NCBI GenBank assembly: GCA_951799405.1
Contig: OX637357.1
Span: forward strand, 186,001 to 250,000
Source of the DNA: Agapetus fuscipes
Lineage: Eukaryota > Arthropoda > Insecta > Trichoptera > Glossosomatidae
Direction: 5' to 3'
Length of the DNA stretch: 64,000 nt
The notes under the pieces are model-generated. The model was not told the origin of the DNA. It searched no databases and saw only the letters and a list, made by a program, of their open reading frames with translations. This document shows positions 1 to 64,000 of this stretch, one piece after another. Positions within the stretch are counted from its first letter, which is position 1, and the number at the start of each line of letters is the position of its first letter. A program made the translations under genes and the position numbers.

Positions 1-310
1 ATAATTAAAAAAGAATTTGTTTATTTATTATTCTTTATACATACTTATATAAACACAAAATAAAAATAAAAATATGATCTTAACATGATAATTTAACAAA
101 CGTCTATTTTATATATTTTTGATGCGTTTAATTTAGTCAGAATAGATTTGTGATAATTTTATTTATTCTCAAAAAAAATCATATATTTTCACACCCTCTC
201 ATGAACTTTTCATTGAATAAAAAATGTATTCCATCTTATAAAGATTATCCTTAAAAAATCACCAATTTCAGGGTAAGTTGTCGTCTCAGAATGTCATCAC
301 ACTGGGAGAT
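1..310. other. AT-rich sequence without a recognised gene
   Basis: Strongly A+T-rich with short homopolymers. No ORF with family motifs and no repeat that recurs elsewhere in the window was seen here. Confidence 0.6.
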
Positions 311-490
311 GAAACCACTGTCACAGTAACTGTAACTTTGTCGCCATTCCACTAGGGGTGGTCAGAGCCTCTACAGAGTTGCCTTCACTTCTTCGTCTAC
401 ATGCAAACTTCTTTCAATTCATTCATATCCATATAAATACAATACATTTCCTTCAGTCACATTCACTCTATACACGCCATTATTTCACAA
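311..490 (-). mobile_element. Fragment of RTE-like LINE, 3' end of coding region
   Basis: On the minus strand this matches the C-terminal coding end of the RTE-like LINE subfamily seen in sense at 44391-45088: an ELKEVC..DRKKW-like stretch, then the GGCCACCCCTA and GACAGAGTTACAGTTAC motifs. Related minus-strand copies lie at 10980-11205 and 60145-60365. It is short and decayed, with no open frame. Confidence 0.6.
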
Positions 491-620
491 TTGTATCAAT
501 TTAATCACTTTTATGTCCATTTTAGGTTTATGCTTTTGTTTGAAAGCATGCATCAGCATAATATGCAAACAATAACTTGCGCGTGTACGCATGAGAGCGG
601 AAATGAATTGTTAATCTTAA

Positions 621-1326
621 GAGCCATTTATACCCTAAATCTGCCGTTTTTGTTTCTTACACTTTATGGTCTTAGCAAAAGAGTGACAGTAATGAAAAAA
701 ATCAAGGATGTTTATAAATTTTTATCTTAATTATTTAATAATATTAAGTTTGAACAAAATATATAACTTAAAAGTTGCCACCACAAAAAAATATTTAAAA
801 TAATACGTTTTTTTCACTTCTGTAGCTACTTTCTCGTGTGTGCTATGTTTTGGAAATATTTTTTTTCTTTCTATTTATAGAACTATACATTGTCTAGTGT
901 AGTATCGAAACAGTTTTTTTTAAATGTCAATAGTTTTTGAGTAAATATGGAAAAACTGAAACTACTTGATGTATTAAATTTTAATTAAATCGAAGAACAC
1001 AGTTTTTCCACATTTACTCAAAAATTATTGATATCATAAAAAAACTGTTCCGATACTACACTTAACAATGTATAGTTCTATAAATAAAAAGAAAAAAAAA
1101 ATTCCAAAACACAGCACACTCGAGAAAGTAGCTACAGAAGTGAAAAAAACTTATTATTTAAATATTTTTTTGTGGTGACAAGTTTTAAGTTATATATTTT
1201 GTTCAAACTTTATAATTAAGATAAAAAATTAATAAACATACTTGATTTTTTTCATTACTGTCACTCTTTTGCTAAGACCATAAAGTGTAAGATACAAAAA
1301 CGGCAGATTTAGGGTATGTAGGGCTC
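621..1326. repeat. Large foldback (inverted repeat) element
   Basis: Two arms of about 335 bp (roughly 621-958 and 988-1326) are reverse complements of each other around a short AT-rich loop. The outer ends read GAGCC..ACCCTAAATCTGCCG and CGGCAGATTTAGGGT..GGGCTC. The arm carries CTTTATGGTCTTAGCAAAAG, which recurs in the foldback MITEs at 50109 and 56358 and in a fragment near 13970. No coding capacity. It is probably a non-autonomous foldback or MITE-type element; terminal duplication not resolved. Confidence 0.8.
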
Positions 1327-1579
1327 CTAAATGCAAACCCACTCACTTTTTCTTCCCTGCCTTAACTTTTGATCCTTTTTTTTGTACCTCAGTTAGCTTC
1401 TGAAGATGGACGGATAAAGTCCGATAGCGTTTAGGCAATTCAACTCCAACAAACAGAAAATAAAACTTTGTTTTTCATAGTATTCAAAGTTCAAGTTATT
1501 TTTAATGAAATGTTTAAATATCTTTGCAACTTAATTAATAAGAACTGCCGCACGCAACGCGAACGCAAACGCAATTATT
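1327..1579. other. Unassigned sequence with a hairpin motif
   Basis: No gene. At about 1398-1432 there is a CTGAAGATGGAC / GTCCGATAGCG hairpin (stem GGAC..GTCC). It resembles the one at 58252-58285 inside a foldback insertion. The rest is AT-rich. Confidence 0.5.
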
Positions 1580-2062
1580 AAGCTTTACATAAAGTGTACC
1601 TTCTTACCTGTATTATCTCCAAAGGGGTCGCATGGTGGGATTCGGGACTTAACTATTTTACAGGTAAAGGGGCTGGCCTCACACCTTTCAGTATAAACGG
1701 GGGTTTTTTCCAGCTCCCGGGGGGGTTGGTTCTCATTTTTTGTGAAGGCGTACAGTACACCTTGGGATCGAACCCTTGCTCTCGGCATGGAATGCACGCA
1801 TTCTACCAACTGAGTTATCGATCGGACTTTTTACGAGCTTGGTCGTCGCAACAAAGCACCGATTCTAAAGCAAGACCCAGTTTCTGTAAGGCTGGATGGA
1901 CTTTTTGATGACAGGTATTTGGTAAAGGTTTATGAATTTTTCAACCCGCGAAGAAGAAATTTTAAAACATAAATGGTATTTTTTTGTGCTCCGCCGGGAT
2001 TCGAACCTACAATCTTTCATTCACGAGTCCAAAGTGTTACCACCAGACTACGGACTGGTGGT
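1580..2062 (-). mobile_element. Dimeric tRNA-derived SINE (D unit then C unit)
   Basis: Read on the minus strand, a first tRNA-like head lies at the right end (GTCCGTAGTCTGGTGGTAAC, B box GGTTCGAATCC). Its body follows, then a second tRNA-like head (CGATAACTCAGTTGGTAGAA, B box GGTTCGATCCC near 1770) and the second body, which ends near TACACTTTATGTAAAGC. The same D-then-C order occurs at 19165-19648 and, partly, at 54074-54365 and 59041-59765. This points to a composite SINE mobilised as a unit by Pol III transcription. Confidence 0.8.
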
Positions 2063-2505
2063 AACACTTCCTATATTGTCTCGAAAGCTCAGGAAGTAAG
2101 TGCAAAATATCCATCGAATTACTTTTAAAATATAAATGGTAAAAATAGGACAAAAAACGTGAACCATTTTTCTTTGTGGTATTAAGGTACTTCTCTCATA
2201 CATTTTCTCTGAAATGGGATGCCACACTTTTATATTATAAATGTGGGAATTCCCAAGTGGAATATGTCCCACATAGTAATAGATCGATGATGGAACACCT
2301 AAATTCAATCTTCTACTTTTATGTACTGAGGAGAGATAAATGAGAACACCGAACCGTATCTGGAAAACGGTTCGGTTAATAGCTTACGGTTGACGCGTTT
2401 AACTGTCTGTCAAGATGCTTGAGTTCGAATCCGATTAGATAGAGTTGTATAGAATGTTTGAATAAAAATTTACTATTGTGTTCGAACTAAAAAACAGGGG
2501 AAAAC
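2063..2505. other. Unassigned sequence, with a 10-bp hairpin and tRNA-like remnant
   Basis: No convincing ORF. At 2348-2376 there is a perfect hairpin: ACCGAACCGT, 9-nt loop, ACGGTTCGGT. A tRNA-like remnant follows at about 2374-2438 (TAGCTTACGGTTGACGCG and GAGTTCGAATCC), probably another SINE head rather than a functional tRNA. Confidence 0.5.
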
Positions 2506-2509
2506 GTAT

Positions 2510-3244
2510 TGTTACGAAATTAGGGTTCAATTGTCTTTCCAAATTAAAAATACACAGGTCTCCTTTAAAACTTATTTATTTTACACTGTTACAATATTTA
2601 TTTTCACACTACTTTCTCGATTATTCTACTTGGTTTCGGTTCACTGATCAGATGGCTTCGATGTCTTTGTTAGTCGCTATGATACTGGCCCGCTCTGCAG
2701 GCCATTCGCACCTTTATACTCTGTAGAGCAGTATGATCTAGAACCAAAGTTGCTAGACGGTTCCAGAGTAATTATTACTTCTCGACGCTTCACGTACTAC
2801 CTAGAGATACAACCAAAATCCTACCTACAAATGTAATACAGAATTCCTATAATTATAATTCCTTGACTTATAGGTTGGTATGAGGCTGACCACCCATACT
2901 GTAAAAAATGGTTCACTTTGCCAATGTCACCCCTGTTTCAGGGAATGTCGGCAAGAGTTGCAGGGCTTATGTTCATTTGAGGTTTGGATTTTATTTGTAA
3001 GTACACAATCAGCATTTGTAAGCGCGAACTACACGTGTTTGTTTGTGGGCATACATCTGAGAGCTTTGAATGAATATATCCTTGCAACTTAGATTATAGA
3101 TTATAGATTATAGATAACAAGTACCTACTTAGCCTAGAGAATTCTACACTTATACACAATTATCGATCCTACCTACCTATACCTATGAGGACTCTTATAA
3201 CTATAACTACCCATACTTATTTCAATATTTATATTTACATAACA
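2510..3244 (-). repeat. 3' LTR of the Ty3/gypsy element, interrupted by family A insertion
   Basis: 735 bp; without the insertion at 2859-3117 it is 476 bp, the length of the other LTR. TGTTA..TAACA termini. A TATA-like TATAAAGG lies on the minus strand at 2711-2718. Confidence 0.93.
2859..3113 (+). mobile_element. Family A SINE-like element inserted in the LTR
   Basis: Absent from the partner LTR at 9496-9971, so both edges are known exactly. It begins TTCCTTGACTTATAGG and ends in a (GATTATA)n tail. ATAA is duplicated on both sides (2855-2858 and 3114-3117). The 255-bp unit matches the last part of the RTE-like LINE tail at 18254-18497. It inserted after the retrotransposon did. Confidence 0.9.
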
Positions 3245-3257
3245 CTACCCCCCACCT
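3245..3257 (-). other. Polypurine tract of the Ty3/gypsy element
   Basis: In element sense AGGTGGGGGGTAG directly precedes the 3' LTR. It is the expected primer for plus-strand DNA synthesis. It overlaps the last pol codons (Gly-Gly-Gly-stop), so the pol stop abuts the LTR. Confidence 0.8.
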
Positions 3258-6200
3258 AGACTGTTTCGTCCCGGAACAGTCTTGACTCTGTGTCGGTAGG
3301 GGCATGCTGATCCACGTCGACACCCTGTGGTCAGGAAGAAGTGGCAGTCCACGGATTTCTCCCCACTGGCTCTCGGCTGCGCTTGCTCGCAGCACACCAT
3401 GACGCTGATGCCGACTCCCGAGAACACTGCTTCAATCATACTCCGGATTATCCGCCAATCTCGATTGGCGCGGCCGCCACCCATCTTTGGTATTGCCAGA
3501 CGCGCCTGCTGATCCTCCAGCATGTAGTCACGCAGCTCAACAAGGCCGTCCCACAATCCCTTGTAGTCATCTTCCAGGTTGCTGGAATCCGGGACAACCA
3601 GGCAGTATGCTTGTTGACGCCCCTTTGGTAGTCTCAGAGCTCTTCCTTGCGGGCTGCTCGAGGGTTGCGGTTCTCCGAATTTGTATCGGAAGACCCGTGC
3701 AATTCCTCTAGACATATCTAGATCTTCCGGTACACTGCATGCCAGTGTGTGGTCCCTAGTGACCTCAAATAAGTCCTTGTGGACTTCTGTGGTCACTCCA
3801 TGGCGAAACTTCTGCCCTGCCTTCGCGTTCTCCCAAAACGTCTCAAAGGCTGGTGATCTTTCGGATGCGACGCACTGTCGTACTTTTTGGGCTGGTTGGT
3901 CATCATTATCGCCTAGGTATGGTGAGAGGCGATTGTAGTGCACGACCCTTGGTTTTCCGTTTGGTCTCTTTTTTATGCGGTAGACCACATCGTTGATGCG
4001 CTCCAAGATCTCGTACGGCCCGTCCCAGGAACGCTGAAGTTTCGGACAGTATCCTTGGCGCCTCTTGGGGTCAAAAAGCCACACCCAGTCACCAGCTTTG
4101 TACCCCATGCTGTCAGCTCTGGTGTCATAGCGCTCCTTCATTTGATCGCTGGCTTCCCCGATGTTCATGCGGACCTGATCATGGATGTCATCCAGCCTCC
4201 TGCGAAGGTCTGTCACATAGTCTTCTCCGGCTAGGTCTTCACCTGGTTTGCAGCCAAATTTGAGATCACAAGGAAGTCGCATTTCTCGCCCAAACAGTAT
4301 GCTGCTGGGAGTCTTCTTCGTCGTTTCCTGAACAGCCGACCGGTAAGCCAATAAGAACAAAGGCAGATGTCGGTCCCAGTCCCGCTGATGGCTGGACACT
4401 ACTTTGGCTAAGTACCTCCCCACGGTACGGTTCATCCTTTCCACCATTCCATCAGACTGTGGATGTAGCGCAGTGGTCCTGGTCTTGTAGATCCCTAGCC
4501 GCTCACACATTTGCTGGAAGATAGCAGCTTCAAAGTTCCTTCCCTGATCAGAATGTAATTCCAGGGGTACGCCAAACCTGCTGATAAATTCGGTAACTAG
4601 AACTTCAGTCACGGTTACGGCCTCTTGGTTAGGGATTGAGTAAGCTTCCACCCACTTGCTGAAGTAATCCATCACCACCATGATGTACTTGTTACCCTTC
4701 TCAGTTGTAGGAAATGGGCCGGCTATGTCGATGGCAATTCTTTCAAAGGGGCTGCCAACATTGTACTGACGCATTGGTGCTCGCCTTTTCCTTTGCGGTC
4801 CATTGGCCGTTGCACAGGTTACACATTTTCGACACCAATCTTTGACGTCTTCGCTGCAGTTGATCCAGTAAAATCGCTCTTTCACTTTCTCCAGCGTCTT
4901 CTTAACGCCTAGATGTCCTCCAGAAGTTCCTCCATGCAGCAGTCCAAGGATTTCCGGTACTCGGCTCCTCGGAACGAGGGTTTGCTTTCTTCTAAGTGTG
5001 CCGTCTTCCTTCTCGATCTTTCGTTTCAGAAGCCCTCCTTCTATCACTATGGATCCCCATTGAGCCCAATAAGCCTTGACAGTTGGTGATAAGGGGGCGA
5101 GTTTTTCCCAGGTTGGCCTTTCTCTTTCTCGCGCCCATTCCATCACATACTTCAAGTCCGGATCATTCAGTTGGTCTTGCGCCAATTTTTCATCTTGCCA
5201 GTCCTCATCTTCGGTGGTCGTCCTTTGGACAATTGCTACCTTGTCCTCCATCCTGCTGCAATGTTTGCAGTCACTGGCGCATGGTCGTCTGGATAATGCA
5301 TCCGCATTTCGATGAAGCGTGCCAGGTCTATGTTCGGAGTCATAATCATACTCCTGGAGCCTTTCAATCCATCTAGCCACTTGCCCTTCTGGGTTTTTGA
5401 ATTTCAGAAGCCAAACCAGTGCAGCATGATCAGTCCGTAGTGTGAATTTTCTCCCGTACAAGTATTTGCGGAAGTGTTCCACTGATTTTATCACGGCAAG
5501 AAGCTCTCGTCTGGTCACGCAATAATTTCGTTCTGGCTTGGAAAGCACTTTACTGAAGTAACCCAGAACAGTCTCATGCCCATCCTGTATTTGGGAAAGG
5601 ACACCTCCTATCCCCACATTACTAGCGTCGGTATCCAGGATGAACTTTCCATCTTTTCGTGGGTAGCTCAAGATGGGGGCACTTGTTAATCTTCCCTTAA
5701 GCTCTTCAAATGCTTGTGCGCAGGAATCACTCCAATGGAAGCGAGTGTTTTCTTCCGTAAGCTTGGTGAGCGGTTTTGCAATGTCCGCAAATCTTAGCAC
5801 AAACCTCCTGTAATAAGTGCACAGCCCCAGGAAGCTCCTAGTTTCATGTTTGTCCTTCAGCACGGGCCAGTCTCTTACTGCCTTGATTTTGGCAGGGTCA
5901 ACTTCAACTCCACGTTGAGAAACTATGTGTCCCAGGTAATTTACTTGTTTCTTGAACAGGTTACACTTTTTTGGGTTGAGCTTCAGTCCAGCGTCTTGTA
6001 GTCGCCCGAAAACTTGCTCCAGATTTCTCAACTGATGGTTGAAGTCCTTTCCCAGGATGATTATGTCATCCAAGTATACAAGGCAGGTTTCCCATGACAG
6101 TCCTCGCAGCACATTCTCCATCAGCCTTTCAAACGTGGCGGGGGCATTGCATAAGCCAAATGGCATCACGGTGAACTGCCAAAGTCCAGATCCAGTCGAG

Positions 6201-7507
6201 AATGCCGTTTTCTCCTTATCTTTGGCATCCAATTCAACTTGCCAGTAGCCACTTTTCAGGTCCAATGTGGAAAAAATGGTGCATCCTGCCAATGTGTCCA
6301 AGGTGTCGTCAATCCTTGGCAGAGGGTAACTATCCTTTTTCGTAACATCGTTGAGCAGTCTGTAGTCCACACAAAATCTCGTGGTACCATCCTTCTTTTT
6401 CACCAGTACCACCGGGGATGTCCAAGGGCTACTTGATGGTTCTATGATGCCATCCTTGCTCATGTCTTTGATGATCTTGTCGGCTTCTTCCCGCTTTGCA
6501 AAGGGTAGTCTTCTTGGAGCCTGTTTGATTGGTCTTGCTTCTCCGGTGTCTATGCTATGTCGCACTACCTTGGTTCTTCCCAGACGGCCATTAGAGTCCT
6601 CGAAAATGTTCTGGTAGCGGCAGATCAAACTCCTCACTCTAAGTCTGTTTTCCTCGGTTAGACCTTGGGAAGCGTCGTGGACCAGGGTTTCCAATTGTGT
6701 CGATAATTTTCTTCCCTCGCATGTCATGTTTGTCATCTGTTGCACAATGGAAGTTATCCTCTCACATCTGCCCAAAACAAAACCTTCATTCATTTTAACT
6801 GGGTAGCTGTTCACATTCATGATCTTGACAGGAATGGTCTCCTGCGCGCGAATCACTGTTCTTGCCACCATGACTCCTTTGTTAACATTGTCCATGTTCT
6901 CCGGTTCTATCATACAGATTTGGTCATTTGTACTACTGGAATCCAGGCGGGCACTCACTATCATCTCGGATCGCCCCTTCACTTCGGTATTCTTGGCTAG
7001 GATCACACGTGCAGCCAGTTCTTTCCGTCTTTGCAGGATGACTTCTTCATTTTCAATTTTAATGGCACCTTTTTTTAAATTTAAGCTGCACCCAAATCTG
7101 TCCAGTATGTCCATTCCCAATATAACGTCTTCTTCAATGTTGGCCACCAACGTCCGATGATCAAAAGTGGTGCTGCCAATTTGGAAGGTGGCAATCGTCT
7201 CCCCATACACCTGTGCTGACTCTCCCGTGGCGGTGTGCAGAGACCACTTTGTTGGTGCAATCTGCTTACCTCGTGCCACTATGTCGCGTCTCAGAATTGT
7301 CCTGGTTGCTCCCGTGTCCACCAGTAGTTCACGGGTTACTCCATCTATTATGCCATTGATAAAAATGCTGCTGGCTTTTCCTCTCACAGTTGCGACAGTA
7401 GCAGCAGATTTCAGGGCCTCTCCAGCGCGGGTCAACGGTTGCCCCTTCCCATTAACCCTTTCTAGTTTTCCGCAGCCTGTTTTCTGGGTTTCTGAGGCTT
7501 GGGACAC
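3245..7507 (-). CDS. pol: Ty3/gypsy pol polyprotein with C-terminal macrodomain and CCCH zinc finger
   Basis: 1,420 codons, intact. Aspartic protease: DTGA at residues 64-67 and ILGMDIL near 129-135. Reverse transcriptase: about 320-530, with Asp416 in STLDLKSGY and YLDD at 478-481. RNase H: about 620-740 (DTDAS, RTDHAAL). Integrase: zinc-binding H858/H865/C895/C898 and catalytic D927, D987, E1023 with 35-residue spacing between the last two. GPY/F-type module: WDGPYEI at 1161-1167. After this, where most such polyproteins end, residues about 1238-1374 resemble a TARG1/ALC1-type macrodomain and 1388-1406 form a C-X7-C-X5-C-X3-H zinc finger. The Met at 7507 is only the top of the open frame. 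Pol is probably made by -1 frameshifting from gag, since the ORFs overlap by 46 nt. The protease, RT and integrase act in the virus-like particle and at integration. The role of the extra domains is unknown. Confidence 0.95.
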   Translation of the reverse strand: MSQASETQKTGCGKLERVNGKGQPLTRAGEALKSAATVATVRGKASSIFINGIIDGVTRELLVDTGATRTILRRDIVARGKQIAPTKWSLHTATGESAQVYGETIATFQIGSTTFDHRTLVANIEEDVILGMDILDRFGCSLNLKKGAIKIENEEVILQRRKELAARVILAKNTEVKGRSEMIVSARLDSSSTNDQICMIEPENMDNVNKGVMVARTVIRAQETIPVKIMNVNSYPVKMNEGFVLGRCERITSIVQQMTNMTCEGRKLSTQLETLVHDASQGLTEENRLRVRSLICRYQNIFEDSNGRLGRTKVVRHSIDTGEARPIKQAPRRLPFAKREEADKIIKDMSKDGIIEPSSSPWTSPVVLVKKKDGTTRFCVDYRLLNDVTKKDSYPLPRIDDTLDTLAGCTIFSTLDLKSGYWQVELDAKDKEKTAFSTGSGLWQFTVMPFGLCNAPATFERLMENVLRGLSWETCLVYLDDIIILGKDFNHQLRNLEQVFGRLQDAGLKLNPKKCNLFKKQVNYLGHIVSQRGVEVDPAKIKAVRDWPVLKDKHETRSFLGLCTYYRRFVLRFADIAKPLTKLTEENTRFHWSDSCAQAFEELKGRLTSAPILSYPRKDGKFILDTDASNVGIGGVLSQIQDGHETVLGYFSKVLSKPERNYCVTRRELLAVIKSVEHFRKYLYGRKFTLRTDHAALVWLLKFKNPEGQVARWIERLQEYDYDSEHRPGTLHRNADALSRRPCASDCKHCSRMEDKVAIVQRTTTEDEDWQDEKLAQDQLNDPDLKYVMEWARERERPTWEKLAPLSPTVKAYWAQWGSIVIEGGLLKRKIEKEDGTLRRKQTLVPRSRVPEILGLLHGGTSGGHLGVKKTLEKVKERFYWINCSEDVKDWCRKCVTCATANGPQRKRRAPMRQYNVGSPFERIAIDIAGPFPTTEKGNKYIMVVMDYFSKWVEAYSIPNQEAVTVTEVLVTEFISRFGVPLELHSDQGRNFEAAIFQQMCERLGIYKTRTTALHPQSDGMVERMNRTVGRYLAKVVSSHQRDWDRHLPLFLLAYRSAVQETTKKTPSSILFGREMRLPCDLKFGCKPGEDLAGEDYVTDLRRRLDDIHDQVRMNIGEASDQMKERYDTRADSMGYKAGDWVWLFDPKRRQGYCPKLQRSWDGPYEILERINDVVYRIKKRPNGKPRVVHYNRLSPYLGDNDDQPAQKVRQCVASERSPAFETFWENAKAGQKFRHGVTTEVHKDLFEVTRDHTLACSVPEDLDMSRGIARVFRYKFGEPQPSSSPQGRALRLPKGRQQAYCLVVPDSSNLEDDYKGLWDGLVELRDYMLEDQQARLAIPKMGGGRANRDWRIIRSMIEAVFSGVGISVMVCCEQAQPRASGEKSVDCHFFLTTGCRRGSACPYRHRVKTVPGRNSLGGG
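3290..3346 (-). other. CCCH zinc finger at the pol C-terminus
   Basis: Pol residues C1388, C1396, C1402 and H1406 fit C-X7-C-X5-C-X3-H exactly, with CPYRH at the end. Canonical CCCH fingers of this spacing usually bind RNA. This finger follows the macrodomain and lies 14 residues from the stop. Confidence 0.88.
3386..3796 (-). other. Macrodomain (TARG1-like) encoded at the pol C-terminus
   Basis: Pol residues about 1238-1374. Matches to my recollection of the TARG1/OARD1 fold family: TEVHKDLFEV (first strand), ACSVPEDLDMSRGIA (ligand loop, where TARG1 has CISEDCRMGAGIA), FRYKFG, LPKGRQQAYCLV (core strand with a Lys near the catalytic-Lys position), LRDYMLED, LAIPKMGGG, then WRIIRSMIEAVF. Such domains bind ADP-ribose, and some hydrolyse ADP-ribosyl esters. 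TARG1 GCGLD appears as GGGRA here, so the catalytic Asp seems lost while binding may remain. The assignment rests on motif order, not on a profile search. Confidence 0.82.
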
Positions 7508-8832
7508 TTGGTGCTAAGGTGGCCCAGCTGTCCGCAGTTCCAGCAGCGTGGGTCTCGTCTTCGAGGTCTCAGACGTTCCAGCACTTTTTCAATTAGCTCC
7601 TCGGTTGTAGGTAGCTTGACCTCCTCTGCCTCGACTGCACGAACCCTGGCGTGGCCCCTGATGGACTGTTTGACAGCCTCAAACTCGAGAGCTTGGCTGA
7701 GCGCCTCGTTCAAAGCCTTGGGATGGGCCAGTTTTACGGCTTGTTGCGTCTCCCATTCCCGCAATCCATTTAGGAACTTGTCCACTGCCAAGCTCTCACA
7801 GATGTCGTCGGAGGCTGTCGGGTAAGCGTCTCGTACCAGGCGGGCGATGTCCATTTCAAACTCCTGGAGGCTCTCGTTGGGCTTCTGCACCCTTGTGTTC
7901 AGCTGCGACTTGTACAGCTGCTCCAGGCACTTGTGGCCATAGCGCATATCCAAGCGCTGCTTCAGCTGCCCAAAGTCACCACGGTTGTCCAGGGGTATGG
8001 CCTGCAGAACCCTGAGAGCGTCTCCTCGGAGCGACAGGCTGAGAACCGAAGCCTTCTTCTGCTGGCTCCAGGCTCCCATCATGGCAGCCGTCTCAAAGAG
8101 GGTCAAATACTCCTCCCACGACGTCTTCCCGTCGAAGGTCGGAAGGTTGTGCTTCGCCAGCGAAGGGTCGTCATCCCCTCTAGTGACCCTGGTTGGAGTT
8201 GAGCATCCCTGTTCGATCTCGTCGTGAAGGCCTTTGGGGGATATCCTGGTGGACTCCATCTGGCACTTGTCAGCCAGCTCGGCACGCAGACGGTCTTTCA
8301 GGTTTGACATCCGAGTCTCCATTTCCCCCTTCAGGGCCGAGAGGTTGGTTGTCATCTTCTCCTCCATTTCTCCTTTCAGGGTTGTGAGATTCTTATTGAG
8401 GTCCTCCTTCAGGGTAGTGAGGCTGTCAGCCATCTCCACCTTCAGGCTGGTCATCTTTTCCTCTAGCCCGGTCAGGTTGCTGGTCATCTTCTCCTCCAGG
8501 GTCTTGGCGTTGTCAGCCATCTTCTCCTCCAGAGTCTTGGCGTTGTCAGCCATCTCCGCCTTCAGGTCTTCCCTCAGGGTCTTGGAATTGTCAGCCATCT
8601 CAGTCTTCAGTCCTGTCAGGTTACTGTTGATGCTGATATTTAGCTCGTCCAAGGCGCGGTCCCCCCCAGACGCCATGACAAAATATGCCGGGTCTTCGCC
8701 TGTCTGTTCCAAGGCCTCTATGAGGCGTGCCTGTAAGGCCGCCTTCCCTCCTGAGGTCTCCAGGTCCCTCTCCAGAAGCTCATTTTTAAGCTCTGTGACT
8801 TTGAGGTCCTTGACGTTCACTTTGGTTGCCAT
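7462..8832 (-). CDS. gag: Gag protein with SAP domain, coiled-coil repeats and zinc knuckle
   Basis: 456 codons from ATG at 8832. Residues about 8-42 fit a SAP motif (LKVTELKNELLERDL, then TSGGKAALQARL), normally a DNA-binding helix-turn-helix of chromatin proteins. Residues about 65-200 are a Lys/Glu-rich coiled coil of repeated MADNAKTLEEKM-like units. Residues about 225-390 are the capsid-type retrotransposon gag region (TFDGKTSWEEYLTLFE, LSLRGDAL, VDKFLNGL). A CX2CX4HX4C zinc knuckle lies at 430-443 (CWNCGQLGHLSTKC), followed by a basic tail. It should form the particle and package RNA. The coding strand is more GC-rich than the flanks. The next ORF on the same strand is pol, overlapping by 46 nt. 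Confidence 0.93.
   Translation of the reverse strand: MATKVNVKDLKVTELKNELLERDLETSGGKAALQARLIEALEQTGEDPAYFVMASGGDRALDELNISINSNLTGLKTEMADNSKTLREDLKAEMADNAKTLEEKMADNAKTLEEKMTSNLTGLEEKMTSLKVEMADSLTTLKEDLNKNLTTLKGEMEEKMTTNLSALKGEMETRMSNLKDRLRAELADKCQMESTRISPKGLHDEIEQGCSTPTRVTRGDDDPSLAKHNLPTFDGKTSWEEYLTLFETAAMMGAWSQQKKASVLSLSLRGDALRVLQAIPLDNRGDFGQLKQRLDMRYGHKCLEQLYKSQLNTRVQKPNESLQEFEMDIARLVRDAYPTASDDICESLAVDKFLNGLREWETQQAVKLAHPKALNEALSQALEFEAVKQSIRGHARVRAVEAEEVKLPTTEELIEKVLERLRPRRRDPRCWNCGQLGHLSTKCPKPQKPRKQAAEN
7465..7471 (-). promoter_or_regulatory. Candidate -1 frameshift site at the gag/pol junction
   Basis: On the minus strand G-GAA-AAC directly precedes the gag TAG (7464-7462). Slipping back one base gives GGA-AAA and enters the pol frame, which is -1 relative to gag (8832-7507 = 1325, remainder 2 modulo 3). 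GGAAAAC is an imperfect X-XXY-YYZ heptamer, so the exact slip site is inferred. Confidence 0.5.
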
Positions 8833-9495
8833 TTTTTTTTTAAATTTACTTCAAAACGAAAATATTTTTAAATTTATTTAATACAAGTTTTGAGTTTTAT
8901 ATATATGGCTGTTTTGAATACGTACTTTAGCAAAAATAATAATTTATCTGATTACACTGTGAGTAGGTCTTTTAATATTTATTTTTAATTCACCAATATT
9001 TTTTTACATAATAATGTCTGATAGTACATAATTATTTATTTCGTCTCAAGTCTTTCAAACACACAGGTAGGTACTAAATGTACATTCACACACTTGTAAA
9101 CGAAGGGCAGTTATTCAAAAACTTTTTCTCGATGAATCTGGAACGTTCTTTTGTAATATTTTTCAAGATTTTTATTTATTTATTTTATTTTTTTAATCAC
9201 ACACAATAATAAAAAAAAAACTATGGTCCAATTTGATGACTTTCTCAATGCGGTAAAATAGTCATTATGTTATGTCCAGAATTATGTTCCATATGATGTT
9301 CCAGAATTTTTTTTTGAACTTGCTTTTTGCGTCTTTTCTTTTAATAAAAATTTATTTAAACACTTGTTTTCACAAAAGTCAGTTCACACAAAGTTCAATT
9401 TGACTAAAGTTCATTTTAACACTATTTAATTTATTTTATTTATTTTTAGGAAGAAGATCTTAATTTTTCTTGACAATTCCGCACCTGACGCCAAT
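8833..9495 (-). other. Leader of the Ty3/gypsy element with primer-binding site
   Basis: About 660 nt between the 5' LTR and gag. Immediately inside the LTR, at 9493-9479 on the minus strand, TGGCGTCAGGTGCGG starts with TGG as expected for pairing to a tRNA CCA end. The tRNA identity was not determined (tRNA-Leu-like at best). The rest is AT-rich and non-coding. Confidence 0.75.
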
Positions 9496-9971
9496 TGTTA
9501 CGAAATTAGGGTTCAATTGTCTTTCCAAATTAAAAATACACAGGTCTCCTTTAAAACTTATTTATTTTACACTGTTACAATATTTATTTTCACACTACTT
9601 TCTCGATTATTCTACTTGGTTTCGGTTCACTGATCAGATGGCTTCGATGTCTTTGTTAGTCGCTATGATACTGGCCCGCTCTGCAGGCCATTCGCACCTT
9701 TATACTCTGTAGAGCAGTATGATCTAGAACCAAAGTTGCTAGACGGTTCCAGAGTAATTATTACTTCTCGACGCTTCACGTACTACCTAGAGATACAACC
9801 AAAATCCTACCTACAAATGTAATACAGAATTCCTATAATTATAACAAGTACCTACTTAGCCTAGAGAATTCTACACTTATACACAATTATCGATCCTACC
9901 TACCTATACCTATGAGGACTCTTATAACTATAACTACCCATACTTATTTCAATATTTATATTTACATAACA
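9496..9971 (-). repeat. 5' LTR of the Ty3/gypsy element
   Basis: 476 bp, TGTTA..TAACA, no insertion. A minus-strand TATA-like TATAAAGG lies at 9697-9704 and AATAAA-type signals near 9560. It should carry promoter and polyadenylation functions. No difference from the 3' LTR was seen outside the family A insertion. Confidence 0.93.
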
Positions 9972-10127
9972 GTATTTATTTGAACAAATTAGAAATATTA
10001 ATAAAAATTTAAACGAAAATCAGCAGATTCACTCTTGCATGCAGCTCACGAGACGCCTTCATCCGCCTGTGCTGTTAAGCGTGCGTACTTTTCAACCATA
10101 TTTCATCTCGTCAAAAAAGGTATAAAG

Positions 10128-10243
10128 GGTATTTACAAAACGTTCGATACGTAGTTGATCTATGAATCATCGTTTTTTTTCCTATGGAATACTCACGTTA
10201 GGTGGCGGTTGCGCCATGGATTTGTTGTGTGTGAATAACACCG
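10128..10243. repeat. Family F MITE
   Basis: The ends read GGTATTTACAAAACG and TGTGTGTGAATAACACC, near inverse repeats. Related copies at 31170-31282 and 48041-48156 share ATCGATGATTCAT/ATGGATTTG blocks and the TATTCACA termini. Non-coding. Confidence 0.6.
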
Positions 10244-10392
10244 TAATAACCGTATTTAAGTTCTTTACCTTGGCATAACGAACTAATCTGCATACGTCGT
10301 TTAAATTAAATATTTTAGTACTTGATGTTTTATTTAAATCAATAAAATAAAATTAATTTAATGTAAAAATATAAAAAATGCAAACAACAACA

Positions 10393-10535
10393 CATACCAC
10401 AACACTACGCAGCTAGCAGCAGTGTTGCATAGGATCAGGACATAACCCGCCACATCACCAATACCTTTGTGGCACAACAAGTGTCATAGATCCTTTAAGT
10501 CTCTGAAATCTAGAGTCTTCCGCACAGGATTCCTT
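10393..10535 (+). mobile_element. 3' UTR fragment of Jockey-like LINE (family B)
   Basis: ACACTACGCAGCTAGCAGC through CTCTGAAATCTAGAG and GCACAGGATTC recurs at 47353-47520 directly after a LINE C-terminal coding fragment, at 62178-62320, and inverted at 45680-45760. This identifies it as a 5'-truncated LINE tail. Confidence 0.7.
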
Positions 10536-10979
10536 CAAAAACGATAATTTATATTCTTTTTTTATGCCACATAGACACAAACTTAACTATAAGTGTATTT
10601 TTTCCGCCAGGAAAGATGGATTCTACATCCTTATCATCATCACAAACTTAACTATTTATAAATATTTAAAAATATAAATTGTAAAACATTGCTTTAATTC
10701 ACTTTATTCAAACTAACTATTTATTTATTAACTATTTATTTTCCTTGTAGAATTCTTGAAAAGAATTCGCGCCATATTTTACCGCCTTACATTACAGAGA
10801 ACAGATCTCAGGCTTTCTCTGAAAACCTCTCATCCCAGGATGAGCATGAACCTCTAGAGATACGGTTCCTGAGAGCCAGCTCTGGCAGGGTGGACTTAAG
10901 CTCCCTGCTCCATCTATTTCTCCTTAATGTAATGACGGCCAAGAAAACGAACAATATTATGAAGAGAAATAAACCGTTC
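10536..10979. other. Unassigned AT-rich sequence with one foldback-arm copy
   Basis: At about 10660-10725, AAATATTTAAAAATATAAAT and the following CTTTAATTCACTTTATT match the arm of the foldback insertion at 58085-58350. No ORF with family motifs. Confidence 0.5.
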
Positions 10980-11205
10980 ATCTCTTTCCGTAACTGTTAC
11001 TCTGTCAGCATTCCGCTAAGGGTGGCCAGAGCCTCTGCATATTCACCTATATTTCTTTCTTTCCTTGTTTACCTTTTGAATTCATTCATATGCATCACAA
11101 TTTGCATACATATCATTCTATTACATTCACTCTGTATCTTCTATTCATTCACAATTTCTCCAACCTAATAAGACCATACTTTTTTCGTCTTCTTTTTTCT
11201 CTTCT
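10980..11205 (-). mobile_element. RTE-like LINE 3' coding fragment
   Basis: Minus-strand match to the C-terminal coding end of the RTE-like LINE subfamily (GGCCACCCTTAGCGGAATG, GACAGAGTAACAGTTAC). Decayed, no open frame. A sense family A copy follows directly at 11206. Confidence 0.6.
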
Positions 11206-11343
11206 TACTCCTTGACTTATAGGTCGGTATGCGGCTGATAACCTATACTGTAAAGATATGGTTCACTTTGCCAATGTCACCCCTGTTTCAGGGAAGGTCG
11301 GCAAGAGTTACAGTGCTTATGTTCATGTGAGATTTGGGTTATA
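11206..11343 (+). mobile_element. Family A element, cut by a LINE insertion
   Basis: Starts CCTTGACTTATAGGTCGG and runs to GAGATTTGGGTT, where the (ATA)n tail of the minus-strand CR1/L2-type LINE begins. The remaining half of family A is missing here. Confidence 0.8.
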
Positions 11344-12440
11344 ATAATAATAATAATAATCACAGAATTTATATAGCGCCTTTTATGACAATGTGTCACT
11401 ACAAAGGCGCTTGTCCATATGATTGGACGAAGAGGTGAGTCTTGAGACTTCTTTTAAATTTCGTCTCCAAATCCAGTTCCCTCAGTGTGTCAGGAAAAGC
11501 ATTCCAGGTCATTGGAGCGGCTGCCTTGAATGCCCTGTCTCCAAAAACAGTGTGGGGTCTTCTTGCTGGGACTTCCAGGCAGCTGCTTCTTGATGCAGCT
11601 GACCTCAGTGTTTGTCCACGCAAGGTTATAGTTGTTGGAGACACCAGCTCCATCAGGTACCCCGGAGCACTCCCACGTAGTGCTTTAAAAGTGAGCAGAC
11701 CAACTTTAAAAGTAATCCTCTCAGGGATTTTCAGCCAATGCAGAGCTTGAAGGTGAGGAGTGATGTGGCAAGATTTTGCAGCGCCATATATGAGTCTAGC
11801 TGCAGCGTTCTGCAGCGATTGAAGCCTTTTGAGCTGATTTTTGGGCTGGCCAGCATAGATCGCATTGCAGTAGTCAAGTTTGGCCACAACAAAGGAATTT
11901 ACAATCGCCTTTGTAGCACTTCTAGGCAGACTTTTAACCACGGTCTTAATTTGCCGGAGAGCAAAGAATCCGGATCTGACAGTGTTTGATAGTTGATTAT
12001 CCAGTGTCAGGTGCTGGTCGATGCAAACTCCAAGAAGTTTAATGCTGGCAGACGGGTTGACATTTACTCCGCAGATTCTGATGGGCGACAGGTCAAGAAG
12101 TTCATTGCGCTTCTTTGTCACCGCACACAAAATTTCCGTCTTATCCGGGTTTAGGACTAGCTTATTTGCAGTCATCCAGCGCTCAACGTCTTCAATGCAT
12201 TTGCCGATTGTTCTCTTTAAGGCCATTTGGTTTTCGGGTTCACAGTCACCATAGATCTGACAATCATTAGCATAGCACTGCATTTCAAGTCCTGACCTAT
12301 GCACCACCTGTTCAAGCTCTCCAGTGTACAGGACGAAGAGAAGTGGACCCAGAACAGAGCCCTGTGGAACACCTGAGGACAACATATTTGTAGCCGAAAC
12401 ATCTCCATTCAGTCTAACTGATTGTTCTCTCCCGTTGTTG
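11341..12440 (-). pseudogene. 5'-truncated CR1/L2-type LINE with RT C-terminal half
   Basis: The open frame on the minus strand reads from about 12438 to the stop at 11399 (the first ATG of the frame is at 12385). It starts inside RT with SVRLNGDVSATN, then SSGVPQGSVLGPLLF, then YANDCQIY where YADD is expected. LDYCNAIYAG, LQNAAARLI and the terminal LKTHLF are typical of CR1/L2-type reverse transcriptases. The 3' end reads AAGGCGCTATATAAATTCTG and then (ATT)n at 11341-11361, a usual L2/CR1-style tail. The endonuclease and front half of RT are gone. It was probably dead on arrival through 5' truncation, although the remaining frame is open. Confidence 0.9.
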
Positions 12441-12496
12441 GGTTGTTACAAGATTGAGAAAGTTGATATAATTACTGAGTCTTTAGTCTACAATAA

Positions 12497-12700
12497 TGCA
12501 TATTAAATACATTCACATAAGCAGAGACATGTAAGTTCGCGCTTACACATGCCGCATGTGAACCTACAACATAAAAACCCAAATCTCAAATGAACATACA
12601 CCCTACAACTCTTGTCGACCTTCCCTAAGCAAGGGGCGACATTGGCAAAATGTTTATTTTACAGTATGGGTGGTCAGCCGCATACCAACCTAGGAACGAA
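12497..12700 (-). mobile_element. Family A element
   Basis: On the minus strand TAGGTTGGTATGCGGCTGAC, GTTCATTTGAGATTTGGG and GCATGTGTAAGCGCGAAC are all recognisable. A GGGAAGGTCG-type block is altered (AAGCAAGGGGC on plus). Tail lost. Confidence 0.8.
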
Positions 12701-12726
12701 ATGTATCAGGAATAAAAAAAAGAACG

Positions 12727-12862
12727 CTACGAAGTTACACATGTAGTGTAACTTCTTGCCGCGTTATCCCCGAAGGGGTCACATGTGGCAAGTAGAACCT
12801 TATTATTTTTACAGGTAAGGGGGCCGGCCTTACGCCAACCACTTCAGTTGAAGTGGAATAAT
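12727..12862 (-). mobile_element. Partial tRNA SINE, C-unit tail
   Basis: Contains GTGTAACTTCTTGCCGCG, TATCCCCGAAGGGGTC, TTTTTACAGGTAAGGG and CCACTTCAGTTGAAGTGG, the 3' part of the C unit in reverse. The tRNA head is missing. Confidence 0.75.
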
Positions 12863-13631
12863 TGTGAAAAAATGTTTCAGTAGTAAATACAGCAGCACAA
12901 AATGTTGCAATAGAAAATAAAACAAATAAAATGTCGCTGAAACAACAATATTTCATGGAAATGTCATGACGCCAGAAAGCCACAGTTTAGCAAGTGGCTT
13001 AGCGAATTTAAGGGGAAGCTAATATTATTGTCACACATTACGTTTCATATCGACGGCTTAAAGGCAGGAGGGCATAAGCGACAAAAACTAAAATGTTCAG
13101 GAGAGCAGTTTAAAGTTTGAGATTGCAGAAAAATGGCATAACTTTTTTATTTATCATATCGTTAAAATTAAAACAGCTCTACAATTTAAAAAAAAAAGAC
13201 ATTTATTGACATTCCTAATAATGTGGTTTAACGATGTTTTACTATTTTTTTAATGTCACAAGCGCCTTTAGGACAAAAAAGGTCAAAATCTTGTCGGTTA
13301 CACCAAAACCATACTTCGGAAACGCAGTTGTTTTCTTGGGCATAAATAACACAAAAATCAACGTAGAGCTATGGGAGTTAGCGCATTAGAAAGAGCGGAA
13401 AATTTCAAGTGGGATAGCATTCATAACTCATTTTTGACCAAAATGACGCTTGTGCCCTACCGCCTTTTAACCGTCTGTATGTACCCTGAGCTGTGGAGTG
13501 CGGGCCTTTACCTACACGCACCCAGAACATAAGTCCTAGCAGAGAGCAGCCGGCTTAGAGGTCTGAAGCCCCAACTTCTGCAGGAACATGCTGCGAGGAC
13601 AACATTAACATATTAAGAGCGCTCTATACTC
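12863..13631. other. Unassigned sequence
   Basis: No ORF with family motifs and no match to the repeat families defined here. AT-rich with a few poly-A/T runs. Confidence 0.5.
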
Positions 13632-13935
13632 AACTAAACTTCACTTGTAGTGTAACTCCTTGCCGCGTTATCCCCGAAGAGTTCACATATGATGAGTGGA
13701 AACTATTTATTTTTACAGGGGCCGGCCTTACGCCAACAACTTTAGTTAAAGTAGGGGTTTACCAGCTCCCGAGGGGGCTCGTACTCATTTCCGGCGAAGC
13801 CTTGCCGGTATTTTATTTTGGGCTTTGAAATACACACTTAAACGGGAAATCATTTCTGATACACTCGGTGGGATTTGAACCCGGGTTCACGGCATGGAAT
13901 GCAAGCGCTCTACCTACTGAGCTTTCGATCGGAAC
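13632..13935 (-). mobile_element. tRNA SINE, full C unit
   Basis: The head on the minus strand at 13935 reads CGAAAGCTCAGTAGGTAGAG with B box GGGTTCAAATCC. The body contains GAAATGATTTCCCG and ATAAAATACCGGCAAGGC, and it ends TACACTACAAGTGAAG. One of the most complete C units in the window. Confidence 0.8.
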
Positions 13936-13964
13936 CAAAATCTGTCGTTTTATAATGAATATTT

Positions 13965-14111
13965 TTCTAAATCTTTATGGTCTTAGTAAAAGAGTGACGG
14001 TTATGAAAAAATCCGGGCGTTTATTGATGATTTTTCTTATTTATAAAGGTTTAAAAAAATATACAACTAATACATCAGCACAAAAAAATATTAAAAAAAA
14101 AGTTTTTTTTA
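13965..14111. repeat. Fragment of the foldback-element core
   Basis: CTTTATGGTCTTAGTAAAAG and AGTGACGGTTATGAAAAAAT match the core of the element at 621-1326. Only one arm is present. Confidence 0.5.
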
Positions 14112-15960
14112 CATTTTTATTTATTTATTTATTTATTTATTTGAGAAAACTACAGCTTTATAAAAGTGATTACAATGGTGTTCTTAAAATTAATATAAGC
14201 CAAAATTGTTTCTTCTATTTAAAATTATAGAGAAAGAATAATAATTTGATCAGTATGCTGAGCTTGTATTGACATATCATAGAAAATTGAGAAGACAAGA
14301 AAATAAAAAAATAAAAGGAGAGCAAAACAAAAAGCAAAAAAACAAAAAGCAAAAAAGACACAAGTTGTCAAGCAACAAAATAGAAAAAAAAAAGAAACAA
14401 GGTGTAAGAAAAGAAATTAAAAGTAAAAGTAAAGTGGAAAGGAATGAGGAAAAGGAGGGATTATTACGTAAGTGAAGAAGCTTGATTGAGGGAGTTAGGG
14501 GACAGAGTTGAAAAATATCTCAATTTATTGCGAAAGGTTGTTAATGAGTCATGGAAAATATCTAAATTTTTGAAATTTTGGTTATAGTCACGCTGTATTC
14601 TGAATAAAGTTGAGTGGTATCGGTAATTGGTATGACAAATGGGTAGGTGAAATAAATTTTGCGAGCGGGTACGTCTGTTTGGTATAAGAAAAGATATGTT
14701 ACATAATAAATCAGGGGAGTCAATTGTATTATTGCATATTTTGTACAAAAGTAATTGATCAAAGTAGGTCCTTCTATCTTGTAGTGTGTTAATATTGAAA
14801 AATTCTATGGAAGATTTGTAGTCGGTGTGTTCAATGTATTGTCGTTTCTCTAAATATTTAACAAAAATCTTTTGAATATTTTCAATACGGTTAGTGTGAA
14901 CTTTGTAGTGCGGATTCCATATTGGAGTACAAAATTCTAAATGAGGGCGTATATGTGAAAGGTATAGTGTTTTTAAAGTGTTGATATTATTAAATTGTTT
15001 ACCGGTGCGGATGATAAAACCCAACATTCGGTAAGCTTTGGAGGTAATTGAGTCAATATGCTTGTCATACGTCAATTTGGAATCTAATAAAACTCCCAGA
15101 TCTCTCACACTATCAACTTTTTTCAATAACAAACCATTTATGGAATAAGAGTGTGTTATAAGGGTGTTTTTGCGAGAAAATGTTAAAAGAGCACATTTGG
15201 ACACATTGATGTCGATTTTATTTTTATAGCAATACACACTTAGTCTATTGATGTCATTTTGTAAATTAATGCAGTCATTTATATTGTTAATTGTTGCGTA
15301 AATTTTCATGTCATCAGCGAAACCTGAAAAGTGTGAGGATTGGAAGCAAAATTGTATGTCATATATGTAAATATTAAAAAGAATGGGACCTAGGTGTGAG
15401 CCCTGGGGTACACCCGACGGGACACGAGTGAAATTGGACTTACAGCCGCCCACAACCACTGCCTGTTGTCTGTTTTTTACATAGGAAATAAACCATCGGA
15501 GTAGGTCACCATGGATTCCTACACTGTACAGCTTGTTAATAAGAATACTATGGTCTACCCTATCGAACGCCTTTGAAAAATCCGTGTATACAGCATCAAC
15601 TTGCAAGCGATCACCTAATCTATGCGAGACATATTCTGTGAAGTTAAGCAAGTTAGTGAGAACTGAGCGTTTTTTCAAAAATCCATGTTGGTGATTGCTA
15701 ATATAGGGGGAGATTGTTGGGTAGATATGATCTAGTACAATTTTTTCAAATAATTTGCTAAATACAGACAGGATGGAAATGGGGCGATAATTTTCGATGT
15801 CATTTTTTGATTTAGATTTATGAATGGGTGTTATTAAGGCATCTTTAAATTTCGTTGGGAATTTACCATTATCCATTGATTTATTAAAAAGAATTGAGAA
15901 TGGTTCACTCAGCTGGTCAGCACATTGAAACACAAAGTATTTTAAGTACAGAAAGGGTGC
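14112..15960 (-). mobile_element. 5'-truncated CR1/Jockey-group LINE
   Basis: Minus-strand LINE with RT ORF, a long A/T-rich 3' UTR and a terminal (AAAT)n tail at about 14112-14142. The same tail type ends the LINEs at 24461, 27270 and 37150. The 5' end breaks off near 15955, at the start of RT. Confidence 0.85.
14464..15955 (-). pseudogene. LINE reverse transcriptase ORF lacking endonuclease
   Basis: About 497 codons remain after the truncation point. RT motifs in order: ITPIHKSKSKNDIENYRPIS, QHGFLKKRSV, YTDFSKAFDRVDHSIL, SGVPQGSHLGPILF and FADDMKIY (catalytic FADD). The C-terminal domain contains TPIWNPHYKVHTNRIENIQK. Motifs place it with the CR1/Jockey group, close in sequence to the LINEs at 24461 and 37800. 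There is no in-frame stop, but the amino-terminal endonuclease is absent and the frame before about 15955 is not LINE. It cannot retrotranspose alone. In the 5'-most part the frame has no ATG that marks a natural start. Confidence 0.9.
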
Positions 15961-16550
15961 CTCCTGAAGACGTTGGCTAAGATGTAAACCACATGACAAA
16001 TATCAGGTATGTTCTCCTACAACAGTTCATTATTAAATATCTTAAATGTGTATTACGCGCGTTTCCAATACAGTCCCTCCACATGTACGCAGAGTAAAAA
16101 TAGAGTCTGCAACTTTTACCGCCGACAAGAAGTGTTATCTCACTTGGCCGGTAGTATAAGAACACTTCTCCCTCCCGTCCACTAATGGCGTTCTGTTTTT
16201 CTTCGCGAAGATAATTTATCGCGAGCAAACTTTTACAGCTAAGCGGCGAGTTTGCAAGAATAACACGTCAAATATTTGTCCGCAGTACATTCCAGAAGGC
16301 CGAGGAAAAAATGCTGCGTCAACTCTCCGCGTTTTTCTCCTCTCTCTCTATACCTCTACGTAGATATAAAAATGTATGGAAAATCCACAGCACCCCTGGT
16401 GAGTGATTAAGTTTGCGAACTCTTTTATTTTATTTACAAGTTTAACGATAGCTTACGCAATATTTACAATTATAATAACTACACAGTTAAAAAAACATAT
16501 ATTAGGCGAACCGTTATAAGAGAACCAACGTCTTCAGGAGACGAAATATA
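15961..16550. other. Unassigned sequence
   Basis: Unique in this window as far as read. Short ORFs only, without family motifs. Confidence 0.5.
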
Positions 16551-16735
16551 ACACCATTTATTTTTCCAACACGCTCTTCGAAGGTTGAAAATTTCATCTG
16601 CCTTTACCGAGGGTCCATCCAGCCTTGCAGCAGCTGGGTCTTGCCTGAGAATTAGAGCTCTCTGAAGCCACCAAGCTCGTAGAGGGCTGTTGAGGTGTGA
16701 TTCAGACAAAAACAGCGTTTAACAAATAAGTAATC
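16551..16735 (+). mobile_element. tRNA SINE, D-unit tail
   Basis: ACGCTCTTCGAAGGTTGAAA, GGTCCATCCAGCCTTGCAGC, GGGTCTTGCCTGAGAATTAG and GAGGTGTGATTCAGACAAAA follow the D-unit body at 61878-62175. Head missing. Confidence 0.75.
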
Positions 16736-16870
16736 CTTCTCCTGCAGGATTGTAGCTGGGAGGTCCTGATGCTTCAGTCTCACGAATGAAGTGAGTAAGT
16801 AGGATATTCATTTTATTTCACATTCAAATTATGAAAATTACTTGTTAATGAAAGTTTAATGTGTCGGTAG

Positions 16871-17090
16871 CAGGCGCGTGCATAGTGTACAGGCAAATAC
16901 ATTTCAGAATAAATGTTTTCTCCCATTCCTTTAAAATAACTCATTTGAAATTTACTGAAGTGCTATCTATGGCTCCGATCCAACTTAAATTTTGAATTAT
17001 ACAACTGAATATCAAGCTTAAATGATTTTTTTTTTATCATATATTGCCTTTCTAAAAGGCTCATGTGCCGGTATGAGATGCATGCTCCTA
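16871..17090. repeat. Family E MITE, uninterrupted copy
   Basis: About 220 bp. The ends CAGGCGCGTGCATAGTGTAC and GGTATGAGATGCATGCTCCT are imperfect inverted repeats, of hAT-like CAGG type. No coding region. The two other copies (55759, 57958) each carry an insertion, so this copy shows the unoccupied state of both. Confidence 0.7.
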
Positions 17091-17221
17091 GTCTCTATCA
17101 AGACCGGTCCCTCAGGTTCACTCAGCCTTTAGGGAATATGAGTTTAGTTTCCATCGTATCTGATCGTTGTACTGAAGTCAGTGCGCCATGATGGCTCCTC
17201 GTGCGTTAGAAGCGCATGTGT

Positions 17222-17440
17222 GTGTGTGTGCACAATATGTGTGTGCGTGAACATGTAGGTGGGTGTACAATATGTGTGTGCGTGAACATGTAGGTGGGTG
17301 TACAATATGTGTGTGCGTGAACATGTAGGTGGGTGTACAATATGTGTGTGCGTGAACATGTAGGTGGGTGTACAATATGTGTGTGCGTGAACATGTAGGT
17401 GGGTGTACAATATGTGTGTGCGTGAACATGTAGGTGGGTT
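17222..17440. repeat. 35-bp minisatellite
   Basis: About six near-identical tandem units; GGGTGTACAA recurs at 17261, 17296, 17331, 17366 and 17401. A (TG)n run starts the array. It translates as Thr/His-rich repeats on the minus strand, which is an artefact of the repeat. Confidence 0.95.
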
Positions 17441-17802
17441 AGTACAATTTGAGGGACTAATTACGGTGACATGTGTTAGCCAACAAATTCCGCCATTAGC
17501 CAAACCCTGGACGTATTCAAGTGGCTGGACATACAACCAGCAGTGCGTCATCTATTCTCCTGGTAAACAACATGGCTTACATTCCCCGTCATCTATATAC
17601 ATAGAATAAATGTTGACACTGCAGAGTTTCTTAACGGGATCTGTTGCCGTGGTCTATGGGAGCTGGAGCTTTCGGACGTTTCTCTCAAGTCTTTGATGGG
17701 CTTCTTCAGTGTGACATTTATGAAACTTTGAGTAATAATAAATATTTCTCTATGTTGGTTGTCTCCAATATTTGCTTTTCAATCAGCTGCTGGGATATAA
17801 AG
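17441..17802. other. Unassigned sequence
   Basis: Nothing recognised. Short ORFs without motifs. Confidence 0.5.
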
Positions 17803-17990
17803 ACCCAAATCTCAAATGAACGTACACCCTGCAACACTTACCGATCTTCCCTGAAACAGGGATGGCATTAAAAAAGTGAACCATTTTTTACAGTACTGAT
17901 GGTCAGCCGCATACCAACCTGAAACTTTTGCTGACCTTCCCTGAAACATGAGTGACATCAGCAAAGTGAATATTTTTTTACAAAATGAGT
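17803..17990 (-). mobile_element. Two adjoining partial family A copies
   Basis: The first (to about 17927) carries TCTCAAATGAACGTACACCC and GTCAGCCGCATACCAACCT in reverse sense. A second fragment repeats TGACCTTCCCTGAAACATGA and GACATCAGCAAAGTGAA. Confidence 0.7.
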
Positions 17991-18497
17991 GGTTTCGAAA
18001 TAGCGAGTGAATGGGATATCCAGAGTCATAATAAAAGGAGAGCTTGTATGAAAAAAGTTATGACTCTGGATGAAATGAAAGAAGTATGCAAGGACAGGAA
18101 GAAGTGGCGGCTAATCTGCAATGTAGATTTTTAATGTTGGTTTGTTGGCTTGCTACATTTTTTGCATAAGACATTTTTTACTTTTTTTGTATAGATTTAT
18201 TTTTAAGGTTTTGTTGTTTTCTTATACTTAAATGTTATTTATTACTCGTATTCCTTAACTTATAGGTTGGAATGAGGCTGACCACCCATACTGTAAAAAA
18301 TGGTTCACTTTGCCAATGTCACCCCTGTTTCAGGGAATGTCGGCAAGAGTTGCAGGGCTTATGTTCATTTGAGGTTTGGATTTTATTTGTAAGTACACAA
18401 TCAGCATTTGTAAGCGCGAACTACACGTGTTTGTTTGTGGGCATACATCTGAGAGCTTTGAATGAATATATCCTTGCAACTTAGATTATAGATTATA
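17991..18497 (+). mobile_element. 5'-truncated copy of the RTE-like LINE with complete tail
   Basis: From TCGAAATAGCGAGTGAATGG it follows the last roughly 140 coding nt and the 3' UTR of the LINE at 20073-23290, ending in a full family A tail (18254-18497) with (GATTATA)n. It shows that family A is the native 3' end of this LINE lineage. A 31-bp reverse family A scrap follows (18498-18528). Confidence 0.88.
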
Positions 18498-18528
18498 GTG
18501 GTCAGCGTCATACCAACCTATAAGTCAA

Positions 18529-19164
18529 GAAACTGAACAGAAAAACAGATACAGACTGTTGATTCACAATTACCGAAATTATTTTGTGAACAAGTCAAAC
18601 TATGTTTTATATGCTACATATACTCATATGTACTTCCCAGTGTTCTGTTCGGTGTCTCTAAAATAAATAAATAAGCTAGTACTTTCAGTTTAAACTCCAC
18701 CTATGATGGCTTTCCTCCCATCCCCTCCATTATAAGTGCGAGCATGTAACCGCTGTAATTTGGGTGAACCTTTTGATGTCGCGAGCGGTCTTTGATTCCC
18801 GCCCAACTTGGGAGCACTTACCGCACAAGCTGGAGCCTCTCAGCAAGAAGACGCAGCATGGAGGACTTCCAGGAACTTGGACGAGGCAGCTTTGTACAAT
18901 GTGTGGAACAACCAGAGGAATGTTAATTCGATCTGAAATCTGAGTACACCGAAGATGGATGAGAGGGACTTGAATTGAGGCTTCACTGGAGACATATGAG
19001 AGCAGATGAGATACGAGAACTTCACGTTTAACAAAAACCCGAGTATACGAGTAAGATGAGGCGTATGGAATCTATACAAGTCTCTATTTAATCATGATGT
19101 TCCATACTTTAGAAGACAGATTACAACAACATGGTGAGGGGCTATTTTTGTATAAAAAAAAAAA
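18529..19164. other. Unassigned sequence
   Basis: No recurrent repeat and no ORF with recognisable motifs on either strand. Confidence 0.5.
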
Positions 19165-19648
19165 CGCAACAAAGCTACACATATAGTGTAACTTCTTGCC
19201 TGCGTATCCCCGAAGGGGTCGCATGTGGCGCATCGGGACCTATTTTTTTTTACAGGCAAGGGGGTTGGCCTCACATCAACCACTTTCAGTTGAAGTGGGG
19301 GCTTCCCAGCTCCCGGGGGGGCTGGTTCTCATTTCTTGTGAAGGCTGAGTACACCTTTGAGATCGAACCCTTGCTCCCGGCAAGCATTCTACCATTTGAG
19401 CTATCGACCTTTTAACGAGCTTGATCGTCGTCGCTACAAAGCGCCAATTTTCAAGTAATACCCAGTTGCTGTAAGGCTGGATAGACCTTTGGTGATCGGT
19501 CATTGGTGAAGGTTTTATAAATTTTTCAACCCAGCGAAGAGAAAATTTTAAAATATAAATGGTATATTTTTTGTGCTCCGCCAGGAATCGAACCCACAAC
19601 CTTCCCATTCAGAGTCCAAAGTGTTACCATTGAACTACGGACCGGTCA
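19165..19648 (-). mobile_element. Dimeric tRNA-derived SINE (D unit then C unit)
   Basis: The minus strand starts at the right with GGTCCGTAGTTCAATGGTAA and B box GGTTCGATTCC, runs through the D body to about 19413, then the C head (AGCTCAAATGGTAGAATGC) and C body ending TACACTATATGTGTAGC. Same organisation as 1580-2062. Confidence 0.82.
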
Positions 19649-19659
19649 TACCGGTTATA

Positions 19660-19775
19660 CTGTTATGTAAATAGTATATGCAATATAAATATCAACCTTG
19701 GAATCGAACCCTAGACCTCTTACATGGATCACAAGCGTTCTACCAACTGAAGCGCTATTCTCCTAAATTCCTAAC
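19660..19775 (-). other. tRNA-like sequence, probably another SINE head
   Basis: The minus strand reads AGCGCTTCAGTTGGTAGAAC and GGTCTAGGGTTCGATTCC, good A and B boxes. No full cloverleaf with a matched acceptor stem was found, so it is not called as a tRNA gene. Confidence 0.5.
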
Positions 19776-20072
19776 GACCTTAAGGCGACGAGATAGCGAT
19801 TCGTGTCCAAAAATAAGGTGTACTATTATTTTATGTAATCTTGCATTATTTTTAGGTGAAAAAAATATTTTAACCGTCGGATGATCCATGGGTGTTGTGT
19901 CTGTGAATAGCATAATAAGCGCTAGGGTAGGTGCTGGGCTGTGCGTGGGGTCAGACGTCAGACACGTGGTCGTTGTGAACACGTGGCGTCGCCATCTTGT
20001 GACGGAAATGCAAATGGCCGACAATAAGCGGGAAAATAGGTAATTAACAAGCACCCTGGGGAATTTCAATAA
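19776..20072. other. Unassigned sequence before the LINE
   Basis: A fragment resembling one end of family F (GGTGTTGTGTCTGTGAATAG) is present near 19890. No gene. Confidence 0.45.
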
Positions 20073-23054
20073 TTAAGACGTTGTGGAAATGCCGCCACTA
20101 ATTTTCATAGAAAGAATGAATGGGTTTTCGGGACATGGAATGTAAGGAAGATGAATGATTGCAAGGAGAAAGAAATTATGAATGTAATGAAAGATAAACG
20201 AATAAAAGTAATGGGTGTGACTGAAACAAAAATTAAAGGAAATGGTGAGAAAGTATTAGTGAACGGTGAATTGTATATTTGGTCAGGTGTGGAAGATGGG
20301 AATGAAAGGCAAGGTGTAGGTGTGATTGTGAGTGAGTGTGTAAAAGGATGTATAACGGGTTATCGAAGAGTTTCTCCTAGGATTTTGGTTGTTAAATTCA
20401 AAATTAACAGTTTGAGACTTTTCTTGGTTGCCTGTTATGCTCCTGTTGATTCAGAGTGTATGGAGGTGAGAATGAGTTTTTGGAATGAATTGAATGCGGT
20501 TGTGCATGAAAGGAAAAATAATGAAAACATTGTAATTTTAGGTGATATGAATGGATGGATAGGTGCACAGAGGGATGAATGTTTGAAAATAATTGGTCCT
20601 GGTGGGAGAGGTGTAGTCAATGATAATGGGCGACATCTGATTGCTTTGTGTGCGGAGCACAGTCTTTTTGCATCGAATACTTGGTTTCGGCATAAGGATG
20701 TGCATCTGTACACGAGGCAGATTGTGGGAAGTCGCACAATCATTGACTACATCTGTGTGGATGAAAGATTGAGAGGAGCCGTAAGAGATAGCCGTGTCTA
20801 CCGGGGGCCTGAAATAGGCAGTGACCACTATCTCTTATGTGCCAAAATAATGATTGGTGAAGTAAGAAAGAAGAAACGCAAGAGGAAAGTAAGATTGCCT
20901 AGAATAAAAGTAGAAAGGCTGAATGAAGAAAATGTGCAAGAGAAGTACGTATCAGAGCTCCACAAAATTTTAAGTGTGAGTGAACTTGAGAAGAGTGTGT
21001 GTGGAAAAGATATTGAAAGTATGTGGAAAGATCTGAAAGAAGGAATGACTGAATGCGCTAAAAAAGAATGTGGGGTAACGAAAGGTGGAAGATTGAAAGG
21101 AGATGCCTGGTGGAATGATAGAGTGAAGGAAGCTGTGAAAGTTAAGAAAAAGTGTTACGAAAATTGGTTGAATGATAGAAATGATAGAAAGCTAGAAGAG
21201 GAATATAAGATAGCTAAGAGAATGGCGAAGAATATAATTTATGAAAGCAAGATGAATGAACAAAGAAAGACTGATGAAAGGATTAACAAAAGTTTCACCG
21301 ACACTAAGAAGGAATTTTGGAGGTGGATCAATGCGGATAGAAATAAATCTTCTGCATTGACCACTCCGGGAGTCAAAAGTGCTGCCGGTGAGATGGTATG
21401 GGAGAATGAAGAAGTATGCAAGAGATGGAAGAACTATTTTCAAGAAATTTTTGGTCAGGGTGAAAGAAGAATTTATGAACAGATAGATGAAGCGAATGAA
21501 TTGAATATTATGAAAGAAGAAATGAAAGTGTCTATTTCACGTCTGAAGAATGGGAAGTCTGCTGGGTTTGATGGTATAAATGGTGAAATGTTGAAAGCAG
21601 GAGGTGAGTGTGTGATAGATTGGATGTACGAATTATGTAAGCTCTGTGTGAATGCAGGAGTAGTACCGATGGATTGGAGGAAGGCAGTCATTGTTCCCAT
21701 TTACAAAGGTAAAGGGGACAAAAAAGACTGTCAGAACTTCAGACCAATCAGTCTACTCAGTATACCAGGAAAAGTCTTCTGTAAGGTGATTATAAAAAAT
21801 GTGATTCTGACTACTAGTGAAAGGATTTCCGATGTACAGTCCGGCTTTATGGCCGGTAGAGGCTGTGTTGATCAGATTTTTACTCTACGACAACTTGTTG
21901 AAAAACAATTGTCGGTGAGGCGGAAGCTGTTCACGGCCTTTGTAGATCTGGAAAAGGCTTTTGACTCAGTAGACAGAGGTATGTTATGGGATGTTTTGAA
22001 AGCATACGGAGTGAATGGGGCTCTCCTAGGTGCGGTGCATGCAAACTATGAAAATAGTAAGGCATGTGTCCGTATTGATGGTGAGTATAGTGAGTGGTTT
22101 GAAGTTTATAAGGGTGTGAGGCAAGGATGTGTGATGAGTCCATGGCTATTTAACATAGTCATGGACAAGTGTGTCAGAGATGCTCGACTTAATGATTGTG
22201 GATTGATGATAGGAGAGAGCAAAGTGAGTGTTCTACTGTATGCAGATGATGCAGTTCTTGTATCTGATTCAGCAGTAGAATTGCAAACAATGCTCTCTAG
22301 ATTGAATGAAGCTTTGAAAGGTAACCATTTGAAGTTGAATGCAAGTAAGACGAAAGTATTGATTTTTGAAAGAGATGATGAAAGTATGAATTATGAATTT
22401 AAAATTAAAGGAATGAATGTTGATGTCGTAAATGAGTTTGTATACCTGGGAAGTAAGTTTGAAAAAGATGGAAGAATGACCGGTGAATTTGAAAGAAGAA
22501 TAATGAAAGGCAGGTGCGTACTGGGTGCTACCGCTAGCATCGCCAGGAACCAGAATCTCTCAAAAAATGTTAGATTGGCGGTGCACGGTGGTATACTAGT
22601 GCCAACCTTGATGTATGGAAGTGAAGCCTGGACGGTGAGTGAAAGGGAAATTAGTAAAGTCCATACAGTAGAAATGGACTATCTAAGAAGTATGATTGGG
22701 AAAAAACGAAGTGACAGAGTGAGGAATGATTTTGTAAGAGAAGAATGTGGTGTAAGGGAAAGTGTGAAAGTGAAGATTAAAAGAAGTATGTTAAGATGGT
22801 TCGGGCATATGGAGAGAATGAGTGATGAAAGATTGACGAAGAAAGTATATGTTGCTAAAATAGATGGATGTCGTGGTAGAGGAAGACCGAGAAAAGTATG
22901 GATGGATCAAATTTCTGAAATAGCGAATGAATGGGATATCCAGAGTCATAATAAAAGGAGGACTTGCATGAAAAAGGTTATGACTCTGGATGAAATGAAA
23001 GAAGTGTGCAAGGACAGGAAGAAGTGGCGGCTAATCTGCAATGGTGATTTTTAA
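20073..23054 (+). CDS. RTE-like LINE ORF: AP endonuclease and reverse transcriptase
   Basis: The frame is open from 20073. The first ATG is at 20151 (967 aa from there), but the conserved endonuclease start VFGTWNVRKM lies just before it, so the true start is upstream, non-AUG, or lost by 5' truncation. Numbering from the ATG: TETK at 24-27 (Glu25), GDMNGW with D132/N134, IIDY at 197-200 and GSDH at 223-226 form the AP-endonuclease site. RT: GKSAGFDGINGEML at 468-481, RPISLL at 531-536, FVDLEKAFDS with D599, RQGCVMSPWLFN at 657-668 and YADD at 697-700. The C-terminal region has WFGHMERM and GRGRPRKVW, usual in RTE-type and related LINEs. No stops or frameshifts. It nicks target DNA and primes reverse transcription of its RNA. 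Clade call is from motif style only. Confidence 0.92.
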   Translation, partial: LRRCGNAATNFHRKNEWVFGTWNVRKMNDCKEKEIMNVMKDKRIKVMGVTETKIKGNGEKVLVNGELYIWSGVEDGNERQGVGVIVSECVKGCITGYRRVSPRILVVKFKINSLRLFLVACYAPVDSECMEVRMSFWNELNAVVHERKNNENIVILGDMNGWIGAQRDECLKIIGPGGRGVVNDNGRHLIALCAEHSLFASNTWFRHKDVHLYTRQIVGSRTIIDYICVDERLRGAVRDSRVYRGPEIGSDHYLLCAKIMIGEVRKKKRKRKVRLPRIKVERLNEENVQEKYVSELHKILSVSELEKSVCGKDIESMWKDLKEGMTECAKKECGVTKGGRLKGDAWWNDRVKEAVKVKKKCYENWLNDRNDRKLEEEYKIAKRMAKNIIYESKMNEQRKTDERINKSFTDTKKEFWRWINADRNKSSALTTPGVKSAAGEMVWENEEVCKRWKNYFQEIFGQGERRIYEQIDEANELNIMKEEMKVSISRLKNGKSAGFDGINGEMLKAGGECVIDWMYELCKLCVNAGVVPMDWRKAVIVPIYKGKGDKKDCQNFRPISLLSIPGKVFCKVIIKNVILTTSERISDVQSGFMAGRGCVDQIFTLRQLVEKQLSVRRKLFTAFVDLEKAFDSVDRGMLWDVLKAYGVNGALLGAVHANYENSKACVRIDGEYSEWFEVYKGVRQGCVMSPWLFNIVMDKCVRDARLNDCGLMIGESKVSVLLYADDAVLVSDSAVELQTMLSRLNEALKGNHLKLNASKTKVLIFERDDESMNYEFKIKGMNVDVVNEFVYLGSKFEKDGRMTGEFERRIMKGRCVLGATASIARNQNLSKNVRLAVHGGILVPTLMYGSEAWTVSEREISKVHTVEMDYLRSMIGKKRSDRVRNDFVREECGVRESVKVKIKRSMLRWFGHMERMSDERLTKKVYVAKIDGCRGRGRPRKVWMDQISEIANEWDIQSHNKRRTCMKKVMTLDEMKEVCKDRKKWRLICNGDF

Positions 23055-23290
23055 TGTTGGTGTATTCATTTGCTACATTTTTTGCATAGGAAATTTCTGA
23101 CTTTTTTTGTATAGATTTCTTTGTAAGGTTTTGTTCTTTTATATATTTAAATGTAATTTTTTATTCATATTCCTTGACTTATAGGTTGGTATGAGGCTGA
23201 CCACCCATACTGTAAAAAATGGTTCACTTTGCCAATGTTACCCCTGTTTCAGGGAAGGTCGGCAAAAGTTGTGGGGCTTATGTTAAAGTA
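20073..23290 (+). mobile_element. RTE-like LINE, near full length
   Basis: A single long ORF (endonuclease plus RT) followed by a 236-bp 3' UTR whose last about 120 bp are the first half of family A. The element stops at about 23290 inside family A, so the tail is slightly truncated or rearranged compared with 17991-18497. Target duplication not identified. Confidence 0.88.
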
Positions 23291-23756
23291 AAAACCATTG
23301 AAAGAATCTTAAGTTAAGAACGCTTGTATATTTATTTTGATTTATATTTCTCTCAGCTAACTTTGATTTTTATTTTTATCCAATTTTTGTGATAGGTACC
23401 TACTTAATTATTTTGTTTCATTTTGCTTTTATATTTTTTCAATTTTTTTTTAATTGTGATTTTTATACAAATACTCCCGATTCCTGTTTACTATTTTATA
23501 CATGCATAGACTGTTTTTCCTTTAGTCTCTCTATTTTGATGGGATTAATACTTACGTAATTTATTATTTTGTTGTTTACTTTTTTCATCCCAGATTGCTT
23601 TTAATTGTAGCTCTCATGTATATTAAATTTTTTATTTTATTTGCTTTTGTTTGTTTTCTCTTCTTTTTTGTTTTTTTTATACTTATAATATTATTTTAAG
23701 TATGTTTATAAAAGTCACAACGTGTCGTTTCAATGAATAAATAAAGTCTGTTACTT
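23291..23756. other. AT-rich spacer before the satellite
   Basis: T-rich with several homopolymer runs. No gene or recurring repeat recognised. Confidence 0.55.
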
Positions 23757-24460
23757 GAACCGTTGCTCTGACACTATTCCACTGCGGGTGGCCTCACAAT
23801 GTACTGTTGCTCTGACACTATTCCACTGCGGGTGGCCTCACAATGTACTGTTGCTCTGACACTATTCCACTGCGGGTGGCCTCACAATGTACTGTTGCTC
23901 TGGCACTATTCCACTGCGGGTGGCCTCACAATGTACTGTTGCTCTGACACTATTCCACTGCGGGTGGCCTCACAATGTACTGTTGCTCTGGCACTATTCC
24001 ACTGCGGGTGGCCTCACAATGTACTGTTGCTCTGGCACTATTCCACTGCGGGTGGCCTCACAATGTACTGTTGCTCTGACACTATTCCACTGCGGGTGGC
24101 CTCACAATGTACTGTTGCTCTGACACTATTCCACTGCGGGTGGCCTCACAATGTACTGTTGCTCTGGCACTATTCCACTGCGGGTGGCCTCACAATGTAC
24201 TGTTGCTCTGGCACTATTCCACTGCGGGTGGCCTCACAATGTACTGTTGCTCTGGCACTATTCCACTGCGGGTGGCCTCACAATGTACTGTTGCTCTGAC
24301 ACTATTCCACTGCGGGTGGCCTCACAATGTACTGTTGCTCTGACACTATTCCACTGCGGGTGGCCTCACAATGTACTGTTGCTCTGACACTATTCCACTG
24401 CGGGTGGCCTCACAATGTACTGTTGCTCTGACACTATTCCACTGCGGGTGGCCTCACAAT
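23757..24460. repeat. 44-bp satellite, block 1 (16 monomers)
   Basis: Monomer GTACTGTTGCTCTGACACTA followed by TTCCACTGCGGGTGGCCTCACAAT. Sixteen units in exact 44-bp register end at 24460; the first is slightly divergent. The main variant is TGACAC versus TGGCAC. With A and G for these, the order is AAAGAGGAAGGGAAAA. All three plus-strand frames are free of stops, which creates spurious ORFs. Confidence 0.97.
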
Positions 24461-26281
24461 AGAACCCTGTCCAACAATTGTTACAAAAATTACATTTCCA
24501 ATACAGAATGTGCCATCAACCTTAATTTAAATAAATTCTGGTCTTATGCTAACTCTATGAAGAAGAACAATCTTGGCTTACCTCATAATGTTTTCTATGA
24601 AGATGTTTCATCTAATAATGGCCAAGAAAATGCAAACCTATTTGCAACCTTCTTCAAGAGTATTTACGATGTTGACCCTTCTAACTTTAGTACTTTCAAC
24701 TTTTCTTCAGATACTGATTTGCGACTTTCAAATATATCTTTTAGTGTAGCTGACGTCATTGCTGAAATTAAATCATTGAAGCCACTTACTAATCCCGGCC
24801 CTGATAATGTTCCAGCAATAATGTTAAAAAGTTGTGTACATACTTTGGCTCAACCTCTGTGTATAGTTTTTAATTTATCTGTTTCTTCGGGTTGCTTCCC
24901 CGCCATTTGGAAGCAGTCATACCTCTCTCCAATCTACAAATCTGGTGATAGGAATGACGTTAAGAACTATCGACCAATTAGTATATTATCAGCCATTCCC
25001 AAGCTCCTTGAGAAGCTTGTTCTTACGAAAATTCGTTACGTTGTTACCAGATCTATCTCGGACCAACAACATGGTTTTCTACCAAACCGTTCCACTTCCT
25101 CTAATTTAATGGTTTTTGAAAATTTTCTTTCCAAATCATTATCGAACCGTAAGCAAGTTGACGTTATTTACACCGACTTTTCTAAAGCGTTCGACAGGGT
25201 ATCACATAATATTCTGCTCACCAAGCTTCATGGAATGGGCGTGACTGGTAGTTTTTTGTCTTGGCTCCGAAACTACCTTACATGTAGATCTATCGCTGTC
25301 AAGATAGATAATTTCATATCTTACTCCTTCACACCAACTAGTGGTGTTCCTCAGGGCTCTCACCTGGGTCCTCTGCTTTTCCTTTTATTTATCGACGATA
25401 TTACCAAAGAATTTCCTGACACTAACGTTCTTATGTTTGCTGATGATTTAAAATTTTTCAAAGTTATTGATAGTGTTGATGACTGTATTAGTCTTCAACT
25501 ATCACTGAATAAACTGGCGGTCTGGTGTTCCAATTATAAACTACCACTGAATGTCTCGAAGTGTATAGTCATGAACTTTTTCAGATTAAAAAATCCCATT
25601 TATTTTGACTATACACTCAATTCAACCAGTCTTCGAGTGGTAACAGAGGTCACTGATCTTGGAGTTATTTTTGACCGTGGGCTGACTTTTACTTTGCACA
25701 TTGCCTCTGCTTGTGCGAAGGATATGAGAATGCTTGGTTTTATAAATCGCATCACCAAGGACTTCAGGGACATCACTACATTAAAACTTTTATATACATC
25801 GCTTGTACGTAGTGTTCTTGAGTATTGCTCACCTGTCTGGTCTCCTCATTACTCAGTCCATGTAAATAATATTGAAAAAGTCCATATTAAATTCTTAAAA
25901 ATTATTAATTTTAAACTTAAAATTCCGATATCGGATTTTGATCCCATCCACCTAAACTCCTTTCTAAACATAATTAGTTTGTCTGATAGACGAAAATTTA
26001 TTGATTTACTTACCCTTTATAAAATTAAAAATGGCCTGTTAGACTGTCCGCTGTTGCTTGGCGAGATAAATTTTTTGATCCCTCGACAAGGATCAAGACA
26101 GGTAGTTCCTTACCGCCCTGTAGCTTCAACTACTAATGCTCATTACCATAGCTGCATTAATCGCTTACAGAGACTGGGTAATATTATGTTTGCGTTGGAC
26201 ATGCAATCGTATAATAATAGTTGTGATAAGTACAAGGCAGGTTTAAAAAGGTACTTTTTGAGTGAACGAGCATCATCATAA
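24461..26281 (+). pseudogene. LINE reverse transcriptase ORF, copy 1 (5'-truncated)
   Basis: 606 LINE-derived codons. The frame runs in from the satellite (open from 24371), so any translation product would start with satellite-encoded residues. The LINE part lacks endonuclease and begins RTLSNNCYKN. RT motifs: SLKPLTNPGPDNVPAIMLKS, SPIYKSGDRNDVKNYRPIS, YTDFSKAFDRVSH, SGVPQGSHLGPLLF and FADDLKFFK (FADD at 25436-25447). C-terminal SPVWSPHYSVHVNNIEK. No stop before TAA at 26279. Closest in this window to the LINE at 37800-40637. Asp at codon 25721-25723 is Gly in copy 2. Confidence 0.92.
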
Positions 26282-26708
26282 AATCTAAACTAATTTTAGC
26301 ATATTTTACTGTTTAATATATATTGTATATGTATATTGTATATTCTCAAATGTAAATACTTTTGAACAACTTTATGTAATGCTTTATACATGTTTAATTT
26401 TAATATGTTTTTGCTTTGTTTCTAACCTTCTGTTTATATAAATATAGGTTTATTTTTTCTTTCTTTTCTTGGTTATTCTTTTGTTTTTTACTGCTCTATT
26501 TATATAAGTAAAGGTTTATTTTTTCTTTCTTTTCTTGGTTATTCTTTTGTTTTTTACTGCAATGTTTCACATATATTTATATATATTGTTGTATTTTATT
26601 GTTTTTTATTGTTTTTCATATTATTTTTTTCTTGTATTTTATTGTTCTTTTTTTCGCAGTTTTGTATAAACTCACTTAATATATACTTTTTGTAAAAGGC
26701 TTATGCCG

Positions 26709-26739
<31 letters not shown>

Positions 26740-26741
26740 AT
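24461..26741 (+). mobile_element. CR1/Jockey-group LINE copy 1, inside the satellite
   Basis: A 5'-truncated LINE inserted between CACAAT and GTACTG, exactly at a monomer boundary without loss of satellite sequence. The 3' UTR contains two tandem copies of a roughly 66-bp segment (26432-26563), then TAAAAGGCTTATGCCGTAAA and an (AAAT)n tail. It is identical to copy 2 (27270-29550) except for three substitutions seen (25722, 26498, 26577). Confidence 0.93.
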
Positions 26742-27269
26742 GTACTGTTGCTCTGACACTATTCCACTGCGGGTGGCCTCACAATGTACTGTTGCTCTGA
26801 CACTATTCCACTGCGGGTGGCCTCACAATGTACTGTTGCTCTGACACTATTCCACTGCGGGTGGCCTCACAATGTACTGTTGCTCTGACACTATTCCACT
26901 GCGGGTGGCCTCACAATGTACTGTTGCTCTGGCACTATTCCACTGCGGGTGGCCTCACAATGTACTGTTGCTCTGGCACTATTCCACTGCGGGTGGCCTC
27001 ACAATGTACTGTTGCTCTGGCACTATTCCACTGCGGGTGGCCTCACAATGTACTGTTGCTCTGACACTATTCCACTGCGGGTGGCCTCACAATGTACTGT
27101 TGCTCTGACACTATTCCACTGCGGGTGGCCTCACAATGTACTGTTTCTCTGACACTATTCCACTGCGGGTGGCCTCACAATGTACTGTTGCTCTGACACT
27201 ATTCCACTGCGGGTGGCCTCACAATGTACTGTTGCTCTGACACTATTCCACTGCGGGTGGCCTCACAAT
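26742..27269. repeat. 44-bp satellite, block 2 (12 monomers)
   Basis: Exactly 12 x 44 bp between the two LINE copies. Variant order AAAAGGGAAAAA. The tenth monomer has a private TGTTTCTCTG change. It starts in the same phase as the end of block 1. Confidence 0.97.
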
Positions 27270-29090
27270 AGAACCCTGTCCAACAATTGTTACAAAAATT
27301 ACATTTCCAATACAGAATGTGCCATCAACCTTAATTTAAATAAATTCTGGTCTTATGCTAACTCTATGAAGAAGAACAATCTTGGCTTACCTCATAATGT
27401 TTTCTATGAAGATGTTTCATCTAATAATGGCCAAGAAAATGCAAACCTATTTGCAACCTTCTTCAAGAGTATTTACGATGTTGACCCTTCTAACTTTAGT
27501 ACTTTCAACTTTTCTTCAGATACTGATTTGCGACTTTCAAATATATCTTTTAGTGTAGCTGACGTCATTGCTGAAATTAAATCATTGAAGCCACTTACTA
27601 ATCCCGGCCCTGATAATGTTCCAGCAATAATGTTAAAAAGTTGTGTACATACTTTGGCTCAACCTCTGTGTATAGTTTTTAATTTATCTGTTTCTTCGGG
27701 TTGCTTCCCCGCCATTTGGAAGCAGTCATACCTCTCTCCAATCTACAAATCTGGTGATAGGAATGACGTTAAGAACTATCGACCAATTAGTATATTATCA
27801 GCCATTCCCAAGCTCCTTGAGAAGCTTGTTCTTACGAAAATTCGTTACGTTGTTACCAGATCTATCTCGGACCAACAACATGGTTTTCTACCAAACCGTT
27901 CCACTTCCTCTAATTTAATGGTTTTTGAAAATTTTCTTTCCAAATCATTATCGAACCGTAAGCAAGTTGACGTTATTTACACCGACTTTTCTAAAGCGTT
28001 CGACAGGGTATCACATAATATTCTGCTCACCAAGCTTCATGGAATGGGCGTGACTGGTAGTTTTTTGTCTTGGCTCCGAAACTACCTTACATGTAGATCT
28101 ATCGCTGTCAAGATAGATAATTTCATATCTTACTCCTTCACACCAACTAGTGGTGTTCCTCAGGGCTCTCACCTGGGTCCTCTGCTTTTCCTTTTATTTA
28201 TCGACGATATTACCAAAGAATTTCCTGACACTAACGTTCTTATGTTTGCTGATGATTTAAAATTTTTCAAAGTTATTGATAGTGTTGATGACTGTATTAG
28301 TCTTCAACTATCACTGAATAAACTGGCGGTCTGGTGTTCCAATTATAAACTACCACTGAATGTCTCGAAGTGTATAGTCATGAACTTTTTCAGATTAAAA
28401 AATCCCATTTATTTTGACTATACACTCAATTCAACCAGTCTTCGAGTGGTAACAGAGGTCACTGATCTTGGAGTTATTTTTGACCGTGGGCTGACTTTTA
28501 CTTTGCACATTGCCTCTGCTTGTGCGAAGGGTATGAGAATGCTTGGTTTTATAAATCGCATCACCAAGGACTTCAGGGACATCACTACATTAAAACTTTT
28601 ATATACATCGCTTGTACGTAGTGTTCTTGAGTATTGCTCACCTGTCTGGTCTCCTCATTACTCAGTCCATGTAAATAATATTGAAAAAGTCCATATTAAA
28701 TTCTTAAAAATTATTAATTTTAAACTTAAAATTCCGATATCGGATTTTGATCCCATCCACCTAAACTCCTTTCTAAACATAATTAGTTTGTCTGATAGAC
28801 GAAAATTTATTGATTTACTTACCCTTTATAAAATTAAAAATGGCCTGTTAGACTGTCCGCTGTTGCTTGGCGAGATAAATTTTTTGATCCCTCGACAAGG
28901 ATCAAGACAGGTAGTTCCTTACCGCCCTGTAGCTTCAACTACTAATGCTCATTACCATAGCTGCATTAATCGCTTACAGAGACTGGGTAATATTATGTTT
29001 GCGTTGGACATGCAATCGTATAATAATAGTTGTGATAAGTACAAGGCAGGTTTAAAAAGGTACTTTTTGAGTGAACGAGCATCATCATAA
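27270..29090 (+). pseudogene. LINE reverse transcriptase ORF, copy 2 (5'-truncated)
   Basis: 606 codons, differing from copy 1 by one residue (Gly for Asp at codon 28530-28532). All RT motifs listed for copy 1 are present, including SGVPQGSHLGPLLF and FADD. The frame is again entered from the satellite (open from 27180). Endonuclease absent. Confidence 0.92.
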
Positions 29091-29517
29091 AATCTAAACT
29101 AATTTTAGCATATTTTACTGTTTAATATATATTGTATATGTATATTGTATATTCTCAAATGTAAATACTTTTGAACAACTTTATGTAATGCTTTATACAT
29201 GTTTAATTTTAATATGTTTTTGCTTTGTTTCTAACCTTCTGTTTATATAAATATAGGTTTATTTTTTCTTTCTTTTCTTGGTTATTCTTTTGTTTTTTAC
29301 TGCTCTGTTTATATAAGTAAAGGTTTATTTTTTCTTTCTTTTCTTGGTTATTCTTTTGTTTTTTACTGCAATGTTTCACATATATATATATATATTGTTG
29401 TATTTTATTGTTTTTTATTGTTTTTCATATTATTTTTTTCTTGTATTTTATTGTTCTTTTTTTCGCAGTTTTGTATAAACTCACTTAATATATACTTTTT
29501 GTAAAAGGCTTATGCCG

Positions 29518-29548
<31 letters not shown>

Positions 29549-29550
29549 AT
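27270..29550 (+). mobile_element. CR1/Jockey-group LINE copy 2, inside the satellite
   Basis: Same truncation point, same tail and same satellite junctions as copy 1, displaced by exactly 2,809 bp. The identical 5' break rules out two independent insertions and indicates duplication of a LINE-plus-satellite unit. Confidence 0.93.
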
Positions 29551-29946
29551 GTACTGTTGCTCTGACACTATTCCACTGCGGGTGGCCTCACAATGTACTG
29601 TTGCTCTGACACTATTCCACTGCGGGTGGCCTCACAATGTACTGTTGCTCTGACACTATTCCACTGCGGGTGGCCTCACAATGTACTGTTGCTCTGACAC
29701 TATTCCACTGCGGGTGGCCTCACAATGTACTGTTGCTCTGGCACTATTCCACTGCGGGTGGCCTCACAATGTACTGTTGCTCTGGCACTATTCCACTGCG
29801 GGTGGCCTCACAATGTACTGTTGCTCTGACACTATTCCACTGCGGGTGGCCTCACAATGTACTGTTGCTCTGGCACTATTCCACTGCGGGTGGCCTCACA
29901 ATGTACTGTTGCTCTGACACTATTCCACTGCGGGTGGCCTCACAAT
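29551..29946. repeat. 44-bp satellite, block 3 (9 monomers)
   Basis: Exactly 9 x 44 bp, variant order AAAAGGAGA. It begins like block 2 (AAAAGG), as expected if both derive from the satellite just downstream of one original LINE insertion. It ends at CACAAT, then unrelated sequence. Confidence 0.97.
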
Positions 29947-30182
29947 TCATGCTTTCTCAATGTCCTCTCGTAATGAGAGAGATATCGTGCGAGAGGTTAT
30001 TACGCGTAATGTTACTATGTCTGAAACTAATAAATTATTTAATGTTATTATTACGCAATAAACAAAGACAGATATTCAATTAATTCAACACATTATTACG
30101 GACGGTCAAAAGGTGAGCCGACCTAATCGTCATTTCGTAAAATAATTTCTAAGCGCTCCGCCGCACCTCATCTTTTCCATAT
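29947..30182 (+). other. Possible pseudo-coding segment next to the satellite
   Basis: One frame reads MSSRNERDIVREVITRNVTM.. then a stop (TAA at about 30059), then continues TDIQLIQHIITDGQK up to a GGTGAGC splice-donor-like site near 30112. The composition looks protein-like, but the family is not recognised. It could be a decayed exon or transposon remnant. Confidence 0.3.
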
Positions 30183-30385
30183 AATCTAATCTAATCTAAC
30201 TTGCGAAGATATGTAACATTGGGGATTCACATTACATGCATTCTCACAAGCAGACACGTACAAGTTCGCACTTGCGCATGCCGCATGTGAACCTTGAACA
30301 TAAAAAACAAATCTCTAATGGACATACACCCTGCAACTCCTTCCGATCTTCCCTGAAACAGGGGTGACATTGACAAAGTGAACTG
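30183..30385 (-). mobile_element. Family A element
   Basis: Reverse orientation with a (ATCTA)n tail at 30183-30199, then GTTGCAAAGATATG-type sequence, GCATGCCGCATGTG and CCCTGAAACAGGGGTGACAT. The 5' end is damaged (a repeated TGACATTGGCAAAGTG). Confidence 0.8.
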
Positions 30386-31007
30386 ACATTGGCAAAGTGA
30401 TATAGCACCTACAAAACTAACTACCTTCTAAACTCATTCATTCATAGAAGCTGTCTAACTAACAATAAACTTTTTTTGACTTTGATCTATTTAATGACAA
30501 AATTTCAAAGTTTAATTATATTTCAAAGCTTAATTATATTTCAAAGCTTATTAAAGCCATTCATTACATTTTGTAACTTACTTTCCTCACCAATTTTAAT
30601 ATTTAATGACTTTTCACTTATTCTTTCCGTTTTTAGTGCATTTTGGTTCTTTTAGACATTAAGTAATGGAAATTTACTAGTACCTATTGTAAACTGTTAA
30701 TTGTACTTCTTTATATATTATCCCACTGTAACTGTTTTTTTCCGAGATAAAAAAATAAAAATGCTTCTGACTTAAAGTAAAATAATTTAAAATAATAGTT
30801 TATGCTTACACTAATAGAGTCATACAGAACATGTCGCTGGCATGGCCGAGCGGATAAGGCGTTGGCACTCAGATTTGAGCCATTGAAACAAGCGAAATTT
30901 CGAACCACGCCTCCGCCGTGTCCTATCAACAATAACTCTGATCCTTGTTCAACATACATTATTGGTTCTATATCTATAGTGTAGGTTGCAAAGATGTATG
31001 TGTTAAC
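30386..31007. other. Unassigned sequence with a tRNA-like remnant
   Basis: GCATGGCCGAGCGGATAAGG near 30840 is a strong A-box region of a class II tRNA. The matching 3' half (TTTCGAACCACGC) and acceptor stem do not close a good cloverleaf, so it is treated as a pseudogene or SINE head. The rest is AT-rich. Confidence 0.45.
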
Positions 31008-31130
31008 ATTTAAAATTCATGTTAAGCGCTAGCCCATAAACAGAAACGTGTAAGTTCGCGCTTGCAAATGCTGGTTGTGTACTTGCAAATTAAAACACAA
31101 ACCTCAAATAAACATGAGCCCTGCAAAATA
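31008..31130 (-). mobile_element. Partial family A element
   Basis: Reverse-sense AACGTGTAAGTTCGCGCTTG and AAATAAACATGAGCCCTGCA. Lacks both ends. Confidence 0.65.
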
Positions 31131-31169
31131 AAAAGTACCCACTCCTGCAGGCACGAGTGAACATTTTCA

Positions 31170-31282
31170 AGGTTATTCACAACACGTTTGATCCATAGCT
31201 GATTTATGGATTATATTTTTTTTGTATGGAAAATTGGGCTTCGGTGACGGTTGAGCCATGGATTTGCTGGGTGTGAATAGCA
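31170..31282. repeat. Family F MITE
   Basis: GGTTATTCACAACACGTTTG at one end and GGATTTGCTGGGTGTGAATA at the other, inverted relative to each other. Same architecture as 10128 and 48041. Confidence 0.6.
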
Positions 31283-31680
31283 GAGTTTGTGTTTTGGGTC
31301 ACTTCATCTTGGAACCGTTGGTACGCGTGATGCGATTCACTTTTAAAATAAATACCCGGTCAACTGTACTAATGTTATCTTCCTCATTGCATGAAGTATG
31401 CCATACTTTCGAGTTGTAGATTAAAAAAAAATTAAGTGGGGTTATCGCACTAACCTTTGGCTTTTAATTAAATAGAATAGACAACAAGAATTGCAGCGTG
31501 GTCGTTAAGGTGCAAGTGCCCAACTAACATCACAAAAAAAAATCAGTACAGCAAGTATAGAACATTTACACCAACTGCCTTAATCCTCAACTTAATCAAG
31601 GATACAGAAGGACCTTATCGTTGTAACTCTCTTGAATTCCAAGTTCATCATCTTGTACAAGCGTGCTTTTTCTCTGCTGG
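31283..31680. other. Unassigned sequence
   Basis: No gene or window-wide repeat seen. Confidence 0.5.
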
Positions 31681-32672
31681 TTGCCATCCTCTTGTTCAGG
31701 CAGTGCCTTGTTGTGCTAGCCCTTTATCTCTGTTGGTCGCCATCCTCTTGTTCAGGTAGTGCCTTGTTGTGCTTGCCCTTTATCTCTGTTGGTCACCATC
31801 TTCTTGTTCAGGCAGTGCCTTGTTGTGCTAGCCCTTTATCTCTGTTGGTCACCATCCTCTTGTTCAGGTAGTGCCTTGTTGTGCTTGCCCTTTATCTCTG
31901 TTGTTCGCCATCTTCTTGTTCAGGCAGTGCCTTGTTGTGCTAGCCCTTTATCTCTGTTGGTCGCCATCCTCTTTATCAGGCAGTGCCTTGTTGTGCTAGC
32001 CCTTTATCTCTGTTGGTCGCCATCCTCTTGTTCAGGTAGTGCCTTGTTGTGCTTGCCCTTTATCTCTGTTGGTCGCCATCCTCTTTATCAGGCAGTGCCT
32101 TGTTGTGCTAGCCCTTTATCTCTGTTGGTCGCCATCCTCTTGTTCAGGTAGTGCCTTGTTGTGCTTGCCCTTTATCTCTGTTGGTCACCATCTTCTTGTT
32201 CAGGCAGTGCCTTGTTGTGCTAGCCCTTTATCTCTGTTGGTCACCATCCTCTTGTTCAGGTAGTGCCTTGTTGTGCTTGCCCTTTATCTCTGTTGTTCGC
32301 CATCTTCTTGTTCAGGCAGTGCCTTGTTGTGCTAGCCCTTTATCTCTGTTGGTCGCCATCCTCTTTATCAGGCAGTGCCTTGTTGTGCTAGCCCTTTATC
32401 TCTGTTGGTCGCCATCCTCTTGTTCAGGTAGTGCCTTGTTGTGCTTGCCCTTTATCTCTGTTGGTCGCCATCCTCTTTATCAGGCAGTGCCTTGTTGTGC
32501 TAGCCCTTTATCTCTGTTGGTCGCCATCCTCTTGTTTAGGCAGTGCCTTGTTGTGTTAGCCCTTTATCTCTGTTGGTCGCCATCCTCTTGTTCAGGCAGT
32601 GCCTTGTTGTGCTTGCCCTTTATCTCTGTTGGTCGCGATCCTCTTGTTTAGGCAGTGCCTTGTTGTGCTAGC
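31681..32672. repeat. 56-bp minisatellite with 7-mer higher-order repeat
   Basis: About 18 units of a 56-bp monomer (GCAGTGCCTTGTTGTGCTAG, CCCTTTATCTCTGTTGGTCG, CCATCCTCTTGTTCAG). Units vary at three places: TTGTTCAG/TTTATCAG, GTAG/GCAG, CTAGCC/CTTGCC. Units 2-8 and 9-15 show the same variant order, a 392-bp duplication. ORFs across it are repeat artefacts, because 56 is not divisible by 3. Confidence 0.95.
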
Positions 32673-33251
32673 CAAAGATTGGTTGCTTCCACACGAGGCA
32701 CAACCCTCAGCAATAACTCAAAGCATTTAGAAGTGCTCACATTTGGAAGCATTGCCTGAAGAAGCTGAAGGACTCCGTGGCCATAGAGGCTAAATCAATC
32801 TTTAACAAAAGCATGATCACCTTTTACAGCTGTGACATAAAAAACCTGTTGCACCAAACTCCAATCAGACAAAAATCAAAATTAAGTGTGATTTCTCTCA
32901 TCAAATCAAAAATTTGGTTGCATATACGTAAATCAGCTGATGTACATCGTATTTCTTGTTCAAATTCCATCATATTACTATCCACTTTCGAGAAACATTT
33001 AACCGAGGTCCTTACCAGAATTAAGCAATCAATCAAATTTGATGTGTCAATCAAATATTGATCAAAGGTTTTGCAACAAGCTCTAGACAGCCATGATTGT
33101 CGTCGATCTTCGATATGAACGGCACTATAATAAGGACTTTGTCACTTCTTGCCGCACAGCGTTGCAATAACTAAACACTACGCATGCATAATGTCATTTA
33201 CCGCGCTGAGTGTAGACGGTTACTTATAACTTGAGAATTTAGTTGACAGCT
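32673..33251. other. Sequence upstream of the protease homologue gene
   Basis: Likely contains the promoter and 5' UTR. CACTATAATAAGG near 33124 is a weak TATA-like candidate about 125 bp before the start codon. The short ORF at 32777-33061 has no recognisable motif. Confidence 0.4.
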
Positions 33252-33339
33252 ATGTCGTGTAAACTGACCGTTTGCTTTTTGTTCAGTGGATACCTATTGT
33301 TTTATGCCTTGATAAATGTGAAAGACTTCTATAAGAAAG
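33252..33339 (+). CDS. Exon 1: signal peptide of the protease homologue
   Basis: ATG at 33252, 29 codons plus one base. The hydrophobic core LTVCFLFSGYLLFYALI follows MSCK, then the polar NVKDFYKK. Donor AAAG|GTGAGA. Its leftover G joins TC of exon 2 to give Val before EEC. It was found by looking for a short upstream exon of the right phase. Confidence 0.75.
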
Positions 33340-36300
33340 GTGAGAATAGGCTCGGCATATTAAAAGACCCCTCGGCTATGTGACGTCACCTTAGTTAAAT
33401 AAAAATTCAATCCCCGACAGTCAGGATTTTAAATTTTGTTTTACAGCATCGGAACCTAACTCGGCACGTCAAAGAAGACACTAACAATGTATTAATAATA
33501 ATAATAATAACAGGCTGATTTATTTTAAATTACACATGATAAGAGAGCGCCGTTTTTGTGTGTGTCACACCTCAAGGGCCCTCTCCGATCATGGATAAGA
33601 CTTTCTAAACAAGTGTGCCTTGAGTGCTCCTCGAAATACACCCACAGATTTGGAGTTCTTCACTCCGGGTGGCAGTCTGTTCCACTCCACCGGCCCCGCA
33701 ACACGGAAAGCGCGGTCTCCGAAGTTTGTACGAATCTGACGGCGCGGCTGAACCAAATTGACTACTCCATCACCCGCAGATCTGAGTGTATTATTATATT
33801 TATGATATCACTAAAAAATGTACACATAGATAAGGCATTAATTGTATACAATATTTACTTTTGTGAATTTACAACGTTATTTTACTTTTAAAGCTTAATT
33901 TATTGTAAAAAACTGAAGTGAAATTTGGTCAGTAAGCTGAATTTTTTTTTTTTTACATTCTCAGAAATATTGCAAACTTTTTTGATTATTTAGGGACATT
34001 ATAGTAGGGGTTTATTTCATTTTAAATCACAAAAAGACAGTAGCTACAACATTAAATATTTCTAACCTCCAAATGGGCTGTCAGCATCAAGCAGATTTTT
34101 TATGGATAACTATGCTAGCGCCAATGGTGATCAGAATCGGAACTAAGTCTTACCCGGCCGACAGACATCATTTTATTTCCCCTGATTTAAATGTGCTGAG
34201 TCCATTTTTTTCTTGTACATACATTTTGACTTATAGGTTGCTATGAGGCTGACAACCCATACTGTAAAAAATGGTTCACTTTGTCAATGTCACCCCTGTT
34301 TCAGGGAAGGTCGGCAAGAGTTGCAGGGCTTATGTTCATTTGAGATTAGGTTTAATATTATAGGTTCGCGTGCAGCATGTTTAAGCGCGAACTTGAACGG
34401 GTCTGCTTGTGGAAATACATTTAATATAAATCTGAAATGTAATATATCTTTGCAACTTATATTATAGATTATAGATGATGTATCGTATATCTGCAGAGGC
34501 GTATTAGAATTTGGCGTTCACTGTTCATGCACATAAGTAAGCAGGTTCAGATCTGCGCTTACACATGCTGCATGTGCATTTAAATGGTTGATTAAAAAAA
34601 GGCATCTATGCTCTCTTCAAGTGTAGCATATTAATTCATTTAATTTTCACACAATACTTATAATGATTGTATTCTTCAGTCGAGGAATGTCTGTTTGTGG
34701 ATGGCGACACAGGTGGTTGTGTGACCTTGGCAGAATGCCCATCTTTCATCAGGGCAATTCACGAAGCCAGAAGCGCTGAAGACCGAGAAGTTGTTTGGCG
34801 TAATCTGGAGAGAAGTGCGTGCAGATCCAACACCAGGATGTCTAAGGTAATAGAAGACCATTTGTAATTTGTGCACTTTGTTTTGAGAACTATTTTACTC
34901 ATGTTGGCTTTACAATCACACGCAAAGATACAAGGCGTTAGATTTATAAAACTACCATCTCTATTTTCAAGCAATTTTACCACGAGGGTTTTGAGTCTTG
35001 CATGAGGTACTTTAGTTTGGTGTTTAATAATTCTCAATCCTGTTCTCTATTTGTTTTCTGATTGGATCGATTATACCTAAGTACATCCATAGATTTTGAT
35101 TGAAATGCACACACAAGGATAATCTTATGTTCCAAAATCATCTAATCTAATCATCCTAAGACTTTAAAGCTCTTCTCATGTGATGAGTCAACATGTATGT
35201 CTTACTAGTACCTATCTTTCCTGCGTTTGAAAGTTTTTTTACTTGAGTTTTGCTTTTCTAAAGTACGTGCCTCTGATTCCTTCTTATTGTCACCTCTGTT
35301 TTCCAGTTTAGGTATCTCCTGCAAAAGCTGTAATTCCATTATTCCTTGATCTTTCCTGTTTTTAAAGCAATTTTCACCTATTTAACAGCTGTTTCAAGGA
35401 ATGAGGTCCGCAGCTGAATTGACATAGACAATAGTCTCGTCCCCTGGCTGGATTGCTTGAAAAGGGATACACATATTATGTTGTTGTTGTTTTTAAGGAC
35501 AACAGTTCCATACAAGGCTGACGTTTGTACACCGAGATAAAAGTTCCTAATTCAAAAATGTACTCACCTCATTAACTAAACAAGAGTGACAGTCGTAAAA
35601 ATAATTGAAACAGAAGAAACACATTTTATCGATGCATTATCACATAGAATCATTGTCGTTTCTTCAACATAACGGGAGTTGTATTTTTGTTTTACGAATT
35701 TCAGTTTTGCTGCCCCGGAGTCACACCAAACGTTTTTTCTACAACTCCACCAACTTTGAATGAATCTGCAACAGAAGCAGCTGCAAAATCTCCATCATCA
35801 ACAAACTCAGTCACAGAATCAACACCTCCGCTAGCTGCGCCAAAACTGTCCGCTCCAGAAACTGTCTCAAATGCTTCACCTACAACAGAACAAGAAGCTT
35901 CTTCAGAGCTTCTAGAGCCAAAAGATGCCGCTTCCCATCAAAAACTGGATCTTTTGCCTCAAACTGACTGTGGTCTTTACACCCCACAAGCGCACAACAA
36001 TCTGGACTACGAGTTTCCCTGGGTAGTCCATGTCTCTGCTCTTTTCCATTTCCCCACTGGTAAGTTTGGATCTGAATGCTATGTACTTTCTGACTTTTTT
36101 ACTTCGACATAAAGGTTTTTCCGTTTTTTTTTTAATATTCCGAAAACCTTGATCCATGTATTAAATACACCCAGATTTTTATAACCGCTTTCAATGTTAT
36201 CTCATCAAAAACCATTATAAACTAGAATGTTTTCCATGCTTGTAGGATGACATATAAAAGAGATTTATCATTGATCATTAAGCATTCCAAATTGGACGTT

Positions 36301-39300
36301 TTCACTTCAGAAATTCAAGAAACTTTATATGCTTTAAAATTTAAACGCTCTGTTGAACAAAATCCATCAAATTCAATTCAAAATGTGTCAATTTATTCAC
36401 CTCTTTCAAATGTATGTTTTGAAATTCCAGGAGGAGTTTTTACAACTTGCAGAGGTACACTCATCAACGATCTGTACGTCCTTACATCAGCCAGCTGCAT
36501 GGTGTTGAAGGACAAGCAGAAACCAATTCTAGTCAAAGTCCGCATGCGGCAGACCTACTACGATGTAGAGGAATACGTTCCTCATAAGCTGTTCCGACCC
36601 AAGGGGATCCTGCATGACATTGCTCTCATCAGACTCAAAGAGAAGATAGTATTTGAAGGTAAACCAAGTTCTCCTCCATGTATTTCAAAGACATGCGTCT
36701 ACTTGGAGTCTTCCAATCTTTAGTCTCTTTTAATTATCTGACCATTGAATATATGAGTTATATTTTATGTTTTTGTTCGGTATGGTTGAACATGAAATGT
36801 AGGTCACCGTTTTTTGTAAAACTCAGTAAAAACAAATAAGTAGATCACCTGCTTCACCATATTATGACAAGTACATAAGTCCAAAGACAATGGAACAAAA
36901 AGATGCAATTGTCAATATTTGTTGGTGTTATGGCCGAGATTCAACTCACTATGCTTGACTAGCGTGACACGCCTGGCCCTTTTGATCATAACTTCGACCT
37001 TGTTCTCTTCTCTTCATCAGGTGCCATTGCATGCACACAATCTGCTTTCAAAAGAAGACAACTGGCCAGGTTGGTGAATTGGATTCTTCTTGACAAATCT
37101 ATTTTTTTTAATGTTGTTTAATTGATTATGCTTTTCTTTCTTTACGGAAAGCATGTTCCAGAATTCTAAATGTCAGACGTGGTGTCGGAGTGCGATTATT
37201 TATATAAGTCCATCGTTCATCAATATTATTAACGCTTTCAAAGCTATTTTAAAAAATCCCCCGCAGCCCAACAATCCTGCAGAGGAATCATTTGAGGTTG
37301 AATCAAAACCATCATTAAGAAATAACTCCTATAAACAACCAGAAAACATCCTACAAACTTTGACGGAGTTAAATGATAGAAATCTAAGAGCCAAAAATAT
37401 AATCCTTTTTGGTGTTCCTGAGTCGGACCCTGATACTCCACCAAAGGAGCAAAACTTAGAAGATGATAATAAGACATCTAAAATCATAACAAGCGTGACT
37501 GAAAACACTAACGGAATAGTTAGGGTGCATAGAATTGGTCTCCGCCAAAGAGACAAACCAAGACCCATCAAGGTGATTTTCAAAGAGAGCGAAGATGTAA
37601 CTTGTTTTTTGCGAAACAGCCGCAAACTTCCTCCGGGCATAAAATCAAAGAAGGACTTGACATTAATGCAGAGAAATCATCTAAAAGCATTATGGTCTGA
37701 GGTTGATGCACGTAAGAAAAATGGCGATGAAAACATAACTGTCAAATTCATCAACGGTGAACCAAAAATAGTACAGTTTAACTCAAAAAACTCCCAAGCA
37801 TGAAAGTCTTTTACCAAAATGTGAGAAGTATTAGATCAAAAACATCACAGATTCGACAACATATCCCAACTCTATCATATCAATTAGTCATCTTCACAGA
37901 GACGTGGCTCGACGAGTCAATCAAAGACTCTGAACTAGGACTGGATCAATACAATGTTTTCAGGAAGGATAGAGACAAATTCACAAGTTCAAAAAAGAGG
38001 GGAGGAGGAGTCCTTATAGCTGTAAAAAACAATATACCTGCAACCTACATTAAGGTAAACCAGAAAAATATAGAACACATATACATCAAATTACAATCCA
38101 CAACTGAAACAATAATAATAGGATGTGTATACATTCCACCCTCCTCAAGCATAGACATATATAAAAATATCTGCAGCGAGCTTGAGGCTCTTCAAAAAAA
38201 ATATCCTCGCGCTACTTTTGTCATATTCGGAGATTTCAACCTTCCAAATATTGAATGGTCTATGGATGAAGACAAACCATCTGCAATTCTTGAAAATAAC
38301 AATAGTGCTAATGAATTATTGGAAACCGTAAATTTTATGAATTTAAAACAACACAACTTTGTCTTTAATAGCAATGATAAACTTTTGGACCTTGTATTTT
38401 CTGACCGAAAAAAGATCATAGTGGAAAGATCATCAGATGCCTTCTTAAATGTTGACAAATATCATCCTCCTCTAGATATAGAAATACTTTCATCACTGAA
38501 TTGCAAGAAAAACAGATCTGTTTTTTCCCACAATTTTAAAAATGGAGATTATACCAACGCCAACTCATATTTGTTTAATCAAAACTGGGATTTCCTGCAA
38601 AATAATAATGTTGAATTAATGGTTACCCGCTTTTATGAGATTGTAAATGAAACTATAAATCTATACATTCCTTATAATGAATACAAAACAACAACGTACC
38701 CATCGTGGTTCACTGCTGATTTGATAAAGACTATATCTGAAAAAAAAATAGCACATAGAAGATTCAAAATTACAGGGGAAACTGATGATTATTTGAAGTT
38801 TTCTGCCCTAAGAAATGATTGTAAGGTGCAATCAAAAAAATGTTACCTTAACTTTATACAAAATATACAAGATACAACCGTCGACACTAAATCGCTCTGG
38901 AGGTTTAAAAGAAAACTGAGCAATGACAATCAAGAATGTCCAAATAAAATGTTTCTGAACAAGATGATGGCTGATAATCACAATGACATTGCTAACTTGT
39001 TTGCTAGATTCTTTAGTGAAGTATATGTTGAGGACTCCAACTTGATAAACGATACACCATTAAAAGAAGACTCAACACCATTAAATTTGACTGAATGTAG
39101 TTTATCTTACAACACTGTGCTAAACAAGATATCCAATTTAGATGTAAGAAAAGGCGCTGGTCCCGATAAAATCCCTCCTTTATTTCTTATCAATTGTGCC
39201 TCTGCCCTAGCTTCTCCTTTGACGACAATTTTCAACAAATCGCTCAGCCAAGGTCACTATCCTAATGTCTGGAAAAACGGTCACATTAGACCCATTCACA

Positions 39301-41761
39301 AAAAAGATGATAAGTCCAATATTGAAAATTATAGACCTATTTGTATTCAATCAATTTTAGCCAAATTATTCGAATCATTAGTTTTGGACCAGATTTTTCC
39401 GGAAATTTCTAAATGTATTTCTACTAAGCAACATGGTTTTTTACCAGGAAGATCCACAGGGACAAATTTGGCAATTTACCAAAACTATCTAGCCAATAAT
39501 CTTGCAGCCGGGTACCAGGTGGACAGTGTTTACACCGACTTTTCAAAGGCGTTTGACAAGGTATGCCACTCAATTTTAATACAAAAACTGTCAAGGTTTG
39601 GTATAAAAAATCAACTTTTGCAGTGGCTGTCGAGTTATCTTGTCGAGCGTTCTTTGAGAGTAAAGGTGGGAGAAACCCTATCAAAGCCCTTCCCTGCTAA
39701 AAGTGGTCTTCCGCAAGGAAGTCATTTTGGCCCAATTTTGTTCCTTATCTTTATTAATGATATCACAGATGTGCTGTTTGACATTGAATTCTTACTTTTT
39801 GCCGATGACATCAAACTATACAAAGCTATAAATGAGGTGTCTGACTGTCTTTTGCTTCAGAATAATTTAAATCGAATGTCCATGTGGTGTGCACACAATA
39901 GACTGTTTATGAATGACAATAAATGCCAAGTTATAAGATTTGGTAGAAATAAAGATAAAATAGTATATAATTATTGCCTAAACAATAGTTCCCTTGAATC
40001 GGTTGAACTAATTCGAGATTTAGGCATAATCTTTGACTGCCATTTATCGTTCCGACAACATATTGCATTTATAACAAATAGGGCCACTAAGACCCTGGGT
40101 TTTGTGTGTCGCACTGTGAAAGATTTCTCGAACATATTAGCCATCAAACAGCTTTATATTTCCCTTGTACGCAGCCAACTTGAATACAACTCATACATTT
40201 GGTCTCCCGGGTACAAACTTCATTGTGATGCTATAGAGCGTATCCAAAAAAGATTTTTAAGATTTGTAAATTTTAAATTAAATATTCGTTTTGATGACTT
40301 GAACTATAGTTTTTTGTTAAATTTTTTGAATCTTGAAACTTTACAAAATCGCAGAATATTTCATGATTTATTTTTTTTGTATAAAGTTGTTAATTCATTG
40401 GTGGACAGCCCTGAATTATTGAATGTCATTAATCTACACATACCGAGTCGAACAAGAAGTCGAAATATATTCCACTGCGACGTTGCAACAAAAACATTTA
40501 TAATGCATTCTATGATATATCGGCTTCATCGACTCGGTAATGATTATCTAACCAATGATGATATAGATATTTTTGGTATGTCCATCGGAATTTATAGAAA
40601 TTCATTAAAGTCTGTTTTATCATGTAATTCTTCTTGATTTATGTTTAATTTCTCTTTTCTTACTGATCACTTATATTTTTTATACATTTATTTTTAATCT
40701 TTTTATATTCATAATATGTATCTTGTAATAATCATAATATTTATACAATTTGTAAGCAACAAACTTCTGTACTACCTCTGTTAATCTAAAAATGTAAAAG
40801 GCTTCAGCCGTTTATTATAAATAAATAAAAAAAAAAAAAAAATTATTTCTCTTCAATGCCAGGTATAAGTTCTCCACAAACGTTGAAGCCTACTGAAGAG
40901 AAAATTCCAAGATCTTTGGCAATATCACCTCCTAAGCAATTTAAGCCCACATACATTACAAAGCTAAGAAAGTTGTTATTTTCCAAGCACTCTTTCCCAT
41001 ACTTTTTTTTCTTTGACATAACAAGGTAAAACACAGCTTCTCAAGTCTTCATTGACATTTCTTTCTTTTATATTTATCTTGTGAATCTCTATCTTTTAAT
41101 ATTCCACTATCTAATCATGATATCCTTTGCTTAATGTTTTTGTTCTACTAATATTCCTTCCCAGCTTGTCTCCATCCATTCTTGGATGCGATCTTCTTCT
41201 AACTTTCTCCACACCTCCTTCATTATTCTTCCACAACCCTAGACATGGTTCGTAGTAATGTTGATCCACATTTTTCGCCATTCTTCTCTAATCCATGGCA
41301 ATCCTTTTGAGCATATCTATTAGTACATCCTGTAGAAACTTTTGACGTGGTTATCTTTGAGCGTTTGTCCCTTTGATCATCTGTTCAATTACTCGTATTT
41401 GGGATGTGCAACGCAATGGTATATTTTTTCATCCCCATATTCAAGCATTATTTTTTTTCTTTCTTCCTTTTTCACTTCAGATGCACACGTGTCACCAATC
41501 TGCTTACCCATCGATCCAAGACTCCACGACCCACAATATGAGCTCGCCGCTGGATACTTCTCTATGGAACTTAACTGCGAGAAAGGGGACACTGGATCTG
41601 AAGTGTTTGCACCCTGTGAGCTGGATGGAACCACGCGCTATGTGCAGTTCGGGGTTGCGAACTTTTGGCCCAAAAACTGTGATGACAAGACGCAACCTGT
41701 GGTGTTATATACTAGAATGGAGTGGAACATGGAATGGATTTTGGATAACATTAAACCGTAG
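33252..41761 (+). CDS. Clip-domain serine protease homologue, catalytically inactive (5 exons)
   Basis: Exons 33252-33339, 34680-34846, 35705-36059, 36431-36658 and 41481-41761 join in frame (phases 1, 0, 1, 1; 1,119 nt, 372 aa plus stop). Every junction has GT..AG. The protein has a signal peptide, one six-cysteine clip domain, a Ser/Thr/Pro/Ala/Glu-rich linker and a chymotrypsin-like domain. Relative to active proteases, His of TAAHC is Ser (TSASC), Asp is kept (DIALIRL), and GDSGG is GDTGS. It should therefore not cleave peptides. Arthropod homologues act as secreted cofactors in haemolymph cascades such as prophenoloxidase activation or Toll signalling; the role here is inferred. The protease domain is short: the segment with GWG and its disulfide partners between PICLP and GDTGS is missing. 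Introns host LINE, CR1/L2 and family A insertions. Confidence 0.85.
33491..33790 (-). mobile_element. CR1/L2-type LINE 3' fragment in intron 1
   Basis: Minus-strand coding remnant with FGDRAF-like and HLFRK-like C-terminal features, then GGCGCTCTCTTATC and a (TTA)n tail at 33491-33512. Same tail style as 11341-12440. The reading frame is broken. Confidence 0.7.
34225..34477 (+). mobile_element. Family A element in intron 1
   Basis: Starts TTTTGACTTATAGGTTGC and ends CTTATATTATAGATTATAGA. Near full length (about 250 bp) with the standard 5' start and the (GATTATA)n-type tail. Confidence 0.88.
34680..34846 (+). CDS. Exon 2: clip-domain front
   Basis: Acceptor TTCTTCAG|TC, donor TCTAAG|GTAATA. 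Encodes EECLFVDGDTGGCVTLAEC to SACRSNTRMSK, giving clip cysteines 1-4. Phase 1 in, phase 0 out. Confidence 0.85.
35705..36059 (+). CDS. Exon 3: clip cysteines 5-6, linker, start of protease domain
   Basis: Acceptor GAATTTCAG|TTT, donor CCCACTG|GTAAGT. FCCPG completes the clip domain. A long Ser/Thr/Pro/Ala/Glu-rich linker follows. DCGLYTP and the later EFPWVVHVSALF mark the linking Cys and first strands of the protease fold. No typical R-IVGG activation site is visible. Confidence 0.85.
36431..36658 (+). CDS. Exon 4: region of the lost His and retained Asp
   Basis: Acceptor AATTCCAG|GAGGAG, donor TTTGAAG|GTAAAC. Encodes TTCRGTLINDLYVLTSASC, where Ser replaces the catalytic His, and HDIALIRL, which keeps the catalytic Asp. 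Confidence 0.87.
37153..37803 (+). CDS. LINE ORF1 (RNA-binding protein), probably partly disrupted at its start
   Basis: 216 codons from ATG at 37153. The core NIILFGVPESD, VRVHRIGLRQRDKPRPIKV and LPPGIKSKKDLTLMQRN is an RRM-like ORF1 domain, followed by basic residues. No zinc knuckle. The first 30 or so residues look unlike the rest. An alternative frame starts MSDVVSECDYLYKSIVHQYY at 37169, so a frameshift near 37230 may separate the original start from the core. The stop TGA overlaps the ORF2 start as ATGA. ORF1 proteins bind LINE RNA. Confidence 0.75.
   Translation: MFQNSKCQTWCRSAIIYISPSFINIINAFKAILKNPPQPNNPAEESFEVESKPSLRNNSYKQPENILQTLTELNDRNLRAKNIILFGVPESDPDTPPKEQNLEDDNKTSKIITSVTENTNGIVRVHRIGLRQRDKPRPIKVIFKESEDVTCFLRNSRKLPPGIKSKKDLTLMQRNHLKALWSEVDARKKNGDENITVKFINGEPKIVQFNSKNSQA
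37800..40637 (+). CDS. LINE ORF2: AP endonuclease and reverse transcriptase
   Basis: 945 codons, uninterrupted. Endonuclease: KVFYQNVRSIRSK (Asn7), FTETWLDES with Glu34, GDFNLPNIEW, LDLVFSD. The final SDH motif is weak (KYHPPL). RT: GAGPDKIPPLFL, RPIHKKDDKSNIENYRPI, YTDFSKAFDKV with Asp580, SGLPQGSHFGPILF, and FADD at 667-670. C-terminal YIWSPGYKLHCDAIERIQK. Same lineage as the LINEs at 24461, 27270 and 14464, and the only one here that retains its endonuclease. ATG overlaps the ORF1 stop by one base (ATGA), suggesting termination-reinitiation. It would nick DNA and copy its RNA at the target. Confidence 0.92.
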   Translation: MKVFYQNVRSIRSKTSQIRQHIPTLSYQLVIFTETWLDESIKDSELGLDQYNVFRKDRDKFTSSKKRGGGVLIAVKNNIPATYIKVNQKNIEHIYIKLQSTTETIIIGCVYIPPSSSIDIYKNICSELEALQKKYPRATFVIFGDFNLPNIEWSMDEDKPSAILENNNSANELLETVNFMNLKQHNFVFNSNDKLLDLVFSDRKKIIVERSSDAFLNVDKYHPPLDIEILSSLNCKKNRSVFSHNFKNGDYTNANSYLFNQNWDFLQNNNVELMVTRFYEIVNETINLYIPYNEYKTTTYPSWFTADLIKTISEKKIAHRRFKITGETDDYLKFSALRNDCKVQSKKCYLNFIQNIQDTTVDTKSLWRFKRKLSNDNQECPNKMFLNKMMADNHNDIANLFARFFSEVYVEDSNLINDTPLKEDSTPLNLTECSLSYNTVLNKISNLDVRKGAGPDKIPPLFLINCASALASPLTTIFNKSLSQGHYPNVWKNGHIRPIHKKDDKSNIENYRPICIQSILAKLFESLVLDQIFPEISKCISTKQHGFLPGRSTGTNLAIYQNYLANNLAAGYQVDSVYTDFSKAFDKVCHSILIQKLSRFGIKNQLLQWLSSYLVERSLRVKVGETLSKPFPAKSGLPQGSHFGPILFLIFINDITDVLFDIEFLLFADDIKLYKAINEVSDCLLLQNNLNRMSMWCAHNRLFMNDNKCQVIRFGRNKDKIVYNYCLNNSSLESVELIRDLGIIFDCHLSFRQHIAFITNRATKTLGFVCRTVKDFSNILAIKQLYISLVRSQLEYNSYIWSPGYKLHCDAIERIQKRFLRFVNFKLNIRFDDLNYSFLLNFLNLETLQNRRIFHDLFFLYKVVNSLVDSPELLNVINLHIPSRTRSRNIFHCDVATKTFIMHSMIYRLHRLGNDYLTNDDIDIFGMSIGIYRNSLKSVLSCNSS
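41160..41345 (-). mobile_element. Decayed LINE C-terminal fragment (RTE-like)
   Basis: The minus strand reads DREEWRKMWINITTNHV and VWRKLEEDRIQEWMETSWE with stops between, in the style of RTE-type C-termini. Located in intron 4. Confidence 0.45.
41481..41761 (+). CDS. Exon 5: region of the lost Ser and C-terminus
   Basis: Acceptor TTCACTTCAG|AT. Encodes AHVSPICLPIDPRLHDPQYE, then CEKGDTGSEVFAPCE (Thr for the catalytic Ser, GG lost), FGVANFW, VLYTRMEWNMEWI and stop TAG at 41759-41761. About 60 residues usual between ICLP and the GDSGG motif are missing. Confidence 0.87.
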
Positions 41762-41809
41762 ATGACATTGACATTCTTTTTACTCAAAATTCTTCAACCT
41801 GCTTTGAAA

Positions 41810-41935
41810 CGTCACGTATTGTGAATGGATTGAAAGAGGTCTGCAAGGATAGGAAGAGATTTAGTCAACTCTGCAGATGCTCTGGCCAGGAGGAATGGCG
41901 ACAGTGTTACAATTGTTTCCATCTATAATCATGTT
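41810..41935 (+). mobile_element. RTE-like LINE C-terminal scrap
   Basis: GAATGGATTGAAAGAGGTCT, CAACTCTGCAGATGCTCTGG and GAATGGCGACAGTGTTACA match the coding end at 44980-45060. Just downstream of the protease homologue gene; no open frame. Confidence 0.6.
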
Positions 41936-42146
41936 GATTTTTGCTTTAAATGCCGAAGCTCGATAAAGGGATCTGGTGCTCTTGTTAACTCTAGGCGTAG
42001 GTTCTGCAGTCTCGATGCCCTTCCGCGTCCTTGAGTTATTCTCTTCTAAACCTTTCTTTGGATAAAATGGTTACATATTTGGATAATTCCTTATTTTTTC
42101 TGTATTCCTGAGAAATGAGTTCCATAACGTAAATTGGTGAGGCTGG

Positions 42147-42370
42147 TCAGCTAGAGTTATGAGGCTGACCAACTATAGTGTAAAAAATGGTTCACTATGC
42201 CAGTATCACCCCTGTTTCAGGGAAGGTTGGCATGATTTGCAGAGTTAACGTTCATTTGAGGTTTTAGTGTTGGTTTGTAAGTACACGTGCACCATACACA
42301 CTATGTATGCTGCAAGCGCGAATCCAGACGTGTTTGCTTGTGTGCATGCATTGCATATGGATCTTAAATT
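42147..42370 (+). mobile_element. Family A element
   Basis: TATGAGGCTGACCAACTATA, TGTTTCAGGGAAGGTTGGCA and GCAAGCGCGAATCCAGACGT are recognisable. The 5' end and tail are altered. Confidence 0.75.
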
Positions 42371-43023
42371 TGTATTTTTTATTTTCCATGAAATTTGTTT
42401 GTCATTGGTTTTTATTGCAAGTCACTGAGCATAAATAATAAATAATGGAGAAATTGAAACTATGTGTTTGTGTGTGTTTTTTTTTAATAAATACAATGGA
42501 CTTTCACAGTGTGAACCACCAAACCGTAACAAATATAATGAATCTTAAATGTGTACATGTCTTCACACCTTTAGATTATTACAAACCGTTGTCATTCAAC
42601 GGGCACCCACTACCTATCTAATAATGTTCCGGATTGTTTCTCCTCACTTTTATTATTAATTTAGATCGCATAATACTTTATCGTCAATAAGTAAAACGCA
42701 GGTATTCCCATATTCCTGCGCCGCCTCCGACATTCCTTCTTCCATTATAGTCACTTCCCTTTCACGCCTAAGGCAGCCACTGAGCTCCCTTAATTGGTTC
42801 CAATCTAGGGAATAGCCAGGTGCGCATATCGTTTAGTATGACGCTGTGTAAAAATATGGAGCTTACACAAATTACATAACCAAAAAAGCTGTGGCGTCAC
42901 ACTTATGGTTTGCTGCGGGAGAGGTACGAGTGTTTTGCTGGGTACTGAAGTATCGACGCGTGACAGTATTATTTTTTGTAAGAACATGCAGCTACTGTGG
43001 AATCCATGAATTGTTAGTCACAC
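42371..43023. other. Unassigned sequence
   Basis: No gene. ATGGACTTTCACAGTGTGAA near 42500 is the reverse of a segment in the foldback insertion at 58085-58350. Confidence 0.45.
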
Positions 43024-43215
43024 GTTCTAATCCAATCTCATCTAAGTTGCAAAGATATGTAAGATTGGGGATTCACAATATATGCATTCTCACAAGCAGT
43101 CACGCATGTGAACCCACAACTTAAAAACCCAAATGTCAACTGAACATACACCCTGTAACTCTTGCCGACCTTCTCTGAAACGGGAGTGACATTGGCAAAG
43201 TGAGCCGTTATTTTT
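43024..43215 (-). mobile_element. Family A element
   Basis: Reverse copy beginning with the tail (TCTAATCCAATCTCATCTAA), then GTTGCAAAGATATGTAAG, and ending at GAGTGACATTGGCAAAGTGA. Confidence 0.78.
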
Positions 43216-43324
43216 TTTTAAAGCAACAACCTGCCGGGCCACGAATCTAGGTTGGAGTATTCTTGCTCCTTAATTGGAAAAGCGGTAGATTGAGTGCGTT
43301 TTTATTTACTGTATGTAGAAACTT

Positions 43325-43470
43325 ACAGGGTGTACCTTTATGAGAGGCTTCAGTTTTAATTTGTAAGTGCAGTGCACATGCAGCATTTGTAAGAGCAAAC
43401 TTACACATGTCTGCATTTAATATTATGAATCTTTAATAAGAATATATCTTTGTAACCTAGATCATATAAT
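43325..43470 (+). mobile_element. Family A element, 3' half
   Basis: GTGTACCTTTATGAGAGGCT, GCATTTGTAAGAGCAAAC, TATATCTTTGTAACCTAGAT. The first half is missing. Confidence 0.6.
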
Positions 43471-43556
43471 TTTAAATGAAGTGGGTGTGAGGGTTGTATT
43501 TTTGTTTTTTTTTTAATTATAAACGGAGACTTCTCTGATACCTACTCAATGTCGTC

Positions 43557-43865
43557 CGGTCGATAGCTCAATTGGTAGAGTGCTTGCATTCTATTCCGTG
43601 AGCTCGGGTTCGAATCCCGCCGAGGGTTTCAGAAATGATTTCCCGTTTCGGTGTTTATTTCAAACCCCAAAATAAAATACTGGCAAGGCTTACTCAGCCT
43701 TCACAAGAAAGTACCAGCCCTCTCGAGAGCTGGGAAACCCCCGCTTCAACTGAAATGGTTGGCGTGAGGCCGACTCCCTTACCTGTTAAAATAAATGCGT
43801 TCAACTCGCCACATGCGACCCTTTCGGAGATAACGCGGCAAGAAGTTACACTTTATGTGTAGCTT
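43557..43865 (+). mobile_element. tRNA SINE, full C unit
   Basis: The head GGTCGATAGCTCAATTGGTA with B box GGGTTCGAATCCC closely resembles a tRNA 5' two-thirds. The body GAAATGATTTCCCGTTTCGG, TGAAATGGTTGGCGTGAGGC and end GTTACACTTTATGTGTAGC make this the best plus-strand reference copy of C. Confidence 0.88.
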
Positions 43866-44390
43866 ATTTGCATTTTTTGCGTTTTAGCCAATGGAAATCG
43901 TTTTATCAGTATCTTGCGATATAAATTTTAAAACGCCTATTTGCCTAGATTGAAAGCAATTTAGGATTGTGAGTGTGTCGCCTGGGGATGCTTTATTGGA
44001 GTTGATTCTTCAGGTCAACGCTAAAATATAAATTAAGTGGGCTGTCTCCAAACTGCGGCCAGGCAGGTCATAAATACCAGCCGATAATGGGGCAGCCATT
44101 TCTACAGTGGGTGGATGCCTTCTATTAATAATCGGCCCAGCTATGATGGGAATGTGAGGGGTTCCGCAGGCAGGACATGTTGAGAACAAAGGAAAATGAC
44201 GAAAACTTATTACGAGGTGAGTGGCCATTTTAATATTAATTACTGAGCGCCTTTTCACACAGTACGGTACTGGAACGGAAGTCGCGTAGTGTATGGAGAT
44301 GTATGGCCGCTTTCAAACGCTCCGGCGATCCCATGATTTTCGTGGCCAAATTGTAAATTGTATTTTTTTGTGTATTTTAAGAAGCATGAC
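43866..44390. other. Unassigned sequence
   Basis: Nothing recognised on either strand. Confidence 0.5.
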
Positions 44391-45088
44391 AGGAAAAACT
44401 CTAAGGGATAGAGTTAGGAATGAATGGGTAAAAAAAGAATGTAATTTAAAAGAGGATGTGTTATTCCTTGACTGATAGGTTGGTATGCGGCTGACAACCC
44501 ATACTGTAAAAAATGGTTCACTTTGCCGATGTCACTCCTGCTTCAGGGAAGATCGGCAAGAGTTGCACGGCTTATGTTCATTTGAGATTAGGTTTTTTAT
44601 ATTGTAGATCCACATGCGGCATGTGTAAGCGCGAAATTATGCATGTCTGCTTGTGGGAATGCATTTAATATGAATCTCAAATGATACATATCTTTGCAGC
44701 TTAGATTTAGAGTTAGATTTAGATGTGAAAGTTATGTACAAAATATGTGATGAGATGGTTTGGGCATGTGGAAAGAATGAATGATGATAGACCGACAAAG
44801 CATATATATAATTTCTTTCTTGTAATCTCTATTCTTGTATATACAAAGAAAGTGTGAAAGGAAAAGAGTGAAGGGACGACCGAGAAAAGTATGGAGTGAT
44901 CAAATTGAGGAGATAATGCAAGAATGGGATGTACAAAAAGAGCGTAAAAGAAGAAAATGCATGAAAAAGGTGATAGATGTGAATGAATTGAAAGAGGTAG
45001 GTATGTCAGGATAGGAAAAAATGGAGGCAACTCTGCAGAGGCTCTGGCCACCCCTATCAGAATGGCGACAGAGTTACAGTTACAGTGT
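44391..45088 (+). mobile_element. Degraded RTE-like LINE 3' coding region, split by family A
   Basis: GKTLRDRVRNEWVKKEC (44391-44455) and, after the family A insertion, VKVMY.., MRWFGHVERM-like sequence, GRPRKVWSDQIEEI and ELKEV..DRKKWRQLCRG. Frames shift several times. It matches the LINE at 20151 in order but belongs to a separate subfamily whose coding end reads GHPYQNGDRVTVT. Confidence 0.75.
44462..44731 (+). mobile_element. Family A element nested in a LINE coding fragment
   Basis: Begins ATTCCTTGACTGATAGG and ends in a (TTAGAT)n-like tail. GATGTG flanks it on both sides (near 44456 and 44726), and the LINE coding text resumes after it (..EDV / VKV..). Direct evidence that family A moves as a discrete unit with a fixed 5' end. 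Confidence 0.85.
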
Positions 45089-45345
45089 GTATGTTCCTAG
45101 ATTTATGGGTTGGTATGCGGCTGACCACCTATGCTGTAGAAAATGGTTCACTTTGCCAATGTCACCCCTGTATCAGGGAAGGTCGGCAGGAGTAGCTGGG
45201 TGTATGTTCATTTGAGATTCGGGTTTTTATATTGTAGGTTCACATGCGGCATGTTTAAGCGCGAACTTATACGTGTCTGCTTGTGAAAATGCATATAATG
45301 CGAATCTTTAATGTTACATCTATTTGCAACTTAGATTAGATTAGA
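45089..45345 (+). mobile_element. Family A element
   Basis: TTCCTAGATTTATGGGTTGG to CTTAGATTAGATTAGA. Nearly full length. It follows the LINE coding end directly. Confidence 0.85.
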
Positions 45346-45369
45346 CCGCAGAAGGTGGTTAGGTTAACT

Positions 45370-45440
45370 GATTTGGTCGTAGCGCAGCTGTTAACGCTTC
45401 CGTCTTGTGATCGGAAGTGCAGGGTTGTATTTTAACTGGA
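45370..45440 (+). other. tRNA-like sequence
   Basis: GGTCGTAGCGCAGCTGTTAA, TTCCGTCTTGTGATCGGAAG (a convincing anticodon stem-loop) and CTGGAATCCC. The T-arm is interrupted, so it is probably a pseudogene or SINE head. Confidence 0.45.
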
Positions 45441-45477
45441 ATCCCGATCGTCTGACATTATATTATACTTACATTGA

Positions 45478-45560
45478 AATTCTCACTTGAAGATACTCAC
45501 GAAAGAAGCATGTAAGGACAGAAAGAAATGGCGTTGATCTGTATGCTGGCGGCTGGTGCT
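45478..45560 (+). mobile_element. RTE-like LINE C-terminal scrap
   Basis: GAAAGAAGCATGTAAGGACA and GAAAGAAATGGCGTTGATCT correspond to KEACKDRKKWR, the LINE C-terminus. Confidence 0.55.
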
Positions 45561-45679
45561 AGGGTTTCTCAAGTTTTCCAAATTTTGGAAAAATTTTAGA
45601 TTGGAATCTTGTATTTGTATTTGATTTTAATGTTTATCCATTTGTTTATGTTTATGTCTAAAATGTTTTTTTTTTTTTT

Positions 45680-45760
45680 TTTAAGAAATCCTGTGCGGGA
45701 GACTCCCTAGATTCTAGAGACTCTAGGGGTCTATGGCACTTGTTGTAGTGCCGCAGAGGT
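45680..45760 (-). mobile_element. Jockey-like LINE tail fragment (family B)
   Basis: GAAATCCTGTGCGGGAGACT, TCTATGGCACTTGTTGTAG and TGCCGCAGAGGTG are the reverse of 10393-10535 and 62178-62320. Confidence 0.7.
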
Positions 45761-45993
45761 GTACGAGCTTGGTCGTCGCTACAAAGCACCAATACTCAAG
45801 CAAGACCCAGTTGTTGTAAGGCTGGATGGACCTTTGGTGACCGGTCATTGGTAAAGGTTTATGAATTTTTCAACCCAGCGAAGAGCAAATTTGAAAGTAT
45901 AAATGGTATATTGTTTGTGCTCCGCCAGGATTCGAACCCTCAACCTTCCCATTCAGAGTCCGCAGTGTTACCGCTGAGCTACGGACCGGTCAA
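45761..45993 (-). mobile_element. tRNA SINE, D unit
   Basis: The head at the right end on the minus strand reads GGTCCGTAGCTCAGCGGTAA with B box GGTTCGAATCC. The body includes CCTTACAACAACTGGGTCTT. C unit absent. Confidence 0.82.
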
Positions 45994-46021
45994 GGTATTT
46001 GTATGTATTTGTTGTGTATAT

Positions 46022-46262
46022 TCGTTGACTTATAAGTTGGTAAGTGGCTGACCACCCACGCTGTAACTTACTGGTTAACTTTGCCAATGTCACTCCTGTT
46101 TGAAGGTTGGCAGGAGTTGCAGGGTGTTTATCCATTAGAAATTTGGTTTTTATGTTGTAGGTTCATATGCGGCATGCTCAAGCGCGAACTTGTACGTGTC
46201 TGCTTGTGAGAATGCATGTAATGTGAATCCCCAATGTTACATATCTGTGCAACTTAGATTAG
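46022..46262 (+). mobile_element. Family A element
   Basis: Starts TTCGTTGACTTATAAGTTGG, has the full-length arrangement, and ends at GCAACTTAGATTAGA. Confidence 0.83.
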
Positions 46263-46302
46263 ACGTTAAAATGAATGTAGAAGTTAGGATACAGTTCATA
46301 GT

Positions 46303-46685
46303 TTGGTCGATAGCTCAGAAATATTTGCCTGTTTCTGTGCATTTCAATTCCAAATCAAATACCGACAAGGCATACTCGTAGTCCAGTCGATAGCTCAGTT
46401 GGTAGAGTGCTTGCATTCCATGCCGACAGCTCGGATTTGAATCTCACCGAGGGTGTCAGAAATGATTACGCGTTTCGATGTTTAATTCAAACACAAAATT
46501 AAAAATGCCGGCAAGGTTTACTCAGCGTTCGCAAGAAATGACAACCCCTCACTTAAACTGAAGGATGTGGCGTAAGACTACCCCCCTTACCAGTAAAAGC
46601 AAACAGGTTCCACTCGCCACATGTAAAACCTTCGTGGATAGCGCAACAAGAAGTTTCACTATGTGTGTAGCTTGGTTGCGTTTTA
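46303..46685 (+). mobile_element. Dimeric tRNA SINE (C' unit then C unit)
   Basis: A first head (TTTGGTCGATAGCTCAGA) with a short body (GCATTTCAATTCCAAATC, ACCGACAAGGCATACTCGTA) runs into a second head (CAGTCGATAGCTCAGTTGGT) and a full C body. The same C'-C order occurs reversed at 60955-61345. Confidence 0.75.
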
Positions 46686-46849
46686 TTCGTGTCTTTAGTA
46701 TATGATTGGAACAAGCTCCCCTCCTGACGCCCCCCCCCCCCCCTAATACTTGTGCAAGTATTTGTGAGCGCCGAGGCTGAAGTTGCGGCAGTAAATTAAA
46801 AACTTCCAGCGATGCATCGGGAACTCTCAGATATTCCTTGTCTATATGT

Positions 46850-47137
46850 ATAATCTAAGTTGCAAAAATATATAAATCTTAAGGGGTTATGCTCATTTGA
46901 GATTGGGTTTTCATATTTTAAGTCCACATGCGACATGTGTGAGCGCGTACTAATGAGAGTGCGTGTAATATGATTCTTAAATGTAATGTATCTTTGCAAC
47001 TTAGATTAAATATAGATAATTTTAGGAGGTTTCATATTTAATGCTTATTTACAGTAACGTGTTAGTTGACGAGCATACATGCTGCATGTGTACTTACAAA
47101 ATAAAACCCAACGCACAAATGAACATACTATTATGGT
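46850..47137 (+). mobile_element. Family A fragments in both orientations
   Basis: A short reverse tail (46850-46875), a sense 3' half (TTATGCTCATTTGAGATTGG to GCAACTTAGATTAAA, ending near 47010), and a reverse scrap (near 47080-47130). Confidence 0.6.
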
Positions 47138-47352
47138 GTCTGTTCTCTCCTCTCGTCACAAAGGCAACTCGTAGAACGGCTCACATCCAACCATTTGCAG
47201 TCGATATCAAAACTATGAGAACTTGGCGCTTTCACGACTCATTCCTTTGCCAAACTGCCCGCTTATGGAATGAGTTACCGGTATCTGTGTTCCCACCCCA
47301 ATTTAACCTTGCCCTATTAAAAACCAATATATATGTCACCACTTTCTTTTAG
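47138..47352 (+). pseudogene. C-terminal fragment of a Jockey-like LINE ORF2
   Basis: The open frame ends with SPLVTKATRRTAHIQPFAVD, HDSFLCQTARLWNELPVSVF, PPQFNLALLKTNIY. This trait (F..RTARLWN.LP..VF....NL..FK..V) is the usual C-terminus of many insect LINE ORF2 proteins. RT proper is missing. Residues upstream of 47138 in the same open frame come from family A sequence, not from the LINE. Confidence 0.75.
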
Positions 47353-47520
47353 TGTCTCAAAACAAAAACAAATCACTACACAACACAACACTAGACAGCT
47401 AACAGCCCTGCTACAAAGGAACAAGACATCAACCACCACATCACCAACACCTCTGCGGCACTACAAACAAGTGCATAGATCCCTATAGTCTGAAATCTAG
47501 AAAGTCTTCGGCACAGGATT
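47138..47520 (+). mobile_element. Jockey-like LINE 3' end (family B reference copy)
   Basis: Coding remnant 47138-47352, then a 3' UTR that matches 10393-10535 and 62178-62320. It ties the family B tail repeat to a LINE. Confidence 0.78.
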
Positions 47521-47749
47521 CTATAAATTTAATGAGCATAAACGCTGCAACTTTTGCCATAAAAGTTGCTACAGACTGCTTTAAAATAAAAACAATAATA
47601 AAAACAAAATTGAAATGTAGTTTTATTAAAATAAAAAATAAAATAATGTCATTGGACATTACATACATACATACATGTACTGCTGAAGTGTTTTTAAAAT
47701 AAAAACTAAAATATCATGTCCTCATCAACAGCTCCTACCAAAAAGGTCT

Positions 47750-47914
47750 GTACCCTTGGTACGAGTTTTTTCACAATACTCGAAGTATTGAGTATTCGAG
47801 AAAGAAAAAAAAAAATCGAAACTTGTTTCGCCAGAGGTGCTTTTCAAGTTCACATACATTTTTCTCGAATACTCAATACTTCGAGTATTGTGACAAAACT
47901 CGTACTACGGGTAC
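47750..47914. repeat. Family G MITE with 54-bp terminal inverted repeats
   Basis: Arms 47750-47803 and 47861-47914 are near-perfect inverted repeats starting GTACCC and containing TACGAGTTTT and ATACTCGAAGTATTGAGTAT. Internal spacer 57 bp. It shares the GTACCC..TACGAGTT ends with 50109 and 56358. Confidence 0.85.
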
Positions 47915-48040
47915 TGGTGGCTGCTTCAAAAGGGGCATTAATAGCGCAGTGGTCAAAGCGACAACAGAATTAAAACGTAAGTAGGAAGCAGTGCAACTTA
48001 TGGTTAGGCCTGTATGATTATAGGAGGTGTTGATCACAAA

Positions 48041-48156
48041 CGGTGTTATTCACACACAGCAAATCCATGGCTTTCACATACGAGTAACATGAATTTTCCA
48101 TACAAAAAATCGATGATCAATGGATCAGCGGTAGATCAAACGCTTTGTGAATAGCT
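48041..48156. repeat. Family F MITE
   Basis: GGTGTTATTCACACACAGCA at one end and CGCTTTGTGAATAGCTC at the other, inverted. ATGATCAATGGATC lies between. Confidence 0.6.
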
Positions 48157-48369
48157 CTAATAGTGTGTTTACCAATAAATGAGGGGAAAAATAAAATCAA
48201 CACAAAAATGAGAACTTAAAAAAGGAAATTTCGTTGTATATAAATTTAATGATATTCAATTTATGTAAAGCACTTGTTGTTTTACGTAAATTGAACAATA
48301 AAATTAAAATGAAAATAACTTGAAGCATCAAGGTACGCTTAACTTAAATTAGAGGGAAAAAATCATAAA

Positions 48370-48755
48370 CAATTAATTCATAGTGAGAACAAAAATCAGT
48401 GAAATTAAACCATTGCATTCACTTGAGAGAAAAAGTCGATAAAAGTAATACAATAAATTCATTTTTGAAGAGAAAATAGTGAAATTAAAACAATAAATTC
48501 ATAGTGACAACAAAAATCAGTGGAATTAAAACAATAAATTCTTTTTTGATGAATAAAAAGCGAAATGAAAACAATAAATTCGTAATGAGAACTATGTAAC
48601 ATCAGTAAACTTAAAATAATTATCTCATAATGAGAATCAAAATCAGTGAAATTAAAACAATAAATACATGATGAAAACAAAGATCAGTGAAATTGAAACA
48701 ATAAATTCATAATGAGAATAAAAATCAGTTTAATTATATCAATAATCAGTTTTTG
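48370..48755. repeat. Degenerate tandem repeat, unit about 45-50 bp
   Basis: Repeated CAGTGAAATTAAAACAATAA and TTCATAATGAGAA blocks, about eight diverged units, A-rich. Spurious Ser/Phe/His-rich ORF on the minus strand. Confidence 0.75.
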
Positions 48756-49868
48756 ACGAAAAATCCTAATATCTTAGAAAATAATGAGTACTCAAAGCTT
48801 TTTAAACCATGTTCTACCTGTAATGAAAAGGAAAAAAGCTACTCCTTTTTCAGAGACAGGTGGCACAAGTGACACAAATTGGGATCATCGATTACGACTT
48901 AAATTTTGATTATATTTGTGTACATGTTCGCAATGTGTCTAATCGCGATCTTACATGTGTCTGCGTGTGTAAACATCAACTAATAAAAACTAAAATTGTA
49001 AAATATATTCATTGCACAACAATGTACTTACTTTTATTGAATTAAAAACGGGTTTTACGAACCGTTATGTAGGGAAGGTAGAATCTCTCAACGTTTCAAC
49101 GGAGTCGTCATAAAAAATGTCTAAGGATACAGCTCCGACGCAAAGTAAAGAAATCTTACCATCTCTACATCATGGTTGATAAAATACGTTTTTAATACAA
49201 TGTGAAACGTCTAAAGACGGTCAGTAATTACAATTTAATATCATTAGGTAATTTTAACCCGTTACAAAACTGGAAAATAATTAATATCTTCTCATGACGC
49301 GTATTTTCCAGAAATGGCAAAAGTTAATTTTTTTAAAGTTTAACATGAGAACAAATAATAAATAAAGGAGAAATTCATTTCGAAATATTTTTTTATAAAT
49401 TGGAAAGTTTTCATCATTGAATTTGTCAATAATTTACATAAAAACTGCTAAAATAAATTTCAATACATATTAAAACTGCATATATGGTTAACATTAAAAC
49501 ACTTGAAATATTTCTAAACGAGCTAGCATTGTAAACACTCCAATGCCAAGTTATAGATTCAAATCAAGAACATATTATATTTCCTTACTAATTTAAAATC
49601 AACGTTCATACAACTACGTGATTTAAAAAAGAAAATTGAAACATTGTTTTCCTTTGCAAATTCTACTGATATATAAGACAGCAGTTTTGTTTCACATTTA
49701 AAAAAAATGGAGTTGTACAAAGTTTCCGCTGACACACTTTGTAAATAGGTAATTTTACTTGATACAGCTGATATTTCTGTCATGCAGTGTGCGTGTATCG
49801 AGAAACTTCGAGCAAATGATGGGATGTGCTTGTCTTTGATCCTGAACTGCGATAGTTTTGATACATGA
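48756..49868. other. Unassigned AT-rich sequence
   Basis: No family motif in either strand. Some weakly family A-like text near 48930-48970 (ACATGTGTCTGCGTGTGTAA). Confidence 0.45.
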
Positions 49869-50065
49869 TGCCTTGACTTATAGGTTGTTGGAATGGTTCA
49901 CTTTGCCAATGTCACCCCGGTTTCAGGGAAGGTCGGCAAGAATTGCAGGGCAAATATTTATTTAAGATTGGGTTTTATATTTTAGGTTCACATGCAGCCC
50001 ATTTAAGCGCAAACTTTAACGTGTCTGCTTGTGAGAATACGTTTTATATAAATCTTTAATGTAGG
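49869..50065 (+). mobile_element. Family A element with internal deletion
   Basis: TGCCTTGACTTATAGGTTGT, then a jump to GGAATGGTTCACTTTGCC, so about 25 bp are lost. It ends around ATAAATCTTTAATGTAGG without the usual tail. Confidence 0.78.
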
Positions 50066-50108
50066 TAATACGGGTGTGCGTGTATAGAAGCTTCCAGTAG
50101 ATATTCCA

Positions 50109-50345
50109 GTACCCGTAGTACGAGTTGCAAAACTTGAGTAAAGTAAAGTTTACGGAAACTATTAAAGAGCGATTTTCCCCAAAATCTGCGTTTTTGTTTC
50201 TTACACTTTATGGTCTTAGCAAAAGAGTTACAGTGAGAAAATCAAGTTCAAACAAACAAAAACGGCAGATTTTGGGGAAAACCACTCTTTAATACTTTTC
50301 GTAAACTTTATTTTACTTAAGTTTTGCAACTCGTACTCAGGGTAC
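50109..50345. repeat. Family G foldback MITE
   Basis: Ends GTACCCGTAGTACGAGTTGC and GCAACTCGTACTCAGGGTAC. Arms about 85 bp, with AACTTGAGTAAAGTAAAGTT and TTCCCCAAAATCTGC. The core CTTTATGGTCTTAGCAAAAG is shared with 621-1326. Confidence 0.85.
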
Positions 50346-51785
50346 AAGATGTACTGGCGTGTGATCCTCAGCCATACTGGTGTTGGTGAACAATGTAGGT
50401 AGGTACTGGTGTGTTCACGATTGTGAGCTCTGGAGCGTTTTATAAAAGGCGAAATTCGCTTGAACCAGACAGTTAAAAGAAATTTTGTTTCAGTCGATGA
50501 AATTTTTGTAAAAATAAGTTTAAGTTACATCCAAAATATACACAAATTTAACTAGCGCTTAATTTAAAAAAAAATAATCTGAACCGAAAAAAACGAAAGA
50601 TTGTTACTTTTTTTTAATTGCAGGCATAAAAACAAAGCTCGACGCTTAGGAATGTTTACAATATTGGCCAATTCCTCAAGTAAGGACAACATTTCAACCA
50701 CAAGGGTTCATATTGTATTCGTTCATATATAAATATTTATTTCATACAAAATTGTTTACTTAAAATTATCATTCATTTACTTAGATCTAAGTATTTTTAA
50801 AACTATAGAATGCACGTATTTTAGTATACTTTGAATTGAAACTATTACGGATAAAATAAAATAAAACATTCTGGTAACTATTCCGTAATGAATACTTCAC
50901 GAATTCCACAAACACAAAAATTGCCCGGGTTGCTATGGAAATGTAAAAAATGTTTTCTTATTGGTTGCCAAGGACCCTTGTCACATAGACCGGTAACGTT
51001 TGCCCGTTAAGATAAAATATATCTTTTATCTAAGTTGGTATTTTTGAACGATTTTTAAAAATCAACAAACCATGATCAAAACACATAATAAAATAAAATT
51101 CAATATTATTTGAATAAAAAACCTTTTTTTTATTTTTCCTCCAAAATTTTGATTCTCAGCTCATGTTAACTTTTGGATTTTTAAAAATACATTTAGGTGC
51201 AGTTTTTATCAAAGTATTTAGAATATTATTTTCTAATATTTTTATTTTTTATTTTGTACATTTTTAAAAGTTAGTACATTACAAATAAAATTTGTTTTGC
51301 TATAATATTGATTTTCTGGAGAAATTTTCGAAAAAGTGGATTTAGAATAATGTAAAGAAAACTGCTCGAGTTTCATTCTAATCGTGATTTTAGTTGACCT
51401 TGTAAATTAAAAGGTTAAAAGTGTAAAAAAGATTTACGTATTATTTTTTTGTACAAAATATGTTTCACAATATTGTGATTTAGATGCGTTTTGTTGATTC
51501 TAGTAATTTTTAAAAATCGTGATTTGGTTTGTACATTCATTCCCAATACAAGAAACCCTCTTAAGATTTCATCCAACATCAATAAGAAAGGAATTTGAAG
51601 AAAAACACAAAAATATTTTCATTTACTTAAAATAAACCGAAGTCAGACTTTTGGAATTATCAATAAAATTCACTAACCCTTGAGTCGCTTTTGTTTTACC
51701 AGTAAGTCAGTTATGATGACTACAAATAATAGTTTTTATTTGTTTGGTCTTGTTTTATTCTAGTAGCGAATATAAACTATTTAAA
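50346..51785. other. Intergenic AT-rich sequence downstream of the minus-strand gene
   Basis: Probably includes the 3' UTR and polyadenylation region of the exon at 51786-52833 (TTTATT on plus, i.e. AATAAA on minus, near 51737). No other gene seen. Confidence 0.5.
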
Positions 51786-52833
51786 TTAAAATAATTTATA
51801 ATGATAAGTCTGCTGATTGTCATCAAAATCTTTTTCATTTCCGACATTGAAGTTTACGTTGTTCGAATCATTTTGATTCTCAACATACGTTGAATCCATT
51901 TTTTGCCCTAAAGACAATCCATCCGATTTCGTCGATAGATTCATGTAGTACATCGGGGAGCCGACTTGAGGATAGTTGGAACGCTTCTCTGCAGAAAAAA
52001 CTCCAATTTGTGAATTAAAATTTGAACTGGATCGGTTATTTGGAGCAAACTCATTGAAAGTACCATAACTTAGTTCCATATTGGAGCAGTTGTTGTAACC
52101 TAAAGGCGTTACAAAATTGCTACGATCAAACGATGGACTCATATTCATGTGGTTGCTTTGAAAGTTACCTATAAGTGTATTTCTAGCAAGATTTCCAATC
52201 TGACCATTTTGGATTGGCGCACTGGATCCCATTGCATAAGCATTTGGATACAAATTTTGATGGTTCAACGTGGAATTGAATTGGGTCGATCCGTTCCACT
52301 GTGTCTTCAATCCAGAATTCAAGCCACTTACCTGGCTGAAGTCGTGATACATCTGTCCATGATTTGAACCAAATCCATTGTGTAAATTAGGAGTCTCGAA
52401 GTCCGTATCGAAATGATTTTGATATCCCACACCATTAACAATTTGTCCATTCTTATAATTTGACCCATGCATATAAGTTGTAGCATCTTTGGAAGCGTTC
52501 TTTTGTTTGTAACCGCTTGGTGCAACAGTTTCAGATTTTCTGCCTACTATTGGTCTCGCCATGTATTTCTGTTTGAAATTCTTGATGAACTCCTCTTTGG
52601 TCATGTTTTTTGGGGCCTCTTTCACAAGCTCTAGCACCTTTTGAGTGAGTGGTATGTTTTTAGTCAGCAGAAGAGCTGTTTCTGACATGTCTTGTCTTGC
52701 GCTGGAGCACTCCCCGGCAGGCTGGGCGCAGCAATACGTCACATAGTCGTCGATCTTGTTCTCCAGACTCTTGGCTCTGTATTTGTGGTCAGGATCCTTG
52801 GAGAGGACGTTGTGGGCCGCAGCACGGTTTTTC
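51786..52833 (-). CDS. Last exon of an unrecognised host gene (Asn/Gly/Ser-rich C-terminus)
   Basis: The exon starts after a minus-strand acceptor (TATTTTTTTCAG, cut at 52834/52833) and reads 349 codons from AAA at 52832 to TAA at 51786; the first base completes a codon from an upstream exon not found here. The N-terminal part is structured and charged (RAAAHNVLSKDPDHKYRAK, ENKIDDYVTYCCAQP, KNMTKEEFIKNFKQKYMARP). From about residue 115 it is low-complexity, rich in Asn, Gly, Ser, Tyr, Gln and Met. No family recognised; it could be a nucleic-acid-binding or condensate-type protein, but nothing proves it. An ideal splice donor CAG|GTAAGT lies inside the frame at about 52332, so an alternative or the true exon end there is possible. 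A diverged copy of part of it lies at 53856-54073. Confidence 0.65.
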
Positions 52834-53290
52834 CTGAAAAAAATACAAGCTTTAGTAAAAAGAATAAAAAATCAGTGCTACATTATCAAGCAGTTAAGGG
52901 CGTATGTTTAGAATAATAGATCGCCGATTTGATCGTCGCTTTGCCCGCTCAACAATATCTTAAATTCTGAATTTGCTAAAGTTACATGGGGTAATTATTA
53001 ATTAATCATTTAATGAGTAGGTGTTAACACTATGGTGAAGTGGTCAAGACAGATACTTCTGGGTCAAGTTTAAAATAAACAGCGACGGTTCGATTACCCG
53101 CCTGCCCCGCCTGCCCCGCCTTCCCCGCCGGACAATAACTCTGACCTTGAGTTTACAAAAGTCTGAGTAATATGTAGTTACTAATGAATCATGGACTCTG
53201 CACAAAGTGGAATCAAAAACATTTTTCTCGACGGGCAAACATTACACTTATATTGGACTGAAGTTCTTAGCAACCATAACAAAATATTTG
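52834..53290. other. Intron or intergenic sequence with tRNA-like scraps
   Basis: At 53040-53132, AAGTGGTCAAGACAGATACT and ACGGTTCGATTACCC suggest a decayed tRNA/SINE head. A short CCGCCTGCCC tandem run follows. Confidence 0.45.
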
Positions 53291-53294
53291 CAAG

Positions 53295-53357
53295 TCTATT
53301 CCCTGGTAAGCCGACATGGAATGCAAGCACTCTATCAACTGAGCTATCGACCGGACT
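53295..53357 (-). mobile_element. tRNA SINE head fragment (C unit)
   Basis: Minus-strand GTCCGGTCGATAGCTCAGTT and TGCTTGCATTCCATGTCGG only. Confidence 0.65.
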
Positions 53358-53794
53358 AAATACATTCATTCAACAAAAAATGATGCATTTTTCCTTGTCA
53401 ATATAATACATAGTATTTGTAACTGACAGAGGGGCCTACTCAGTAGTATGGCTCGGGTGATTTATCGACCGAGATTTTAGGTGCAGGGGTAGGGACCCTC
53501 AATATAGTTGAATGCTAGGTACACCATGATCATGATCAAATTACAAAGATATCCAGTTCCAGCTTACACCACACTTCCAAGTCTATCCAGAGATCATCTA
53601 ATTCAAGTGATGTGTAATTTTGTACTTTTTCATCATACATAAGTAGGTCGGAGATTTTATTTTTTTATAGATCACATTTCAACAACTTTCTGCTAGATTG
53701 ATCGTCGCTATAGAGTAGTAGTGGTTCCCGCTGGAGTAAAAAAATATCATGTAATTGTCAAAAGTATGCTCTTCACTGGGTTGAAAAAAATGCA
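53358..53794. other. Unassigned sequence
   Basis: No gene. A short TAGATTGATCGTCGCTATAG near 53693 hints at a decayed D-unit end. Confidence 0.4.
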
Positions 53795-54365
53795 ACTAAG
53801 CTACACATATAGTGTAACTTCTTACCCGCGTTATCCCCGAAGGGGTCGTATGAGGCGGTTACAAACAAAAGAACGCTCCCAAAGATGCTACAACCTATAT
53901 GCATGAGCTCAATTATAATAATAGACAAATTGCTAATAGGGCGGATCATCAAAACCATTTGGATACTGACTCCTAATTTACACAATGGGTTGAGCTCAAA
54001 TCATGGACAGGTGTATCACGACTTCAGCCAGCAAGTGGCTTGAGTTCTGGCTTCAAGACACAATGGAACCGGAAGGGGTAGCATGTGGCGATTCGAGATC
54101 TATTTATTTTTACGGGTAAGGGGGCCGACCTCACACCAACCACTTTCAGTTGAAGTGGGGGTTCCCCAGCTCCCGAGGGGGCTGGTTCTCATTTCTTGTG
54201 AAGGCTGAGTCAACCTTGAGATCGAACCCTTGCTCTCGGCATGGAATGCAAGCATTCTACCAATTGAGCTATCGACCGGACTTTTTACGAGCTTGGTCGT
54301 CGCTACAAAGCATCAATTCTCAAGCAAGACCCAGTTGCTGTGAGGCTGGATGGACTTTTGGATTT
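53795..54365 (-). mobile_element. Dimeric tRNA SINE (part of D, then C) split by a gene fragment
   Basis: C-unit 3' end at 53795-53855, then foreign sequence 53856-54073, then the remaining C unit (54074-54288, head ATAGCTCAATTGGTAGAATG on minus) and a D-unit end (54289-54365). AAGGGGTCGTATGAGGCG on the left of the insert reappears as AAGGGGTAGCATGTGGCG on the right. Confidence 0.78.
53856..54073 (+). pseudogene. Inverted partial copy of the exon at 51786-52833
   Basis: The plus strand follows the minus-strand exon from 52516 to 52290: CGGTTACAAACAAAAGAACG, AAGATGCTACAACCTATATG, CTCCTAATTTACACAATGGG, TCATGGACAGGTGTATCACG. Roughly 85% identical by eye, with an 8-9 bp deletion and frame-breaking changes. 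It lacks a poly-A tail and lies inside a SINE between imperfect 18-bp repeats (15/18 matches), which suggests an old insertion of a short cDNA- or DNA-derived fragment. Confidence 0.85.
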
Positions 54366-54547
54366 TAGCATCAGTTTTATTGTATGCTGTTTGTAATCAT
54401 ATATTGTGAAATAAACGGTGAGGTTTTCAGCGCGGGTGTAATGTAAGATAGTCAACATGCATGGGAGATATTTAAACACGGGTTATAATATGGACCAAGT
54501 AAGCCTTACACAGATTAGGGCGCCTGTTCTACAACTATGAGCCGCAG

Positions 54548-54690
54548 CGCAACTAAGCTACACATACAGTGTTCTCCCCGAAAGGAGTGGTACTCCCCGG
54601 CATGTCGCAAGTATACCTATGTATTTTAACAGGCAAGGGGGTAATTCCTTGACTTACAAGTTGGTATAAGGCTGACCACTCATTTTTGCT
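54548..54690. mobile_element. Partial C unit (reverse) followed by family A start (sense)
   Basis: CAACTAAGCTACACATACAG and TATTTTAACAGGCAAGGGGG belong to a reverse C unit. From 54650, TTCCTTGACTTACAAGTTGG begins a family A copy that ends after about 35 bp. Confidence 0.6.
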
Positions 54691-54750
54691 CTGTATCCAC
54701 CTTTTCATGGCTCCAATGGTACCAGTCAGGAACACACAATTCTTTTGACC

Positions 54751-55250
54751 GGTCCGTAATCTAGTGGTAAAGCTGCGGATTCGTAAATGGCAGGTCATGG
54801 GCTCGAATCCCGGCGGAGAACAAAAAATTTACCTTTTTTTTTTTTAAATATGCTTTTCGCTGTGTGCATAATTCATATATCTCAACTAAAGACCGGTCAC
54901 TATGGGTGTTTTTTTATAAATAGATTTGTGAAGAGGAATACAATTCACCAACCTATTTGCCTGGTCAGTTGTCTTCCTGTGAAAGCTTGTGTGCATGCAA
55001 TGGCATCTGTTGAACCAGGGTCGAAGTTATGGTCAAATGGGGCAGACGTGATTCACCAACGTTATTTTATTTCAAATACGCTAGTCAGGAAAAGCGACTT
55101 GATCCCTCGGCCACAGCACCGACAAGGTTCATCCAGACTTACAACAACTGGGTCTAGTTTGAGAATTGACGCTTTCTATAACGATGACCAAGCTTGCTTG
55201 GGCTCTTGAGGTGTGATTAACACAAAAATAGCGCTCTTAAAATAAATTGG
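54751..55250 (+). mobile_element. tRNA SINE D unit with internal insertion
   Basis: Head GACCGGTCCGTAATCTAGTG, B box GGGCTCGAATCCC. The body runs to about 54900 (ACTAAAGACCGGTCACTATG), is interrupted by about 210 bp of unrelated sequence, and resumes near 55125 (GGTTCATCCAGACTTACAAC) to GAGGTGTGATTAACACAAAA. Confidence 0.68.
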
Positions 55251-55561
55251 CCTAATATTATTATTATTTTGTTAATTGTTGAGAAGGGGGCACCAGCCTA
55301 AAGAGTTTGAGAGCCTGTGTCGTGAGGAGCGCACTTCGCTCTAGTTGCGCAACGTCTCGGCGAGCAAACATTAATATCCTTCCAGTCCCTCTTTGCCAGT
55401 CTCTCTACCGCTTCACCGACTTATTACAAGAGAGAGCAGGTGACTGACTGGCAAGCTGGCTGGCTGGAAACATCTCTTCATTTCTTTCTCGTTCCTCTCA
55501 CAAAACCCTTAATCAAAATACCGGCAAGGTTTACTGAAATGAGTATGAAAGAATCTCAGAA
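55251..55561. other. Unassigned sequence
   Basis: Nothing recognised; moderately GC-rich in the middle. Confidence 0.45.
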
Positions 55562-55735
55562 AAACGGAACTAAACTGCGCATATAGTGCAACTATCCCCG
55601 AAAGGTTTTCGCATGTGGCGAGTGGAACCTATTTATTTTTACAGGTAAGGAGACCGGTCGTACAGCAACCAATTCGGTTAAAACGGGGGCTTCCCAGCTC
55701 CCAAGAGGGCTGGTACTCATCTCTTGTGAAGGCGG
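55562..55735 (-). mobile_element. Partial C unit, 3' part
   Basis: GCGCATATAGTGCAACTATC, TTATTTTTACAGGTAAGGAG and GGGCTTCCCAGCTCCC in reverse sense; head absent. Confidence 0.72.
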
Positions 55736-55758
55736 AGTTGTTGATAAGGGAAATTAAG

Positions 55759-56299
55759 CAGGCGCGTGCATAGGGTATAGGCAAATAAATTTCAGAATAA
55801 ATGTTTTCTCCCATTCCTTTGAAATAACTTATTTGAAATTGACTGAAGTGCAAGACTCAGTTGGCAGCGTGCTTGCTTTCCATGCCGTGAGCTCGGGTTT
55901 GAATCCCCCTGAGGGTGCCAGAAATGATTTCCCGTTTCGGTGTTTATTTCAAACCCCAAAATAAAATACCGGCAAGGCTTACTCAGCCTTCACAAGAAAT
56001 GAGTACCAGCCCCCCCGGGAGCTGGGGAACCCCCACTTCAACTGAAGTTGTTGGCGTAAGGCCGGCCCCCTTACCTGTAAAAATAAATAGATTCCACTCT
56101 TCACGTAAGAAACCCTTCGCGGATAACGCGGCAAGAAGTTACACAGTATGTCTAGCTTAGTTGCGAGTTGCGTTTGCTACCTATGGCTCCAATCGAAAGA
56201 AAATTTTAAATTGCACAACTGAATATCAAGCTTAAATATTTTTTACCAAATATTGCCTACCGATTAGGCGCATGTGCCTGTATGGGATGCACGCCCCTG
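55759..56299. repeat. Family E MITE carrying a nested C-unit SINE
   Basis: Left part 55759-55851 (CAGGCGCGTGCATAGGGTAT onward) and right part 56172-56299 (CTACCTATGGCTCCAATCG to GGATGCACGCCCCTG). Comparison with 16871-17090 shows the split is due to an insertion. Confidence 0.75.
55852..56171 (+). mobile_element. tRNA SINE C unit nested in MITE E
   Basis: Begins AAGACTCAGTTGGCAGCGTG (head slightly trimmed), B box GGGTTTGAATCCC, full body, end TAGCTTAGTTGCGAGTTGC. Plus orientation. Confidence 0.82.
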
Positions 56300-56357
56300 T
56301 ATTAGGATGATATTATTTTATTAAATGAATTGAACTTCATTACAATCCGAGTGAATA

Positions 56358-56598
56358 GTACCCTGAGTACGAGTTGCAAAACTTGAGTAAAGTAAAGTTT
56401 ACGGAAAGTATTAAAGAGGGATTTTCCCCAAAATCTGCCGTTTTTGTTTCTTACACTTTATGGTCTTAGCAAAAGAGTTACAGTGAAGAAGAAAATCAAG
56501 TTCAAACAAACAAAAACGGCAGATTTTGGGGAAAACCACTCTTTAATACTTTCCGTAAACTTTACTTTACTCAAGTTTTGCAACTCGTACTCAGGGTA
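56358..56598. repeat. Family G foldback MITE
   Basis: GTACCCTGAGTACGAGTTGC start and GCAACTCGTACTCAGGGTA end, same arms and core as 50109-50345. Interior includes GAGTTACAGTGAAGAAGAAA. Confidence 0.85.
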
Positions 56599-56831
56599 GG
56601 TACTGAACGCCCTAAATCTATCCTGCATTATGGTTGTATCGGTTATTTGCATTGCAGAGGTTCGCATACATCGGAACACAATGATGTTATAAAGTATTGC
56701 CAGTTTAGCGCGCCACCTACTAATTTATGACGTGTTGCAGAGCGGAGGGTTTCCGCTACGGCGGGCATACGCAAGCATTATGCCTGCTACCGATATTCGT
56801 AAACCTAATAAACATCTCCTTCTTTTTCCTC

Positions 56832-57350
56832 AGCCTTTCTTAGTCCACTCCTGGACGAAGGCCTTCTCCAATCCTCTCCATTCCTGTCTATTGGCTGCTG
56901 TGTTTAGCCATCTTCTGCCTGCAGTTCTCTTGATGTTGTCCATCAACCTCATTAAGGGTCTCCCCACTTCCCGCTTGGACATCCTGGGTCTCCACTGGAT
57001 GATCCTTTTCGGCCACTTGTCATGGTCTTACGTGACCTGCCCAGCGCCACTTTAAGCAGGCCACTCCCTGTTTGACATCAGTGACACCAGTGCGTCTACG
57101 GATCTCCTGGTTTGGAACCCTATGTTTGAGGCTGATTCCCAGCATCCTGCTTTCAATGGCTCTTTGGCACGTCCTCAGTCTGTTGGCGCTATACTGACTT
57201 GAGTGAGCCATTTTGTTTTCAAACTACATGTGGATACTGGAAGCACGCATGACTCAAAGACCCTGCGTTTCTGGTTAACAGGCATTTTTGTGTCATTGAG
57301 GATGTAGGCCAGGTTTCCGAAAGCTGCCCATGTCAGTACCATCTTTAAAA
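56832..57350 (-). pseudogene. LINE (RTE-like) C-terminal fragment with frameshifts
   Basis: The minus strand reads WAAFGNLAYILNDTKMPVNQ, VFESCVLPVSTCSLKTKWL; then in another frame SRMLGISLKHRVPN, IRRRTGVTDV, LKWRWAGHV; then DKWPKRIIQWRPRMSKREVG, ANRQEWRGLEKAFVQEWTKK and a stop near 56832. This is the thumb and C-terminal region of an arthropod RTE-type LINE, different from the family at 20073. Two frameshifts make it dead. Confidence 0.8.
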
Positions 57351-57957
57351 ACCTAGATTATAGACTCACGAGTATGAATCCGAAACATACGAATACAAGT
57401 CATACGAATATGAGAGGTAGCACTGTATCATATTTAGTATCCAGCCGTACTGGCTGCTAGTGAAGTGTATTGTCCTCGTGGAGCGCCTAGTGGTGTGCTG
57501 ATCTCGCTCAGCGGCTCCAACACTGGTTTAGCGTTCCACGGTACATCCCTAGTGCAACCCTAGTATACCCACCACAGCCATAGCAGGAACGTGCTACCAA
57601 TATTTCCGTAAATTAATTCATCCCTGTCAAGATGGTACCTCTGACTAGCGTGTTTAAATGAAAAACAACGCTGGTTGGAGCAGCGTCCGGCCCCTTGACA
57701 CAGGTTCAACACATGTCATTATAATTTCATTTTATTATTTCAATGTGGTATAAAAAAAACTGTATGCCACTGCACGTGCTTAGCCATTGTAACACTCGAG
57801 CCGTCTATTTCTCCATACGGCTTAGTCTCATGACCCATACTACAATGGCCCTCATTACTAAATAAATGGTTATCTTGTCATTTCTTTCGGAAATTTTACT
57901 ACGGAGTACTATTTTGAAGTTTTTTCAAAATGCACTCAGCGCAAATTTGAATGAAGA
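57351..57957. other. Unassigned sequence
   Basis: No gene or recurring repeat recognised. Confidence 0.5.
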
Positions 57958-58418
57958 CAGGCGCGTGCATAGGGTACAGGCAAATACATTTCAGAATAAA
58001 TATTTTCTCCCATTCCTTTAAAATTACTCATTTGAAATTGACTGAATTGCTAACGATGGCTCCAATCAAACTTAAATTTTAAATATTTTTTAGTGTTGAT
58101 CTGTTAACACAGTGAAAGTCCATTTTTATAAATATTTAAAAATATAAATGGTAAAACATTGTTTTAATTCACTTTATTTTATTTGGAAAAAAAGTTGTTT
58201 TGAAAATTGTTTTGAAAATTATTTTATAAAAATATATTTGTAACCATTCTGCTCTTGAAGATGCCTCATTAGGCGAAAATATTCGAGCATAAACAAATAA
58301 AATAAAGTGAATTAAAACAATGTTTTACCATTTATATTTTTAAATATTTATTAAATTTTAAATGTGAATATCAAGCTTAAATATTTGTTTACCATATATT
58401 GCCTACCTATTAGGCGCA
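57958..58418. repeat. Family E MITE interrupted by a foldback element
   Basis: CAGGCGCGTGCATAGGGTAC opens the left part (57958-58084). The right part resumes at 58364 (GTGAATATCAAGCTTAAATA) and breaks off at TATTAGGCGCA, so the terminal part is missing. Confidence 0.72.
58085..58350. mobile_element. Foldback insertion with 13-bp target duplication
   Basis: TTAAATTTTAAAT flanks it exactly (58072-58084 and 58351-58363). Arms 58131-58187 and 58294-58350 are near-perfect inverted repeats of 57 bp. The middle holds a CTTGAAGATGCCT / AGGCGAAAATATTCG hairpin. The long target duplication suggests target-primed reverse transcription rather than cut-and-paste. A remnant of a Penelope-like element with inverted terminal repeats is one possibility (inference). 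Confidence 0.78.
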
Positions 58419-59040
58419 GCGCTCGTTATGAAATAAGACATTTTATCTCAGCGAGCAAACGTCATACTTCTAATGGACTACAGCCTTTAGCAACACACAA
58501 TTCCTACACTGACGGCCGCAGCATCTTATGTACAAATAGCCATGAAGAAGTAGCACTAAGCAAGGTACGGCCATGCTGTCGGTGTTGTATGGCTGGCACT
58601 GTCACCACTCTGCTGCAGCCGCTCCTGCTGAAGCCGTCCATCATCAGCGACTCCAGCACGCCGAGGCTAAGCGCGCACAATATTGTGCCAAAACCCAGGA
58701 CACTACACAAATACGGACCACGCGCTGCAAATTTATTCCACTTGTATGTGCTCTCAAGCTCGCAAAACTTCACAAATACAATTCAGACAATTCTCAACAA
58801 TGCAATACAATAATACACTTCAATTATAATAACCAAAGTCTGGCCGGGCCGGTGCGTCACCGACAGCCGGTCAATCAGCGCGTTGGGTTGAGTTTTATCA
58901 AGAATTTGACGGGGCCTTTATAACTAGATAGTGGAGTATCAAATTGAAACGTTCGGAACGTGTGTCTACCGAAAATGCTTCGGATCTCTTGGCGTGATCG
59001 AGTCACCGATGAAGAAGTCCTCCAACGTTCAAATATGCTT
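58419..59040. other. Unassigned sequence with a GC-rich minus-strand ORF
   Basis: The 90-codon minus-strand ORF at 58504-58773 (LGFGTILCALSLGVLESLMM inside) sits in a stretch richer in GC than its surroundings. It could be an exon or transposon fragment; no family was recognised. Confidence 0.35.
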
Positions 59041-59765
59041 TTCGCTGTGTTGAAAAAATCATAAACCTTTACCAATGACCGGTCACCAAAGTTCCATCCA
59101 GCCTGACAGTTAATGGGTCTTGCTTGAGAATTAGCGCTTTGTAGCGACGACCATGCTCGTAAAAAGTCCGGTCGATAGCTCAGTTGGTAGAATGCTTGCA
59201 TTCTATACTGAGAGCAAGGGTTCGATCCCCACCGAAGGTGTCAGAAATGATTTCCCGTTTCGGTGTTTATTTCAAGCCCAAAATACCGACAAGGTTTACA
59301 CAGCCTTGAGGCTGTCCATATATTACGTCATTCGCATTAAGGGGGGGGGGGGAGTCTGGTCTGCGGATGACGGCAAATGATGTACGAGTACCAAAAGTGA
59401 CGTCGTTCTTGTAAATACCAATTTCTACAAAATCTTATGTAAGTAATATAACATTATTAATTATTAAGCTCATCCATTATTACAGCAAGAGGGGTGGGAG
59501 GGTCATTAGATAATGACTATAGGATGATTGTAAGGGGGGGGGGGTCGAAAATCGGCCAAAATCGATGACGTAATTTATGGACGGCCCCCTTCACAATCAA
59601 TGATAACCAGCCCCTCTCGGGAGCGGGGGAACCCCCACTTCAAATTGAAGTGGTTGGTGTAAGGCCGGCTCCCTTACCCGTAAAAATAAATAGGTCTCGA
59701 ATCGCCACATGCGACCCCTTCGGGGATAACGCAGGCAGGAAGTTACACTATATGTGTAGCTTAGT
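59041..59765 (+). mobile_element. Dimeric tRNA SINE (D end, then C) with nested MITE
   Basis: D end at 59041-59160 (CTGACAGTTAATGGGTCTTG, GTAGCGACGACCATGCTCGT), then C head GGTCGATAGCTCAGTTGGTA (59172) with B box GGGTTCGATCCCC. The C body is broken at 59307 and resumes at 59592 to end TTACACTATATGTGTAGC. Confidence 0.82.
59308..59588. repeat. MITE nested in the SINE, 3-bp target duplication
   Basis: Terminal inverted repeats of about 24 bp: GAGGCTGTCCATATATTACG left and CGTAATTTATGGACGGCCCC right. CTT is duplicated (59305-59307 and 59589-59591). Two poly-G runs lie inside. GGGGCCGTCCATAAATTACG-type ends are common in insect MITEs. No transposase ORF. Confidence 0.85.
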
Positions 59766-60144
59766 TGCGTTGCGTACTTGCGAGCCCGAAAATCTTAACA
59801 ATATTGTTCTTTCGAATCTTTACCATGGGCTTTTGCTTGTCAAATAATGGAACACTCGAAAGTTGACTAAACAAGCAGTATCTTGTTATTGCAACAAAGT
59901 CCTCTGGTCGCATTTAATACCTCTCTGTGAGTCACAATAGCCAAAGCATAACTTTTTTATTTGTATGGAAATGCAGAAATTCTTTCAAAGCTTGCATTTC
60001 ATGCAAACATCGCCATATTTTTTAACATTTTTAATCTAGGCACTTAGAAAGGAGCTCAATGCCTTTTGTTATCTAAAAATATAAAATCCATGAACAGTAG
60101 CGAATATTAAGAATCCTTCAGTAAAAACTAATATCAGTTGTTTG
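59766..60144. other. Unassigned sequence
   Basis: Nothing recognised. Confidence 0.5.
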
Positions 60145-60760
60145 TGAATGTTACTGTAACTCTGTCGCCATTCCGCTAGGGGTGGTCAGAGCCTCTACAA
60201 AGCTGCCTTCATTTCTTCCTATCCTTACATACCTCTTTCAACTCATTCATATCCATCGCCTGTTTCATTTACGTTCACTTTGTATCTCCTCAATCTGATC
60301 ACTTCATACTTGTCTCGGTCGTCGCTTACCTCTTTTTTCTTTTACACTACCTTTCGTCACTAGGCTAGACCACATAAGGAACGAATACGTGAGGGGTAGC
60401 TTTAAGGTTGCCTCAATAACAGACAGGATTAGAGAATCCCAATTCCGGTGGTTCGGCCATGTGATGCGAAGAGACAATGAACATATTGTCCAAAAAGCCC
60501 TCAGCATTCCCGCAGGACCAAGAGGCAGAGGCCGCCCAATGGCAACATGGCGGGCCAATATTGAAAAAGAAATGCAAAAGGGAAACCTGACAGAGGAGAT
60601 GAGCCAGGATAGAAAAGTTTGGCGTCTTCGAACAAGGAGGGCCGACCCCAAATGATGGGATAAGGCAAAGGAAAAGAAGACTACCTCTGGATACATACTT
60701 TGTCAGTCTATCCCCAGTCTTTCTTTCCACATGCCCAAATCATCTCATCACAGTCCTTGA
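60145..60760 (-). mobile_element. RTE-like LINE fragment split by another LINE fragment
   Basis: Minus strand 60760-60690 carries ERKTGDRLTKYVSR, and 60365-60145 carries TKGSVKEKRGKRRPRQV, ELKEVCKDRKK and the GGCGACAGAGTTACAGTAAC end. Between them lies an unrelated plus-strand LINE piece. The subfamily matches 44391-45088. Confidence 0.65.
60364..60655 (+). pseudogene. C-terminal fragment of another RTE-type LINE
   Basis: Open frame LDHIRNEYVRGSFKVASITD, RESQFRWFGHVMRR, GPRGRGRPMATWRANIEKEM, QDRKVWRLRTRRADPK and stop. The FRWFGHV..R and GRGRP..W motifs and the ADPK ending are typical of RTE-type C-termini. It is nested inside the minus-strand LINE fragment. Confidence 0.78.
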
Positions 60761-60954
60761 CTTTAAGGTTGATATGAAACTGACCACCAATACTGTGAGC
60801 ATTTACTCTTTTTTATCAAGGTTTCCCCTGTTTACCCACTAATGGCAGTAGCCTTACGTCAAATACTGAACTTGCAGTATAGGGGTATCCCTGTTTTCGG
60901 AAAAACAGGTTCGCATTTCTTACACAGGCTTACTAAGAAAAAAAACTAATCTAC

Positions 60955-61345
60955 ACATTAAGTGTAAGTTCTTGTAGCGTTATCCCCAAAGGTGATGACG
61001 TTGTAGAGAGTCGGCCTCACACCAACCACTTTCAGTTGAAGTAGAGGTTTCCCAGCTCCCGAGGGGGCTGGTACTCATTTCTTGTGAAGGCTGAGTAAAC
61101 GTTTTCGGTATTTTTAATTTCGGTTTGAGATAAACACCGAGAAGGGAAATCATTTCTGACAACCTCGATGGGGTTGGAACCCGAACTTTCGGCATAGAAT
61201 GCAAGCACTCTACCAGCTGAGCTATCGACTGGACTATGAGTATGCCTTGTTGGTATTTTATTTGGAATTGAAATGCACAGAAACAGGCAACTATTTCTGA
61301 CGCCCTCTAGGATGGAATACCAGCATTGTACCAACTGAACTTTCG
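60955..61345 (-). mobile_element. Dimeric tRNA SINE (C' then C)
   Basis: From the right on minus: C' head region (AGTTCAGTTGGTACAATGC, 61345 down) and body GCATTTCAATTCCAAATAAA, then C head GTCGATAGCTCAGCTGGTAG with body to TACACTTAATGTGTAGAT. Parallel to 46303-46685. Confidence 0.75.
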
Positions 61346-61348
61346 TCC

Positions 61349-61689
61349 GAACTTTTGTTAATTTCTAGTATTTAAGACAAAAATATATAGCAACGAATTC
61401 TGAATTGAATTTCATGCATCTGGGGTCATCCTCTTGTATTTCATGAAATGGCGCAGCCCGGATATGACCATGGCACTTATGTATCTGGCCATGACATCAA
61501 ATGAGCAATCGCCATAATATGTCAGGAGTCATGGCTCTGTGGAGGACCATTAGGGCGCCCACGTCATGCAGGCAAATTCATAGCAGAATGCGAGCAGGTA
61601 CATGGACGGTTCATTGAAATATAGCGCTGAAATATTTAAACGAAGGATGCAGTTTTGCTTTACATCTTAAATGTATAATTTAATTGGCA
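61349..61689. other. Unassigned sequence
   Basis: Nothing recognised. Confidence 0.5.
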
Positions 61690-61862
61690 TAGCCATATTG
61701 TCATTAAAGATTCATATTAAATACATGCCCACAAGCAGGCATGTTAACGTTAAAACCCAAATCTCACTGCAACTCTTACCGATTTTCCCTGAAACAAGGG
61801 TGACATTGGCAAAGTGAACAAACTTTTACAATATTGGAAGTCAGCCTCATATCAATCGTAGG
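61690..61862 (-). mobile_element. Family A element with internal deletion
   Basis: Reverse-sense AAACCCAAATCTCACTGCAA (about 20 bp missing), TTTTCCCTGAAACAAGGGTG and AAGTCAGCCTCATATCAATC. The tail is replaced by ATGTATAATTTAATTGGC. Confidence 0.72.
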
Positions 61863-61877
61863 ACTTTTACCTTTTAC

Positions 61878-62175
61878 GAGTCCGTGGTCTAGTAGTAACG
61901 CTTCTGACTCGTAAATGGAAGGTTCTGGGTTTGAATCCCGGCGGAGCACAAAAAATATACCATTTATATTTTCAAATATGCTCTTCGCTGGGTGAAAAAT
62001 TAATACACTTTGTACAAAACACCGGTGCCCAAAGAACCATTCAGCGTTACATCAACTGCGTCTTGCTTGACAATTGGCGCTTTGTATAGCGATGATCAAG
62101 CTCGCAGAGAGCTCTTGACGTGTGATTCACACAAAAATTGCGCTCACCAAGTAAATCATCCTAATATAATTATTA
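61878..62175 (+). mobile_element. tRNA SINE, full D unit
   Basis: Best complete D copy: head CGAGTCCGTGGTCTAGTAGT, B box GGGTTTGAATCCC, body with ATATACCATTTATATTTTC and GCTCTTCGCTGGGTGAAAAA, end GTGTGATTCACACAAAAATT and ATAATTATTAA. Confidence 0.82.
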
Positions 62176-62177
62176 AC

Positions 62178-62320
62178 ACAGCACTACGCAGCTAGCAGCC
62201 ATGCTACAAAGGATCAGGACATCAGTTGCCTCATCACCAACACCTCTGCGGCGCTACAGCAAGAGTCATAGACCTCTAGATTCTCTGAAATCTAGGGAGT
62301 CTCCCGAACAGGAGTCCTTA
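62178..62320 (+). mobile_element. Jockey-like LINE tail fragment (family B)
   Basis: CAGCACTACGCAGCTAGCAG, CACCTCTGCGGCGCTACAGC and CTGAAATCTAGGGAGTCTCC, followed by AACAGGAGTCC. Same as 10393-10535. Confidence 0.72.
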
Positions 62321-63065
62321 AAAACAAAATTAAAAAGTCTGTCTCTCAAACATTTGCCATTCATTGCTTTTTCAGTCGCACGACGGCGCCGGAAAACATC
62401 ACAATTCTGTTCCCGATCTATTGAGACGTGAAATATGGGGCAGGCTAATTGCTCGTTTGGCGCCTTATTGTGAGGAAAAATTGCCTCAACTTCCCGCGGG
62501 GCACTAAGTACTACAAATATAGCCTGAAGTTCACACACAACTACGGCGTTTCAACCAAGACTAATACTCTCAGTAGAGGCGCTGATCTGGATTTAGAGAT
62601 ATTTCCTGTAACGCAGTTGTTGAGTTGGAGAGTTTGGTTTATACTTACAGTGAAGGCCCGGCATTCAAGCCCACGCCTTGCAAACGAGACGTCATCAAAC
62701 TCTGAGATTTAAGTCAAAATCACATTTGACAGAGCAACTCACAATATGCCGCATGTTTCGGCAGAAGAAAATAAAGCGTAGAAGTTATAAAAATAATGTA
62801 TCCACGCACTAACTTCTCAAAGCGTTGTCTCCGTAGAAGTCGCATGTGGCGTGTGGAACCCACACTTTCTAATGTTGGTAGAACGCTTGCATTAAAAACC
62901 AGAGGACTGTGGTTCGAGCCATATTAGACATATTTCCCGTTTCAGTCTGTTTCTGCAATTCATATTATAGCCTATTATTTTAATTTTCAACTCAATGACT
63001 GTCTCTCACAGTTTTCTTTTCAATACTAGTCTATTTGTATGCAGTTTCATGTATTTTATATATGT
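62321..63065. other. Unassigned sequence with SINE scraps
   Basis: AGTCGCATGTGGCGTGTGGA near 62830 is a C-unit fragment, and GTTGGTAGAACGCTTGCATT with TGTGGTTCGAGCC near 62875-62920 is tRNA-like. No gene. Confidence 0.45.
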
Positions 63066-63155
63066 TTTCCTCGACTTATGGTTTTATATTATGTCACCCC
63101 TGTTTCAAGGACAGACGGCAAGAGTCTCAGCGCTTTTGTTCATTTGAGATTGGTG
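63066..63155 (+). mobile_element. Partial family A element
   Basis: TTCCTCGACTTATGGTTTTA, then TGTCACCCCTGTTTCAAGGA and GTTCATTTGAGATTGGTG; the middle and tail are missing. Confidence 0.68.
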
Positions 63156-63177
63156 TGTATTTCACTCACTACGCGCT

Positions 63178-63396
63178 ATTAAGCTACACATATAGTGTAA
63201 TTTCTTGCCTTGTTCTCGCATGTGGCGATAAAACCTATTATTTTTTACAGGTAAGGGGGCCAACCTTACTTTTACCATTTCAGTTGCAGGGGGTTTCCCA
63301 GCTCTCGAGGGTGCTGCTGGTACTCATTTCTTGAGAAGCCTCTCGGCGGGATTCGGCATGGAATGCAAGCACTCTACCAACTGAGCTATTGACCGG
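63178..63396 (-). mobile_element. tRNA SINE C unit with internal deletion
   Basis: Minus-strand head GGTCAATAGCTCAGTTGGTA and body to TACACTATATGTGTAGC. The GATTTCCCGTTTCGG section between head and TGAGTACCAG is lost. Confidence 0.76.
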
Positions 63397-64000
63397 ATTT
63401 TCTAAGGCGTTTTTTTTTTGTTGTGTCAAAACTTCAGCGATATTGTTTACTCGTCCACCCATCCATACTCAGTCAGAAGGCAGTGGGTACTGATGTACAT
63501 CAGTACATACATAAGTATGTATACACAAGTATACGTATATACATGTAAGAGGGCGCCAGCTCTACTGATTGAATGAACCACTGACAAAATCACACTGCCT
63601 ATATCTGTATACTCAAGTAGGACACTTCACGGTCATACTCACTCATAGCGTTACACAGTAAATGCAGGGAACATACAACTGTCACTAGAGCCGCTGCTTT
63701 GCTTCCCATATCGTTATTATCACGCCATGGCTGAGTTTACAACGTATATTTTTTATATTCTAAATGTAGAAGAGAGTTCACTCCCTCTTGGATTTGTTGT
63801 AATTTAAAGGCTTTGTCAAGAAAATTATAAGACGAAAAAATAGATTGAAAAAATGAGAATTGTGGAAAATAATACTGCATGATATGGCGCAACTTATTAC
63901 TTCATTGTCCCCAAGAAGTCGCATACGCAACTAAGCTGCACAAATAGTGTAATTGCGGCGTATTAAATCATTTTCAGTTTTTGCAGATAAGCGGCTGACT
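63397..64000. other. Unassigned sequence to the window end
   Basis: No gene. A C-unit end fragment (CGCAACTAAGCTGCACAAAT) lies near 63928. The start of another repeat may be cut by the window edge. Confidence 0.45.

Follow-up and report, generated by a model that had tools for sequence, protein, structure and literature searches.

A Ty3/gypsy retrotransposon of Agapetus fuscipes with a TARG1-type macrodomain and a CCCH finger behind integrase

A pol frame that continues beyond integrase

The window, by which we mean the whole 64,000-nt stretch of Agapetus fuscipes contig OX637357.1 analysed here, contains a Ty3/gypsy LTR retrotransposon on its minus strand (2510-9971), recognized by a protease-RT-RNase H-integrase order, two LTRs, a target-site duplication and a polypurine tract (PPT). 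The 5' LTR (9496-9971, minus strand; 476 bp, TGTTATG...CGTAACA) was aligned to the 3' LTR (2510-3244, minus strand), which has been enlarged by a later insertion; with this insertion excluded, the pair is identical at 476/476 aligned bases. The insertion (approximately 2808-3113, with unrefined bounds from repeat families and with its junctions seen) is taken as a LINE 3' end. It has that look, including a terminal CTATAAT-like run, and a relative of it is found at 11202-11350, past the RT reading frame of 11399-12385. The target-site duplication, ATAC, occupies 9972-9975 on the 5' side and 2506-2509 on the 3' side. A putative primer-binding-site region (ATTGGCGTCAGGTGCGG..., 9466-9495, minus strand) was read directly from the sequence.

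Profile matches identified a 456-aa gag (7462-8832, minus strand) that comprises a SAP domain (E 3.9e-8), an Apolipoprotein-type (coiled-coil-like) part, Retrotrans_gag (E 3.3e-5) and a CCHC knuckle (zf-CCHC, E 1.7e-5). A SAP domain at the start is, to our knowledge, unusual in a gag; two database relatives, P0011 and P0012, list SAP too. The coiled-coil-like part is made of 33- and 45-bp repeats (8299-8611). The pol frame (3245-7507, minus strand; 1420 aa counted from the program's GTG start) differs from that of gag, and the one slippery-heptamer pattern sought at the frame change was absent.

Protease, RT, RNase H and integrase are followed in pol by the p58 module, a macrodomain and a CCCH finger. 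The integrase catalytic span (D927, D987 and E1023; 4439-4729, minus strand) has an rve profile match, and the Integrase p58 C-terminal (GPY/F-type) module lies at 3908-4030 (minus strand; E 8.1e-13). The macrodomain (pol 1238-1375; 3383-3796, minus strand) and a C-x7-C-x5-C-x3-H zinc-finger motif (pol 1388-1406; 3290-3346, minus strand) come next, and the pol stop is encoded by the PPT itself (AGGTGGGGGGTAG, 3245-3257, minus strand). This is the layout that the first-pass annotation had read from the frame. No env ORF lies between pol and the 3' LTR, because the pol stop sits in the PPT that adjoins the LTR, so the element is one without env. A Pfam scan to E 1 found no chromodomain after integrase; the macrodomain and finger stand there instead.

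The suggested macrodomain held up in both profile and fold comparisons, being closest to TARG1 by sequence homology and by predicted fold; an initial structure model from an 8-sequence alignment was poor (pLDDT 65) and was excluded. The finger has the exact spacing first described for it. Its Pfam assignment draws on relatives, which match PF00642, although the window copy alone stays under the cut-offs. Among 26 A3 members tested (14 with the finger region and 12 without), 10 matched PF00642 at E <= 0.01, the best at 8.1e-7. By its spacing and the profile support of its relatives the window finger is of the CCCH class, and RNA binding is predicted for it.

Elsewhere in the window, two 636-aa LINE-type RT frames lie head to tail (24371-26281 and 27180-29090) near arrays of a 44-bp unit (23762-24460, 26739-27269 and 29548-29946); the region 23762-29946 is possibly a LINE inserting into its own satellite. 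A 56-bp tandem array of 18 copies (31666-32673) gives rise to 130- and 166-codon open frames, and nested inverted repeats at 617-1330 (arms of 72-110 nt, 87-93% complementary) form a fold-back element. Over the 64,000 nt, Rfam models gave no match at gathering score, and no tRNA gene was found.

Recurrence of the tail in the genome and among insect pols

We searched the genome (618 Mb, 148 contigs) for the part of pol behind integrase, here called the tail. Family A, to which the window copy belongs, has at least 150 matches to the window tail (1411 first-look candidates); among those listed, one is at 100% and 149 are at 99% identity, most of them in a 1422-codon frame. The tail was open in 30/30 fetched copies, which were the best-scoring ones. 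Subfamily A2 is represented by L103, with 72% identity to the window. Family B (about 50 rows, found with a different query) had an open tail with the finger in 28/30 fetched copies, and family C, known from one copy, L112 (G000:C12:10913000-10914800), has the domain between RNase H and integrase; its motifs LITK and GSGLD preserve both residues of the catalytic dyad. Eight further rows were grouped with C by similar score alone. Two other loci, L104 (G000:C15:8539600-8542700) and L100, are 3' ends with no detectable integrase part upstream. In L104 the linker is far more diverged than the macrodomain (dS 1.10 vs 0.04), which suggests a mosaic. Three open stretches of 117-123 codons keep both dyad residues and miss the first part of the domain; they are taken as exons of host TARG1-like genes.

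Among database proteins, the window tail retrieved one relative, P0002, at 38% identity. The tail of P0002 then matched 52 proteins, which we divided into 23 with pol features, 28 without and one viral protein that was set aside. Of the 28, two (P0032 and P0036) are unnamed, and the other 26 are named proteins of insects: beetles, aphids, an adelgid, a cockroach, a termite, a locust and a leafhopper. P0002 and P0016 are insect-type pols in records labelled Erysiphe pulchra (powdery mildew), through contamination or transfer, and P0002 extends into a gag-like stretch, which would fit a tandem arrangement or a gene-prediction error. P0053 is Banna virus VP5, listed with a Pfam Macro domain and 42% identical to the element domain. 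With RNase H plus integrase as the query, a macrodomain was found in 21 of the best 120 of 4370 pols: 10 among 109 newly found proteins and 11 already in the P0002-tail listing. The macro-less pols in this set end 0-20 residues after p58, except P0061 (71 residues), which falls within the clade described below. Arthropod pols named 'transposon 412' or 'Ips erranti-like virus 3' (P0121, P0073 and others) are the closest macro-less relatives in integrase plus RNase H among the matches listed.

An integrase tree was built from 31 macro-bearing rows and 29 of 99 macro-less ones. A single clade (100/99) holds 25 of the 31 macro-bearing rows together with three macro-less ones, and its nearest kin are macro-less. 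Of these three, P0056 terminates 6 residues past p58, and the domain is missing from P0061 and P0066. Since the macro-bearing rows cluster among macro-less kin, the macrodomain was probably gained once in this clade and lost in P0056, P0061 and P0066. The six macro-bearing rows elsewhere (P0039, P0040, P0044, P0046, P0047 and P0054) sit on long integrase branches, so their joins in this tree mean little. P0010-P0012 have too little integrase for this tree and were assigned to the clade through the macrodomain tree; P0057, cut short in the macrodomain, was excluded from the macrodomain trees and from the dyad and finger counts. The exact finger occurs in 18 of 26 database clade members as well as the window and in 0/99 macro-less pols. 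Six clade members without it (P0016, P0017, P0018, P0019, P0022 and P0058) form one subclade (91/90); of the remaining exceptions, P0013 ends inside the finger and the finger of P0062 is degraded.

The tail is therefore not private to one copy, a possibility that had been raised with its first description. Chance read-through, a private fusion or an assembly artefact is ruled out by the clade, the recurrence of the finger, the second family and the at least 150 genomic tail copies; with 26 database relatives in one clade, we regard chance read-through or an artefact as having a negligible probability.

Outside these pols, the window query found no relative in IMG/VR or GTDB contigs, and the P0002 query found none in IMG/VR. 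An alignment query returned 22 IMG/VR and 17 GTDB loci that are bacterial or phage TARG1-like in appearance, as judged from record title and identity rather than single annotation, and among PLSDB plasmids there were three weak matches, all bacterial.

Catalytic residues and origin of the macrodomain

The TARG1 catalytic dyad is reported as Lys84 and Asp125 (PMC9411070, PMC5087735). Human TARG1 (C6orf130, OARD1; PDB 4j5q, 4j5r and 4j5s) is a free enzyme with both residues, whereas the window macrodomain is a domain of pol with both replaced: Asp125 by Ala, as the first reading had suspected, and Lys84 by Pro. The window copy consequently lacks the residues that define a TARG1-type hydrolase. 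Both residues are intact in 29/35 element macrodomains (near-identical P0010-P0012 being entered singly) and in 28/28 host domains, and the equivalent of Gly43 is present in 35/35 element macrodomains. At the two positions the window and A2 have Pro/Ala and B has Arg/Ala; among database relatives P0059 has Arg/Asp, P0060 Lys/Asn and P0064 Arg/Asn. Decay of the dyad after insertion is ruled out by its replacement in A2 (L103) and B as well. The closest database relative, P0055, keeps Lys and Asp, with SGGPD in place of GCGLD. Because A, A2 and B join before P0055 in the macrodomain tree (100/94), Asp125 was probably lost once, in their common ancestor; the integrase tree gives no order of branching for the three.

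Since 29/35 element domains keep the dyad, the ancestral element macrodomain was probably an eraser of ADP-ribose. The earlier idea of a reader rather than an eraser thus applies to the window lineage, where the dyad is lost, the G-rich loops are kept and dN/dS is 0.14, but not to the family as a whole. The window tail might itself still erase, stripping ADP-ribose from element nucleic acids or proteins and so blunting PARP control, with the window copy using non-dyad chemistry. The intact dyads of most element domains and of family C copy L112 speak for this, as does the reported action of TARG1-type enzymes on ADP-ribosylated protein, DNA and RNA ends and thymidine-linked ADP-ribose (PMC9411070). 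In Drosophila, loss of PARP-1 is reported to raise several gypsy-superfamily elements, possibly indirectly (PMC7712786). Dyad absence is no proof of inactivity, because Streptomyces SCO6735 is described as hydrolysing with Gln and Ala at the dyad positions (PMC9411070, PMC5087735). SCO6735 is, however, reported to need Gln85 at the Lys84 position, and the Pro of the window lineage offers no such amide; B has Arg there, and both have Ala for Asp125. We therefore consider eraser activity of the window tail unlikely.

Main-clade pols and P0039 carry the macrodomain behind integrase; P0046 and P0047 have it between RNase H and integrase, P0040 and P0054 close to the N-terminus, and P0044, a partial sequence, in some position before integrase. 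We built a tree of 71 macrodomains with a bacterial outgroup; in it 30 element domains form a clade (95/87) among host genes, and the node that leaves five host genes outside the element clade has 93/91. A second tree, with four rows added (B, A2, C and a host stretch) and five near-identical rows removed (P0011, P0012 and P0049-P0051), kept a 30-row clade (95/86) and placed it in an open fork with hosts and human TARG1. Neither tree places P0044, P0039 or P0054 in the clade. The notion of capture of a host-type domain was borne out by nesting within insect TARG1-like genes in the first tree and left as a fork in the second, and these trees make it likely that the element took its macrodomain from an arthropod host. 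A single origin of all element macrodomains survived the AU test with 33 rows (p 0.233) and failed it with 34 rows that included the local families (p 0.018), among which C has a long branch and an odd composition. Repeated capture appears likely, although the two AU tests disagree.

Selection on the tail and its proposed role

We propose, with a probability of roughly 0.4, that the window tail tethers the integrase complex by binding ADP-ribose and nucleic acid, rather than acting as an eraser; this function is predicted from sequence, because both TARG1 catalytic residues are replaced while the macrodomain stays under constraint. An ancestral element would have taken a host macrodomain at the base of the integrase clade, initially as an active eraser, and the window lineage would then have lost hydrolase activity and kept the binding module. 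Its pocket may recognise ADP-ribose carried by PARP-marked chromatin, by DNA ends during integration or by nucleic acid of the element itself; the finger may bind element RNA or cDNA. The tail could thus bring the pre-integration complex to ADP-ribosylated sites or shield it there. For the window lineage, ADP-ribose reading is predicted from the retained Gly43-type and GGG loops only.

Purifying constraint, for which comparison of copies had been suggested, was seen across the macrodomain. Between the window and L103 (139 codons), dS was 1.16 and dN 0.162, giving dN/dS 0.140 (bootstrap 0.07-0.24). L103 is broken in integrase, which should raise the ratio and not lower it. For the integrase part the ratio was 0.033 (dN 0.064; dS 1.96, near saturation, with no usable interval), for the linker 0.216 (dN 0.441, 2.7 times that of the macrodomain; dS 2.04) and for the finger 0.191 (interval 0-0.76), which is too short to judge alone. 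Closer copies gave 0.127, 0.112 and 0.226 against the window, and L104 gave 0.368 (0.072-1.66); all pairs share the window copy and so are not independent. Against family B, pS was about 0.72, near saturation, and pN was 0.33 for the macrodomain and 0.135 for integrase.

Three lineages have long macrodomain branches relative to integrase: the window (1.02/0.24 for its end branch, which the macrodomain tree flags as long; from trees made before L103 and B were added), P0059 (1.14/0.20) and P0062 (0.84/0.18). Yet the macro-to-integrase branch ratio for window-L103, about 2.5, resembles that of three dyad-bearing pairs (about 2.3, 2.4 and 2.6); these ratios are hand arithmetic from tree branch lengths, for pairs that we chose. 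The long window branch and this ordinary ratio together suggest that the macrodomain changed fast at dyad loss and that constraint on it has since been similar to that in dyad-bearing kin. Decay of the window macrodomain is unlikely, given a dN/dS of 0.14 against a diverged copy in the same genome. Relaxed selection was likewise considered and is unsupported by this ratio, though the stem of the lineage changed fast.

A tail that is a functionless relic carried in an open frame would fit the loss of both catalytic residues, the fast-changing stem and the macro-less relatives inside the clade. The upper bootstrap bound of 0.24, a window-L103 macro-to-integrase ratio that is not raised and the open tails of the 30 fetched, best-scoring family A copies all run counter to such a relic, which we consider very improbable.

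Several observations also tell against the tether. Low dN/dS is not specific to the macrodomain, the linker having 0.216 at a dS over 2; the macrodomain changed fast around dyad loss (window, P0059 and P0062); and the tail is dispensable in places (P0056, P0061 and P0066). The pocket region of the window domain has Pro for Ser35 and Val for Thr83. With pocket columns that we picked from TARG1 loops, window-L103 identity is 22/30 in the pocket and 71/102 in the rest, so the pocket is conserved no better. A second, separate dyad-less lineage, P0060 and P0064, has 13/28 in the pocket against 57/106 in the rest: its G-rich ADP-ribose loop is eroded, while the remaining domain and finger are kept. 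ADP-ribose binding therefore looks lost there, and a tail of this kind may act without ADP-ribose.

These last two comparisons favour a scaffold, in which the macrodomain serves as a rigid support that displays the CCCH finger or keeps integrase stable and the pocket is irrelevant, as does nonsynonymous change about 2.5 times that of integrase (pN 0.33/0.135; dN 0.162/0.064). The six dyad-intact clade members without a finger show, however, that holding the finger cannot be the sole role, and between families A and B the pocket loops are better kept than the rest (20/30 vs 44/103). A purely structural role is accordingly doubtful, and the tether remains our preferred reading of the window tail.

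Domains captured by LTR elements are already known, and a macrodomain was not found among those described in the sources available to us. Orchid Ty3/gypsy elements are reported to carry an AlkB-type m6A demethylase (PMC9289625), likewise an eraser-type domain for a host mark; that 2-ODD domain is in a separate ORF, in a plant host and with activity shown, whereas the window domain is known from sequence. The main text of that paper contains neither 'macro' nor 'ADP-ribos'. Bdelloid LTR elements with a GDSL esterase or DEDDy exonuclease in ORF3 (PMC5408684) illustrate that extra domains are common to unrelated retroelements, and some of their ORF3 domains are described as lacking catalytic residues, like that of the window; they differ in having a separate ORF3 and other enzymes, and 'macro' and 'ADP' are absent from the text available for that paper. 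Two bacterial TARG1/ALC1-like macrodomains, SCO6735 and BT1257, are also reported without the Lys/Asp dyad (Gln and Ala), as free-standing proteins, SCO6735 being active in a Gln85-dependent manner (PMC5087735, PMC9411070). Among the open-access literature matches listed, mainly titles and abstracts, we found no LTR element encoding an ADP-ribose-binding or -removing domain.

Chromoviruses are Ty3/gypsy elements with a chromodomain after integrase, a histone-mark reader used for targeting. The window element shares with them a domain at the C-terminus of integrase; the domain and the mark differ, and targeting by the window element is hypothetical. ADP-ribosylation is an antiviral and DNA-repair signal. 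For retroelements, SIRT6 is reported to silence L1 through ADP-ribosylation of KAP1 (PMC4695847).

Taken more broadly, insect Ty3/gypsy elements may have captured a host eraser repeatedly, with some lineages, including that of the window, becoming hydrolase-dead readers in an arms race over ADP-ribosylation that employs both erasers and readers, even within one genome; we put this at somewhat short of even odds. What is unusual here is the fusion to integrase, the several positions of the macrodomain and the natural dyad-less lineages. With a high-copy, recently active family and a dyad-intact family in one genome, and with natural dyad-bearing and dyad-less versions available for comparison, it becomes testable whether such elements recognise, remove or take advantage of ADP-ribose marks when they integrate.
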